Assembly (NCBI GenBank): GCA_025449935.1
Contig: JANWIJ010000057.1
Location: 1 to 54,867 of the forward strand
From: Chitinophagaceae bacterium
GTDB lineage: Bacteria > Bacteroidota > Bacteroidia > Chitinophagales > Chitinophagaceae
Direction: 5' to 3'
Length of the DNA stretch: 54,867 nt
The notes below the pieces were generated by a model. It had not been told where the DNA came from, did not search any database, and was given only the letters and a program-made list of their open reading frames with translations. The position numbers and the translations under genes are program-made. Below, piece after piece: positions 1-54,867 of the stretch (position 1 is its first letter; each line of letters begins with the position of its first letter).

Positions 1-1
1 T

Positions 2-367
2 TACCCGGGTTATGTCATGATTGAGATTGCCAATGGAAAACTCTCTGATGACCTGAGGGATATTGTCAAGAATACCACTAACGTCATTCATTTCCTGGGG
101 AAGGACAATCCCATTGCCCTGCGTAAGGCTGAAGTAAATAAAATGCTGGGCAAAATGGATGAGATGGCGGAAGCCGGTGGCGTAAGCATGAGCGAGCCTT
201 TTATCGTCGGGGAGACCATTAAGATTATCGAAGGCCCATTCAATGACTTTAATGGTGTAATTGAAGAAGTAAATGACGAAAAGAAAAAATTAAAGGTAAC
301 CGTAAAGATATTTGGTCGTTCGACCCCTGTCGAACTGAATTATATGCAGGTTGAGAAGATCAGCTGA
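2..367 (+). CDS. nusG: Transcription termination/antitermination protein NusG, C-terminal part (5' end outside window)
   Basis: The reading frame is open to the left edge, so this is the last ~121 residues of NusG; the first ATG at 17 is internal (it sits in the conserved YPGYV-type segment of the N-terminal NGN domain). The visible part holds the end of the NGN domain, which binds the RNA polymerase clamp, then a linker, then a C-terminal KOW domain beginning around EPFIVGETIKIIEGPF and ending PVELNYMQVEKIS. In the family the KOW domain contacts Rho or ribosomal protein S10. A strong terminator follows directly, so nusG is not cotranscribed by default with rplK, unlike in many bacteria. Identification is secure; only the start is missing. 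Confidence 0.97.
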   Translation, partial: YPGYVMIEIANGKLSDDLRDIVKNTTNVIHFLGKDNPIALRKAEVNKMLGKMDEMAEAGGVSMSEPFIVGETIKIIEGPFNDFNGVIEEVNDEKKKLKVTVKIFGRSTPVELNYMQVEKIS

Positions 368-387
368 CAGGCAGAACATTTTTATTT

Positions 388-412
388 AAGCCATCCGCCG
401 GATGGCTTTTTT
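388..412 (+). terminator. Intrinsic terminator after nusG
   Basis: A perfect 9-bp stem (388-396 with 400-408) closes a 3-nt GCC loop and is followed by a T run. It lies 21 bases past the nusG stop and should end the upstream (secE-)nusG transcript. Confidence 0.9.
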
Positions 413-515
413 CGTTTCTTACCCGTATGCCCGCCTGAAAGGAAAGCTGCCTGACAGATAAGAGAGAAATAGGTGGGTACCTTCAGGAAACATAAATTTT
501 ACCGGGATCCTTGAT

Positions 516-1181
516 ATGAAATTCATTCTAATTCTGCTTGCAGGTTATTTACTGCTGGTATCCTGCAACAAGGATCCGGCCGGTCCCGCTCCATTTTCGG
601 AAGCGAGATACACTATTACCATAACCGGTAAATGGGCCCTGCCTGAATTTACAGTGCCGCCCGGGGCGCATTATACCACCTTTATCGGTATGGTTCACAA
701 CAGTAATGCATCCTTGTGGCAGGCAGGCTCGCTGGCAAGCCCCGGAACAGAAATGCTGGCAGAAACAGGGGGAGGAGGGCCGATATTAGCGGAAATTGAT
801 TCCATGATTGCGGCCAGGAATGCTTTGTCGCTGCTGCTTTTTGTAGCACCACCTGTATCAGGAACCAGGGTGGCAAATATCTATTGCAACAGCAATTACC
901 CGCGGGTCAGTTTTGCTTCAATGCTTGGGCCAACGCCTGACTGGTTTGTAGGGGTCAGCGGGGTTAATTTATTTACCAATAACAAATGGGTAACTGATAC
1001 TATTATTCACTTGTATGCTTATGATGCTGGTACGGAGGATGGGGATATTTTTGGTTACAATAACCCGCCATCTGTTCCCCAGCAAACCATTCACGTACTG
1101 CAGGCGGCACAGGCTACCGTCCTGGCAAACGGAAATTCCATATTATCCCCGATAGCCATCGCCAGGCTGACAAAACAGTAA
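516..1181 (+). CDS. Spondin-domain lipoprotein
   Basis: This is a 221-residue predicted lipoprotein. A short hydrophobic signal runs to the lipobox LLVSC, making Cys17 the lipidated residue. Residues ~30-200 resemble the bacterial Spondin_N family: YTITITGKW at the N-terminus, then HYTTFIGMVHNSNASLW, SLASPG, ETGG, and the strongly conserved SMLGPTPDWFVGVSGVNL followed by LYAYDAGTEDGDIF. In animals spondin N domains are extracellular matrix adhesion domains with a C2-like fold; the bacterial proteins are secreted and of unproved role. It sits alone between the nusG terminator and the rplK promoter. No canonical promoter is obvious; TAAATTTT at 493-500 is one base off the -7 consensus. The ATG at 516 is right because the signal peptide begins there. 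Function beyond an envelope or adhesion role is unknown. Confidence 0.85.
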   Translation: MKFILILLAGYLLLVSCNKDPAGPAPFSEARYTITITGKWALPEFTVPPGAHYTTFIGMVHNSNASLWQAGSLASPGTEMLAETGGGGPILAEIDSMIAARNALSLLLFVAPPVSGTRVANIYCNSNYPRVSFASMLGPTPDWFVGVSGVNLFTNNKWVTDTIIHLYAYDAGTEDGDIFGYNNPPSVPQQTIHVLQAAQATVLANGNSILSPIAIARLTKQ

Positions 1182-1232
1182 GTAATTGTCGGCCTGGGTA
1201 GGTTAAACGGTCAAAAAAATAACCGGAAAACC

Positions 1233-1263
1233 TTTGCCCATACACGATTTGCCCTTATCTTTG
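1233..1263 (+). promoter_or_regulatory. Promoter of the rplKAJL operon
   Basis: TTTG at 1233-1236, 19 bases, then TATCTTTG at 1256-1263: an exact match to the Bacteroidetes sigma-A-type consensus (TTTG near -33, TAnnTTTG near -7). Transcription would start near 1270, giving a leader of about 120 bases before rplK. Confidence 0.82.
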
Positions 1264-1287
1264 CCGGCCCAATTAGTTCTTTTGAAA

Positions 1288-1365
1288 ACCGGTCAACCGG
1301 TAATGAGGAATCCCGCTACGGCGGGATTGGGAGACCAAGTAGCCACCCGATGGTGGAGAAAGGTC
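1288..1365 (+). promoter_or_regulatory. Structured 5' leader of rplK, candidate L1 autoregulatory site
   Basis: Three consecutive hairpins fill the leader. P1 is a 5-bp stem (1288-1292/1297-1301) with a TCAA loop. P2 is a perfect 8-bp stem (1309-1316/1321-1328) capped by a C(UACG)G tetraloop, an exceptionally stable cap. P3 has an outer stem (1333-1336/1362-1365) and an inner stem (1343-1347/1352-1356), separated by an asymmetric internal loop with AAGUAG on one side and AGAAA on the other. Two stems joined by an internal loop, with a GAGAAA-like 3' strand, recall known ribosomal protein L1 mRNA targets, and L1 is encoded by the second gene of the operon. The structures are visible; the L1 role is inferred. 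Confidence 0.5.
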
Positions 1366-1388
1366 GTTAACACCAAAAAAGTTTAAAA

Positions 1389-1832
1389 ATGGCAAAAGAA
1401 ATCGGCGGCTTTGTAAAGCTGCAGTGTAAAGGTGGCCAGGCGAATCCTGCACCACCTATCGGTCCTGCGCTGGGTTCCAAGGGTATTAATATCATGGAAT
1501 TCTGCAAACAGTTCAACGCGAGAACGCAGGATAAAATGGGAAAAGTTCTCCCAGTTTTAATTACTGTTTATACAGACAAGAGTTTTGATTTCATTATCAA
1601 AACGCCCCCCGCAGCTATTCAGCTGATGGAAGCCGCTAAAATTCAAAAAGGTTCCAAAGAGAGCAACCGCAACAAAGTTGGTAAGGTTAACTGGTCGCAG
1701 GTCGAAGCAATTGCTAAAGACAAAATGCCTGACTTGAACTGCTTTACCGTGGAAAGCGCCATGAAAATGGTGGCCGGTACTGCACGCAGCATGGGACTCA
1801 ATGTGGAAGGTAAAGCTCCCTGGGAAAATTAA
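1389..1832 (+). CDS. rplK: 50S ribosomal protein L11
   Basis: This is a 147-residue L11 of normal length. It carries the N-terminal domain with the PPIGPALG segment (here [23 protein letters not shown]) and the C-terminal rRNA-binding domain ending in [13 protein letters not shown]11 binds the GTPase-associated centre of 23S rRNA and takes part in factor binding and in RelA activation. It is the first gene of rplK-rplA-rplJ-rplL, 26 bases upstream of rplA, and has its own promoter and a structured leader. The ATG at 1389 gives the expected [12 protein letters not shown] start. Confidence 0.98.
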
Positions 1833-1858
1833 TCTTCTGATTTAAAAAACGAATTACA

Positions 1859-2554
1859 ATGGCATTCATCAGTAAAAAAAGAAAAGTTGCAGAGACAAAA
1901 GTTGATGCAGGCAAATCATATTCATTGAAAGAGGCATCTACACTGGTAAAACAAATTACCACCTGCAAATTTGATGCTTCCGTGGACTTGCATGTTCGCC
2001 TGGGAGTGGATCCCAAAAAGGCAGACCAGGCCATCCGCGGTACTGTAACACTTCCTCACGGAACGGGTAAAACGAAGAAAGTATTGGTGCTTTGCACCCC
2101 TGATAAAGAAGCGGAAGCAAGAGCAGCCGGTGCTGACTTTGTTGGCCTGGATGAGTTTGTAACCAAGATAGAAGGTGGCTGGGTAGATGTGGATGTGATC
2201 ATCGCTACACCATCTGTCATGCCGAAGATTGGTAAACTGGGTAAAGTGCTGGGGCCCCGTAACCTGATGCCCAATCCTAAAACAGGTACCGTTACAAACG
2301 ATGTGGCAAATGCTATCAATGATGTGAAGGGTGGTAAGATCGCCTTCAAAGTCGATAAAGTAGGGATCATTCATGCATCGATTGGCCGTATTAGTTTTGC
2401 TCCTGAAAAGATCGAGGCAAACAGCCAGGAATTGCTGAATGCTATCATCCGGGCGAAGCCTTCCTCTGCAAAAGGTATTTACCTGAGAGGCATCAGTATG
2501 GCCAGCACGATGAGTCCTGGAATAGCCGTAGACACAAAAGCATTTGTTCACTAA
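1859..2554 (+). CDS. rplA: 50S ribosomal protein L1
   Basis: This is a 231-residue L1, full length for the family. The signatures [24 protein letters not shown] and [17 protein letters not shown] are present, with the C-terminal [21 protein letters not shown]1 forms the mobile stalk that steers deacylated tRNA from the E site. In other bacteria it represses translation of its own L11-L1 message, so the structured leader upstream of rplK is its obvious candidate target. It lies 26 bases after rplK and 74 bases before rplJ. Confidence 0.98.
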
Positions 2555-2628
2555 ACCTCACCAGCATCCTCCTGGAAAGGTGGAATAGCGGCGAGTATTA
2601 AATTCAGAACAGTCAAAATTTTAATAAA
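2555..2628 (+). promoter_or_regulatory. rplA-rplJ intergenic leader, weak hairpin, possible L10-type control region
   Basis: The 74-base gap can fold CACC (2559-2562) with GGTG (2579-2582) and AG with CT inside it, leaving GGAAA bulged on the 3' side. L10-L12 complexes commonly autoregulate rplJ through a leader in this position, but I cannot match this sequence to that motif with confidence. No promoter is visible. Confidence 0.25.
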
Positions 2629-3156
2629 ATGACTAAAGATCAAAAAAACGAAGTAATCGAAGTACTGAAGGGCAAGTTCTCCCAGTATAATAACTTCTAT
2701 ATTACCGATACAGAATCACTCTCGGTGGAACAGGTGAGCAAATTGCGCCGCGCGTGCTTCAGCAAGCAGGTGGAAATGAAAGTGGCAAAGAATACACTCA
2801 TTAAAAAAGCACTCGAATCACTGGATGGCGACAAATATGCAGGTATGTATGACTCCCTGCACAAAGTAACGGCACTGATGTTTTCTGAGAACCCCAAAGA
2901 ACCGGCACTTATCATCAGTTCCTTCCGTAAAGAAAGCAACGGTGAAAGACCCGTGCTGAAGGCCGCTTTTATCAATGGCGATGTGTACACCGGCGATAAT
3001 CACCTGAAAGCGCTTACCCAGATCAAATCCAAGAATGAACTGATCGGTGAGGTGATCGGGTTGTTGCAATCACCAGCTAAGAGAGTGCTGGCTGCATTAT
3101 TGCACCATCATGAGCAGAAAGCTGCTGGTACCGAAGTTGCTGCAGCAGCTGAATAA
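2629..3156 (+). CDS. rplJ: 50S ribosomal protein L10
   Basis: This is a 175-residue L10, which anchors the L7/L12 dimers to the stalk base. The N-terminal rRNA-binding domain starts MTKDQKNEVIEVLKGKFSQYNNFYITD and includes RRACFSKQVEMKVAKNTLIKKAL. The C-terminal helix that carries L7/L12 dimers ends in an Ala/Glu-rich tail. It sits third in the operon and is followed by rplL after a 127-base gap that contains a palindrome but no obvious terminator. Confidence 0.97.
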   Translation: MTKDQKNEVIEVLKGKFSQYNNFYITDTESLSVEQVSKLRRACFSKQVEMKVAKNTLIKKALESLDGDKYAGMYDSLHKVTALMFSENPKEPALIISSFRKESNGERPVLKAAFINGDVYTGDNHLKALTQIKSKNELIGEVIGLLQSPAKRVLAALLHHHEQKAAGTEVAAAAE

Positions 3157-3236
3157 TTGAGTAACCGGCTTCTGGCTAACAGCAAACAACTGGTAGCCAA
3201 CAGCCATACTATAAAACAATTTTTTTAATACGCCGT

Positions 3237-3266
3237 CGGATCCGCCAGTTGGCGGAAGTGAAGACG
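3237..3266 (+). repeat. Palindromic hairpin in the rplJ-rplL gap
   Basis: TCCGCCA (3241-3247) pairs with TGGCGGA (3250-3256) across two bases, flanked by CGTC and GACG that could extend the stem imperfectly. There is no T run, so it is not an intrinsic terminator. It could be a REP-like dispersed repeat or an mRNA processing/stability element that sets the rplJ:rplL ratio. Confidence 0.5.
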
Positions 3267-3283
3267 GGAAAAATTTAAATCAA

Positions 3284-3661
3284 ATGGCAGACGTAAAAGC
3301 ATTAGCAGAAGGCCTTGTAGCCTTAACAGTAAAAGAAGTACAGGAACTTGCTGACTTCTTAAAATCAGAGTATGGTATTGAGCCGGCAGCTGCAGCCGTT
3401 GTAATGGCAGGTGGTGGTGAAGGTGGTGGCGCAGCCGCTGCTGAAGAAAAAACAGCTTTCAATGTAGTGTTGAAAAGTGGTGGTGCTTCCAAACTGAACG
3501 TTGTGAAGATCGTTAAAGATCTGACGGGCTTAGGTTTGAAGGAAGCTAAAGACCTGGTTGATGGTGCACCCAAGAATATCAAAGAAGGAATTTCTAAAGC
3601 AGAAGCAGAAGAAATTGTTGCCAAGCTGAAAGAAGCCGGTGCAGACGTTGAGATCGCTTAA
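3284..3661 (+). CDS. rplL: 50S ribosomal protein L7/L12
   Basis: This is a 125-residue acidic stalk protein. It has an N-terminal dimerisation segment ([26 protein letters not shown]), an Ala/Gly-rich hinge around residues 38-55, and the C-terminal factor-binding domain [39 protein letters not shown]. Length and order are typical. It closes the four-gene ribosomal operon and is followed at once by a strong terminator, so rpoBC does not depend on read-through from here. Confidence 0.98.
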
Positions 3662-3682
3662 TTCTCTTACGAAAGATATCTG

Positions 3683-3710
3683 AACCCTTCGCGTTGCGGA
3701 GGGTTTTTTT
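3683..3710 (+). terminator. Intrinsic terminator after rplL
   Basis: A 10-bp stem (3683-3692 with 3696-3705, one G-T pair) with a GTT loop is followed by seven T. It overlaps the stop codon of the opposing helix-hairpin-helix gene and separates the ribosomal genes from rpoB. Confidence 0.9.
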
Positions 3711-4662
3711 ATTGGAGGGACAGGTAAGGCAGAACCTTATTATAAATCTCATCATTGACTGCCATCACTTTCCTGATATCTTCAATTTTTATAAAAGGGC
3801 CATGTTCATTCCGGTAAGCTACCAGCGGGTTTGCTAAATTATACCTGATATAGGGATGTGCTTTTAATTCGTCAAGGGTTGCGGTATTGATATTAATTTT
3901 CTTAATTGTTTCATTCTCCAGGGCCAGCCTTTTTTTTATTTTTTGGAATGTAGAATCGGGTAATCCAAATGTCTCTGCAACCTGGTCAACTGAATAGAAA
4001 CCGCCGAGCTTATCCCTGAAATTCACAATCCGGGCGGCCAGTTTGCTTCCAATACCGGGCAAGGCAATAAAGGCCGCCGTGTCTGCCGAGTTGATATCAA
4101 TAACGGTATAACGCTCAGTGGGCTTCTTGTCAGGCTGATTTTCTGTGGACACAGCACCTTTGTCGTTCGCGAAGTCAGGTTGTTCCGTAGATTTAATGGT
4201 TACGTAGGGAGCTATTCTTTCATATTCATCCGGAAACAACCCGTAAATTTTTCGCAGGTCTTCCGGTTTCTTAAAACGACCTCCCCTGACCAGGTAATTT
4301 TGGATCGTGCTGATGGTTTTTGCCCTTATCCCGAGTTTTTCCCAACCTGCTGCCGCTAAAGTATTGGGGTCAAAAAAGAAGAGTTCTCCTTTTTTCTGCT
4401 CACGATAACGGGGTACTGACCGGTCATACTGGTAATAACCAGCTTTTTCTTCATATGAGTTCCCCGTGTCCCTTATTTCCAGTTTTCTTACTGCTGCCCT
4501 CCAGCTGCTGTCTGCAGGCGATGGATAAGGTATTTTATTTTTTTTCGCAATAAATTGAGGGGCCAGCCAGACAGAAAAAATGAGCAAAACCAGGACCAGT
4601 ATAGCTATCCGGTCCTTGCGGGTGAAGGTGAAATAATCAGTCACTATTTGTTTCCAAGCCAT
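3709..4662 (-). CDS. Membrane-anchored helix-hairpin-helix (ComEA-like) protein
   Basis: The protein has 317 residues, starting at the ATG at 4662; the frame also opens at a TTG six codons earlier, which I consider less likely. Residues ~20-38 form one transmembrane helix (IAILVLVLLIFSVWLAP). Three helix-hairpin-helix repeats follow: FFFDPNTLAAAGWEKLGI, then IDINSADTAAFIALPGIG with GSKLAARIVNFRDKLGGF, then ININTATLDELKAHPYI. The repeats match the DNA-binding HhH of ComEA competence proteins. The likely position is the inner membrane with the HhH repeats in the periplasm, which would suit binding of incoming DNA; this is inference. The gene is antisense to its neighbours and interrupts the conserved rplL-rpoB junction. 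Confidence 0.85.
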   Translation of the reverse strand: MAWKQIVTDYFTFTRKDRIAILVLVLLIFSVWLAPQFIAKKNKIPYPSPADSSWRAAVRKLEIRDTGNSYEEKAGYYQYDRSVPRYREQKKGELFFFDPNTLAAAGWEKLGIRAKTISTIQNYLVRGGRFKKPEDLRKIYGLFPDEYERIAPYVTIKSTEQPDFANDKGAVSTENQPDKKPTERYTVIDINSADTAAFIALPGIGSKLAARIVNFRDKLGGFYSVDQVAETFGLPDSTFQKIKKRLALENETIKKININTATLDELKAHPYIRYNLANPLVAYRNEHGPFIKIEDIRKVMAVNDEIYNKVLPYLSLQ

Positions 4663-4752
4663 CACGGAAATTTCAAACAAGCTAAGGGGCCATAGACAGC
4701 CTCAAAAAGCTTTTTCACCAAATTTTGGCGGGATTTTTGTCGGCAACTTTTT

Positions 4753-4783
4753 CTTGTTAGAGAATGATAAATCCTTACCTTTG
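4753..4783 (+). promoter_or_regulatory. Promoter of rpoBC
   Basis: CTTG (4753-4756), 19 bases, then TACCTTTG (4776-4783). It matches the Bacteroidetes consensus with one change in the -33 box. Transcription should start near 4790, giving a leader of about 137 bases. Confidence 0.72.
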
Positions 4784-4926
4784 CCATCCTTTATTTTGGC
4801 CAAATATATTTTGACATCCCAAATCATGTGTAACTAGTTGAATTTCACAGGTTTTTGTTTCATGAGAGATAAGAGCCTGAATGTGATTTGTATGTCCTCA
4901 ACGTTGTAAAAACCGGTATTACGCAT

Positions 4927-7900
4927 ATGTCTTCAACTAAAGTGAACTCAAGAGTGGATTTCGGTAAAATCAAGCACCTGGCTGAAACCCCCGATCTTCT
5001 TGAAGTACAGATCCAATCATTTAAAGAATTTTTCCAGTTAGAAACCACTCCGGACAAACGGAATATTGAAGGTTTGTTCAGGGTATTCAAGGAAAATTTT
5101 CCCATTACCGACACCCGGAACATTTTTGTACTTGAATTCCTGGATTATTTTATTGATCCGCCCCGTTATACCATTGAAGAGTGTATGGAACGCGGACTGA
5201 CTTATGCCGTTCCCCTGAAAGCCAAACTCCGTTTGAGCTGTAATGATGAAGAGCACGTGGACTTCCAGACAATTGTCCAGGACGTGTTCCTTGGGAATAT
5301 TCCCTACATGACGCCCCGCGGTACATTTGTTATCAATGGTGCAGAACGGGTTGTGGTATCCCAGTTGCATCGTTCACCCGGTGTATTTTTTGGCCAATCT
5401 GTTCACCCGAACGGAACCAAAATCTATTCGGCCAGGGTTATTCCTTTCAAAGGGGCCTGGATGGAATTTGCAACAGACATCAACAACGTGATGTATGCCT
5501 ACATTGATCGCAAGAAAAAATTCCCGGTAACTACTTTGTTACGTTCTATCGGTTATGAAACAGACAAGGATATCCTTGAATTGTTTGGAATGGCCGATGA
5601 AGTAAAAACAGATAAGAAAACTCTTGGCAAATATGTTGGGAAACGTCTTGCTGCCCGTGTACTGAGAACCTGGGTGGAAGATTTCGTAGATGAGGATACC
5701 GGCGAAGTTGTTTCTATTGAAAGAAACGAAATCGTCATGGAGAGGGATACCGTGCTGGACGAGGAAGCCATCGATACCATTTCAGAAATGGATGTGAAGA
5801 GCGTATTCATCCAGCGGGAAGACGTGGGAGGTGATTATGCAATTATTTACAATACCCTCAATAAAGATACTTCTAACAGTGAGCTGGAAGCCGTTCAGTT
5901 TATCTATCGCCAGTTAAGAGGCGCGGATGCACCGGACAATGAAACGGCCCGTGGTATCATTGATAAATTATTTTTCAGTGATAAGCGTTATGACCTCGGG
6001 GAAGTGGGTCGTTACAAGATCAACCGTAAACTCAACGTTGATCTGCCGCTGGATAAAAAAACCCTGACAAGAGAAGACATCATCCTGATCATCAAATACC
6101 TGGTTAAACTAACTAATGGAAAGGCGGAGATTGATGATATTGATCACCTGAGCAACCGCCGCGTTCGTACCGTGGGTGAACAGTTGTATGCCCAGTTCGG
6201 TGTGGGTCTTGCGCGTATGGCCAGGACGATCCGTGAGAGAATGAATGTCAGGGACAACGAGGTGTTTACCCCGGTTGACCTGATCAATGCAAGAACGTTG
6301 TCTTCTGTGATCAACTCATTCTTTGGAACATCACAATTGTCCCAGTTCCTTGACCAGACGAATCCTTTGTCAGAAATCACGCATAAGCGACGTATCTCGG
6401 CACTGGGGCCAGGTGGTCTGAGCCGTGAAAGGGCAGGCTTCGAGGTTCGTGACGTACACTACTCACACTATGGCCGTTTGTGTACGATCGAGACACCCGA
6501 GGGACCGAACATTGGTTTGATATCCACGCTTTGCGTTCATGCCAAGATCAATGACATGGGCTTTATTGAAACACCCTACCGAAAAGTGCATGAGGGTAAA
6601 GTAAATATGAAGGAACTGAATTTCCTGAGCGCGGAAGAAGAGGACCTGGCAAAAATCGCCCAGGCAAATACACCGCTCGATGAAAAAGGAAATTTTAAAG
6701 AAGAAAAAATCGTAAGCCGTGAAACGGGTGATTTCCCGATCCTGGATAAAAATGATGTTGAATACATGGACGTGGCGCCCAACCAGATTGTTGGTTTGAG
6801 TGCGTCGCTGATTCCGTTCCTGGAACATGATGATGCGAACCGTGCCCTCATGGGATCAAACATGCAACGCCAGGCAGTTCCGCTTATCCGTCCTGATGTT
6901 CCCGTTGTAGGAACAGGGCTGGAAGGTAAAGCCGCCCGGGATGCAAGGATACAGATCCACTCAGATGGAAACGGTATTGTTGAGTTCGTGGATGCGAATG
7001 AGATTCATGTCCGCTATGACAGGGATGCACAGGAAAAACTGGTCAGCTTTGAAGATGACCTGAGGATTTACAGATTGACCAAGTTCATCAAAACAAACCA
7101 GGAGACCTGCATCAACCTGAAACCAGCTGTTAAAAAAGGACAGAAAGTTAAGCATGGTGATTTCTTAACAGAAGGATACGCCACACAAAACGGCGAACTG
7201 GCACTGGGTAAGAACCTGAAAGTGGCTTTCATGCCCTGGAAGGGTTACAACTTTGAGGATGCTATCGTTATCAGTGAAAGAGTGGTAAAAGAGGACCTGT
7301 TTACTTCCGTTCACATTTCTGAATATGAACTGGAAGTCAGAGATACCAAGTTGGGTGAGGAAGAATTGACGCCGGATATTCCTAACGTTTCTGAAGAAGC
7401 AACCAAGGACCTCGACGAAAACGGGATCATCAGGATTGGCGCTCATGTTAAAGAAGGAGATATATTAATTGGTAAGATCACGCCAAAAGGAGAAAGCGAT
7501 CCTACGCCGGAAGAAAAATTGTTACGTGCCATCTTCGGCGATAAGGCCGGGGATGCAAAAGATGCGTCACTGAAAGCTCCAAACGGGGTGGAAGGTGTGG
7601 TCATCGGCAAGAAATTATTCCAGCGTGCCAAAAAGGATAAGAATGCTAAAGTGAGAGAGAAAGCATCCATCGAGAAACTGGAGAAGATGCACGAGAAGAA
7701 CGAAAGTGATTTGATGGAAGTATTGCTCGAAAAACTTACAACCCTCCTGTCAAGTCATGTTTCTTCGGGTGTTAGCAACAATTTTGGTGAAGTGCAGATC
7801 GGTAAAGGAGCCAAGTTCACCGAGAAGAACCTGAGAGGGCTTGATTATGCCAATATCAATCCACTGGGCTGGACAAGTGACCGGAAAGTAGATGATCAGA

Positions 7901-8730
7901 TCAATACACTCCTTCACAACTACAATATCAAGTTCAACGAAGAACTGGGTCGTTATAAAAGAGAGAAGTTCAACATCAGCATTGGTGATGAATTACCAGC
8001 AGGTGTGCTGAAACTGGCTAAAGTTTACCTCGCTGTGAAGCGGAAACTGAAAGTGGGAGATAAAATGGCCGGCCGCCACGGAAATAAAGGGATTGTCGCC
8101 AAGATCGTACGTCATGAGGATATGCCGTTCCTGGAAGATGGAACGCCGGTGGATGTAGTGTTGAACCCGCTGGGTGTACCCAGCCGGATGAACCTGGGAC
8201 AGATCTATGAAACAATCCTCGGATGGACAGGTGAAAAGTTAGGATTGAAATTCGCTACACCCATCTTTGATGGTGCTACGGTAGATGAAATAGCCGGGTA
8301 TTGTAAGCAGGCTGATATACCGATGTACGGGCATACTTATTTGTATGACGGCGAAACTGGAGAGAAATTCCACCAGAAAGCTACCGTGGGGATCATTTAT
8401 GTTATCAAGCTCCATCACATGGTGGATGATAAGATGCATGCCCGCTCTATCGGACCATACAGTTTGATCACGCAGCAGCCGCTGGGTGGTAAGGCTCAGT
8501 TCGGAGGTCAGCGTTTTGGAGAAATGGAAGTTTGGGCACTGGAAGCATACGGTGCATCCAACATTCTCCAGGAATTACTGACACTGAAATCGGATGATAT
8601 TATCGGCCGTGCAAAAACCTACGAGGCAATTGTAAAAGGTGAGAATATCCCGAGAGCAGGTGTTCCCGAATCCTTCAATGTATTAGTACATGAATTAAGG
8701 GGATTGGGTCTTGACCTGAAGTTTGAATAA
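4927..8730 (+). CDS. rpoB: DNA-directed RNA polymerase subunit beta
   Basis: The protein has 1267 residues. I chose the ATG at 4927 ([18 protein letters not shown]); the frame is open 13 codons further to a TTG, which lacks family support. The beta-subunit landmarks are present: [19 protein letters not shown], the rifampicin pocket [21 protein letters not shown] with [19 protein letters not shown], and the C-terminal [24 protein letters not shown]. The three classic resistance positions are wild type (Asp476, His486 and Ser491, equivalent to E. coli 516, 526 and 531), so no rifampicin-resistance change is seen. It has its own promoter upstream and is followed by rpoC after 111 bases. Confidence 0.98.
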
Positions 8731-8841
8731 AGAAAGCTAGGAGTTAGCAGCCACGGCTGCGGGCTCTTCTTTTGAAAAAAATTTAAAATCATTAGCGACT
8801 GGCCAGCTGCCCGGCGCTAACAGCTAAAAGCTCCAAATAAT

Positions 8842-11800
8842 ATGTCTATCAAAAAAGAAAATCGTCCTAAAGCCGCTTTTTCAAAAATCACGATTGGACT
8901 TGCTTCACCGGATACTATCCTGGAAAGAAGTTACGGTGAAATATTAAAGCCGGAAACGATTAACTATCGTACCTACAAACCGGAACGGGATGGTTTGTTC
9001 TGCGAAAGAATTTTTGGGCCTGTTAAAGACTATGAGTGTGCTTGTGGTAAATACAAACGGATCCGTTACAAAGGAATCGTTTGTGACCGTTGCGGAGTAG
9101 AAGTAACCGAGAAGAAAGTCCGTCGTGAGAGAATGGGTCACATAAAGCTGGTAGTACCCGTTGTTCATATCTGGTATTTTAAATCATTACCGAATAAGAT
9201 CGGCTACCTGCTGGGCGTAAGTTCCAAAAAATTAGAGACCATCGTTTATTATGAACGTTTTGTCGTTATTCAATCAGGTATACGGGCCGACAAAGGACAA
9301 AATCCCGGCGACCTGCTGACAGAAGAAGAATACCTGGATATACTGGATACATTGCCAAAAGATAACCAGTACCTGCCTGATGATGATCCGAATAAGTTCA
9401 TCGCCAAAATGGGTGCTGAAGCTGTGCATGATATGTTACAGCGTATCGATCTTGACCAGCTGTCTTTTGACCTCAGGAATACTGCCGCGACAGAAACATC
9501 GCAGCAAAGAAAAGCGGATGCGCTGAAGCGCCTGAGCGTGGTGGAAGCTTTCCGGGATGCTAATACAAGGATCACGAACCGCCCTGAGTGGATGGTCATG
9601 CAATATATCCCGGTTATTCCACCGGAACTCCGTCCCCTCGTTCCATTGGATGGCGGCCGTTTTGCTTCGTCTGACCTGAATGATCTTTATCGCAGGGTTA
9701 TTATCCGTAATAACCGTTTGAAAAGATTGCTGGAAATCAAAGCTCCTGAAGTAATCCTTCGTAACGAGAAAAGGATGTTACAGGAAGCCGTTGATTCATT
9801 GTTTGATAACAGCCGTAAGTCCAATGCGGTAAAAGCAGAAGGTGGAAGGGCATTGAAATCCCTGAGTGATGTATTAAAAGGCAAACAGGGTCGTTTCCGC
9901 CAGAACCTGCTTGGTAAAAGGGTTGACTATTCCGGTCGTTCTGTGATCGTGGTAGGACCCGAACTGAAATTGCATGAATGCGGTTTGCCAAAAGATATGG
10001 GAGCTGAATTGTTCAAACCATTCATCATCCGCAAACTGATTGAAAGAGGTATTGTAAAAACAGTAAAATCCGCAAGAAAACTGGTTGATAAGAAGGAAGC
10101 GGTGGTTTGGGATATCCTGGAGAACATATTGAAAGGACACCCCATCATGCTGAACCGTGCCCCGACGCTTCACCGTTTGTCCATCCAGGCTTTCCAGCCT
10201 AAACTCATTGAAGGTAAAGCGATACAGCTGCACCCGTTGGTGTGTACAGCGTTTAACGCTGACTTTGACGGTGACCAGATGGCGGTCCATGTACCCCTGA
10301 GTCATGCGGCTATACTGGAAGCGCAATTACTGATGCTTGCATCGCACAATATCCTGAACCCCCAGAATGGTACGCCAATTACCCTGCCTTCACAGGACAT
10401 GGTATTGGGACTTTACTATATCACCAAGGGCAAGAAGACCAATGAAACAGAAACCTTAAGAGGACAGGGCAAGGCTTTCTATTCGGCTGAAGAAGTGCTC
10501 ATCGCCTACAATGAAGGCGTTGTTGATATGCATGCCTGGATAAAGGTAAAAGCCAACATCCGTAATGCGGATGGATTATTGGAGCATAAATTAATCGAAA
10601 CAACAGTGGGTCGTGTTATATTCAACCAACACGTACCGGCTGAAGTCGGATTTGTAAATACCTTATTGACGAAGAAGAATCTCCGCGAGATTATCGGGGA
10701 CATCATCAAGATCACCAATGTACCAAAGGCCGCCAAGTACCTGGATGATATCAAAACGCTGGGTTTCCGTACGGCATTCCAGGGTGGCTTATCCTTCAGC
10801 ATTAATGACCTTATCATTCCTGATATTAAGGAAGAGTTGCTCGAAAATGCAAAAGGTGAAGTAGATGAAGTGTGGGATAGTTACAATGTGGGTCTTATTA
10901 CCAATAACGAACGCTACAACCAGATTGTTGACATCTGGAGCCGTGTGGATACCAGGATAACTGAATCACTGATCCGCGAACTGGCCAATGACAGGCAGGG
11001 GTTCAATTCAGTATATATGATGCTGGATTCCGGTGCAAGGGGTTCCAAGCAACAGATTAAACAGCTGGCGGGTATCAGGGGACTGATGGCCAAGCCGCGT
11101 AAATCTGGTTCTACCGGAAGTGAGATCATTGAGAACCCGATTCTTTCCAACTTTAAAGGAGGATTGAACGTACTGGATTACTTTATCTCCACACACGGTG
11201 CCCGTAAAGGTCTTGCCGATACGGCCCTGAAAACCGCGGATGCAGGTTACCTCACCCGTCGTTTGGTTGACGTGGCGCAGGATATGGTGATTACAGAAGA
11301 GGATTGCGGAACATTGCGTGGTATCGCCACGTCTGCCTTAAAGGATAATGAAGATGTTATTGAGCCTTTGAGCGACCGGATCGCCGGCCGTACATCATTG
11401 CATGATGTATACGGTCCGATAAATGAAGAATTGCTGGTGGCAGGCGGCGATGAGATCACGGTTGATATTTCAAGAAAGATCGAAGAAGCTGCTATCGAAA
11501 TCGTGGAAATACGTTCAGTGCTCACCTGCGAAAGCAAACGGGGTGTGTGTGTAAAATGTTATGGAAAGAACCTTGCGTCAGGGAATATTGCTCAAAAAGG
11601 AGATGCCGTAGGTATCATCGCAGCACAATCTATTGGTGAGCCGGGAACGCAGCTGACCCTCCGTACCTTCCACGTGGGTGGAGTCGCCGGGTCTGCTTCA
11701 GTTGAATCTACGCTTGCAGCTAAATTCGACGGGACCATACAGTTTGACGGGTTACGTACGGTTAACATTGATAATAATGAAGGCGGTAAATCACAGGTGG

Positions 11801-13134
11801 TTATTGGCCGTACGGGTGAGGTTCGTATCATCGATACCAAGAATGACCGGTTATTGATAACCAATAATATTCCTTACGGCGCTACCCTGAATGTAAAAGA
11901 CGGCCAGAAAGTAAACAAAGGCGACACCATCTGTACCTGGGATCCGTTCAATAACGTCATCCTGGCGGAAATTAACGGAACCGTGAAGTTTGAGAATGTT
12001 ATTGATGGGGTTACCTACCGGGAAGAAGCCGACGAGCAAACAGGTCACCGCGAAAAAGTGGTTATTGAAACAAGGGATAAAACAAAAATCCCTTCAATCA
12101 TAGTAGAAGGAAAGGATAAGAAATCATATAACCTGCCGACCGGGAGCCATATTATTATGGAAGAAGCCGAAGAAGTAAAAGCGGGCCAGGTGATTGTGAA
12201 GATTCCGCGTATCCTCGGTAAACTGAGAGATATCACCGGGGGTCTGCCGCGGGTTACAGAGTTGTTCGAGGCAAGAAACCCGAGCAACCCGGCAGTTGTT
12301 TCTGAAATTGATGGGGTGGTAGTAATGGGTGCCGTTAAACGTGGTAACCGGGAGATTATTATTGAAGCGAAAGATGGCGTTCAGAAAAAATATCTTGTTC
12401 CGTTGACCAGGCAGATACTTGCACAGGATGGTGATTTTGTAAAAGCAGGTGTTCCGTTAAGTGACGGACAGATAGCACCATTTGATATTCTTTCTATCAA
12501 GGGCCCGTTTGCCGTTCAGGAATACGTGGTAAATGAGATACAGGAGGTTTATCGTTTGCAGGGTGTGAAAATCAATGACAAGCACATTGAGTGTATCGTT
12601 CGCCAGATGATGCGTAAAGTAAATATTGTTGATCCGGGAGATACAAGGTTCCTGGAAGATGATCTTACTGATAAGTTTGAATTCGTCGAAGAAAACGATT
12701 ACATATTTGATAAAAAAGTAGTTACAGAAATTGGGGACAGCGGCAAGCTGCGCGCAGGACAGATTGTAACACTGCGGGAAGTACGGGAAGAAAATTCAAT
12801 GCTGCGCCGTAATGATAAAAAGCTGGTCGAATTTCGTGATGCCAAACCGGCCACGTCTTCGCCTACTTTATTAGGAATTACCAAAGCATCCCTGGGTGTG
12901 CCCAGCTGGATTTCAGCTGCTTCCTTCCAGGAAACAACAAAAGTGTTGTCATCAGCAGCCATCAACGGCAAAACAGACGATATGCTGGGATTGAAAGAAA
13001 ATGTGATCACCGGCCACCCGATACCTGCTGGTACTGGATTGCGGGAGTTTGAGAACATGATTGTAGGCAGTAAGGAAGAATATGAATTGTTGCAGACTGC
13101 ACGGGAAGCCATGGCCTTTGATGAAGAAGAATAA
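8842..13134 (+). CDS. rpoC: DNA-directed RNA polymerase subunit beta'
   Basis: The protein has 1430 residues. The first zinc-binding site is Cys66, Cys68, Cys81 and Cys84. The catalytic NADFDGDQ motif spans residues 472-479, whose three aspartates hold the active-site magnesium. A second zinc site uses Cys822, Cys896, Cys903 and Cys906. The trigger-loop/bridge segment [21 protein letters not shown] is intact. Only 111 bases separate it from rpoB; that gap holds a small hairpin (8747-8751/8756-8760) without a T run, so the two are presumably cotranscribed. A strong terminator follows. Confidence 0.98.
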
Positions 13135-13177
13135 TTCGCTGTTCAGGGATTCTTAAACGGTGATAAAATAGATACTG

Positions 13178-13208
13178 GAGCAGGGAGATTTCTTCCTGCT
13201 CTTTTTTT
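13178..13208 (+). terminator. Intrinsic terminator after rpoC
   Basis: A 7-bp GC-rich stem (13178-13184 with 13195-13201), extendable by further pairs, is followed by seven T. It ends the rpoBC transcript. Confidence 0.9.
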
Positions 13209-13266
13209 ATCGCACCGGGCAGGAAAATGGGAAAATCCTAAGAATCCGTTAATCCGGATCGTTCCT

Positions 13267-13274
13267 TATATTTG
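13267..13274 (+). promoter_or_regulatory. -7 element upstream of the OmpH-like gene
   Basis: TATATTTG fits TAnnTTTG and lies 30 bases before the start codon. No TTTG is present at the proper -33 spacing, so the promoter is only half supported. Confidence 0.4.
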
Positions 13275-13303
13275 CCCGCCTGTTCAGGGTTAATTTTGCT
13301 AAA

Positions 13304-13918
13304 ATGGATGGAATGAAAAATGGCTTGCTGGTTTGGAATGTTATTTTGACGCTTGTCGCAGGATACCTGCTGATCATGCATTTTAGCTCCGGGAAAAAAA
13401 GTACATCAGCAGGCGACTTCTCTGCAACCGATACAACAGCCTTGAATAAACGTTTTCGCATTGCGTATTTTGAAATGGACTCGGTGGCCGCGAACGCGGA
13501 ACTGGTAAAAGAAGTAAAAACAGAACTGAATAAAAAAGAGGGAGATATTAATAACGAGATGGACGGGTTGTCCAAAAACCTTCAGCAGAAATTCAATTAC
13601 TACCAGAACCTGGCTCAGGCCGGAAGTTTATCCGAAGAGCAGTCCCAGGCGGCCAGCCAGGAGATGAAGACGATGGATGATAAGATGAAAAGCCGTAAGC
13701 AGCAATTAGACCAGGAATATACGGACCTGATGACCCGGAGGCAAAATGAAATAAAATCGAAAATTGAGGGCTTCCTCAAAGAATACAACCAGTCCAGGAA
13801 CTACTCCTACATAATTTCTTATGAACAGGGTCTTTTTTATTATAAAGACACCATCTACAACATTACCGCAGACCTGATTAAAGGATTGAATGCAAAGTAT
13901 AAGCCGTTAAAGAAATAG
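13304..13918 (+). CDS. OmpH/Skp-family periplasmic chaperone-like protein
   Basis: The protein has 204 residues. An N-terminal hydrophobic segment (LLVWNVILTLVAGYLLIMHF) acts as a signal anchor or membrane tether, followed by a short linker. FRIAYFEMDSVAANAELVKEVKTEL is the conserved OmpH/Skp start. A long coiled coil (~residues 65-150, charged, Gln-rich) and the closing strand region YSYIISYEQGLFYYKD follow. Skp-type proteins hold unfolded outer-membrane proteins in the periplasm. The uncleaved-looking anchor is common in Bacteroidota OmpH paralogues. The start may instead be the second ATG at 13313. It stands alone between rpoBC and hldA. Confidence 0.85.
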   Translation: MDGMKNGLLVWNVILTLVAGYLLIMHFSSGKKSTSAGDFSATDTTALNKRFRIAYFEMDSVAANAELVKEVKTELNKKEGDINNEMDGLSKNLQQKFNYYQNLAQAGSLSEEQSQAASQEMKTMDDKMKSRKQQLDQEYTDLMTRRQNEIKSKIEGFLKEYNQSRNYSYIISYEQGLFYYKDTIYNITADLIKGLNAKYKPLKK

Positions 13919-14012
13919 GCCCGCTTACCTTTCATTTATGCCACGTCGCTCCTGGTAAGGATGATTTACAGCAGGCTGTTATTTTCCAGAAAATATTCCC
14001 TTATTTTGAGAC

Positions 14013-14999
14013 ATGGAAGATTTCCAGAAACTGTTTGATTCATTTTCGGCTTTGAAAGTGGGCGTAATAGGGGATGTGATGCTGGACACCTATATGTGGG
14101 GAAAGGTAGAACGAATATCTCCGGAAGCGCCTGTACCCGTGGTTTCATTGCAGCAAAAAGAATTCCGGATTGGGGGTGCCGGGAATGTGGCGTTGAATTG
14201 CAGGTCCCTCGGCGCAGTGGTAACCGTTCTTTCAGTTACCGGTAAGGACACTGATGGCGTGCTACTGGAAGAGCTGCTTCAAAAAAATGATATACACATC
14301 GGTCACCTCGTTAAGAGTGATGAGCGTATTACCACCAGCAAAATCCGTATTATAAGCCGTAACCAGCAGATGATGCGGCTGGATGCTGAAATTACACGGG
14401 AATTGAATCCACAGGAAGAATCCGCCCTGCTGGAAAACGTGCAGCGATATATAGCTTCAGGCCCCGATGTTATTATTTTCGAGGATTATAATAAAGGCGT
14501 ATTGACGGACAATGTCATTCATGAAACGATTGCTATGTGCAGGCAGGCTGGTGTACTAACCGCGGTTGATCCAAAAAGACGGCATTTTTTTTCTTATAAA
14601 GGAACCGATATTTTCAAACCCAACCTGAAAGAGGTGAAGGAAGGATTGAATATGCTGGTTGATGATGTTAACCAGGGAATACTTGAAAACATTCACCTGG
14701 AGCTTCAGCGGATCCTTGGCCATTCCATTTCTTTTATCACGCTTTCGGAGAAAGGGGTATTTTACCAGCAGGATAAAAAGGCCGGCATTATTCCCTCCCA
14801 CCTGAGGAACATTGCGGATGTTTCAGGTGCCGGGGATACAGTGATTGCCGTAGCCTCCATGGTGTATGCTGTTACCAAAAATCCCTACCTGATGGCGGAA
14901 GTTGCCAATATTGCGGGGGGGCTGGTTTGTGAAGAAGTGGGAACAGTTGCTATTTCCAGGCAGAAGCTGCAACATGAATGTGAATTATTGCTTTCCTGA
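14013..14999 (+). CDS. hldA: D-glycero-beta-D-manno-heptose-7-phosphate kinase (RfaE1/HldA type)
   Basis: This is a 328-residue PfkB-family sugar kinase. It begins with VGVIGDVMLDTYMWGKVERISPEAPVPVV, a segment typical of heptose-phosphate kinases, then GGAGNVALN, and ends with the ATP/anion-hole signature DVSGAGDTV, whose Asp is the catalytic base. It would phosphorylate heptose 7-phosphate at O1 for the ADP-heptose used in lipopolysaccharide core. The cytidylyl/adenylyltransferase half found in bifunctional HldE is absent, as in organisms with separate HldA and HldC. Other PfkB substrates cannot be excluded from sequence alone, but the N-terminal signature favours heptose. Confidence 0.88.
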   Translation: MEDFQKLFDSFSALKVGVIGDVMLDTYMWGKVERISPEAPVPVVSLQQKEFRIGGAGNVALNCRSLGAVVTVLSVTGKDTDGVLLEELLQKNDIHIGHLVKSDERITTSKIRIISRNQQMMRLDAEITRELNPQEESALLENVQRYIASGPDVIIFEDYNKGVLTDNVIHETIAMCRQAGVLTAVDPKRRHFFSYKGTDIFKPNLKEVKEGLNMLVDDVNQGILENIHLELQRILGHSISFITLSEKGVFYQQDKKAGIIPSHLRNIADVSGAGDTVIAVASMVYAVTKNPYLMAEVANIAGGLVCEEVGTVAISRQKLQHECELLLS

Positions 15000-15031
15000 A
15001 CAACTCATTTCCACCGCGCACTGCCACATCA

Positions 15032-15712
15032 TTACAGGTTATCTTTTTTGCCCGTCTTTTCCATATCATCCATTCCTTTATTAATAATTCCCTCAAAGTC
15101 AACAAAAGCTTCAAAAAATAGTTTGGCCATGGCAAAGACAAATATGAATCCTTTGTCAAAGCCAAAGCTCAGGAACATGCTGCCCAGGATGACTGTAAAT
15201 TGCTGGATGAAAACTCTTCCATACGGCTGGAACATGATCCGCATCATCGAACTTGACCGGTATTCTTTTTTTATTATAAAGGGAATAAAGCTCCTGGCTA
15301 TATAGCTGATCACAAATCCTCCCATCATAAAAGCAATGTCTTTATTGACGTAGTCATACCAGTGAAAAAAGAAATGCAACAGCCCGCTTCCAGGGGGTGT
15401 AATATTTGCGGACATCGAAAAAATAGAGGTTTGCACCGCTGCGAAAAGTCCAAAATGCATGATGAAGAAGAATATAAAAAAAAGACCACTGACCGTGGTG
15501 GAACTACCTTCATTATACCAGGTATCCTTTCCCTTATAAAGCGTGGCCACAAGAAGCTTAAGCACCGTCAGCATGCCGATAATGAGTGTTTCCAGGGCAT
15601 ATACAATAAATACTTCCACACCACTCCACCCCAGGAACCACACGCCAAATACGGGTATCAGGTTAGATACGATTACAAAAACATCTTCCCTTGCCAGTTT
15701 TCTTTTTATCAT
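15032..15712 (-). CDS. DUF6498-like polytopic membrane protein
   Basis: The protein has 226 residues from the ATG at 15712 (MIKRKLAREDVFVIVSNL). The frame extends to an ATG at 15778, but that would overlap the start codon of the divergent peptidase gene. Around five hydrophobic segments are visible, including VFVIVSNLIPVFGVWFLGW, VEVFIVYALETLIIGMLTVL and GLFFIFFFIMHFGLFAAVQ. The N-terminal arrangement (NLIPVFGVWFLGW followed by VYALETLIIG) matches proteins annotated as DUF6498. Function is unknown. It converges on hldA (33-base gap) and is divergent from the isoaspartyl peptidase. Confidence 0.7.
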   Translation of the reverse strand: MIKRKLAREDVFVIVSNLIPVFGVWFLGWSGVEVFIVYALETLIIGMLTVLKLLVATLYKGKDTWYNEGSSTTVSGLFFIFFFIMHFGLFAAVQTSIFSMSANITPPGSGLLHFFFHWYDYVNKDIAFMMGGFVISYIARSFIPFIIKKEYRSSSMMRIMFQPYGRVFIQQFTVILGSMFLSFGFDKGFIFVFAMAKLFFEAFVDFEGIINKGMDDMEKTGKKDNL

Positions 15713-15776
15713 GCGACGGTCATAATAGCCGGCAAAATAGCTAATTTTGTTTTTAGTAAAATACCCAGTTACACCC

Positions 15777-16709
15777 ATGTCCCCATATACATTGTTGATT
15801 CATGGCGGAGCCGGAACAATCCTGAAAAAGGAGATGACCAGCGATAAGGAAAAGGCTTATCGTACTGGTTTAAGCGAGGCGTTAAATGCAGGCTACGCGC
15901 TGCTGGAAAATGGTGAGGCTGCAGTGGATGCGGTCAGGGCCGCCGTTCTTTCCCTGGAAGATAATATCCTGTTTAATGCGGGCAGGGGCTCGGTGTTTGG
16001 CCGGGACGGAAGCCAGGAAATGGATGCTTCCATCATGGATGGTAAAACCGGTATGGCGGGTGCCGTGGCTGCGGTGAAAAATATCCGCAATCCCGTTGAA
16101 CTCGCTTATGCTATCATGACCGGGAGTGAGCATGTAATGCTGAATGGCCAGGGCGCTTATGAGTTTGCGAAATTGCACGGAATAAAGACGGAGCCGGATA
16201 ATTATTTCTTTTCAGAGTTCCGGCGGAATCAATGGAAACAGTTGCAGGGCACCGGTAAATCAGCCCTCGATCATGACGTAGAAATTAAGGATGAGAAGTT
16301 TGGAACCGTAGGAGCAGTTGCATTGGATAAGCACGGAAATATTGCCGCGGCCACCAGCACAGGGGGCATGACCAATAAACAATACGGAAGGATAGGAGAC
16401 AGTCCGATAATTGGGGCGGGTACCTATGCCAATAATAAAACCTGTGCAATCAGTTGTACCGGCCATGGCGAACCCTTTATCCGGGCTGTCACTGCATATG
16501 ACGTAAGTTGTTTGATGGAATACAAGGGCCTTTCCCTGGAAGAAGCGATGAATGTGGTGGTGCTTGATAAGCTGGTGAAAATCGATGGGGAAGGTGGCAT
16601 GATCGGTGTGGATGCAAAGGGTAATGCGGCGATGGTATTTAACACGGAGGGAATGTACCGGGGAATGAGGGGCAGTAATGGCAGAAATGAAGTATCAATA
16701 TATAAATAA
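15777..16709 (+). CDS. Isoaspartyl peptidase / plant-type L-asparaginase (Ntn hydrolase)
   Basis: The protein has 310 residues from the ATG at 15777 (MSPYTLLIHGGAGT); upstream in-frame TTG codons are unlikely starts. The family features are IHGGAG near the N-terminus, NAGRGSV, MDASIMDG, and the autocleavage site GTVGAVALD, where Thr177 becomes the N-terminal nucleophile of the beta chain. GGMTNKQYGRIGDSPIIGAGTYA then forms the substrate pocket. It removes isoaspartyl residues from dipeptides and can hydrolyse asparagine. No signal peptide is seen, so it is cytoplasmic. A -7 match TAATTTTG lies at 15742-15749. ispD follows after 24 bases, probably in the same operon. Confidence 0.93.
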   Translation: MSPYTLLIHGGAGTILKKEMTSDKEKAYRTGLSEALNAGYALLENGEAAVDAVRAAVLSLEDNILFNAGRGSVFGRDGSQEMDASIMDGKTGMAGAVAAVKNIRNPVELAYAIMTGSEHVMLNGQGAYEFAKLHGIKTEPDNYFFSEFRRNQWKQLQGTGKSALDHDVEIKDEKFGTVGAVALDKHGNIAAATSTGGMTNKQYGRIGDSPIIGAGTYANNKTCAISCTGHGEPFIRAVTAYDVSCLMEYKGLSLEEAMNVVVLDKLVKIDGEGGMIGVDAKGNAAMVFNTEGMYRGMRGSNGRNEVSIYK

Positions 16710-16733
16710 TCAATCCCGGCAGCTTAGTTACGA

Positions 16734-17414
16734 ATGAACAAATATGCCATCATTGTCGGGGGGGGAACGGGAACACGAATGGGAGGTAATCTTCCCAAGC
16801 AATTTATGCTGCTGAACGCCAAACCGGTACTGTATTATACCCTGAAGACTTTTTTTGAATCGTACGACGACCTGCAAATAATACTTGTACTCCCGCTTGA
16901 GTATACTGACATGGGCCAGGAGATCATTGACGCTTATTTTGATAAAGAACGGGTTCGCATTACAGCCGGGGGTAACACCCGTTTTCAATCGGTGAAGAAT
17001 GGTCTTGCCCTGGTGGATAAAGAAGCGATCATCTTTGTGCATGACGCGGTGCGCTGCCTCCTGTCAAAAGAATTGATCCATCGGTGTTACCGCCAGGCCG
17101 TTGAAAGTGGAACTGCGATCCCGGCTGTTGTGGCTAAAGACAGTATCCGGCTGGTGACGGAAGAAGGGAATGAAGCGATTGACCGGAACAAAGTGATGCT
17201 GGTCCAAACACCCCAAACCTTTCACAGCAAGATTATATTACCCGCCTTCCAGATCGATTATAAGGACAGGTTTACTGATGAAGCGACAGTGGCGGAATCT
17301 TACGGGATAAAAGTTTCCCTGGTGGAGGGAGAAGAGAATAATATTAAGATAACAAGGCCCATTGATTTGGTGATAGCCGCGAAAATATTAGGGGACAGGA
17401 GCCAGGGTTTATAG
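16734..17414 (+). CDS. ispD: 2-C-methyl-D-erythritol 4-phosphate cytidylyltransferase
   Basis: The protein has 226 residues, standard for IspD. The CTP-binding loop is GGGTGTRMGGNLPKQF, where the usual GxGxRMG...PKQ pattern is kept, and HDAVRC marks the cytidylyl site. VQTPQTFH and FTDEATVAE are the typical C-terminal motifs. The enzyme makes CDP-methylerythritol in the non-mevalonate isoprenoid pathway. It lies 24 bases after the isoaspartyl peptidase. Downstream is a run of tandem TATGGCTT-like words rather than a terminator. Confidence 0.95.
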   Translation: MNKYAIIVGGGTGTRMGGNLPKQFMLLNAKPVLYYTLKTFFESYDDLQIILVLPLEYTDMGQEIIDAYFDKERVRITAGGNTRFQSVKNGLALVDKEAIIFVHDAVRCLLSKELIHRCYRQAVESGTAIPAVVAKDSIRLVTEEGNEAIDRNKVMLVQTPQTFHSKIILPAFQIDYKDRFTDEATVAESYGIKVSLVEGEENNIKITRPIDLVIAAKILGDRSQGL

Positions 17415-17416
17415 TT

Positions 17417-17466
17417 CATGGTTTATGGCTTATGGCTTATGGCTTATGGATAATGGATAATGGCTT
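17417..17466. repeat. Tandem degenerate TATGGCTT repeats after ispD
   Basis: The stretch repeats TGGTTTATGGCT-, TTATGGCT-, TTATGGCT-, TTATGGAT- and AATGGAT-like units with slight changes. The units are too short and too irregular for CRISPR, and there are no spacers. Similar word-like degenerate repeats occur in several gaps of this window. Confidence 0.7.
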
Positions 17467-17522
17467 GTGTGAAAATAATTGACCAACGACGTCACAAATA
17501 TTTTAAATAGAGTAAAACGAAG

Positions 17523-17696
17523 ATGACAGGTAAAAAAAAGGTTTTGAAGACCAACATTGAAAACCCAAAAGAAAAATCACTTTTGGACATGGCAAAGGGC
17601 AAAAAGCCCATGACAAAGTTTGAAAAGGAACTTGCAAAAGAAATCAGGGAAATTGAAGAAAAAGGCGGAATGGTTGAAATCCCTTTTGACATTTGA
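17523..17696 (+). CDS. Small charged protein, 57 residues, unknown function
   Basis: This short frame begins MTGKKKVLKTNIENPKEK, continues LLDMAKGKKPMTKFEKELAKEI and ends GGMVEIPFDI. It is Lys/Glu-rich, with a probable amphipathic helix over REIEEKGG. It has an ATG, a clean stop and coding-like composition, and it fills the gap between ispD and the convergent GNAT gene. There is no signal peptide or cysteine. I do not recognise the family. Its size and charge would suit an antitoxin-like or nucleic-acid-associated protein, but no toxin partner is visible, so this is only speculation. It could be cotranscribed with ispD. Confidence 0.6.
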   Translation: MTGKKKVLKTNIENPKEKSLLDMAKGKKPMTKFEKELAKEIREIEEKGGMVEIPFDI

Positions 17697-17730
17697 TTAT
17701 TAGTTATTCCCACTTTCGCGCATTCTCCCA

Positions 17731-18651
17731 TTATTTCTTCATCCATTTCAAATAAAACGGGAGCCTGTTGATCTTTATGGCCGGGTAGGTTTCATGGGTT
17801 GCTCCAAAACTGCTGTAAAAGAAAGCAAGATTGCGGATATCAGACCCTTCGAAGTCAAGTAATATATTTTTACCTGCATGATCTTTTATAAATGCATCAA
17901 GGAGTGCATGGGAAGCACCGGTGTTTTTTCCATCCGGGTGATTGCCAACAAGGATATAATATGCCCGGTTATGGGAAAAAAAGAATACGCAGGAGGCAAG
18001 AAGCCCGCCATTTAAACTAATGCCATAGGTAGTTGACATGTTCCGTACCTGCAGGTGGTGATAAAGTTTCCGGAAACGTTCCACATTTTCCGAGGACTCA
18101 TGGCTATAAGTTTTCATCTGCACTACCGCCAGCGAAATCACCTTTTCAGGATCAAATTCTTTTTCCGGGCGGCAACCAAGCTGCCGGGCCTTTTTTACAT
18201 TTCGCTGAATATTCTCCCGGTAATTGTTGTAAAGTTCTTCATACGGTTTGTTAAGGTTAAGGACATAGTTACTGCGCTCGGTTGAAAACTGTTCGGGTAT
18301 GCAATGGGTATTTCCGGAATTCAGTGAAATGTCAATAAGCCGGAACTCATCCGGGATGGCTTTTAAAAACTGTTCAACCGAAACACGGTTCATCCCTTTA
18401 CTGAATATTCCCAGCTGGGCCGTTAAAAAGGGCTGGTACAGATATTTGATCCCATACTTTTTATTCCAGGTTAGCGGCATCACGGCCTCATAGTCATTCA
18501 ATACCAGGGCATCCCAGTTCCGGGCCATATGATCGAGATAAAATGAATAAGCATAGATCAGCCCGTTAGGAGCCCGGTCGATACAATAATCCCATTTCGT
18601 TTTATCAATTTGCTGGTGGGAGAGATACTGTATTTTATGGAGGTCGGTCAT
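17731..18651 (-). CDS. FemAB/GNAT-fold acyltransferase-like protein
   Basis: The protein has 306 residues. The C-terminal half carries a GNAT-type acyltransferase fold: NVERFRKLYHHLQVRN, LNGGLLASCVFFFSHNRAYYILVG, GASHALLDAFIKDHAGKN and the terminal FEGSDIRNLAFFYSSFGA, which is typical of FemAB-like members (GSxIxGVaxFyksFGa in relatives). Such proteins transfer aminoacyl or acyl groups to glycan or peptidoglycan precursors. The start overlaps the stop of the M1 peptidase by one base (TGATG), so translation is coupled and it is the last gene of a four-gene minus-strand operon with polysaccharide genes. The substrate is unknown. Confidence 0.75.
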   Translation of the reverse strand: MTDLHKIQYLSHQQIDKTKWDYCIDRAPNGLIYAYSFYLDHMARNWDALVLNDYEAVMPLTWNKKYGIKYLYQPFLTAQLGIFSKGMNRVSVEQFLKAIPDEFRLIDISLNSGNTHCIPEQFSTERSNYVLNLNKPYEELYNNYRENIQRNVKKARQLGCRPEKEFDPEKVISLAVVQMKTYSHESSENVERFRKLYHHLQVRNMSTTYGISLNGGLLASCVFFFSHNRAYYILVGNHPDGKNTGASHALLDAFIKDHAGKNILLDFEGSDIRNLAFFYSSFGATHETYPAIKINRLPFYLKWMKK

Positions 18652-21506
18652 CAGAAATCGAAATTTCGGTCAATTTTCCGGGGGTTGAAATTGGAAATAT
18701 CGATGGAGAAGGAGATCTTTTTCCAAAATCTTTCTTTTTTTAGGATAGTCGATTGCAGGTAATCCCGGTAAACAGCACTATAGACAAGGGGAATGTAGAT
18801 ATTCACAGTCTCCTTCAAAAAAGGAATATGCACGCCGGCATCAAAAAGGAAACGGTCTGTTTCAGCTTCCTGTTGCCAGGTTTCAGCATACGTCCCGATG
18901 TCAAAGAAAAGTTTCAGGGGAATTTTCACAGGAAGCAAATTCAGCGGGTTTAAGGAAGCCGGCAGGGTAGTGCTGAAATTAGCAGCGATCAGCCAGTCAT
19001 CTGTTTTTCCCACTTTAGATGACAGCAGGTCTGTTCTTACTTTAAAACCACCGTCGCGGACCATGATCTGCTGGCTGGCCAACCCTTCAAATTTATTTCT
19101 GCCCAGGAAGTAATCACTGTATGTGTAATCTTCATACCCATTGGCACCGGTCATATTCAGGTGGTAACGGTCGGTGGCGAACTGCCTGGTAAAGGTTTTG
19201 GAATTTGTGTAAATAAATTTACCGGCAAAGAGCCGGACATTTAAACCACCTTCTTTTACATAATTGAAAAAATAGTTACCGGTAAAGGCGGCCCGTACAA
19301 AATCTTTCCCCTGTTCAATTTTCAATTCTCCCCGGTAGGGATATAGCGCCCGGTTGTTCGCGATCACAAACTGCAGTTGATTCAGTGTCCGGGTCTCATT
19401 TACTGTCCGGTATTTATTTGAAATGGTAGTATCCGGCCCGTTCACAACCGTGTCCCGGTAAAAACGCAAGCCGTCCTCGCTGACCAGGAATGTCTTAAAT
19501 TGAATATAACGGTGTAAATGGCTGCGGGCATTCTTTTCTGTAAATGTTAATTTAACCCCGGGTACGATTTTTTGAAAACCGAGATAAGTATCCTTCCCGT
19601 CGCTGTCCGTAAATTTATTGGCTCTAAAAATAGAAGCGCCGATGCCTGATTCAATTTTCCTGAACAGGCCACTTGTGTAAAAAGAATAGTAAGCCAGTGC
19701 TATCCCGGCTAACCGTTTCGGGCCCGTTGCATACATGGGGGCGAGCAAAAACTGTAAGTTAGAGGGTGGCAGCTTTATATTCGTCAGGAATGCGCCGGCC
19801 ATTAATTTATCATAGCTGTTACCGCCCAGTGCAGGACCAAAGAGTAACAGGTCTTTGGAGGGGTTCTTTGCATACGCTGCGAGTGTCTTAAAATCAAAAA
19901 TAAATGCTGTCTTTGTTCCTGTCCGGCGCTGGTTTGGCAATACACCTGTTTGATCTAACCAGGAGAAAACCGAATCAAGATTTTTACCCGTGCTTTCTTC
20001 CATTGATTTCTTGAAATCTTCCGGTTGCGGATGTTTGAACTGCCAGCGACGGTAATAGTCCTGTATGGCCGAATGAAATGCCTGTGTACCAACCTGTGAC
20101 TCAAACCAGCGAAGCCATTCGGCAGTTTTATAATAGGCAACCAGGCCATAATTCACTTCGCTGAACCTATCAGAGGATAAATTTATTGGCTGATCTGTTT
20201 TTGTGATAGCTTTTGTTTCAAAGGCTATTCTTTCCAGCGCTGGCTGGCTGCCATATTTTAAGTGATCATACAGGGCGTCATAGTAACTATTGATCCCCTC
20301 ATCCATCCAGGGGTGAACTCTTTCGTTACTCCCCAATATCCCGTAAAACCAGTTGTGGCCGATCTCGTGCACAATCGTCTTCTCTAATCCTTTAACATCC
20401 GTCGTTTGGGAAATAACCGTGATCGTAGGGTATTCCATACCGCCTCCAAAACTTTCCGGTCCCTCCACGATACTCACAACCCGGTAGGGATATTCGCCTA
20501 CCAGGCCAGAATAATGCCTGACAGCATTTTTCCCTGAAGCTACTGCGTTTTGCCAGGCTGAATTGTCCGGGCGGGTAAAATAGGAAAAAACATCAACCGT
20601 CTTTCCTGATAGTAACCGGGCGGTATCCTGTTTTACAACGAAACGCTTGTCAGCAAACCAGGCAAAATCGTGAATATTTTCCTGGCGGTATTCCAGTGTT
20701 TTTAATTCCTTCCCCGATTCCGGGAATAAATCAGTGATTGCTTTTGTTTCTCCCCCGGTCATCTTTTCCTTCCGCTTTGAAGGTTCCCAGCTAAAGGAAG
20801 CCCTGGATCTCAGCCATTCCTTTTCTTCCGCGTTTTGGAGCTCCCCGGTTGCAGCCACTACATAATTTTTCGGAACAGTGATCCGGACCTCAAAACTCCC
20901 GAACTCACTGTAGAACTCACCCTGGTCCAGGTAAGGCATCGGGTGCCAGCCGTTTTTATCATATACCGCTGGTTTGGGAAACCATTGCGTCGCCTGGTAA
21001 CTCTGGCCCTCATGTCCCCCTCTTGAGAAATTATAAGGAAGCTTTACATGAAACGGGGTGGTGATAATGGTTTTTTGCCCGGGTGGCAGGGGCACGGGCA
21101 GATTGACTTTTATAATATCAATATGCTGAGGATGATCTTCCGTAAGAGCAGTAATATTTTTTACTTTAAAATCCAGCCGGTTGATATAGCCCTTTTGTTC
21201 TTTATCTGAAAAATAGAATTTGGTGCTGCCATTCTCAAGCAACTGGTCCGAAAAAGCAGTCTTATCATTTTTATACGCATTGGGCCAGAGGTGAAACCAG
21301 ATAAATTTCAATGTGTCCGGAGAATTATTCAGGTATTCGATACTTTCAAATCCATCCAGGGTATGTTCTTTATCGTTCAGGGAAACCTCGATGCGGTAAT
21401 GGACTTCCTGTTGCCAGTAGGACCGGGGTTGGGAAAAAGAAGCGGCGGGTAAGAAAAATGATAAAAAAGCAGCGGTCAGTTTTTTCACCAGGATTCGTTT
21501 TATCAA
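18651..21506 (-). CDS. M1-family metallopeptidase with long C-terminal predicted beta-barrel region
   Basis: The protein has 951 residues. A signal peptide (residues ~1-26, ending AASFSQP) directs export. The M1 catalytic domain has GGGMEYPT (exopeptidase GxMEN-like motif) and the zinc site HEIGH at 380-384 with the third ligand Glu403 in WMDEGINSYYD. M1 proteins of this length usually end soon after the helical domain. Here residues ~585-951 are rich in alternating aromatic/polar strands and end FDISNFNPRKIDRNFDF-like, suggesting an outer-membrane barrel. The frame has no ATG near its start: a stop precedes it and TTG at 21506 is the best start, with GTG seven codons on as the alternative. 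Gene order suggests a link with surface glycan. Confidence 0.85.
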   Translation of the reverse strand: MIKRILVKKLTAAFLSFFLPAASFSQPRSYWQQEVHYRIEVSLNDKEHTLDGFESIEYLNNSPDTLKFIWFHLWPNAYKNDKTAFSDQLLENGSTKFYFSDKEQKGYINRLDFKVKNITALTEDHPQHIDIIKVNLPVPLPPGQKTIITTPFHVKLPYNFSRGGHEGQSYQATQWFPKPAVYDKNGWHPMPYLDQGEFYSEFGSFEVRITVPKNYVVAATGELQNAEEKEWLRSRASFSWEPSKRKEKMTGGETKAITDLFPESGKELKTLEYRQENIHDFAWFADKRFVVKQDTARLLSGKTVDVFSYFTRPDNSAWQNAVASGKNAVRHYSGLVGEYPYRVVSIVEGPESFGGGMEYPTITVISQTTDVKGLEKTIVHEIGHNWFYGILGSNERVHPWMDEGINSYYDALYDHLKYGSQPALERIAFETKAITKTDQPINLSSDRFSEVNYGLVAYYKTAEWLRWFESQVGTQAFHSAIQDYYRRWQFKHPQPEDFKKSMEESTGKNLDSVFSWLDQTGVLPNQRRTGTKTAFIFDFKTLAAYAKNPSKDLLLFGPALGGNSYDKLMAGAFLTNIKLPPSNLQFLLAPMYATGPKRLAGIALAYYSFYTSGLFRKIESGIGASIFRANKFTDSDGKDTYLGFQKIVPGVKLTFTEKNARSHLHRYIQFKTFLVSEDGLRFYRDTVVNGPDTTISNKYRTVNETRTLNQLQFVIANNRALYPYRGELKIEQGKDFVRAAFTGNYFFNYVKEGGLNVRLFAGKFIYTNSKTFTRQFATDRYHLNMTGANGYEDYTYSDYFLGRNKFEGLASQQIMVRDGGFKVRTDLLSSKVGKTDDWLIAANFSTTLPASLNPLNLLPVKIPLKLFFDIGTYAETWQQEAETDRFLFDAGVHIPFLKETVNIYIPLVYSAVYRDYLQSTILKKERFWKKISFSIDISNFNPRKIDRNFDF

Positions 21507-21546
21507 AAATAATCTCTTAAATCTGCAATTTGAAATGAAAAATCAC

Positions 21547-22977
21547 CTATTTCCCTTTGCCTTTAAAGATGATCCGCAATGTATGTATCAGGATCTTGAA
21601 ATCCAGTGCCAGCGAAATATTTTCAATATACAGCAGGTCGAATTTACTCCGCTCGATCATTTCGTCCACGTTTTCGGCGTAACCAAATTGCACCATGCCC
21701 CAGCTGGTAAGCCCGGGTTTTACTTTCAATAAATATTTATAGTAAGGCTGGCGGGCTACTACCAGGTCAATATAATAGCGGCGTTCGGGCCTGGGTCCTA
21801 CGAGGCTCATGTCACCGGTGAGAATATTCCAGAGTTGAGGCAATTCATCGATCCGCCATTTCCGCATAGTCTTTCCCCACCTGGTGATGCGGGGATCATT
21901 TTCAGCTGATAGTGCCGGTCCGTTTTTTTCCGCATCGTTTACCATCGAACGGAATTTATACATCTTAAAGGGCTTGCCTTTATACCCAATTCTCTCCTGT
22001 GAAAAGATAACCGGGCCCGGCGAAGAAAATTTTACACGCAAAGCAGTATAGAGAATAAAGGGGGATAAGATAACAGCGCCCAGTAATGAAACCGTCACAT
22101 CCACCAGGCGTTTTATATGTTGCTGCCATTCCGGCATCAACCCCGTTTTCAGGTCGATCAATGCGGCGCCCATCACATTACTGGTTTTCACAGAGCCGGA
22201 AAGTATATCCAGGGTATTGGGTTGTATTTTGATCTCAACATCTTTTTCGCTGAGCCGGTTGATAATGTTTTCCAACAGGGAATATTCGGCTTTTTCCATA
22301 GCAAGAACGACCAGCTGAATTTTATGCGTGTCTATAATCTTTTCGAGGTCGTGGACGGTGCCGAGTTTGGGGATCAGTTTATGAATGCCGTTCTTTCCGT
22401 CCCGGTAGTTGTCGGGATACGGTGTTACAAAACCTGCGTAACGGTAACCACCGTCGTGCATATTTTTTTCGGTTTCTTTAAATATGCTGATCGCATTTTC
22501 CTGGCTGCCCACCATCAGGGTATTGAAAAATACTTTCCCTTTGAGCAGTTGCCTTTTCACCTTATCCAGTAATAACCACCGGCCAAAAAAAGTAAGCAGG
22601 AAATGAATGCTAAATAAAAACCCAAAAGCAATATAGTAATAAGCGTAACTGCTCTTTACATCATCGAGCAGCAGGATAAAAAATAAGAAAATGCAACCAA
22701 GCAGGCTGCATACAAACGTACCAGTCAATTCGAATAAACGTGATTTGCGGTACAGGGAATGGTAAGTTCCGACTAAAGTGTAAAGGATCAACCAGCCAAC
22801 GGGGATCAGCAATACCCCCAGCCAGAACCGTGTATTTATTTGCAGTTCACCTGCATCTGCGATGGTCTCATGTAATATTCCTTTTCGTACAAAAAAGAAA
22901 ATGGCCCATGCCAGTGAAGCGGTGATAAAATCAGTCACGGCATACCAGGCAATGGATATTTTCTTGCCGGATTGCAT
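21547..22977 (-). CDS. Initiating sugar-phosphate transferase (polyprenyl glycosylphosphotransferase)
   Basis: The protein has 476 residues. The N-terminal half has about four transmembrane helices, then a soluble CoA-binding-like segment ([17 protein letters not shown], residues ~150-230). The C-terminal bacterial sugar transferase domain runs from [22 protein letters not shown] through [52 protein letters not shown] and [13 protein letters not shown]. It adds the first sugar phosphate to undecaprenyl phosphate for exopolysaccharide or O-antigen. Its ATG overlaps the stop of the oxidoreductase gene (TGATG), an in-frame TTG one codon earlier being less likely. The M1 peptidase follows after 40 bases. 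Confidence 0.93.
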
Positions 22978-23951
22978 CAACGGGTAATGATATTATTCCC
23001 AATTTTATCGAGTATCTGGTGGGCAACATCCATAGCCATCAGGCCATCCATTTCAGATACCACGGTTCGGGTATTATTTAGAATAGCGTCCCTGAACTCT
23101 TTTAATTCTTTTTTGATGGCGTTTACTTCCGGAACAATGGGGTTAGCGATGGCAATTGTTTTTTTGCCTGTGGGGGTTTCAATATCAAAAGCAAATACGT
23201 TTGAATCCTGGGGTTCTTTTAACCGTATGATCTCTGTTTTCTTATTCAGGAAATCAATGCCTATATAGGAATCTTTCTGGAACAACCTCATCTTCCGCAT
23301 CTTTTTCATGGAGATCCGGCTGCTGGTCAGGTTGGCCACACAGCCATTGTCAAATTCTATTCTAACGTTGGCAATATCCGGTGTCTCCGTCATCACACCC
23401 ACACCACTGGCCGAAATTGTTTTTACATCGCTTTTGACAATACTTAAAATAATATCAATGTCATGTATCATCAGGTCCAGTATCACACTCACTTCCGTGC
23501 CCCGCGGGTTAAATTGTGCCAGCCGGTGGACCTCGATGAACATGGGGTTCAGCGCCATATCCCGGATAGCTAAAAAAGCAGGGTTGAACCTTTCCACGTG
23601 TCCCACCTGGAACTTAATTCCGGATTCTGCAGCCAGCTTCACCAGCGACCTGGCTTCGGCCATTGTATTGGCAAGAGGTTTTTCCACGAAAACATGTTTC
23701 CCTTTTTTGATAGCCGCCTCACAGAGCTCAAAATGATGGTTGGTTGGCGCCGCTACATCAATGATATCGCAGGTGTCCATTAATAAACTATCATCAAGGA
23801 ACCGGGGCAATTGATATTTTTCGCTGACAAGCCGTGCAGTATCATCATTGGGATCATAAAACCCGATCAACTCAACTCCCGGAATTTCTTTCCAGTTGTT
23901 GAGGTGAAATTTCCCTAAATGGCCAACACCAAAAACCCCGACTTTCAGCAT
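22977..23951 (-). CDS. Gfo/Idh/MocA-family oxidoreductase
   Basis: The protein has 324 residues. The N-terminal Rossmann domain is [20 protein letters not shown] (GxGxxG, NAD(P) binding), with the catalytic-site segment FVEKPLAN, in which the Lys is the family signature. The C-terminal alpha/beta domain is typical of the family. These enzymes oxidise or reduce sugars and nucleotide sugars; coupling to an initiating sugar transferase by a one-base overlap suggests nucleotide-sugar precursor synthesis. It is the first gene of the four-gene operon. A -7-like TATCTTTG (reverse strand, 23968-23975) lies close to the ATG and implies a very short leader. The exact substrate cannot be read from sequence. 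Confidence 0.9.
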
Positions 23952-23967
23952 ACTTGCAGATTATCTT

Positions 23968-23975
23968 CAAAGATA
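23968..23975 (-). promoter_or_regulatory. -7 element upstream of the Gfo/Idh-sugar transferase-M1-GNAT operon
   Basis: On the minus strand this reads TATCTTTG, an exact -7 match, 17 bases before the ATG. No TTTG lies at the right -33 spacing, so support is partial. Confidence 0.4.
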
Positions 23976-24019
23976 AACATTGGTGAACGGAGAAGCGGAT
24001 GAGTTATAAACAAAGTGGA

Positions 24020-24763
24020 CTAGTCAAGCACCGGGGACCTGCTCACATAGGATGGATGATATATAAAAAGGCAGGTGCCGTTTTTAATGGTATTGATAAC
24101 GGGTCTTGACATGTTGACCGGGATGGCAGGACAGCCCTGGCTTCGGCCGATATAACCCTGCGCATTGACGTAAGCACTGGAAACATAGTCGGCCCCGTGC
24201 ATCACAATCCCTCTTTCGTATGCATTGTCATTGATGCCTCTTTCCATGCCTTCCAGCTTCAGGGAAAATCCGTTTTTGCCGTCGTAGGTTTCGCGGGTGA
24301 TGTAGAAACCCGGACTGCTTTTATAGGATTCATTTTGATTGGAAAAATAATGAGCCCACTCACGGCCGGTATTCCGCCCGTGGGCTACCAGTGTATTGAA
24401 CAATACTTTGTAATTCTTCAGATCAATGATGAAAAGCCTTTTCTTATAGCTGGGCTGGCTGAAGTCGGCAATGGTAATAATAGAATCATTCAGCAGTCTG
24501 CCTTCTCCAACTAATTTTTGAAAGCCTTGTTTCGCATATTCAAATGCCTGCTGGCTCAATCCCTTCAGGTTTAAATGCAGGCTGTCATAAACTGATTTCA
24601 AAACCGGGACCGGCGAAGCAACCATCGTTTTCGTTGAATCGGCCGGGGGGTGAAAGAAAAGTTTTGTTCCTGTTGCTGATTTGGCAAATGCCACAGGGAC
24701 ATGCAGGATTGCAATCAAAAAAGTGGAAACAAGAATATAGAAACTTCTGATTTTTTTGTTCAT
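24020..24763 (-). CDS. Secreted L,D-transpeptidase-like murein enzyme (YkuD_2 type)
   Basis: The protein has 247 residues with a signal peptide (residues ~1-27, ending AFA). The catalytic region contains GIVMHGADY with His189 and GRSQGCPAIPV with Cys211, the HG...S.GC.A pattern of the L,D-transpeptidase YkuD_2 group. In this family the Cys attacks a meso-diaminopimelate-containing tetrapeptide to make 3-3 crosslinks, attach proteins to peptidoglycan, or act as a carboxypeptidase. The upstream segment (residues 95-135) matches the conserved IIDLKNYKVLFNTLVAHGRNTG core. It sits between tRNA-Asp and the glycan operon, on the same strand as both but apparently separate. Confidence 0.88.
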   Translation of the reverse strand: MNKKIRSFYILVSTFLIAILHVPVAFAKSATGTKLFFHPPADSTKTMVASPVPVLKSVYDSLHLNLKGLSQQAFEYAKQGFQKLVGEGRLLNDSIITIADFSQPSYKKRLFIIDLKNYKVLFNTLVAHGRNTGREWAHYFSNQNESYKSSPGFYITRETYDGKNGFSLKLEGMERGINDNAYERGIVMHGADYVSSAYVNAQGYIGRSQGCPAIPVNMSRPVINTIKNGTCLFIYHPSYVSRSPVLD

Positions 24764-24859
24764 TGTTGCTGATTAACCAGGTGTCATTAACCAATTCCTA
24801 ACGTGGCGATCTCCAAAAGATTTTCTTTTAAGGGCTCTTTTTTTGAACAACTTATCCAT

Positions 24860-24894
24860 AAAAAAAGCCCGGGTATCGCTCACCGGGCATTTTT
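24860..24894 (-). terminator. Terminator downstream of tRNA-Asp
   Basis: GCCCGG (24867-24872) pairs with CCGGGC (24883-24888), and flanking A and T runs extend the stem. On the minus strand it ends in a U run. The structure is nearly symmetric, so it could work in both directions. Confidence 0.8.
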
Positions 24895-24939
24895 GGATTT
24901 GATTAAAAAGAAATGACGTTGACCATGACTTTTTATTTG

Positions 24940-25013
24940 CGGACCGGACGGGACTCGAACCCGCGACCTCCGCCGTGACAGGGCGGCATTCTAACCAACT
25001 GAACTACCGATCC
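24940..25013 (-). tRNA. tRNA-Asp (anticodon GTC)
   Basis: A 74-nt cloverleaf on the minus strand. The acceptor stem GGATCGG pairs with CCGGTCC (one T-G pair), the D arm is AGTTCAGTTGGTTAGA, and the anticodon stem-loop CCGCC-CTGTCAC-GGCGG puts GTC at plus-strand 24977-24979. The T arm is CGGGTTCGAGTCCCG and the discriminator is G. CCA is not encoded (the next bases read CAA), so it must be added enzymatically. Confidence 0.97.
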
Positions 25014-25055
25014 ATTCCTTTCAATCCGCCGTTTCCGGCGCTTTTTACAGGACGG

Positions 25056-25087
25056 CAAAGATAGGCCGGCCAGCTTTTTCAGCCAAA
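25056..25087 (-). promoter_or_regulatory. Promoter of tRNA-Asp
   Basis: On the minus strand, TTTG (plus 25084-25087), 20 bases, then TATCTTTG (plus 25056-25063). This is a full consensus promoter. The tRNA starts about 43 bases downstream of the -7 box, after a small CGCC/GGCG hairpin (25027-25040). Confidence 0.8.
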
Positions 25088-25181
25088 AGTTTTTCTATTA
25101 TTTATCCACTGAGAATCAACCTCTCCCGATAAAAATCCGCATTATCATTTAATCCTTAATTTAGCCCCTCATTCAGCGCCT

Positions 25182-26153
25182 ATGCCCACTGATGTAAACA
25201 GACAGTTCCTGGATTTTGAAAAACCTATCAAAGACCTGATCGACGAGATAGAGAAGCTAAAGCATACTGCCGAAAAGACAAAGGTAGATATGGCTGACCC
25301 CATCCAGAAGCTGGAGTACAGTATTCTTCAAAAAAGAAAAGAAATCACAGACCACCTTACGAGCTGGCAACGTGTCCAGTTGAGCCGTCACCCGGACAGA
25401 CCCTATACATTAAAATATATCAGCAAGATTACAGAGAATTTTGTTGAATTATTTGGCGACCGGAACGTAAAAGATGACAAAGCCATGGTAGGCGGATTCG
25501 CATCCATCGATGGTGAAACAGTGATGATTATCGGTCAGCAAAAAGGGATCAATACCAAGATGAGGCAGATGCGGAATTTTGGGATGGCCAACCCGGAAGG
25601 TTACCGGAAAGCATTGCGGTTAATGAAACTGGCTGAAAAATTTAATAAGCCGGTGATTACGCTGATTGACACCCCGGGTGCATACCCGGGCCTGGAAGCA
25701 GAAGAAAGGGGACAGGGAGAAGCTATCGCCAGGAATATCTATGAAATGATCCGGTTAAGAGTGCCTGTGATTTGTGTCATCATTGGTGAAGGTGCCAGTG
25801 GCGGAGCGTTGGGTATTGGTGTGGGGGATAGGGTATTTATGATGGAGAACACCTGGTATACCGTCATTAGCCCGGAGAGTTGCTCCTCAATCCTGTGGCG
25901 GAGCTGGGATAAAAAAGAATTAGCTGCTGAGCAATTGCGGCTGACTGCAGATAAAATGCTCGGGTTTGGGTTGATCGAGGGTATTATCCCCGAACCGGTC
26001 GGTGGCGCTCACTGGGATTATGATGAGGCAGCCAGGATCGTCAAAGAATATGTGAAACCGGTACTGAGGGAATTAAAACAAAAAACCGCCGACGAAAGAA
26101 TTAATGAAAGAATTGCCAAGTTTGGGAAGATGGGATTCTGGGAAGAGGTATAA
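25182..26153 (+). CDS. accA: Acetyl-CoA carboxylase carboxyltransferase subunit alpha
   Basis: The protein has 323 residues, standard for AccA. An N-terminal helical segment ([18 protein letters not shown]) and the [12 protein letters not shown] / [19 protein letters not shown] region lead into the crotonase-fold core. [25 protein letters not shown] and [15 protein letters not shown] form the oxyanion/CoA site. It transfers the carboxyl from biotin to acetyl-CoA in fatty acid synthesis. The biotin partners accB and accC lie about 20 kb away in this window. A TAATTTAG box (25157-25164) is a weak promoter candidate. dapA follows after 60 bases. Confidence 0.97.
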
Positions 26154-26213
26154 AAAGTTAAGCATTTAACGCTTTGGGTTTAGAGTTAATTCGTTTCAAT
26201 ATTTATTTACGAG

Positions 26214-27098
26214 ATGTCGTTAAGAGATAAATTCACAGGAACCGGTATTGCCATCGTCACGCCATTTCATGCGGATGGCAAAATTGATTGGGAAAGTTTT
26301 AAAAAACTCATCAATTTCTGGATAGCGGGGAAAGTGGAATACCTGGTAGTGCTGGGAACAACCGGGGAAAGTGCCACAATTCATGGCGAAGAAAAACAAC
26401 AGGTTTTTACTTTTCTAAATGAAACAGTGAGTGGCCGTGTGCCCCTGGTAGCCGGTATTGGCGGTAATGATACGCAGGATGTCCTGGCAGGGTTCAGAAA
26501 ATTTGATCTTACAGGCTACGATGCGATTCTTTCTGTTTCGCCTTATTATAACAAACCCAACCAGGAAGGGATTTACCAGCATTATAAAGCATTGGATTCG
26601 GCCACCCCGTTACCTATCATCATGTACAATGTTCCGGGGCGTACGGGCCAGAGTGTTGCAGCAGAAACCCAATTACGGATCGCCCGGGACTGTAAGAACG
26701 TATTTGCAACCAAAGAAGCCAGCGGGAATTTTGATTTGATCAACCAGATCATTAAAAACAAACCAGCAGATTTCATGGTCATCAGTGGAGATGACCCGAT
26801 TACTTTGCAGATGATCGGCGGAGGCGCCGAAGGTTTGATTTCGGTGGTGGGGAACGCGTACCCGCTGGAATATTCAACGATGGTTCGTCTTTGCCTGCAG
26901 GGAAAATTTGATGAAGCGAGACCTCTCCATGACAAATACATTGATATCATCACTTCTATGTTTGCCGAAGGCAGCCCGAGTGGTGTAAAGGCATATTTGA
27001 GTGAAATGCGTCTTTGCCAGAATACCTTCCGGCTCCCTGTATGGAAGGTGAGTGATCAACACCATCAGCGGATCAGGGAATTGATGAAAACAGTTTGA
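26214..27098 (+). CDS. dapA: 4-hydroxy-tetrahydrodipicolinate synthase
   Basis: This is a 294-residue TIM-barrel aldolase. The family motifs are LGTTGESAT (TTGE loop), SPYYNKPNQEGIYQHY, MYNVPGRTG with the catalytic Tyr, and ATKEASGNF with the Schiff-base Lys. It condenses pyruvate with aspartate semialdehyde to feed lysine and meso-diaminopimelate, the peptidoglycan crosslinking residue. It lies downstream of accA and immediately upstream of a secreted esterase gene (17-base gap), so the three may form one transcript. Confidence 0.96.
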   Translation: MSLRDKFTGTGIAIVTPFHADGKIDWESFKKLINFWIAGKVEYLVVLGTTGESATIHGEEKQQVFTFLNETVSGRVPLVAGIGGNDTQDVLAGFRKFDLTGYDAILSVSPYYNKPNQEGIYQHYKALDSATPLPIIMYNVPGRTGQSVAAETQLRIARDCKNVFATKEASGNFDLINQIIKNKPADFMVISGDDPITLQMIGGGAEGLISVVGNAYPLEYSTMVRLCLQGKFDEARPLHDKYIDIITSMFAEGSPSGVKAYLSEMRLCQNTFRLPVWKVSDQHHQRIRELMKTV

Positions 27099-27115
27099 TT
27101 AATAATTTAAGGCCT

Positions 27116-28237
27116 ATGAAAAGAATATTGGTTATACCGCTGTTGTTGCTGGTATCATTCGCTTTTTCCCAAAACATCGCACGGATATATATCAACTCCC
27201 TTCCTGCTGGTCATGTGGCTGGCAGTACAATCTATATCGCTGGTTCTTTCAACGGGTGGGATCCCAAAAACGAAAAGTATAAATTCAATAATGACGAAAG
27301 CGGAAAATATTATCTTGAATTAAGACTGGAACCTGGTAAGTATGAGTATAAGATCACCCGCGGCGGCTGGGATAAAGTGGAAACTCAGAAAGGCGGCGCC
27401 GGAATTGGGAACCGGGTGCTGCTGATACCGGCAGATAGCGCTAATGAACTGATCATTGAAGAATGGGCCGATAAATTTCCGCCTCAGGCCAAACAAAGCA
27501 GCGCCAGTAAGAATGTGCAGACCATGGCGCATCACTTTGTGGTACCTGAACTATCCACCACAAGACGGGTATGGATCTACCTTCCTCCCGGGTATGCAAC
27601 AAGTGGGAAACGTTATCCTGTATTATACATGCATGACGGGCAGAATGTTTTCGAAGACTCCAGTTCTTTTTCAGGTGAATGGGGTGTGGATGAGTTTATG
27701 GATACTGCCCGGAAGAATTGCATCGTCGTGGCTATCGATCATGGTGGCACCAAAAGGATCAATGAGTATTGCCCCTATGATATGGTTCGTTTTGGCAAGG
27801 GCGAAGGCGACGCTTACGTGGATTTCCTGGCCAAAACATTAAAACCCTTCATTGACAGGAAATACCGGACATTGAAAAAAAGAGATAATACTTTTATCGC
27901 CGGGAGCTCGATGGGTGGCCTGATATCGATGTATGCCATACTGAAGTACCCAAAGGTCTTTGGGGGAGCGGGGGTTTTTTCACCGGCATTCTGGGTGGGA
28001 CCAAAAATATTTGATGATATCTCTTCCAGGGGGAAAAAAATAAAAGGGAAAATTTATTTCTATGCCGGGAAGATGGAAGGAGAGTCAATGGTGCCGGATA
28101 TGCTGAAAGCATTTGAAAAAATGGCTACTGTCTCCAAATCAAAAATGACAACTGTTATTCGGGATAACGGGAAGCATAATGAACCTACCTGGAGAAAAGA
28201 GTTCCCTTTATTTTATGAATGGATAATAAACAGGTAA
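27116..28237 (+). CDS. Secreted esterase with N-terminal glycogen-binding-like (CBM48/AMPK1) domain
   Basis: The protein has 373 residues from the ATG at 27116 (MKRILVIPLLLLVSFAFSQN); a TTG seven codons earlier overlaps dapA and is unlikely. A signal peptide precedes an immunoglobulin-like glycogen-binding domain (residues ~22-125), recognised by IYIAGSFNGWDP and YEYKITRGGWDKVE. An enterochelin-esterase-type alpha/beta hydrolase follows: VWIYLPPGYATSGKRYPVLYMHDGQ, the nucleophile elbow GSSMGG and a late GKHNE His. Such fusions occur in carbohydrate esterases and siderophore esterases. No polymer-degradation genes flank it, so the substrate is open. Confidence 0.87.
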   Translation: MKRILVIPLLLLVSFAFSQNIARIYINSLPAGHVAGSTIYIAGSFNGWDPKNEKYKFNNDESGKYYLELRLEPGKYEYKITRGGWDKVETQKGGAGIGNRVLLIPADSANELIIEEWADKFPPQAKQSSASKNVQTMAHHFVVPELSTTRRVWIYLPPGYATSGKRYPVLYMHDGQNVFEDSSSFSGEWGVDEFMDTARKNCIVVAIDHGGTKRINEYCPYDMVRFGKGEGDAYVDFLAKTLKPFIDRKYRTLKKRDNTFIAGSSMGGLISMYAILKYPKVFGGAGVFSPAFWVGPKIFDDISSRGKKIKGKIYFYAGKMEGESMVPDMLKAFEKMATVSKSKMTTVIRDNGKHNEPTWRKEFPLFYEWIINR

Positions 28238-28250
28238 CAGGGTACCCGGT

Positions 28251-29153
28251 TTATACCTCGTAGCATACACCTTCCAGCGCCAATTCTGTCTCCGGAAAGA
28301 CCTCCCTGGCTTCTGTTTCAAATTCTTCGAGTGTATCGTATTTGCTGCTGAAATGACCGATCAGTAATTTTTTTACGCCTGCTTTTTGAGCGATCAGGGC
28401 CGCCTGTTTGCTGGTGGAATGAAACCTGCTTTCTGCCCTTTCCCGAAGGGCATCCAGGTAAGTTGTTTCATGGTAGATTAAATCAGCCCCATTAATATGA
28501 GGCAGCAGGGATTCGTCATATTTGGTATCGGCACAAAACGCATATGTTTTTCCCGCTGCCGCCGCCATGGTCACCCATTCATTCTTTATCACTTTTCCAT
28601 CTTTATGGGTATAATCTTCCCCGTTTTTCAGGCGTTCATAATAGGAAGCGGGAATCCCGTAAGCCCGGGATTTCTCCGGGTCAAGTTTCCGGGGCTGTTT
28701 TTTTTCTGCAAAGGAAAACCCATAACATTCGATCCGGTGGTTGGTGCGAAAGCACTTTACGGTAAGTTTATCGGTATCAAGTAAAGTAGCCGCCTCGCGG
28801 ATGGTATGAATATGCAGAGGGTAGCATAGTTGGGTGTCGGCTACCTTTAGCTGCAAGTCAATAATCTCTTTCAGCGGGGAAGGGCCAAAGACATGCAATT
28901 CCTGCTGATGCCCGAGCAAACTAAAACTATTGATAAGCCCGATGAGGCCGAAATAATGGTCCCCATGGAGGTGCGAGATAAAGATGTGTGAAATTTTGCT
29001 GCGCCTGATCTTGTAATTGATCATCTGGATCTGGGTTCCTTCGCCGCAATCTACCAGGTAATTGTTTCCATCCAGTGTCACCACCTGGCTGGTAGGATGC
29101 CGGTTAAAAGCGGGAACCGCAGAGTTATTGCCTAGAATAGTTACAGCGAACAT
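28251..29153 (-). CDS. rnz: Ribonuclease Z
   Basis: The protein has 300 residues. It is a metallo-beta-lactamase-fold endonuclease with NNSAVPAFNRHPTSQ near the start (the family shows G..S..P...R..S), YLVDCGEGTQIQM, and the zinc motif SHLHGDHYFGLIGLI. FCADTKYDE, HETTYLD and IGHFSSKY supply further ligands. It removes the 3' trailer of tRNA precursors; tRNA-Asp in this window lacks an encoded CCA, the type of substrate RNase Z handles. It ends 14 bases from the convergent esterase stop. The STAS gene lies 75 bases upstream on the same strand. Confidence 0.96.
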   Translation of the reverse strand: MFAVTILGNNSAVPAFNRHPTSQVVTLDGNNYLVDCGEGTQIQMINYKIRRSKISHIFISHLHGDHYFGLIGLINSFSLLGHQQELHVFGPSPLKEIIDLQLKVADTQLCYPLHIHTIREAATLLDTDKLTVKCFRTNHRIECYGFSFAEKKQPRKLDPEKSRAYGIPASYYERLKNGEDYTHKDGKVIKNEWVTMAAAAGKTYAFCADTKYDESLLPHINGADLIYHETTYLDALRERAESRFHSTSKQAALIAQKAGVKKLLIGHFSSKYDTLEEFETEAREVFPETELALEGVCYEV

Positions 29154-29228
29154 GCGGGACTGTGTTTGTCTGATTACTGCACGAAAATAGAGAAATCCTG
29201 TTGCAGGTCAGCAAACAGTCACCGGCAG

Positions 29229-29603
29229 CTATTCACCATCCATCAGTTCTCGCTCAATTTCCTCCATCTGGACGATATCCCATGCCTCACTTTGGGTTGG
29301 AGTAACATTCATGATCTCCAAAAGTTCATGCTTGTCCAAAAAATCCTCGACCGGTTTTTGCAGTTCGCAAATAACAAAGGAGGCATTGTTTTCATAAAAC
29401 TTTTGTTGGATATAGACAAGTTTCTCACCGGCAGCTACGTCAATTAAGTCAATATCCTTTAATATCAGTACCAGGTTTTTAACGTCATTTTGCAGGTAAG
29501 GCAACAAACATTCACCCAGTTCATCTGTCATAGTAGCAGAAAGTGAAGGACCGGGAACCGTGATGGCATGAAATTTTTCTTTGGTATCAGTTTTGACCTG
29601 CAT
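29229..29603 (-). CDS. STAS-domain protein (anti-sigma-factor-antagonist-like)
   Basis: The protein has 124 residues from the ATG at 29603 (MQVKTDTKEKFHAITV). The frame extends upstream through a palindrome to a TTG at 29684, giving a nonsense-looking leader (KTLPAGRQ). The STAS fold is suggested by an N-terminal strand pair, LVLILKDIDLIDVAAGEKLVYIQQKFYE and SFVICELQKPVEDFLDKHELL; in classical antagonists the phosphorylated Ser is in the D.S/T..DSSGLG region, here DLIDVAAGE, so the serine is missing. Without a neighbouring kinase or sigma factor its partner is unknown. It may be cotranscribed with rnz. Confidence 0.7.
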   Translation of the reverse strand: MQVKTDTKEKFHAITVPGPSLSATMTDELGECLLPYLQNDVKNLVLILKDIDLIDVAAGEKLVYIQQKFYENNASFVICELQKPVEDFLDKHELLEIMNVTPTQSEAWDIVQMEEIERELMDGE

Positions 29604-29626
29604 ATGGGTAATTACGTTTATGTTGA

Positions 29627-29646
29627 TTTGCCGGCCGGCTGGTAAA
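29627..29646. repeat. GC palindrome upstream of the STAS gene
   Basis: A perfect 10-bp palindrome GCCGGCCGGC (29630-29639) with imperfect TTTG/TAAA flanks. Translated in the STAS-frame extension it gives LPAGRQ, a peptide I recall from dispersed GC-rich repeats in Bacteroidota; that recollection is unverified. Confidence 0.4.
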
Positions 29647-29772
29647 GTTTTCGGAAAAATGGTAAAATGAGCAGGGTGGAACAACTTAAATTATCAACAT
29701 TCCGTTTATAATTCCGGCAGAACAAGAACCAAATTTATTCGTTAATATTGTATTACAACCAATTATCTAAAA

Positions 29773-32301
29773 ATGGATAATAACTTTTCAGCACAGGTTA
29801 AAGAGATTATTTCTTTCAGCAGGGAAGAAGCATTAAGACTGGGGAATGATTTCATAGGTACCGAGCACCTGCTCCTTGGCCTCATCAGGGAGGGGGATAA
29901 TACGGCGGTGCGTATACTAAAAAGCTTTAACGTTGATCTGTATGAACTCAGGAAGGAAATTGAACTGGCCGTAAAAGACAAGACCGGAAAGAATATCGCC
30001 AACATCAATAGTCTTCCGCTGACAAAACAAGCGGAAAAAGTGATCCGTGTCACTGTTTTGGAGGCAAAAGCCCTGAAGAGCGCCACCGTGGAAACCGAAC
30101 ACCTGATGCTTTCCATCTTAAAGAACAAGGAAAATATTGCAACACAAATCTTAAATCAATTTGATGTGGACTACGATCTATTCAGGCAAGAATTGGGCAT
30201 TGTAAAATCAAACGATCCCCGTGCCGAATTTACTGACGAAAATGATGATGATTTTGACGAAGAAAAAAAATATTCACAGTCAAAAGGAAGTGCCAAACAG
30301 GGGAGTGCAAAAAGTAAGACACCCGTTCTGGACAATTTCGGGCGGGATATCACAAAAATGGCGGAACTGGGAGCCCTGGATCCTATCGTTGGACGCGAAT
30401 CCGAAATTGAAAGGGTTTCACAGATACTTTCACGTCGCAAGAAAAATAACCCCATATTAATTGGTGAACCCGGGGTAGGCAAAACGGCTATTGTTGAGGG
30501 GCTGGCTCTCCGGATCGTTCAACGGAAAGTTTCCCGGGTATTATTTGATAAAAGAGTGATTTCACTTGACCTGGCTGCGCTGGTTGCGGGTACAAAATAC
30601 AGGGGTCAGTTTGAGGAGAGAATGAAAGCAATCATGAACGAATTGGAAAAGAACCGTGACGTCATCCTTTTTATTGATGAATTACACACCATTGTTGGGG
30701 CCGGCGGAGCCAGCGGGTCCCTGGATGCAAGTAATATATTCAAACCGGCATTGGCCAGGGGGGAACTACAATGCATTGGTGCTTCAACGCTTGATGAATA
30801 CCGTATGTACATTGAAAAGGATGGAGCATTGGACCGTCGTTTCCAGAAAGTCATGGTTGATCCACCGAGTGTAGATGACACCATCCAGATACTGAATAAC
30901 ATTAAATCTAAATATGAAGAGTATCATAATGTGAATTATGACCAGGAAGCCATTGATGCATGTGTAAAACTCAGTGACCGCTATGTAACAGACCGCCTGC
31001 TTCCGGACAAAGCCATTGATGTCATGGACGAAGTAGGAGCCAGGGTACATTTAAAGAATATCAATGTCCCGGAGAATATTGTTGACCTGGAGAAGAAAAT
31101 TGAAGACGTAAAAAACGAAAAGAATAAAGTAGTGAAGAGCCAGAAGTTTGAAGAGGCTGCTTCACTGCGTGATACAGAAAAACGTTTGCAGGAAGACCTG
31201 GAAAAGGCCAAAAATGTATGGGAGGAAGAAAGCAAGCATAAACGCTTCCCCATCGGGGAGGAAGATATTGCCGAAGTCGTAAGTATGATGACAGGCATTC
31301 CTGTAAAAAGAATGGTTCAGGCTGAAACAGAGAAACTCCGCAAAATGGCAGATGATATGAGGACGATGGTCGTGGGACAGGATGAAGCCATTGGGAAGGT
31401 TGTGAAAGCAATCCAGCGAAACCGTGTCGGGTTAAAAGATCCCAAGAAACCGATCGGGACATTTATTTTCCTTGGACCTACCGGGGTGGGTAAAACAGAG
31501 CTGGCCCGGGCCTTATCAAGACAAATGTTCGATTCAGAAGATTCTCTCATCCGGATTGATATGAGTGAATACATGGAGAAGTTTACGGTAAGCCGGTTAA
31601 TCGGTGCCCCTCCGGGATATGTTGGTTACGAGGAGGGCGGCCAGTTAACTGAAAAAGTGCGCAGAAAGCCCTACAGTGTTATTTTGCTGGACGAGATTGA
31701 AAAAGCACATCCGGATATATATAATATTCTGTTACAGGTGCTGGATGACGGCCAATTGACAGATGGATTAGGTCGTAAAGTGGATTTCAAGAACACGCTG
31801 ATCATTATGACATCAAATATCGGTGTCCGCCAGTTAAAGGACTTTGGTGACGGGGTTGGTTTTGCCACGCAGTCACGCACCGACAATGTGGATGAAAATA
31901 ATAAGGCTGTCATTGAAAAAGCGTTGAAAAGAACTTTTTCACCCGAGTTCCTGAACCGGATTGATGACGTAGTGATATTTAACAGCCTGAGCAAAGAGAA
32001 TATTTTCAATATCATCGATATCCTGATGAAAGGAGTGATGAAGCGCCTGACAAACCTGGGATTCAGCCTGGAATTGACGGAGGCTGCTAAATCTTTCCTG
32101 GCAGATAAAGGATATGACGCACAGTTTGGTGCCAGGCCCCTGCACAGGGCTATCCAGAAATACCTGGAAGATCCCCTGGCTGAAGAGATCCTGAATTTAA
32201 ACGTAAAAGCCGGGGATTTACTCGAGGCTGATGCCGATGTTGAAAACAGTAAGCTTACTTTCTCATTCAAAAAGAAAGTGGAGCAAAAATCAAAGGCATA
32301 G
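29773..32301 (+). CDS. clpC: ATP-dependent Clp protease ATP-binding subunit ClpC
   Basis: This is an 842-residue Hsp100 unfoldase. The N-terminal Clp repeats lead to AAA domain 1 (Walker A GEPGVGKT at 231-238, [10 protein letters not shown] as Walker B). A middle coiled coil with [29 protein letters not shown] (UVR-like, as in ClpC) separates it from AAA domain 2 (Walker A GPTGVGKT at 568-575, [17 protein letters not shown] as Walker B). ClpC feeds unfolded substrates to ClpP. A ClpP-docking LGF/IGF-like loop should lie in domain 2; [13 protein letters not shown] precedes it but I did not resolve the loop. It is monocistronic, ended by a good terminator, and divergent from the STAS gene. Confidence 0.95.
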
Positions 32302-32322
32302 GCAATTAATAATTAACTTATC

Positions 32323-32356
32323 AAGGAGTGACTGATTACAGCACTCCTTTTTTATT
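32323..32356 (+). terminator. Intrinsic terminator after clpC
   Basis: A perfect 8-bp stem (32323-32330 with 32342-32349) and an 11-nt loop are followed by a T-rich run. Confidence 0.88.
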
Positions 32357-32444
32357 TTTGTAAGGGAACAGTACAAAACCGTTCCGGGGTGGGATAGCTG
32401 GTTTAAAATTCTTAACGCAACGGTATCAGCGGTAACTGCTGGTT

Positions 32445-33131
32445 ATGGCAAAGAAAATTATTATAACGATCGATGGCTGGTCCAGCTGTGGCAAAAGCAC
32501 ACTGGCTAAACAGCTGGCCAAAGAGCTGGGTTACGTGTATGTGGACAGCGGGGCCATGTACCGGGCAATTACCCTTTATTTTCTCCGGAATAACATTGAC
32601 CTCGCCGAAAAAAAAGAGGTAAAAGAAGCGTTGAAAAGTGTTAGCCTCGAATTTGTTTTCAATCCAAAAAGAAACAACAGTGAAATTTACCTGAACGGGG
32701 AAAACGTAGAATACCTGATCCGTGACCTGGTCATTGCGGAAAAAGTAAGCGATGTCGCGGCTATCAAAGAAGTGAGAGAGTTCGCGGTGGCCCAGCAAAA
32801 AAAAATGGGGGATAAAAAAGGAATCGTGATGGACGGAAGAGATATTGGCACGGTCGTTTTTCCAAAAGCTGAATTGAAAATTTTTATGACTGCCGATAAT
32901 GCTGTCCGGGTTCAGCGGCGGTTTAAAGAGTTATATGACAAAAACCCGAACATAACCATCGATGAGGTAAAGAATAACCTGGAGATGCGTGATTACATTG
33001 ATTCAAACCGGGAAATAAGCCCGTTGCGGAAAGCAAAGGATGCAATCGAACTGGACAATACCAGCCTGACAGAGAAAGAACAATTCAATAAAGCTTTTTC
33101 CTGGGCGAAAGAAAGGATGAAAATAAAATAG
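32445..33131 (+). CDS. cmk: Cytidylate kinase
   Basis: This is a 228-residue P-loop kinase. ITIDGWSSCGKSTLAKQLAKEL is the phosphate-binding loop, with Trp and Ser in place of the more usual GPAGSGKS. YVDSGAMYRAIT binds the acceptor, MDGRDIGTVVFPKAELKIFM is the central CMP-binding segment, and NRE is followed by KDAIELDNTSLT. It phosphorylates CMP and dCMP to the diphosphates. TATTTTTG at 32353-32360 overlaps the clpC terminator T run and might serve as its -7 box. It converges on the FKBP gene. Confidence 0.95.
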   Translation: MAKKIIITIDGWSSCGKSTLAKQLAKELGYVYVDSGAMYRAITLYFLRNNIDLAEKKEVKEALKSVSLEFVFNPKRNNSEIYLNGENVEYLIRDLVIAEKVSDVAAIKEVREFAVAQQKKMGDKKGIVMDGRDIGTVVFPKAELKIFMTADNAVRVQRRFKELYDKNPNITIDEVKNNLEMRDYIDSNREISPLRKAKDAIELDNTSLTEKEQFNKAFSWAKERMKIK

Positions 33132-33182
33132 GCCCAGGTAGCTGTTTTTCTTCTGTTCTTCGTCTGGTTGCCGATGAATTTT

Positions 33183-33884
33183 TTATGGGTTCTTTTTAAC
33201 GGCGAGAAGCTCCACCTCAAATATAAGCGCCGAACCACCTGGAATTGACATATAATCAAAAGCACCGTACCCGAGCGTATAAGGAACGTAAAATTTATAT
33301 TTAGAACCCACACTCATAAGTTGCAGCCCTTCTGTCCAGCCGGGGATAACACCGCGCAAGGCAAACGTAATGGGTTGACCCCTGTCATACGAGTTATCAA
33401 ATCCATTACCATCGATGAATGTCCCCCGGTAATGACAGGTTACACTGTCTGCGGCAACTGGTTTTTCACCGGTGCCTTCCGTAATCACTTCATATTGTAA
33501 ACCGCTGGCTGTGGTGATAACTCCCGTCTTTAATTTGTTCTGGGCCAGGAATTTTTGTCCGGCCTCGATAGTCCCTTTTGATTTTTGTGCCTGCAGTCTG
33601 GTCATGTAATCATTCATACATGAATTGGCCGTGGCGTCGTCCATCAATACTTTTTTACCTCCCAGCACATCATTGATCGCTTTTGAAAGTAAGGTTGTAT
33701 TCAGGTTTTTTATTCCCTGTTGTTTATAAAAATTAGCTACACTGATCCCGATTGCATAGCTGGCAGAATCAGTAATATTTTTTAATACAGGTAAGGGCGT
33801 TTTTGTAGTGGTTGTTTTCCCGGGTTGGGCATTTGTAACATTTACCAATACAGCGGATAAAAAAATCAAAACTACTTTCTTCAT
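33183..33884 (-). CDS. Exported FKBP-type peptidyl-prolyl cis-trans isomerase
   Basis: The protein has 233 residues with a signal peptide (MKKVVLIFLSAVLVNVTNAQP). Residues ~35-125 form the helical FKBP_N dimerisation region (SYAIGISVANFYKQQGIKNL, NDVLGGKK). The C-terminal FKBP domain has SGLQYEVITEGTGEKPVAADSVTCHYRGTFIDGNGFDNSYDRG and PGWTEGLQLMSVGSKYKFYVPYTLGYG with FEVELL. These residues line the isomerase pocket, as in FkpA/Mip. It acts in the periplasm or outer membrane on proline-containing folding substrates. It converges on cmk and is divergent from the thioesterase. Confidence 0.93.
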   Translation of the reverse strand: MKKVVLIFLSAVLVNVTNAQPGKTTTTKTPLPVLKNITDSASYAIGISVANFYKQQGIKNLNTTLLSKAINDVLGGKKVLMDDATANSCMNDYMTRLQAQKSKGTIEAGQKFLAQNKLKTGVITTASGLQYEVITEGTGEKPVAADSVTCHYRGTFIDGNGFDNSYDRGQPITFALRGVIPGWTEGLQLMSVGSKYKFYVPYTLGYGAFDYMSIPGGSALIFEVELLAVKKNP

Positions 33885-33973
33885 GCTTTTTTATTGAGTG
33901 GGCAAAAATACAGGTTCAAAACGAAATTCGGGTGCGTGTAATCACTTAATTTAGTCGTGTTTAACAATTCAAT

Positions 33974-34414
33974 ATGATGGACTCTTTAATAATGCCCATG
34001 CAGGTCCGGTGGTCTGATCTGGACCCCAATTTTCATCTCCGCCACTCAGTATATTATGACTGGGGAGCAGTCTGCCGGGTTGAATTCCTTGCTAAGACTG
34101 GCTTAACCTGGCAACGGATGCACCAGTTACAAATAGGTCCCATACTGTTCCGCGAGGAATGCATCTTCAGGAAAGAGATCAGGCTGGGTGACCCGGTTAC
34201 CGTAGATATGAAATTACTCAAGGCCAGGAAAGATTTTTCAAGATTCACTATTCAGCATGAGATCAGGAAGAATCCTGAAACGGTATCTGCCATACTCACT
34301 GTCGATATTGCCTGGATTAATGGGGTAACACGCAAGCTGGCGGTACTCCCGGAAGAAGATACCAGAAAATTAGGACAGGGTCCTTTAGCCGTGGATTTCC
34401 AATGGACAGATTAA
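33974..34414 (+). CDS. Hotdog-fold acyl-CoA thioesterase (4HBT family)
   Basis: This is a 146-residue hotdog protein. MQVRWSDLDPNFHLRHSVYYDWG is the 4HBT signature with the DxNxHxxxxxY pattern (Asp carboxylate, His), followed by LFREECIFRKEIRLGDPVTV. Small cytosolic enzymes of this family hydrolyse acyl-CoA or aromatic acyl thioesters. ATG ATG at 33974/33977 gives two equally good starts. Its last codons overlap the stop of the convergent exonuclease gene by four bases. The natural substrate cannot be inferred. Confidence 0.83.
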   Translation: MMDSLIMPMQVRWSDLDPNFHLRHSVYYDWGAVCRVEFLAKTGLTWQRMHQLQIGPILFREECIFRKEIRLGDPVTVDMKLLKARKDFSRFTIQHEIRKNPETVSAILTVDIAWINGVTRKLAVLPEEDTRKLGQGPLAVDFQWTD

Positions 34415-35778
34415 ACCAATTGTTTTTCAAACAACATCACTTTGCCGGGAAAGCGCGCAGCGTATCCATTCACAAGATTCCGGATATAACTATTCTCATT
34501 ATAGGTCACCAGGTAGTCCTTCAGCGAAATGGGGTCTGTCAGCTGGACATCAACCGGGATATACCCCATGCCATAAAAATTCCCTTCCAAAACCAATATA
34601 CAGGATTTGTCTTCGCTGTTTATTCCTTTATCTACAATGGCAAAAGACGGTTTTGAACTGATGGAGGCCGCTGCTTCCTGTACCCGTTTATTATAGTCCG
34701 CCGGGGATTCTTTTTGCTCACAGGCACCGTGACAATTTCCTTCACAGGGGTCGTTGTCTTTTTGCAGGAAACAAAGTTTTGGACAAAGGTCAAACTCGTG
34801 GATCAGTTTGCGGAGGATAGCATGACCGTCGACGAGGTAATGAAATGTATGAACCGGGTTCAACCGTTTCCTGTTTCTATCGATTGCCAGCCGCTGGTAT
34901 CCATTCTGGTCTTCATAAATAAAAATGCCGTACACATCTTCCCATCTTTTCTGCGATGAATTAAAGACCGGCCACCTGTTTTTGATTTCTGTTGATTCGA
35001 GAATACAGGCCATCAATTCAGTTCCGCAACGCTGGAAACTGATGGCATGGGTATGCTGTAAAAAATTTTGTTTTTGCCGGCTTTCTGAATTATTGCTGAA
35101 ATGACTGTTTACCCGGTAACGTAGATTATTTGCTTTTCCAACATAAATGATCTTTCCCTTCGCATTGTGAAAATAATAAACACCAGGCGTATAGGGCAAT
35201 TGATCAAAATGCTCCCTGGGAACATGGGGTGGGAGGATGGATTCCTTGGAATTTCTTTGCAGGCTTTTTTGAATAAGCAATTCCTTGTCATTAGCCAGCA
35301 ACTGCCGGAATACTTCCACGGTGGCTTCCGTGTCGCCGCCCGCCCGGTGCCTGTCTTTGATTAATATACCAAGAGAATGGCATAGTTTACCAAGGCTGTA
35401 TGACGCAAATCCAGGAAATATCTTCCGGCTCAGGCGAACCGTGCAAAGCTTTTTGCAATTGAGGTCAAAGCCGGAAGCTTTTAAGTGAGCGTTCACAAAA
35501 GAATAGTCAAAATTTACATTATGGGCAATAAAAATCTTATCCTGGAGTATCGTATGAATTTTTTCAGCTACCTCTTCAAATACGGGGGCGCATGAAACCA
35601 TTTCATCCGAAATCCCGGTCATGGCCTGGATGTATCGTGGAATGGGTTGCCGTGGATTGATCAGGGTTTCAAATTTCTCGGTCACCTGTTGCCCGTCAAA
35701 AACATGTATCGAAATTTCAGTAATACCATTCGCTGCGGCATAACTTCCCGTGGTTTCTATATCAACAATGGCGTACAT
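34411..35778 (-). CDS. DEDDh exonuclease fused to UvrC-like GIY-YIG endonuclease
   Basis: The protein has 455 residues from the ATG at 35778 (MYAIVDIETTG). Residues 1-170 are a DnaQ/PolC-type 3'-5' exonuclease: VDIETTG (ExoI), HNVNFDYSF (ExoII) and HRAGGDTEATVEVF (ExoIII with the DEDDh His). Residues ~200-290 are a GIY-YIG domain (PGVYYFHNAKGKIIYVGKANNLRYRVNSHF, as in UvrC), followed by a cysteine-containing tail (CFLQKDNDPCEGNCHGACEQKE). The fusion is seen in other bacteria and is sometimes annotated as the epsilon subunit, but it is distinct from replicative DnaQ; a repair role is likely. It is head-to-head with the RlmK-like gene and its start overlaps that gene's possible longer N-terminus. 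Confidence 0.92.
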   Translation of the reverse strand: MYAIVDIETTGSYAAANGITEISIHVFDGQQVTEKFETLINPRQPIPRYIQAMTGISDEMVSCAPVFEEVAEKIHTILQDKIFIAHNVNFDYSFVNAHLKASGFDLNCKKLCTVRLSRKIFPGFASYSLGKLCHSLGILIKDRHRAGGDTEATVEVFRQLLANDKELLIQKSLQRNSKESILPPHVPREHFDQLPYTPGVYYFHNAKGKIIYVGKANNLRYRVNSHFSNNSESRQKQNFLQHTHAISFQRCGTELMACILESTEIKNRWPVFNSSQKRWEDVYGIFIYEDQNGYQRLAIDRNRKRLNPVHTFHYLVDGHAILRKLIHEFDLCPKLCFLQKDNDPCEGNCHGACEQKESPADYNKRVQEAAASISSKPSFAIVDKGINSEDKSCILVLEGNFYGMGYIPVDVQLTDPISLKDYLVTYNENSYIRNLVNGYAARFPGKVMLFEKQLV

Positions 35779-35833
35779 AGTAGGAACAGCTAATTTCGTA
35801 AAAAATTTGCCGGTGGCAGAAGAAAAATACGGG

Positions 35834-36760
35834 ATGTTCCGCAACAGGCTGGCGAAGGTATTCCGGCATGTTGGCAGGCAGGCCAAAAGGCAGGGGGTGA
35901 GCTGTTACAGGTTGTATGATCATGACTTGCCTGAGTTCCCTTTTTGCATTGAATTCTACGGGGATAACTTATATATGGCAGAGTACAAACGCCGGCATGG
36001 AATGACAGACGAGGAACATGATTCGTGGATTGAGGAATGCCTGGGGATTATTACGGAAATCCTGGCAGTCCCCCGGGAGCATATTTTTCTCAAACTGCGC
36101 CGGCGGAAGCCCGGCAGACAGGGACAATACCAGAAACAGGATATCACCAATCATGAATTTGAAGTGGAAGAGAACGGTTTGAAATTCATTGTCAACCTGA
36201 GGGATTATTTAGACACCGGTTTGTTCCTGGATCACCGGATTACAAGACAAATGTTAAGGGAACAGTGTGCCGGCAAAAAAGTAATGAATCTATTTGCATA
36301 TACCGGCTCTTTCTCGGTATATGCTGCAGCGGGTGGCGCCGTAGAGGTTGTAACCGTTGATCTCTCAAAAACTTACCTGAGCTGGGCGGAAAAAAACCTT
36401 AAGTTAAATGGTTTTTCAGACAGTACGAAATACAGGTTTATTCATGACGATGTCAAACAATACCTGAAAATAATACCGGCTGATTATTTTGATATCATTG
36501 TGATGGATCCTCCCACTTTCAGCAACAGTAAAAGGATGGAAGATTTCCTGGACATCCAACGCGATCATGCGGAGATGATCAAAGATTGCCTTAGGGCAAT
36601 GAAGAAAGGGGGTGTACTTTATTTCAGTACCAACTTCAGTAAGTTTAGACTTGACCAGGAAAAAATAGCCGCTGCTTCCTTCAAAGACCTCTCCCGTGCA
36701 ACTACGCCTTTTGACTTTGAGGACCGGTTGTCGCGGGTTTGTTACCGCTTTATCAAATAG
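35834..36760 (+). CDS. Class I SAM-dependent rRNA methyltransferase, stand-alone RlmK-like domain
   Basis: The protein has 308 residues from the ATG at 35834 (MFRNRLAKVFRHVGRQAKR), which aligns with the start of the RlmK half of E. coli RlmKL. The frame is open upstream to an ATG at 35768, opposite the exonuclease start. RLYDHDLPEFPF, VNLRDYLDTGLFLDHR and the SAM-binding NLFAYTGSFSVYAA with catalytic MDPPTFSNS match RlmK, which makes 7-methylguanosine 2069 in 23S rRNA. E. coli fuses RlmK to RlmL (guanine 2445 N2); here only RlmK is present. A related RlmI-type cytosine specificity is possible but the DPPTFSNS motif favours RlmK. Confidence 0.85.
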   Translation: MFRNRLAKVFRHVGRQAKRQGVSCYRLYDHDLPEFPFCIEFYGDNLYMAEYKRRHGMTDEEHDSWIEECLGIITEILAVPREHIFLKLRRRKPGRQGQYQKQDITNHEFEVEENGLKFIVNLRDYLDTGLFLDHRITRQMLREQCAGKKVMNLFAYTGSFSVYAAAGGAVEVVTVDLSKTYLSWAEKNLKLNGFSDSTKYRFIHDDVKQYLKIIPADYFDIIVMDPPTFSNSKRMEDFLDIQRDHAEMIKDCLRAMKKGGVLYFSTNFSKFRLDQEKIAAASFKDLSRATTPFDFEDRLSRVCYRFIK

Positions 36761-36770
36761 AATTCACACC

Positions 36771-38480
36771 TCAGGGGAGTATGAGTATTTTTTGGGTAAT
36801 TGCTTTCCACCCGTTTCTTAATCGAACTAAATAAACGCCTCTCATAGCCGCGTTAACCGGGATACTTATTTTTCCAGTTTGCCCTGTTATATTTTTCTTT
36901 AGGATTGTTGCCCCGTTTATCCCCGAAACTTCAAGACTTTGCCAGGCTTCTTCAATAAAAATATTCATGACTCCGGTGGTAATGACAGAAGGATGAACAA
37001 AATCCTGGTCATTCGGATTTAAGGAAATACTTACTACCGCGGAATAATCAAAGCTGGCGTCAAAATCAACCATCTTCAGCCGGTAGAATAAACGACCGGG
37101 AAAAGAAGCGGGGTGGACGTAGCTATAATCAGCTCCATTGATATCATTTTTTGCCTGTACAATACCTGCCGTGCTGAATAGAATACCATCGGGACTGTGT
37201 TCAATTTCGAATTGTTTCAGGTTGTGTTCGGATGCTGTTTTCCAGGTCAGTGTTGTAATCCCGGACCGGGATGCAGCTGTAAATTGTATCAGACTCACCG
37301 GGAGGGGAGGATCCAGTATTACCTGGTAAACAATACCGCCCAGTGAAACGGCAAATACTTCCCCGCTTTCTGTTTCACCAAAGCAAACAATGGAACCGGG
37401 CAGACCTGGCTGAATAGTTGGCGGTAAAAAAGTTGCGGTATTCATGAGATATACGTCCCCGGAATACACATCAGCCGCTAAATAATAACCCCGTAATGCC
37501 TGGTACGTGTTGCCCCTGTACACCACTCCGCCTGTTACGGCGGCGGAACCGGAAGGTGGATTTATATAGTCAAACGCCGGGAAAACATAATTGATGGGAG
37601 AAAGGCAACCGGAAGTATTGAAGGGCAGGTTTCCTTCATAGCATCGCCAGCCATAGTTTATTCCACCCGTAGTGCCTGCTAAACGGAAATTGACTTCTTC
37701 TCTTTCTCCCTGCCCCACATCCCCGATCCACATATTCTGATTGGCGCGGTCGAAACTCCAGCGGAAAGGATTTCTTAATCCAAAAGCCCATATTTCATCC
37801 AGCGGATCACCAGGACCAGCATAAGGATTGTCTGCAGGTATCGTGTAAAACGGCAATACGGGGGAATTGGTGACGTTTATGCGCAACATTTTACCCAGCA
37901 GAACATCCGGCCGTTGGGCATTATTGGGAACATCCCCGCCGCCGCCGCCGTCGCCGGTAGCAAAATATAAATAACCATCAGCGCCGAAAAGAAGTTTTCC
38001 CCCATTATGATTGGTATTGGTGGGATGGGGAATCGTCATGATCACTTGTTTGGAAGAAGGATCAGCCACATCAGCGTCAGTGCTGCTTACATGATAACGG
38101 GCTAATTCAAGATCACTGGACGTATTAGTATAATATACATAAAAAAAACCGCCGATCGCCGGGTTTGGATTTTCATAGTCTGGATGAAAAGCCATGCTTA
38201 ACAATCCCTGCTCTCCGCCCGATACAATGCCCGTTACGGTCAAAAATGTTTTGGGAGATCCGAATGAAGAATTATAAACCCGGATAACACCACCCTGCTG
38301 AACAATGAATACCCGGTCGCTGCCATCAGCAGCATTTACAAAATCTATGGGTGAACTTAAACCAGTAAGGATTGGGAAGAACCCTATTGTTGGCTGCGCA
38401 GCACAACGGTTAGCTGGAACAAGAAGTGTAAGACACACGATCAAAAATCCCCACCTTCCCGGATAGTAAAATTTTGTCAT
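36771..38480 (-). CDS. PQQ-dependent sugar-dehydrogenase-like protein with T9SS type A sorting domain
   Basis: The protein has 569 residues with a signal peptide (cleavage near CAAQPT). Residues ~35-380 form the six-bladed propeller of soluble glucose/aldose dehydrogenases, marked by VFIVQQGGVIRVYN, GLLSMAFHPDYE, HNGGKLLFGADGYLYFATGDGG and AFGLRNPFRWSFD. A linker leads to an Ig-like region (SLIQFTAASRSGITTLTWKTASE) and a C-terminal type A sorting domain ending MRGVYLVRLRNGWKAITQKILIL. The T9SS would export it across the outer membrane. True PQQ use is uncertain. It converges on the RlmK-like gene with only 10 bases between. Confidence 0.88.
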   Translation of the reverse strand: MTKFYYPGRWGFLIVCLTLLVPANRCAAQPTIGFFPILTGLSSPIDFVNAADGSDRVFIVQQGGVIRVYNSSFGSPKTFLTVTGIVSGGEQGLLSMAFHPDYENPNPAIGGFFYVYYTNTSSDLELARYHVSSTDADVADPSSKQVIMTIPHPTNTNHNGGKLLFGADGYLYFATGDGGGGGDVPNNAQRPDVLLGKMLRINVTNSPVLPFYTIPADNPYAGPGDPLDEIWAFGLRNPFRWSFDRANQNMWIGDVGQGEREEVNFRLAGTTGGINYGWRCYEGNLPFNTSGCLSPINYVFPAFDYINPPSGSAAVTGGVVYRGNTYQALRGYYLAADVYSGDVYLMNTATFLPPTIQPGLPGSIVCFGETESGEVFAVSLGGIVYQVILDPPLPVSLIQFTAASRSGITTLTWKTASEHNLKQFEIEHSPDGILFSTAGIVQAKNDINGADYSYVHPASFPGRLFYRLKMVDFDASFDYSAVVSISLNPNDQDFVHPSVITTGVMNIFIEEAWQSLEVSGINGATILKKNITGQTGKISIPVNAAMRGVYLVRLRNGWKAITQKILILP

Positions 38481-38588
38481 TTTATTGATTTACTGGTTTC
38501 AGGAGCAATTGGTGGCTAAAGGCTGTGCCACAAAATCAATGCCTGAAATACCATCTTAAGTTTACCCGGGGAAAACGTTCGTTACAAT

Positions 38589-38615
38589 AAAAAAGCTGCC
38601 TCGTTTGAAGGCAGC
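38589..38615 (-). terminator. Intrinsic terminator after mdh
   Basis: On the minus strand a 6-bp GCTGCC/GGCAGC stem (plus 38595-38600 and 38610-38615) is followed by a U run from plus-strand A 38589-38594. Confidence 0.75.
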
Positions 38616-38636
38616 CTGGGAAAATATACAAATTCC

Positions 38637-39566
38637 TTATAAGGTCTTTAAAACATCATTCATGCTTCTGACCGCTTCAGCGCTTTTATTAAAGGCTGCC
38701 TGTTCGCTTTCGTTCAGTTGAAAGTCAAGGATTTTCTCCCATCCATTTTTCCCGATAATGACCGGAACACCAAGGCAAATGTCTTTTTGTCCATACTCGC
38801 CATCCAGTGCCACACAACAGGTAAATAATTTCTTTTCATCCCGGATAATAGCTTCCACCAGAGCCGCACCTGCAGCGCCCGGAGCATACCACGCGGAAGT
38901 ACCGATCAGGGCTGTTAAGGTAGCGCCACCAACCATGGTGTCCTTTACAATCCTTTCCTGTTGAGCCGCATCCAGGAAATTAGTAACTGGTACACTGTTC
39001 CAGGTGGCCAGACGGATCAATGGTATCATGGTAGTATCACCATGACCACCCACCACCACTGCATTTAAGTCGGAAGGGCTGCAGCCTAAATGCTGGCTCA
39101 GCTGGTATTTGAACCGGCTGCTGTCCAGTGTGCCTCCCATCCCAATAATCCTCTTCTTGGGCAAGCTGGTTGATTGCATGGCCAGGTAGGTCATGGTATC
39201 CATCGGGTTGCTGATAACTATGATAATGGCATTGGGAGAATGTGTCAGGATGTTTTCACAGACTCCTTTTACAATACCGGCATTTACACCGATCAGCTCT
39301 TCCCTGGTCATGCCAGGTTTACGCGGGAGACCGGATGTGATAACAACAACATCACTGTTGGCAGTTTTTGTATAATCATTTGTACTGCCGGTGATCTTTG
39401 TATCAAACCCGAGAAGCGTGGCTGTTTGCATCATGTCCTGGGCCTTGCCTTCTGCGATGCCTTCTTTAATGTCAAGCAGCACCAATTCATTGCATAATTC
39501 TTTGCGGGCAATATTATCGGCGCAGGTAGCACCTACGGCACCCGCACCTACAACAGTTACTTTCAT
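38637..39566 (-). CDS. mdh: Malate dehydrogenase
   Basis: This is a 309-residue enzyme of the lactate-dehydrogenase-like malate dehydrogenase group. The NAD site is VTVVGAGAVGATCAD. LVLLDIKEGIAEGKAQDMMQ is the acidic NAD-binding turn. GLPRKPGMTREEL is the mobile loop, where Arg residues select malate over lactate. VVVGGHGDTTMIPL carries the catalytic His. It interconverts malate and oxaloacetate in the citric acid cycle. A -7 TACCTTTG lies at 39679-39686 (minus strand). It is monocistronic. Confidence 0.96.
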   Translation of the reverse strand: MKVTVVGAGAVGATCADNIARKELCNELVLLDIKEGIAEGKAQDMMQTATLLGFDTKITGSTNDYTKTANSDVVVITSGLPRKPGMTREELIGVNAGIVKGVCENILTHSPNAIIIVISNPMDTMTYLAMQSTSLPKKRIIGMGGTLDSSRFKYQLSQHLGCSPSDLNAVVVGGHGDTTMIPLIRLATWNSVPVTNFLDAAQQERIVKDTMVGGATLTALIGTSAWYAPGAAGAALVEAIIRDEKKLFTCCVALDGEYGQKDICLGVPVIIGKNGWEKILDFQLNESEQAAFNKSAEAVRSMNDVLKTL

Positions 39567-39678
39567 ATATATATTTTATCTGAGTTTAAATGCAGTTCAA
39601 ATTTTCACCCGCCTTCCTGGCCCATCACCATCATGTTCCGGCCAAAAATTGGCGCAGACCTGAATGATAATTTCGCGG

Positions 39679-39686
39679 CAAAGGTA
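39679..39686 (-). promoter_or_regulatory. -7 element of mdh
   Basis: On the minus strand this reads TACCTTTG, the same box as at rpoB. No -33 TTTG lies at the usual spacing. It implies a leader of about 105 bases before mdh. Confidence 0.45.
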
Positions 39687-39737
39687 GGGTTGTACGTGTA
39701 GAATTATGCGGGGTAACCAGGTTTTTTCCGGCCGGGA

Positions 39738-42329
39738 TCAGAGCCCTTTTAAGAAGCGGATACTGAAAGCGTTTTCATCTCGTGACACTCCGTAGAACAT
39801 GGCCAGGGACACTCTGTTAAATGGAGCCACCATAATCCCGCCGCCATAACCATAATGCCATGTATCGGATGATTCACCGGGTTGCCAAACCCGGCCTGAA
39901 TCAAAAAAGCCTATAAGACCGGCTCTGCCATTAAACAAAAAGGTTTTTACAGCAGGGATAAACTGCAGTTCCGTTTGTGTGTAAAACATCGTTTCCCCGT
40001 GAAAACGATTCTTCCGGAATCCGCGCATGGTCCTGCCACCGCCTAATTTATTTAACTGGTAGAATTCCGGCCGGCCGGTAAGGGTGGCGGCCCCTGTTTT
40101 AAATGCGAACACAAAGGAAGGTGAAAGAGGTATGTAAAAATTGAGAGCGGTAGTGTAATGGGTAACATTGCTGTCACTAAGTGCGAGGTTTTGAGTAAAA
40201 CTGATTCCCGCCGAGAATTTTAGGCCGCGTGTAGGAACGGCGTGATCATCCAGGCGGTCGTATTCATACCCAAGTTTTGCACCCCCAAAATTCTTCGTCC
40301 CAAAATCCTGGAACTTGGGTGTTTCTTCGGCGAGGAACCTGCCTGGGTCGTTCAGGATCTCGATGGTCTCATAATAAACAGTAAAAGCTGTAAGATGATT
40401 ACCGGCAAACCTTCTTTCTAAACCGGCGCCTGCATATAATTGTTTAGAACGAACCCTGTTATAATTATTGTCCGTCGTTAACTCACGGGTTTCATTCCCC
40501 ACTCCGAAATAATTGTTCCACCGGATAAAATCATAGTCAGCCTGCAAACGAAGGTCCCAGTTGCCGGCCACCTTTGTAAAAATTCCGGAATACCCGAACC
40601 CCAAAGCCGCCTGGTTCACAGAATACCGGGCTGCAATTTCCTGTTGCTGGCCAAAAGGATACTTGCGCCATTGCTGTTTTTGAACACTGTATTTAATACC
40701 AAAGTGGATTCGGTCATTTGAGCTATAGGAAAGAACAGGTCCGAAACCTTTCTTATCATATTTAAAAGCATTGTAATTATACAAGTGTACAAATGGATTT
40801 TGGGAAAGGTGTTTTTTCCCACTGGTAAGGTTTGAGAAATCGTTCTCCTTATTATCATAAATATGTACGTGGTTTGTTCCGGGTGATGCAGCATAAATAT
40901 CTTTTCCCGGTCCACCAATCACCCGGATCTTCAGTTTATTTCCGGGGAGGGATTGTATAGTATACTTGTCATTACCCGTTAATCCATAAACTCTTATTTC
41001 CCGGGTTTCATTCGTAAAAAACTTCCTGGAATAAAATGGTTTTTCCTTCGGGTTTCCTTCTTTATCGAAATCGTACACGGTTATTTCCGTTTCCTTATCT
41101 GAGACAGAGCGGATTTCAAAAAATTCAGCGTCATGAGTACCCACCACGTCCACTTCCCTGGCCAGGAAAGCGTAATACTCTCCCGCAAATTCAACCAGCT
41201 TATCCCGGCGTGATTTTAATTTTTGAATTATTTCCATTCCGGATAGGGAAAAAACTTCAGGAGGAAGTTGCCGGACAGATTCTTCGATCACTTTATTCGT
41301 CAGTGATTCCTGTAATTCTTTGGCGATGCCGATCCATTGTTCACGGGATGGTTCGTTGGCGGCCTGCCGGTCAAGATTCCTGGCCGGGAAATTATAAGTA
41401 GCCACATTTTTTATATCACTGCCGAAACTTTCAAGATGACCGGCCCCTGCGGCGGAGATGGCCACGGAAAGTAATGCGCCGTCAAATTTTGTATAAGCCT
41501 GGTCCCTGTCACGGGGAATAGGTTTATACCATTTTTTTTCGCCGTCCTCGATGGTGGCCCAACGCCATTGATCTTCGTGACGTCCCCAGTCGCCGATAAA
41601 CATATCAAATAACCTGGCCCTGACAAATCCTAACTGGTCAACCCGGTTGTCATTGTCTTTAAATATATTTTCAAGCATCTTTTCGGTGCCGACAATTTTT
41701 TTAGCGTTCCCGAAATTGGAGGCTTCTTCCCAATTCTCATCGGGACGTTGCTCAAAAAGGTAAAGGTCATCTCCAAAGTCCTTATTGAATTCCCCCAACG
41801 CCTTTTGTGACGGGACAAAAACAACTTGAGGATTCGTGTGATAAACTGAGGCTGCTTCCGCCATGCCGGGAATCGTAACAGCTGCATAGGGCTGGGCAAT
41901 AGAAACCTGGTCATCTATAATTCTTTCAATGAAAGTACCCCGGTACTTATCAGGCAAAGCCTTTCCAAATGATTTATCGATGCTGCGCAACACATATTCT
42001 TTTCCCGCTGTATTTCGTAAACGGAGTGTTTTACTTTGGCGTCCACCCCCTTTTTCATAGGCGGTAAGACCCCCATTGACGGTGTCAAGATTGATTGTAC
42101 TGACTCTTACCGGGGTTGCCCAATCCTTGCGGTAATGCTTTCCCCATAAGAACTGGTGAAAAGAACTTTTGTTATACTGCCCGCCTGCAATAACCGTCCT
42201 GGCGCCAGGTTGAATTAATGAATCCTCAGTTTGGGGAAATGCAGGGACAGCTATCAAATAAAATACTGCCCATAAAACTAAAAAACGGGTGATAGCTCCT
42301 GGTTTTCGCGAATCGCTGCTGAAAGTCAT
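39738..42329 (-). CDS. BamA/TamA-type outer-membrane barrel with N-terminal cryptic kinase-like region
   Basis: The protein has 863 residues with a signal peptide (cleavage near AFPQT). Residues ~520-863 are the D15/BamA-type barrel, with LGGGRTMRGFR holding the conserved RGF motif (768-772). Residues ~95-300 are not a POTRA array. They contain VLRSIDK (Lys119), RARLFDMFIGDWGRHEDQWRW (residues 237-257) and KPIPRDRDQAY (269-279). The pattern D..IG(N/D)xDRHxxxW then a metal-binding Asp resembles the catalytic loop of HipA/CotH/FAM20-type kinases. The usual catalytic Asp is Gly249 here (GGA), while Asp274/Asp276 remain. Homologues are usually just called BamA/TamA family. It is on the minus strand between mdh and a T9SS protein; no operon partner is evident. 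Confidence 0.8.
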   Translation of the reverse strand: MTFSSDSRKPGAITRFLVLWAVFYLIAVPAFPQTEDSLIQPGARTVIAGGQYNKSSFHQFLWGKHYRKDWATPVRVSTINLDTVNGGLTAYEKGGGRQSKTLRLRNTAGKEYVLRSIDKSFGKALPDKYRGTFIERIIDDQVSIAQPYAAVTIPGMAEAASVYHTNPQVVFVPSQKALGEFNKDFGDDLYLFEQRPDENWEEASNFGNAKKIVGTEKMLENIFKDNDNRVDQLGFVRARLFDMFIGDWGRHEDQWRWATIEDGEKKWYKPIPRDRDQAYTKFDGALLSVAISAAGAGHLESFGSDIKNVATYNFPARNLDRQAANEPSREQWIGIAKELQESLTNKVIEESVRQLPPEVFSLSGMEIIQKLKSRRDKLVEFAGEYYAFLAREVDVVGTHDAEFFEIRSVSDKETEITVYDFDKEGNPKEKPFYSRKFFTNETREIRVYGLTGNDKYTIQSLPGNKLKIRVIGGPGKDIYAASPGTNHVHIYDNKENDFSNLTSGKKHLSQNPFVHLYNYNAFKYDKKGFGPVLSYSSNDRIHFGIKYSVQKQQWRKYPFGQQQEIAARYSVNQAALGFGYSGIFTKVAGNWDLRLQADYDFIRWNNYFGVGNETRELTTDNNYNRVRSKQLYAGAGLERRFAGNHLTAFTVYYETIEILNDPGRFLAEETPKFQDFGTKNFGGAKLGYEYDRLDDHAVPTRGLKFSAGISFTQNLALSDSNVTHYTTALNFYIPLSPSFVFAFKTGAATLTGRPEFYQLNKLGGGRTMRGFRKNRFHGETMFYTQTELQFIPAVKTFLFNGRAGLIGFFDSGRVWQPGESSDTWHYGYGGGIMVAPFNRVSLAMFYGVSRDENAFSIRFLKGL

Positions 42330-42496
42330 ATTTGTTGCATTGTAACTAACTCTTATCCATATAAAATCCTGCCAACAAAGAATTTATCAGGAAATAAAGT
42401 TTGAAAAGAATTCTAATTAGCGGGAGGAGTGGTCCGGGAGTAGTTGAATTTCAAGATCCCATATCCCTCGCAAGAAAGAAAATATCAGGGGCGGGG

Positions 42497-45328
42497 TTAC
42501 CTGACAATAGTGATCACACCTTTGCGGGTTACCATATTTCCATTGTAATCCACCGCTTCAGCAATCCATACGAAAGTACCTGTTGGTTGTTCCAGTCCCT
42601 TTATTTTCCCGTCCCACCCTTTGGAAGGATCCTGTGTGGAAAATATCATCTGGCCCCATCGGTTAAATACCCGGAAATATTTAAAATCCCTGATCCCAAC
42701 CGGAATAGCCCTTAGCACATCATTGAGCCCGTCATTATTCGGAGTAAATCCTGAAGGAACATAAATATCCGGCCCCTTATATACTTTGATAAGAATATCA
42801 TCCATGCCTTCACATCCTTCAGGTGTTTTGCCGGTTACAATATAGCGGTAATCATGCGGGAGTGTGGCAACCGGTTTAGCAATACCGGGATCATTCAAGT
42901 AAGTGCCGGGCGACCAGCTGTATGATGTTACGCCGGCATTGCCGGTTTCAATGACCTGCAGCTGAACAGGCTGGTTAATAGCCGCCACGGTGTCCTTCCC
43001 CGCAAATATTTTTACCGATGGCGTTACTTTCACATCCACGTCATCAGTGGTAAGCGACAGGCACCCGGAGGCATCTGTTACCTGCAGGTAATATGTGATA
43101 TTATCAGTGGCTTTGAGTGTTGGCGAGGCTATATCCGGTGAAGTGATTAAATAGGTAATGGGAGACCAGTGATAAATCACACCACCCGACCCATTCAATT
43201 GAATTGATTTACCATAGCACACAGTGGTATCCGGGCCTGCATTGGCAACCGGGGCTGGTTTAACATTAATTAGTATAGAATCGGTCCTGGTGCATATACC
43301 TGTGGCAGCAATAACATAATACATAGTGGTAACAGCCGGTGATGCTGTAGGTGTTAATGTATTGGCGCCGGTCAATGTTGCGTTGGGGGTCCAGGCATAG
43401 CTGTTTGCATTTGAAACAGCGGGTATGATGTAGGGTACTCCTTCGCAGGTGCTGGTATCTTTGCCGGCGTCGATACTAACAATATTATCTAATAAAACAG
43501 TTACAGGCTGAGTTGCCAGGCAACCGTTAATGTCTTTTAAAGTGATGATATAATTGCCGGCAACCAGGTTAAAAACATTGACCGGCTGGAAATTGACCCC
43601 GTCAATCGAGTAAGTGTAAGGATTACTTCCGCCAGATGCCGTAACATTTATTTGTCCATCAGGGTTCCCGGAACAACTGGCGGGGGTGACAGCCGCATTA
43701 TTTATAAGGAGATCCGGGAATGCCTGTGCAATAGTTACTGTAATACTGTCAATGCAGCTGGCATCTCTTATTTTCACACTGTACACGCCCGCGACTAAAT
43801 TGAAGAAATTCCCGGTGGCCTGCCAGTTAATTCCATCCAGCGAAAATTCTACGGGTGGATTCCATTCCATTCCCCCGGTCACCCTGATATTGCCCGAAGC
43901 AGCGTTTCGGCAATTTACATCCAGCTTCGATATGAAATCAATGTCCTTCCATTTAATAAAAACGGAATCGCGTGCATTACAGCTTCCTTCGATGGCGGTG
44001 CATATATACGTCGTTGCGCTGTTGACGGGTGTTGCGACCGGGTTCCGGATGCTGGTGCTGCTGAGTGTAGGATCTGCATTCCATTGATATAGGCTGTAGC
44101 CAGCAGAAGCTGTCAACTGTATGGAACTGTTTTTACAAATATAAGCAGTGTCCGGGCTGAGGGAAAGAATGTCATAATCCCTGATCTGGATCATCGTACT
44201 GTCTGTAGGTGTGCCCGCCGAACAACCTGCCAGTGCAAACACTTTTAATTCTTCTATTCCTTCCGCTATGCCATCTATTAAAGGAATCACATTCACGGTA
44301 ACAAAGCTGTCATTCGCAGGGATAGTGACCAGGTTGGGTAAAGTCTGAACATCAATACCGTTTACGGCAACACCGCCATATGAAAGAGAGACACTCAGTG
44401 GAGTCGGGTCTTTCCTGGGACGCCTGATATTAAATGCACCCGTAGCACAACCTTCAACCAGGTAACTATTGCCTGATGGATCAGTTTGTGTAAGATTGGT
44501 CATACCAATGGCGTTGGATGTAAGACTTTTGGCCTGGAGAAAAACACCTGTATCAAAAAGATCGTCACCGATATCAGAAATCACCAGTTTCAGGTGATAG
44601 GTTTCACAGGGTTGAACCCGTGCTAATGCTGTAAGCAAGCGTGTGTGCCCGTCATGAGTAAAAAAAGTATTGAACCGGTTATCACTGTAATAAGCTATGT
44701 TATTCGGACAGGCCCCTCCAGGAACGTCATTCACATTGAAAATGGAAACGGGAATAGTAGTATTGGGTATTAAAGCGATATTCTGTAAACCGGTAATTCC
44801 CGGGCCTGATATAAAAAAAGCGAAAGCATCATTAAAACTGCATACAAAAGCAGGAGTATATTCTTCTGAACTGAACACATAATTGAATTTGATACTGTCT
44901 CCAAGGGGCACAAAATCAAATTCAAGAACACAGGCATCTTCCATACTGTTAACTGGCACCCCAATGGCGGCAGCCAGATCAAAGTCCCCGGGAAGATTCC
45001 AGCCATTGTCTGCGGTTACACTTTCCGCAGTCGCGATCCCATTTCCATCCACCCCAATATCGGTATGAGCGGTTTTTGCCCGGCCGCTTGTCAGTACAAT
45101 TCCGCTATCAATATTAATATTGGTTCCCCCGCTATTATTAAAAAAGCCGGCCATAGCCGGGTTACCGGTAAAAGTTACGTTGCTGATTGTAACCCCATCA
45201 CCAACGAGTTTTTGTGCAAGGGCCTGTGCGCTGGGATGGTTGGTGATAATTAGTTGACCGGAAACAAGAGTGCTCGCAAATAAAAAAGAAATAGTAACAA
45301 AGAGATGTTTGATTAGCAGTGCTTTCAT
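42497..45328 (-). CDS. Choice-of-anchor L protein with T9SS type B / gliding C-terminal domain
   Basis: The protein has 943 residues with a signal peptide (cleavage near VSGQL). Residues ~24-290 form a choice-of-anchor L domain: NVTFTGNPAMAGFFNNSGGTNINIDSGIVLTSG and DACVLEFDFVPLGDSIKFNYVFSSEEYTPAF. A middle Calx-beta-like and PKD/Ig-like series follows, with two SprB-like repeats (SLDGINWQATGNFFNLVAGVYSVKIRD and YSIDGVNFQPVNVFNLVAGNYIITLKD). The C-terminus is a gliding-motility-associated type B sorting domain, FTPNNDGLNDVLRAIPVG to GVITIVR. It is probably a large surface or secreted adhesin exported through the T9SS. Which ligand it binds is unknown. Confidence 0.87.
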   Translation of the reverse strand: MKALLIKHLFVTISFLFASTLVSGQLIITNHPSAQALAQKLVGDGVTISNVTFTGNPAMAGFFNNSGGTNINIDSGIVLTSGRAKTAHTDIGVDGNGIATAESVTADNGWNLPGDFDLAAAIGVPVNSMEDACVLEFDFVPLGDSIKFNYVFSSEEYTPAFVCSFNDAFAFFISGPGITGLQNIALIPNTTIPVSIFNVNDVPGGACPNNIAYYSDNRFNTFFTHDGHTRLLTALARVQPCETYHLKLVISDIGDDLFDTGVFLQAKSLTSNAIGMTNLTQTDPSGNSYLVEGCATGAFNIRRPRKDPTPLSVSLSYGGVAVNGIDVQTLPNLVTIPANDSFVTVNVIPLIDGIAEGIEELKVFALAGCSAGTPTDSTMIQIRDYDILSLSPDTAYICKNSSIQLTASAGYSLYQWNADPTLSSTSIRNPVATPVNSATTYICTAIEGSCNARDSVFIKWKDIDFISKLDVNCRNAASGNIRVTGGMEWNPPVEFSLDGINWQATGNFFNLVAGVYSVKIRDASCIDSITVTIAQAFPDLLINNAAVTPASCSGNPDGQINVTASGGSNPYTYSIDGVNFQPVNVFNLVAGNYIITLKDINGCLATQPVTVLLDNIVSIDAGKDTSTCEGVPYIIPAVSNANSYAWTPNATLTGANTLTPTASPAVTTMYYVIAATGICTRTDSILINVKPAPVANAGPDTTVCYGKSIQLNGSGGVIYHWSPITYLITSPDIASPTLKATDNITYYLQVTDASGCLSLTTDDVDVKVTPSVKIFAGKDTVAAINQPVQLQVIETGNAGVTSYSWSPGTYLNDPGIAKPVATLPHDYRYIVTGKTPEGCEGMDDILIKVYKGPDIYVPSGFTPNNDGLNDVLRAIPVGIRDFKYFRVFNRWGQMIFSTQDPSKGWDGKIKGLEQPTGTFVWIAEAVDYNGNMVTRKGVITIVR

Positions 45329-45400
45329 GTTCCGGTTGGCCTGGTCTGCTAATATAAATTATTTGTTCCAGAAGTTTTTGATACGATCCCGGCACCGTCC

Positions 45401-45431
45401 TTTGAAGTCAGGCTGCCCTGCCTTATCTTTG
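45401..45431 (+). promoter_or_regulatory. Promoter of efp
   Basis: TTTG at 45401-45404, 19 bases, then TATCTTTG at 45424-45431: a perfect consensus, like that of rplK. The start of transcription should be near 45438, leaving a leader of about 114 bases. Confidence 0.82.
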
Positions 45432-45457
45432 CCGCCTCAAAAATCAACCGGTCTGCT

Positions 45458-45529
45458 GTTTAAAGTTTAATGTTGTTGCTGATATCCTGCATGTGCAGGA
45501 ACCGGTAGCAGGAATATAAAACTTTAAAC
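45458..45529 (+). promoter_or_regulatory. Structured 5' leader of efp
   Basis: A long hairpin can form in three tiers: an 11-bp perfect outer stem (45458-45468 with 45519-45529), a middle TGCT/AGCA stem (45477-45480/45507-45510), and an inner CCTGC/GCAGG stem (45486-45490/45495-45499) with an ATGT loop. The AT-rich outer arms belong to the TTTAAAC-type degenerate words found in other gaps, so chance or repeat origin is possible. Confidence 0.45.
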
Positions 45530-45551
45530 CTCAAGCCTTAAACTTCAAAAA

Positions 45552-46118
45552 ATGGCAACAACATCAGATATCAGCAGGGGCCTTATTATTAAATTAGATG
45601 GCAGTTTATACTCAGTAGTCGAATTTGGCGAAAATAAAACAGCCCGCGCAGCTGCCAAAGTGTGGGCAAAACTGAAAGGTGTCGATAACAACCGCTCTAT
45701 TGAGAAGACCTGGAATTCGGGCGATAATATTTTCCCTGTTCGGGTTGAACGGAAAAGCTACCAGTATTTATATAAAGATGACACTGGTTATAATTTTATG
45801 GATACTGAGACTTTTGAGCAGGTGGCCGTCCAGGAAAATATGGTAGATGCGCCCCAGTTCCTGAAAGACGGGCAGGAAGTTAGTTTGCTGATCAATACGG
45901 AGACTGAACTTCCTATGAGCGTGGAATTGCCTGATAAAATAGTAATGCTGGTTACTTATACCGAGCCGGGTTTACGCGGAGATACTGCCACCCGGACATT
46001 GAAACCTGCTACTGTGGAAACCGGTGCTACGGTTAATGTTCCGCTTTTTGTCAATGAAGGCGAACTGATCCGGGTTAATGCTAAAACCGGGGAATACGTA
46101 GAAAGAGTGAAAGAATAA
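45552..46118 (+). CDS. efp: Elongation factor P, Arg32 type
   Basis: This is a 188-residue EF-P with the three beta-barrel domains of the family: N-terminal KOW-like, central OB, and C-terminal with DTATRTLKPATVETGATVNVPLFVNEGELIRVNAKTGEYVER. The loop that touches the peptidyl-tRNA is unusual. Where E. coli has KPGKGQA with modified Lys34, this protein reads NKTARAAA, and alignment without gaps puts Arg32 at the modified position. This resembles the Arg-type EF-P of Pseudomonas, which is rhamnosylated by EarP. EF-P rescues ribosomes at polyproline. No earP-like or epm-like modifying gene lies in this window. It has its own promoter and terminator, and precedes accB. Confidence 0.95.
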   Translation: MATTSDISRGLIIKLDGSLYSVVEFGENKTARAAAKVWAKLKGVDNNRSIEKTWNSGDNIFPVRVERKSYQYLYKDDTGYNFMDTETFEQVAVQENMVDAPQFLKDGQEVSLLINTETELPMSVELPDKIVMLVTYTEPGLRGDTATRTLKPATVETGATVNVPLFVNEGELIRVNAKTGEYVERVKE

Positions 46119-46134
46119 GGTATTGGATTTGATT

Positions 46135-46171
46135 AAAATGGCCCAAAATCCCCCGGTTTTAGGCCATTTTT
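46135..46171 (+). terminator. Intrinsic terminator after efp
   Basis: A perfect 9-bp stem (46135-46143 with 46162-46170) has an A-rich 5' arm and a T-rich 3' arm, ending in TTTTT. Confidence 0.82.
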
Positions 46172-46214
46172 GCTTCATTTTGGGCGTTTTTCGTCCAAAA
46201 CCTTTGAAAATTCA

Positions 46215-46246
46215 TTGATTTACTGGTATTGATTTCTTTATCTTAG
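46215..46246 (+). promoter_or_regulatory. Candidate accBC promoter
   Basis: TTG at 46215-46217, 21 bases, then TATCTTAG at 46239-46246. The -7 box differs from consensus at one base (TTAG for TTTG) and the spacing is slightly long. Confidence 0.4.
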
Positions 46247-46282
46247 CTAATTCAGGACCACCGGCCCCACTTCCTAATCAAA

Positions 46283-46798
46283 ATGTCTATTAAATTGAAA
46301 AACATGGACTTTAAACAAATCCAGGAATTGATCAAAATGATCAACAAATCAAATATTGGAGAGCTGACGATTGAACAAAAAGATTTCAGGGTTACCATTA
46401 AACAGAAAGAGGAAAACATAACCCAGGTCTTATCTGCAGCCCCGGTTCATGCCCCTGTCCAAAACGTTTCGCATCAACCGGCACCTGTCAACCCACAGGC
46501 AGCCACTGCTTCGGGGGCTGCTACTGAAAAGACCAAGGCAGAGGAAGCGGCAGCCAATTTTGTTACGATCAAGAGTCCCATGATCGGTACGTTTTACCGC
46601 AAATCAGCACCCGATAAACCTAACCTCGCAGATGTAGGTACGGATATAACCCCCGGCAAAGTGGTCTGTATTATAGAAGCCATGAAACTCTTCAATGAAA
46701 TTGAAAGTGAAGTAAAAGGCCGGATCATTAAAGTGCTGGTTGAAGATGCTTCACCAGTAGAATATGATCAGCCGTTGTTTTTGGTGGAACCCAGCTAA
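46283..46798 (+). CDS. accB: Biotin carboxyl carrier protein of acetyl-CoA carboxylase
   Basis: The protein has 171 residues. An N-terminal helical domain ([33 protein letters not shown]) precedes an Ala/Pro-rich flexible linker (residues ~50-90). The C-terminal biotinyl domain has [16 protein letters not shown] and [13 protein letters not shown]; Lys135 in the EAMK motif is biotinylated. The carrier shuttles carboxybiotin between AccC and AccA/AccD. The start may instead be the ATG at 46304 (MDFKQ). Upstream efp and downstream accC make the efp-accB-accC order common in bacteria. Here an efp terminator intervenes, so accBC has its own candidate promoter. Confidence 0.95.
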
Positions 46799-46863
46799 TT
46801 GGAAATTGTAGAATTGGAGATTGGACAGTGGCCAATGCCAAATTTCAAAATCAAACTAACTCC

Positions 46864-48201
46864 ATGTTCAAGAAGATATTGATCGCTAATAGGGGAGAAA
46901 TTGCTCTACGCATCATCCGCACCTGCCGGGAAATGGGTATTAAAACGGTGGCGGTATATTCCACAGCAGACAGGGACAGTCTTCATGTAAAATTTGCCGA
47001 CGAAGCCGTTTGTATTGGCAAGCCACAAAGTTCAGATTCATATCTCAATATAGCCCACCTGATGGCTGCTGCTGAAATAACGAATGCCGATGCAGTTCAT
47101 CCGGGGTATGGGTTTCTCGCTGAAAATTCAAAATTTGCTCAGATTTGCAATGATCATGGAATAAAATTTATTGGTCCAACACCAGAGATGATCAATTCCA
47201 TGGGCGACAAAATCACAGCGAAAGAAACCATGATCAAAGCCGGTGTGCCCGTGGTTCCGGGCGGGGAAGGTTTGCTGCAGAGCCTGGACGAAGCCATTGG
47301 CCTGGCAAAAGAAATGACCTATCCCGTTATTTTAAAAGCCACTGCCGGTGGGGGTGGTAAAGGAATGCGTATTGTATGGGAAGAATCCGAAATGGACAGG
47401 GCTTACAGTACAGCCAAGGCCGAAGCAGCCGCTTCTTTCAAGAATGATGGTATATACATGGAGAAATTCGTAGAAGAGCCACGTCATATCGAGATCCAGG
47501 TTGCCGGCGATCAATACGGAAATATTTGTCACCTCAGTGAGCGGGATTGCTCCATCCAGCGGCGGCACCAGAAACTGGTGGAAGAGTCACCTTCACCATT
47601 CATGACCGATGAGTTACGTCACCGGATGGGTGAGGCGGCGAAGAAAGCAGCATCAGCTATCAATTATGAAAGTGTGGGTACGGTGGAGTTCCTGGTAGAC
47701 AAGCACCGCAATTTCTATTTTATGGAAATGAACACACGTATACAGGTAGAACACTGTGTGACGGAAGAGGTGATCAATTATGACCTTATCAAAGAACAGA
47801 TTAAGATCGCGATGGGAGAGAAGATTACCGGTGCTGATTATTTTCCGCAGAATCACGCCATCGAATGCCGCATCAATGCAGAAGATCCTTATAATGATTT
47901 CAGGCCCTCACCCGGTCGTATTACGTCGCTTAACCAGCCGGGGGGGCATGGTGTCCGGGTTGACAGTCATATCTATGCCGGTTACGTGATCCCACCCTAT
48001 TACGATTCCATGATTGCCAAACTGATCACAGTTGCGCAGACAAGACAGGAAGCTATCCAGACCATGTACAGGGCACTCAGCGAATATGTGATCGAAGGTG
48101 TCAAAACCACCATTCCTTTTCACCTGCAATTGATGCAGGATGAACGTTTCCGCAGTGGCGATTTCAACACAAAATTCCTGGAGGGATTTGAATTGAAGTA
48201 A
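46864..48201 (+). CDS. accC: Biotin carboxylase subunit of acetyl-CoA carboxylase
   Basis: The protein has 445 residues from the ATG at 46864 ([18 protein letters not shown]). The frame extends to a GTG at 46828, but the conserved start favours the ATG. An ATP-grasp core follows: [15 protein letters not shown] is the glycine-rich ATP lid. [40 protein letters not shown] and [17 protein letters not shown] are the active-site motifs. It carboxylates biotin on AccB using ATP and bicarbonate. It lies 65 bases after accB and is presumably cotranscribed with it. Confidence 0.97.
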
Positions 48202-48227
48202 CTGCTGAGTTGGAGACCAGTTATAAG

Positions 48228-48455
48228 CTATTGTCCATTAGCTGCCGGCTTCCGGATCATATTCGAAATTCCATTGAAAATTGTTACGAAGCACCATGTG
48301 GCTTGTGCTTTGGATCCTATTGTTCCTTGTACCAGTTCGCCGGGGAGGATCCAAAGTTTTTCATGGGCATCGTAACGATAATCAAATAGCGGATTTTCTG
48401 CAAAACATTTATACTGTTTACTTAATGAAAGACCCTGCTTTCCGCTGCTACCCAT
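48228..48455 (-). CDS. Doubtful small open reading frame, 75 residues
   Basis: An ATG-led frame (MGSSGKQGLSLSKQYKCF...) lies in the 297-base gap after accC. The sequence has no recognisable domain or signal peptide. It has clean boundaries, but it lacks good coding character and is not supported by neighbours. It could be a remnant of a longer gene or chance. I list it because this gap otherwise holds nothing I can name. Confidence 0.25.
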   Translation of the reverse strand: MGSSGKQGLSLSKQYKCFAENPLFDYRYDAHEKLWILPGELVQGTIGSKAQATWCFVTIFNGISNMIRKPAANGQ

Positions 48456-48498
48456 AGTAATCCATCAAAATAAGATGTAATTTCAGAATATCGTATTT

Positions 48499-50559
48499 AT
48501 GAAATTATTCCTACCAGGTATATTCCTCCTATTGAGCTTTTTAAGCTATACACAGGGCACACCGGTCATTCAATGGCAGAAATGTTTTGGTGGTTCAAAG
48601 TCAGAGGGCGCAGGATTGTCTCAGCCAACTTCAGATGGTGGATTTATCCTGGCTGGAATTACAGGTTCGGATGACGGAGACCTGGTCAACAATTCCCTGT
48701 TGAAAAGATTATGGGTCGTAAAAACGGACGCTGCAGGAAACGTACAATGGCAAACAAATTTTGGTTCTCCCGCATCTGTAAATGAAATTTTACAGTCTGC
48801 TGATGGCGGCTACATACTTGTCGCAACATCATCCGCAACGGATGGTGATGTAATTGGTAACCATGGTCAGTCTGATGTTTGGGTGATAAAACTAAACAGC
48901 GCCGGAGTGGTTCAATGGCAAAAGTGCTATGGAGGCAGCGAAACTGAACAGGCAAATAGTATTCGTAGAACTGCTGATGGTGGGTATATTATCGGTGGAG
49001 AAACAAATTCAGGTGACGGAGATGTAACTGGCTTCCATGGCATTGCTGGAACGATGAATGCATGGGATGCGTGGATATTAAAAATAGACGCAGTGGGATC
49101 GCTTCAATGGCAGAGATGTTTTGGCGGAATAAGAGCCGAAACGATCACTACTGTTATACCCACCCCGGATGGAGGATACTTTTTTACTGCATCAGCCATG
49201 TCCACAGATGGCGACCTGTCATGCACCATATTTAATCAGGATCTCTGGATGGTAAAATTGGATAATACCGGGAACATTCTATGGCAGCGTTGCCAGGGAG
49301 GGAATTATGGCGAAAAGGCTAATGATATTCTACTAACGCAGGATGGTGGATTTATAATAGCTGGAATGTCTGCTTCCAGCGACATGCCTGGTACCCATGG
49401 TGGTACAGACGCCTGGGTCATAAGAATGGATGTGACAGGTACTGTACAATGGCAAAGGCTGCTTGGTGGCAGCGGTTCTGACCAGGCACAGCGTATACAA
49501 TCAACTCCCGATGGAGGATATATTGTAGCAGGATACACCTCGTCTGCTGACGGAAACATTTGTAATAATAAAGGCGCTGAGGACTTCTGGATAGTGAAAC
49601 TAACCAGCGGCGGAAGCATTCAATGGCAAAAGACATACGGGGGTAGCGACATGGACATACTGTCTGCCATCCACCTGACTCCTGAAGGTGGTTATTTGGT
49701 AACAGGCTATACCAGGTCAAATGATGGAGATGTTACCGGTAATCATGGTATGTTCGATTTATGGATGTTAAAATTATCTTTTCCTGGTATCGAGTTGCTT
49801 CCGCTTGTTAGTATAACCGCCAGTGATAATATTATTTGCCCGGGACAGGAAATAACATTTATTGCTATCCCTGCCAACGGTGGCGCAGTTCCATCTTATC
49901 AATGGCAGGTAAATGGAGTAAATGCTGGCACAGATAACGATACTGTTATCCTCAATACACTTACCAGCGGTGATATGGTGAGTTGTATCCTTACAAGCGG
50001 TGACGCCTGTGTTACCAGTCCCACCGCTTTATCAAATACAATTACCATAACAGTTGATCCTTTCATGACACCATCTAATTTTCTTGCGGGAGATACAGTG
50101 GTCTGCAGCTATGGCACACTTGACCTGAAAGCAACCGGAAGTTATACTAGTTATTTGTGGAGCAACAATGTAACAACGCCGGTTCTTTCAATTTCTCAAC
50201 CCGGCACTTATTGGTTGCGCGTTACGACCAATACGGGATGTTCGGGCAGAGATACCATACTGGTAGGACTTAAAGAATGTATCAAAGGGTTTTTTATGCC
50301 AACTGCTTTTACACCGAACGGCGATGGGAGGAATGATATTTTAAGACCTGTCCTGGGTGGCCGGATACTGAAGTATGAACTGACTATTGTGAACCGCTGG
50401 GGCCAGGTTGTATTCAGAGCAAATGAGCCAGGTAAAGGCTGGGATGGAACATTCAATGGTAAGAAGCAGGATAGTAATGTTTTTGTATGGACCTGTTCCT
50501 ACCAGTTCGCAAGTGAAAATCCAACCTTTGCTAAAGGCACAGTTGCCATCATCAGGTAG
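48499..50559 (+). CDS. Seven-repeat beta-propeller protein with T9SS type B sorting domain
   Basis: The protein has 686 residues with a signal peptide (cleavage near YTQGT). Residues ~20-425 hold seven repeats of about 55 residues, each built as QWQ(K/R)xxGG then (T/S)xDGG(Y/F)I(L/I)xG then WxxKL; examples are IQWQKCFGGSKSE, VQWQKCYGGSETE and IQWQKTYGGSDMD. Seven blades fit a beta-propeller. An Ig-like region follows (residues ~430-590), and the C-terminus is a gliding-motility-type sorting domain, FTPNGDGRNDILRPV to GTVAIIR. It should be exported by the T9SS. The blade face could bind carbohydrate or protein, which I cannot decide. Confidence 0.87.
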   Translation: MKLFLPGIFLLLSFLSYTQGTPVIQWQKCFGGSKSEGAGLSQPTSDGGFILAGITGSDDGDLVNNSLLKRLWVVKTDAAGNVQWQTNFGSPASVNEILQSADGGYILVATSSATDGDVIGNHGQSDVWVIKLNSAGVVQWQKCYGGSETEQANSIRRTADGGYIIGGETNSGDGDVTGFHGIAGTMNAWDAWILKIDAVGSLQWQRCFGGIRAETITTVIPTPDGGYFFTASAMSTDGDLSCTIFNQDLWMVKLDNTGNILWQRCQGGNYGEKANDILLTQDGGFIIAGMSASSDMPGTHGGTDAWVIRMDVTGTVQWQRLLGGSGSDQAQRIQSTPDGGYIVAGYTSSADGNICNNKGAEDFWIVKLTSGGSIQWQKTYGGSDMDILSAIHLTPEGGYLVTGYTRSNDGDVTGNHGMFDLWMLKLSFPGIELLPLVSITASDNIICPGQEITFIAIPANGGAVPSYQWQVNGVNAGTDNDTVILNTLTSGDMVSCILTSGDACVTSPTALSNTITITVDPFMTPSNFLAGDTVVCSYGTLDLKATGSYTSYLWSNNVTTPVLSISQPGTYWLRVTTNTGCSGRDTILVGLKECIKGFFMPTAFTPNGDGRNDILRPVLGGRILKYELTIVNRWGQVVFRANEPGKGWDGTFNGKKQDSNVFVWTCSYQFASENPTFAKGTVAIIR

Positions 50560-50762
50560 TATCCCAAAAATTCGTCACGTAATTTAGCTAAGAGTTAAAA
50601 TGGAAAAGGAGGCCTTAGTTTGAAATTCCCCTGCTTTACCGTCATTCATTGAAGAGCTATTCGGTTTGAAGAACTGTTTTCTCTTTTACTTCTTTTTCTC
50701 TTTGAACCCTTAGCCCAAAAAATTTCCTTTAATTTCACTTTCAAACCTGAATAAATCAAATC

Positions 50763-51938
50763 ATGAATTATTGCCTGACCTTATTTTTCTGTTTAATGCT
50801 TTATGTAAGTTTCTGCCAGGATGTTTCGAAGTTTCACCAGAAAGCTGTTGTAGCAGATACACATAATGATTGCCTGACCGAACTGGCGCTTGAAAGGCAT
50901 GATATGTCGCACCGGCTTGCAACCGGCCACAGCGACCTGGTTCGGTGGAAAGAAGGGGGGCTTGATCTGCAGTTCTTTTCGGTTTGGACAGGTGACAAAC
51001 CCCGCAACAAGGAAGGATTTTTCCATGATGCCAATGAGGAAATTGATTCCTTCAGAAGTCTGGTCAACCGGAACCGGTCAAGGATGACATTCGCTACTGA
51101 CTATGGCGATGTCCGGCGGGGACTCAGGCGTGGAAAACTGGTCAGCCTGATCGGTGTCGAAGGTGGTCACATGATCGAAGATGACCTCGGCAAACTTGTA
51201 GATCTGAGCAAGTCAGGTATGCGGTATATGACGCTGACCTGGAACAACAGCACTTCCTGGGCAACAAGTGCAAAGGATGAAACAGAGAAGGGAGACAGTT
51301 TAAAACACAAAGGCTTAACCGAATTTGGAAGGTCTGTAGTGAAGCTGATGAACCAGTTGAGGATCATCGTTGATCTTTCTCACACCGGGGAACAGACCTT
51401 TTACGATGCGCTCGCCGTTACAACGAAACCGGTATTCCTGTCGCACAGTTCGGTCTGGGCCATCTGCCCGGTCTTCCGGAATGTAAAGGACGACCAGATC
51501 AAAGCAGTAGCGAAAAATGGTGGCGTGATCTGTATTAATTTCTATTCCGGTTTCATCGACAGCAATTTTGCAAAGCGAATGGCGGTGCTGGAAGGAACCG
51601 AAGGAAAACGGATCAAAGATTCCCTGAACCAATATTATGATGCTGCAAAACTCAACGAGATCTGGCGTAATCGTTTTTCAGCAGAGCTGGAACCACTCCG
51701 GCCGACGCTGGCGCAAATGGTAGATCATATTGATCATATCGTAAAACTCGTAGGTGATGATTATGTGGGAATTGGTTCTGATTTCGATGGGGTATCCTCG
51801 TTGCCAAAAGGACTTGAAGACGTAACCACCTATCCCAGGATCACGGAAGAACTGGTCAGGAGAGGATATTCAGAAAAATCCATTAAAAAAATCCTGGGCG
51901 AAAATGTATTACGGGTGATGAAAGCGAATTTTGAGTAG
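50763..51938 (+). CDS. Membrane dipeptidase (peptidase family M19)
   Basis: The protein has 391 residues with a likely signal peptide (residues ~1-18, cleavage before QD; it contains Cys but no clear lipobox). M19 features are VADTHNDC (metal-binding HxD near the N-terminus), SLIGVEGGHMIEDDLGKL with the bridging Glu, RYMTLTWNNST, VDLSHTGE and FLSHSSVWAI with metal His residues, and IGSDFDGVSSLPKGLED near the end. Family members are zinc dipeptidases active on L-D and other dipeptides. It would act in the periplasm or outer membrane, perhaps in peptidoglycan or peptide scavenging. The flanking genes (T9SS protein, glnN) offer no functional link. Confidence 0.92.
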   Translation: MNYCLTLFFCLMLYVSFCQDVSKFHQKAVVADTHNDCLTELALERHDMSHRLATGHSDLVRWKEGGLDLQFFSVWTGDKPRNKEGFFHDANEEIDSFRSLVNRNRSRMTFATDYGDVRRGLRRGKLVSLIGVEGGHMIEDDLGKLVDLSKSGMRYMTLTWNNSTSWATSAKDETEKGDSLKHKGLTEFGRSVVKLMNQLRIIVDLSHTGEQTFYDALAVTTKPVFLSHSSVWAICPVFRNVKDDQIKAVAKNGGVICINFYSGFIDSNFAKRMAVLEGTEGKRIKDSLNQYYDAAKLNEIWRNRFSAELEPLRPTLAQMVDHIDHIVKLVGDDYVGIGSDFDGVSSLPKGLEDVTTYPRITEELVRRGYSEKSIKKILGENVLRVMKANFE

Positions 51939-52043
51939 TTCTTGATTCATAGTTCATAGTTCCGGACTGCAGGAATGATTCACTGAACCTCCTAAGCCAA
52001 TCCTAAATTTCAAACTTTAAACCTTAAACATTAAACCCTCTTC
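51939..52043. repeat. Degenerate word-like repeats between the dipeptidase and glnN
   Basis: The gap has near-repeats TTCATAGTTCATAGTT, then TTTCAAACTTTAAACCTTAAACATTAAACCCT. The TTTAAAC-type words recur in the efp leader region. No stable terminator is visible for either gene. Confidence 0.6.
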
Positions 52044-54233
52044 TCACCTCAAAAACAGCAATTCCCTGTATTTGGGTAAATACCATTCACGGTCATCTAC
52101 AAGCAATTCCAGTTTGTCAACATGGTAGCGGATCTCATCAAAGAAGGCATCTTTCACCTGGCTTTGATAAGCGATAGCTTTTGTCCGTGTATCACTCATA
52201 GTATTACAAATCTTTCTTGCTTCGATCATTTTTTCTACCAGGTCGCTCACGGTATTGATGTGTTCAGAGATTTTTTCCAGTATTTGTTTCTGGTTGGCGA
52301 AGGCAGTCTCTTTCAGCCCCGCTTCTTTTAACCCGTTTACATTGTTGGTAAGCAGGTTCTGGTAGCGAATAGCTGCCGGCAATACATGACTGGTAGCGAG
52401 TTCTCCCATGATCCGGCTTTCAATCTGAACTTTCTTGATGTATTTTTCCAGTTCAATTTCATGCCGCGCTTCCAGTTCAGAATGCGTATAAATATTATTT
52501 TTTTCGAAAAGATCCTTTGCTTTTTTTGAAACCATGGCATCAAGCGCGAGGGGTGTCGTTTTAACATTCGCCAATTTTCTTTTTTCGGCTTCTTTTTCCC
52601 AGGCCGCACTGTAGCCATCGCCTTCAAATAAAACTTTTTCGCTGTCTACAATATACTGGCGGATCGTATGCATGATCGCAATCTCTTTTTTCTCGCCTTT
52701 TTCGATCAGCGCATCTACATCCTTCTTGAAATTCTTCAGTGTTTGCGCCATGATCGTATTCAGCACAGTCATCGGGTTGGCACAGTTGGCGGAAGACCCG
52801 ACGGCGCGGAATTCAAACTTGTTACCGGTAAATGCAAATGGTGAGGTGCGGTTACGGTCCGTATTATCCATCAATAATTCAGGTATGCTTTTGTGAATAT
52901 CAATTTTGAGCATACTCTCATCTGTTTCATCCATTTTCTCTGAAACTCTTTCTTTTACATCCTGTAACACTTTACTCAGGTACTGGCCGATAAACACGGA
53001 AATGATGGCCGGCGGGGCCTCATTAGCGCCCAACCGGTGATCATTGGGTGCAGAGGCGATGGATGCTCTAAGCACATCCGCATAATCATGTACAGCTTTA
53101 ATGGTGTTTACAAAGAAAGTCAGGAACATCAGGTTGGTCTTTGGCGTTTTGCCAGGTGCCAGCAGGTTCACGCCCGTATCAGTGGCCATGCTCCAGTTAT
53201 TGTGCTTTCCACTTCCATTGATACCTGCAAAGGGTTTTTCATGTAGTAATACTCTCAGGTTGTGACGGCGTGCAACCCTGTCCATTACATCCATCAGTAA
53301 TGAGTTGTGATCAACGGCGATACTTACTTCTTCAAAAATAGGCGCACACTCAAACTGTGCGGGGGCCACTTCATTATGTCTTGTTCTTAAAGGAATTCCC
53401 AGTTTATAAGACTCGATCTCAAAATCCCGCATATAACCATACAATCTTTCCGGGATTGATCCGAAATAGTGATCCTCCAGCTGCTGGTTTTTGGCAGACG
53501 AATGACCATATACTGTCCTGCCCGTCATCAGCAGGTCCGGTCTTGCATTGAACAGGGCTTCATCTACCACAAAATATTCCTGTTCCCAGCCAAGGGTGGC
53601 CGTTACTTTGGTAACATTTTTATCAAAATAGTTACATACATCAACGGCAGCTTTGTTCAATGCTTCAAGTGCCTTAAGTAATGGTGCTTTATAATCCAGT
53701 GACTCGCCGGTATATGAAACAAAAATCGTAGGGATGCATAATGTTTTTCCGTTTCTGATCTCCATGATAAAGGCCGGGGAAGAAGGATCCCATGCGGTAT
53801 AACCCCTGGCCTCGAAAGTGGCCCTTAATCCCCCGCTTGGAAAGGAGGATGCATCCGGTTCCTGCTGAACAAGAGCATCGCCTTCAAACTGTTCAATAGG
53901 GGTGCCGTCACTTTTTATAGTGAAAAAAGAGTCATGTTTTTCGGCGGTTGTCCCAGTCAGCGGCTGGAACCAGTGAGTAAAATGGGTGACGCCCTTTGCT
54001 TCGGCCCAGCCCCGGATACCACTGGCTATCTGGTTGGCCATTGCCCTGTCAATCTTCTGGCTTGTCTTAATTGAACCTACAAGACTTTTATAAGCCTCAT
54101 CGCTTAAAAATTCCCGGGCTGTTTTCTGCGTAAAGACATTGCTGCCAAAGATTTCTGTGATACGGGCTGAAGCCTCTACCTTGGTTTCTGGCTGATTGGA
54201 TAACTTTTGAATGGCCGAAAATCGAAGTGACAT
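52044..54233 (-). CDS. glnN: Glutamine synthetase type III (GlnN)
   Basis: The protein has 729 residues, typical of GSIII (much longer than GSI). The N-terminal domain MSLRFSAIQKLSNQP and the SIDPSF-like motif region lead to the catalytic barrel, with ATLGWEQEYFVVDEA, RTVYGHSS, HNEVAPAQFE, the NGSGKHNNWSM ATP/glutamate site and LMDNTDRNRTSPFAFTGNKFEFRAVGSSANCANP. It makes glutamine from glutamate, ammonia and ATP and is the GS class common in Bacteroidota. GSIII lacks the adenylylation control of GSI; regulation is mostly transcriptional or feedback. It converges on the dipeptidase, with about 105 bases of AT-rich word-like repeats between. Confidence 0.96.
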   Translation of the reverse strand: MSLRFSAIQKLSNQPETKVEASARITEIFGSNVFTQKTAREFLSDEAYKSLVGSIKTSQKIDRAMANQIASGIRGWAEAKGVTHFTHWFQPLTGTTAEKHDSFFTIKSDGTPIEQFEGDALVQQEPDASSFPSGGLRATFEARGYTAWDPSSPAFIMEIRNGKTLCIPTIFVSYTGESLDYKAPLLKALEALNKAAVDVCNYFDKNVTKVTATLGWEQEYFVVDEALFNARPDLLMTGRTVYGHSSAKNQQLEDHYFGSIPERLYGYMRDFEIESYKLGIPLRTRHNEVAPAQFECAPIFEEVSIAVDHNSLLMDVMDRVARRHNLRVLLHEKPFAGINGSGKHNNWSMATDTGVNLLAPGKTPKTNLMFLTFFVNTIKAVHDYADVLRASIASAPNDHRLGANEAPPAIISVFIGQYLSKVLQDVKERVSEKMDETDESMLKIDIHKSIPELLMDNTDRNRTSPFAFTGNKFEFRAVGSSANCANPMTVLNTIMAQTLKNFKKDVDALIEKGEKKEIAIMHTIRQYIVDSEKVLFEGDGYSAAWEKEAEKRKLANVKTTPLALDAMVSKKAKDLFEKNNIYTHSELEARHEIELEKYIKKVQIESRIMGELATSHVLPAAIRYQNLLTNNVNGLKEAGLKETAFANQKQILEKISEHINTVSDLVEKMIEARKICNTMSDTRTKAIAYQSQVKDAFFDEIRYHVDKLELLVDDREWYLPKYRELLFLR

Positions 54234-54378
54234 GTAGTTTAGTTTTCAGCAAAGCAACTACTTTTAAAATAAAATATTCATTTTTTTGGTAAAAAACAGG
54301 AAAAAATAATATTGTGTAGGTAAAATGTGATGAAATATAGGAAAAATACCCTGTCAATAGACGTAATTGCATTAAATT

Positions 54379-54867
54379 CTATATATTATTTTTATTTTTA
54401 ATATTTTTAAACAGAACATTGTTTATCCGTGCCCAGTCAATCTGTGCCGCCATGGGTATCACCAGAAGAGGAATAATTACACTCCTGTACCGGACTATGG
54501 CCCCCAGGTTATTTACACTAAATCCAATAGCCAGGAGGAGGGAAAAGGAAAAGAAAATGCAGAAATAAATAAGGGGGTTGGAGTTAATACTGCTGATCCT
54601 GAAAAAAAGAAATAAAACAAACATCAGGAGGAGAACATTGATCTCTATCGCAGCCGCCAGCGAAAGAATATGACGCACATCGCTGGGATAGGGCCGGATG
54701 GTTGACAGGTTAATTGCCTGGGGCGTATTTATTAAAAAACTAAGGGCTGTGGGTTTTAATTGCCTGATCGGGATGGTGGAATGACCAACCAACTTTAAGA
54801 ATTCCTGTTGTTTGCTGACAACCGCCTGGGGAAAATCAAACCGGGGATTTATATACCGTGCTGTGAA
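54379..54867 (-). CDS. Polytopic membrane protein, C-terminal part (truncated by window edge)
   Basis: The minus-strand frame is open to the right edge, so the apparent TTG start at 54792 is internal; at least 162 residues are visible. The N-terminal 75 residues of this piece are soluble (YINPRFDFPQAVVSKQQEFLKL, STIRPYPSDVRHILSLA). Three transmembrane helices follow: LLLMFVLFLFFRI, LIYFCIFFSFSLLLAIG and VIIPLLVIPMAAQ, with IVRYRSVIIPLL between the last two. The RYRSVIIP turn resembles that in polysaccharide polymerase-like or glycosyltransferase-like membrane proteins of Bacteroidota. The tail is Lys/Asn-rich. The rest of the gene is needed for a family. Confidence 0.6.
   Translation of the reverse strand, partial: FTARYINPRFDFPQAVVSKQQEFLKLVGHSTIPIRQLKPTALSFLINTPQAINLSTIRPYPSDVRHILSLAAAIEINVLLLMFVLFLFFRISSINSNPLIYFCIFFSFSLLLAIGFSVNNLGAIVRYRSVIIPLLVIPMAAQIDWARINNVLFKNIKNKNNI

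Follow-up and report, generated by a model that had tools for sequence, protein, structure and literature searches.

A predicted secreted kinase-like domain on an Omp85 barrel in Bacteroidota, and a copy with Gly at the catalytic Asp position

HipA is a cytoplasmic toxin that occurs with HipB, and Fam20A is the pseudokinase partner of Fam20C, the Golgi casein kinase. The protein considered here is encoded in a window of 54,867 nucleotides, the whole stretch of Chitinophagaceae DNA that was analysed. It differs from HipA and CtkA (PF07804) in possessing a signal peptide and a barrel, and from Fam20C and Fam20A in that it shows no sequence match to them and belongs to a bacterial, barrel-anchored family. 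With the CotH kinase family (PF08757) its own family shares, in a profile alignment, the order of an invariant Asp and, about 25 residues later, an IPxD-type Asp; unlike CotH, its family is attached to an Omp85 barrel by fusion or linkage and has a motif of its own (GDxDRHxxQWxW...RDRDQ), and the window protein gives no Pfam CotH match. On the barrel side, PlpD is described as a 16-strand Omp85 barrel preceded by an enzyme domain that is kept in the periplasm (PMC11116518), but that enzyme is a patatin lipase accompanied by a POTRA domain where the window protein has the kinase-like domain. The 'Metallo' subfamily of Omp85 proteins, which was labelled a metalloprotease (Heinz and Lithgow 2014, PMC4104836), combines PF00149 with the barrel, just as do the long relatives of the window protein, whereas the window protein itself is devoid of PF00149. 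The word kinase is absent from the main text of that paper, and neither 'kinase' nor 'phosphatase' occurs in the main texts of two papers on the Bacteroidota BAM complex (PMC12611786, PMC12578637). The original prediction knew of no description of such an architecture, and none of a kinase-like domain on an Omp85 barrel is seen among the literature matches listed (titles and abstract starts, with subscription journals and preprints mostly outside); it is apparently an undescribed kinase-like family on a known barrel.

The window gene and its parts are as follows, with residue numbers referring to the encoded protein:

39738..42329, minus strand: whole gene, 863 amino acids plus stop (re-translated open reading frame), with signal peptide, kinase-like domain, beta-rich linker and Omp85 barrel
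42231..42329, minus strand: Sec signal peptide, residues 1-33, boundary set by eye
41157..42110, minus strand: predicted protein-kinase-like domain, residues 74-391, the extent covered by CotH and PI4K structure matches
41973..41987, minus strand: Arg115 to Lys119, candidate ATP-binding basic residues, each in 124/125 relatives
41751..41753, minus strand: Glu193, in 125/125 relatives, on a strand in the model
41577..41594, minus strand: GDWGRH, residues 246-251, predicted catalytic-loop motif, aligned with the CotH and HipA motifs
41583..41585, minus strand: Gly249 codon GGA, replacing the catalytic Asp found in 112/125 relatives
41502..41513, minus strand: RDRD, residues 273-276, presumed metal-binding (DFG-like) site, with Asp274 and Asp276 each in 123/125 relatives
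40755..41156, minus strand: beta-rich linker, residues 392-525, from modelled secondary structure, also present in barrel-less relatives
39753..40754, minus strand: 16-strand Omp85 barrel, residues 526-859, from the strand count in the model and Foldseek
40017..40028, minus strand: MRGF, residues 768-771, Omp85 loop-6 RGF motif with conserved Arg and Gly

By eye, the signal peptide region comprises the hydrophobic stretch FLVLWAVFYLIAV followed by PAFPQ, an ending that fits the Bacteroidetes Q-rule (PMC5837995). The C-terminal part is readily recognized, with 52.2 bits against PF01103 (cut-off 24) and Pfam matches to Omp85 at residues 561-834 (E 8.9e-14) and to ShlB at 681-832 (E 3.6e-6). In a model of residues 34-863 built from 97 sequences (pLDDT 94.2, pTM 0.90) we counted 16 long barrel strands, and the best Foldseek match of the barrel is BamA (4k3c, E 9.3e-12), followed by TamA. 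The Arg and Gly of MRGF, which corresponds to the loop-6 motif given as VRGF/Y (PMC12611786), are kept in at least 90% of the 97 sequences. The window protein hence carries a 16-strand Omp85 barrel of the BamA/TamA type. Ahead of residue 561 Pfam detects nothing in the whole protein, and no POTRA domain, at E up to 10, a listing from which the HMMER filters remove most matches above ~0.1; residues 74-391 are instead kinase-like, and the linker 392-525 was scanned only as part of the whole protein. NCBIfam yields one sub-threshold barrel model and nothing for the kinase-like domain, and a PDB sequence search with the window protein a single weak and unrelated match (E 0.32). As judged by eye, the gene is flanked upstream by a same-strand gene (42497-45328) and on the opposite side by an MDH-like gene, an order partly common to five other loci (L039, L041, L049, L050 and L095). 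By eye, the gene at 42497-45328 (minus strand) appears to code for a large secreted protein with a gliding/T9SS-type C-terminus.

The claim that a secreted kinase-like domain is fused to this barrel is supported by structural modelling. The AlphaFold2 model of the domain (pLDDT 93.9) resembles CotH, the top Foldseek match, as well as CtkA/HipA, Fam20 kinases and also PI4KIIα, which points to a bilobal protein-kinase-like fold. No comparable signal was obtained from sequence searches: the window domain matches neither CotH (PF08757) nor HipA_C (PF07804) at their curated cut-offs, and by itself recovers 0 Pfam families at E up to 1; a Pfam scan over 80 family domains gave no kinase among the best 25 of 40 weak families (best E 0.0018), and a PDB sequence search with a profile of these 80 domains gave no match. 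Conservation was assessed in 125 distinct domains taken from fetched loci, matches without a fetched locus not being included; 13 rows (9 duplicates, 1 with X and 3 partial) were left out, as were L002, L003, L005 and L009, which repeat the window gene or L006. Glu193, Arg239, Asp242, Asp247, Arg250 and Gly284 are invariant in all 125, and His251 is kept in 123, as are both Asp274 and Asp276. The original prediction had staked itself on such conservation, and its reading of the site, with Gly249 in the place of the catalytic Asp and Arg250, His251, Asp274 and Asp276 present, agrees with the GGA codon and with the positions of the motifs, namely VLRSIDK from residue 113, GDWGRH from 246 and RDRDQ from 273. 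A chance occurrence of GDWGRH is ruled out by the conservation across the 125 relatives. In the alignments position 249 falls on the Asp that is invariant in the CotH and HipA motifs, and Asp274 (in a profile alignment) with an invariant CotH Asp; Asp274 and Asp276 are accordingly placed as candidate metal-binding residues of the DFG type. Lys119 had been proposed as the ATP lysine, and its conservation agrees with this, but the assignment is ambiguous since Arg115 is equally conserved and lies on a predicted strand (model residues 78-83), with Lys119 just past it. The strand with Glu193 would, as we assume, lead to the kinase hinge.

At position 249 the 125 relatives have Asp in 112 cases, Gly in 11 (the window copy included), Ser in 1 and Asn in 1, the commonest family form of GDWGRH being GDWDRH. 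At the D-x-H/HRD position the window copy has Gly249 in place of the catalytic Asp. To judge from 12 other active-site columns, the 11 Gly rows, whose mean mutual identity is 44%, keep 130 of 132 cells, both misses being a Gln254 to Asn change, and they keep likewise 130/132 cells in 12 further invariant columns; for Asp rows from the same clade the figures are 143/144 active-site cells and 155/156 of the other cells, the latter including column 249. This retention indicates that the Gly site is still under constraint. A tree of the 125 domains computed with column 249 removed implies four changes between Gly and other states, and a more careful tree of 32 chosen rows likewise four Asp/Gly changes, three of which are forced by well supported branches; some of the Asp rows may be reversions. 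A single origin of Gly249 in the clade of the window copy was rejected (AU p 2.5e-47, with 10 Gly rows among the 32) for a group that was defined after the states were known and that excludes L113. We also discarded the idea that the window copy is a decaying pseudogene, its frame being intact and the Gly rows holding their active-site columns like other invariant columns. Together, the retained site and the four Asp/Gly changes indicate a constrained variant rather than a decaying gene.

All 11 genomes with a Gly copy that were read also hold at least one Asp copy. Two or more family copies are present in 47 of the 122 matching genomes of the order, with at most three candidates scored per genome, and hence multiple copies are common regardless of Gly. 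At one locus (L049) an Asp and a Gly copy stand in tandem in the same EF-P/MDH-type setting as the window copy. At another (L040:263-3889) a metallophosphoesterase-kinase-barrel protein with a degenerate site (Arg119, Asn249, Asn251, Asn274 and Ser276) is in tandem with a Gly249 copy, and one stand-alone kinase-like gene, read both at L083:1444-3063 and in L276, has Ser249 and Arg251.

The Gly copies might conceivably be active kinases, with the invariant Asp247, two residues upstream, or another group standing in for Asp249. Asp247 is present in 125/125 relatives whereas position 249 varies, and the near-complete retention of the other active-site cells along with the repeated Asp/Gly interchange would fit such an arrangement; yet position 249 matches the invariant Asp of CotH and HipA and is Asp in the great majority of the family itself, and we regard activity of this kind as improbable.

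The family is widespread, with matches in 19/58 close genomes, 122/396 of the order and 143/395 of the phylum; if the predicted fold is true, roughly one in three of the genomes sampled from the phylum encodes a domain of the kinase clan that is absent from Pfam and mostly fixed in the outer membrane. A scan of genome contigs recovered 23 loci, which we take to belong to Bacteroidota and Rhodothermia-type bacteria. In all four complete long relatives scanned (1,170-1,249 aa) a PF00149 metallophosphoesterase domain precedes the kinase-like domain, while Pfam finds none in the window protein. Among 74 proteins longer than 1,150 aa, the N-terminal 400 residues contain the phosphoesterase-type motifs GDx(x)(D/Y), GNH(D/E) and GHxH in 68, 63 and 63 cases, respectively, and DxH in only 31. 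A metallophosphoesterase of Riemerella has been counted among T9SS effectors (PMC10202324). Two genomes of one genus (L271:4051-8094 and L272:1841-5793) have three adjacent same-strand genes equivalent to the fused long protein, coding for a kinase-like protein whose signal looks lipobox-like by eye, a PF00149 protein and an Omp85 barrel. Such natural fission argues that the three components work together as a single functional unit, with the barrel as a replaceable anchor. At five further loci (L273, L274, L275, L276 and L278) the kinase-like domain is present and the 10-11 kb of sequence around it yields no match to a barrel, and the contig of L277 stops shortly past its kinase-like gene. 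At L273, L274 and L276 stand-alone kinase-like proteins occur in twos or threes, several of them lipobox-like by eye, with no barrel nearby.

The reading that we favor, with a probability of roughly 0.55, is that the family comprises outer-membrane-tethered, periplasm-facing phosphotransferases and that the window copy is probably a regulatory or non-canonical member. The signal peptide would route the protein to the periplasm, where the BamA/TamA-type 16-strand barrel would anchor it in the outer membrane with the domain of the CotH/HipA/Fam20/PI4K clan hanging from the N-terminus of the barrel on the periplasmic side, a position suggested by the analogy with PlpD (PMC11116518). Typical Asp members, with a full catalytic set, would modify some molecule of the envelope with phosphate or a related group derived from a nucleotide, and the metallophosphoesterase found alongside in the long form and in the three-gene operons could make up a writer/eraser or a transfer/trim pair with the kinase-like domain. 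The window copy, which keeps all the other near-invariant active-site residues, would have lost canonical catalysis; it most likely still binds nucleotide or metal and would assist the Asp paralogs of the same cell in a regulatory or substrate-holding role, in the way that Fam20A serves Fam20C. The main difficulty is a phosphate donor, since the periplasm is not known to contain ATP; the phosphate might come from extracellular nucleotides, polyphosphate or some other donor. The family thus raises the questions of the modified target, of a donor source without known periplasmic ATP, and of a repeated Asp to Gly change in an otherwise frozen site.

To place the family in its genomic context we used 40 family genes, each from a different genus and together covering 17 taxonomic families, a non-random choice made for long contigs, with regions of about 8 kb per side where the contig allowed. 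Stretches of the same contigs at a distance of 60 kb served as controls (available for 39 of the 40). Neighbor clusters were named from Pfam scans of a few representatives. A PycTM protein lies near 33/40 family genes, in 14 of the 17 families, and near none of the 39 controls; an SdiA-regulated-type propeller near 24/40 (12 families) versus 0/39; and a family of ~790 aa near 16/40 (5 families) versus 0/39. The latter (e.g. L189:3859-6252) has no Pfam match over the cut-off, with GAF sub-threshold in one member. With an iterated profile a class III cyclase is seen near 11/40 genes against 0/39 controls; the clusters give 10 loci, which fall in 4 families. PPK1, near 6/40 genes (five of the 17 families) and 0/39 controls, was set aside because the commonest control clusters recur at least as often (7 and 6 of 39), presumably owing to gene order shared among related genera. 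Given these control clusters, counts near six mean little, and 33, 24 and 16 stand well above them. PAP2 (3/40 versus 1/39) is not supported as a general neighbor. As to the PycTM proteins themselves, 24 of 34 exceed 330 aa; scans showed HD plus PycTM in both of two long ones and PycTM alone in one short one. Among 395 genomes, 122 contain both the family and PycTM, 21 have just the family, 23 just PycTM and 229 lack both (Fisher p 7e-55, a value that ignores kinship among the genomes). This tight link suggests a chromosomal role, beyond phage defense, for the 'Pycsar effector' domain. At L275:2808-5766 a stand-alone kinase-like gene directly adjoins a PycTM-domain gene, an arrangement that argues for the PycTM link being independent of the barrel.

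The signaling-type character of the PycTM, propeller and cyclase neighbors is also what would be expected if the domain were a periplasmic sensor of a nucleotide, an inositol phosphate or another phosphorylated ligand, controlling the barrel or the cyclase/PycTM neighbors. The lack of expected periplasmic ATP and the repeated exchange of the catalytic Asp agree with this as well, but about 90% of the members keep both the catalytic and the metal Asp, which would be needless in a pure sensor, and barrel-less versions occur, so that barrel gating is not the general job of the kinase-like domain; we consider a purely sensory role unlikely. The resemblance to PI4KIIα could alternatively mean PI4K-like lipid phosphorylation, but CotH, a protein kinase, reaches an equal Z, and the PAP2 counts show that PAP2 linkage is not general, which leaves this a live but rather improbable alternative. 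Improbable as well, we think, is that the protein is mainly an outer-membrane assembly or secretion factor with the kinase-like domain merely in place of POTRA, for though its BamA/TamA-like barrel with the RGF motif fits and an assembly role has been put forward as the most conservative assumption about unknown Omp85 types (Heinz and Lithgow, PMC4104836), retention of the catalytic motif would then be needless, and the kinase-like domain and phosphoesterase also occur as separate genes beside a separate barrel, the former even without any barrel.

Building on the phosphotransferase reading, one may speculate, though we doubt that the whole picture will hold, about trans-envelope phospho-signaling in Bacteroidota with a kinase-like writer anchored in the outer membrane and a metallophosphatase eraser, both acting in the periplasm, and with an SdiA-type propeller linking them to a class III cyclase of the inner membrane and an HD-PycTM receiver, in which the Asp-to-Gly members would be regulatory subunits. 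CotH itself was found beside a family gene in two genomes only (L186 and L187, spotted via close coordinates). At these loci (L186:1664-7389 and L187:1587-8052) the family gene is near CotH, PAP2 and a Porin_O_P-like gene, which brings kinase-, phosphatase- and phosphate-porin-like genes together.

PADLOC assigns no defense family to the window protein and gives a weak local match (E 0.0002) for one long relative. Beside the window gene (contig C57) no PycTM was seen, and the combination of a cyclase and a PycTM effector in one locus that marks Pycsar is absent there; the PycTM matches of the same genome are on contigs C32 and C45. On C32 (L270:4641-13081) a family gene is accompanied by a class III cyclase, an SdiA-regulated propeller, an HD-PycTM gene and two PAP2 genes. 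This family gene, cut by the contig end, is presumably a long form, with no PF00149 in the portion present. On a further contig of this genome (C50) a short form adjoins a member of the ~790-aa family.
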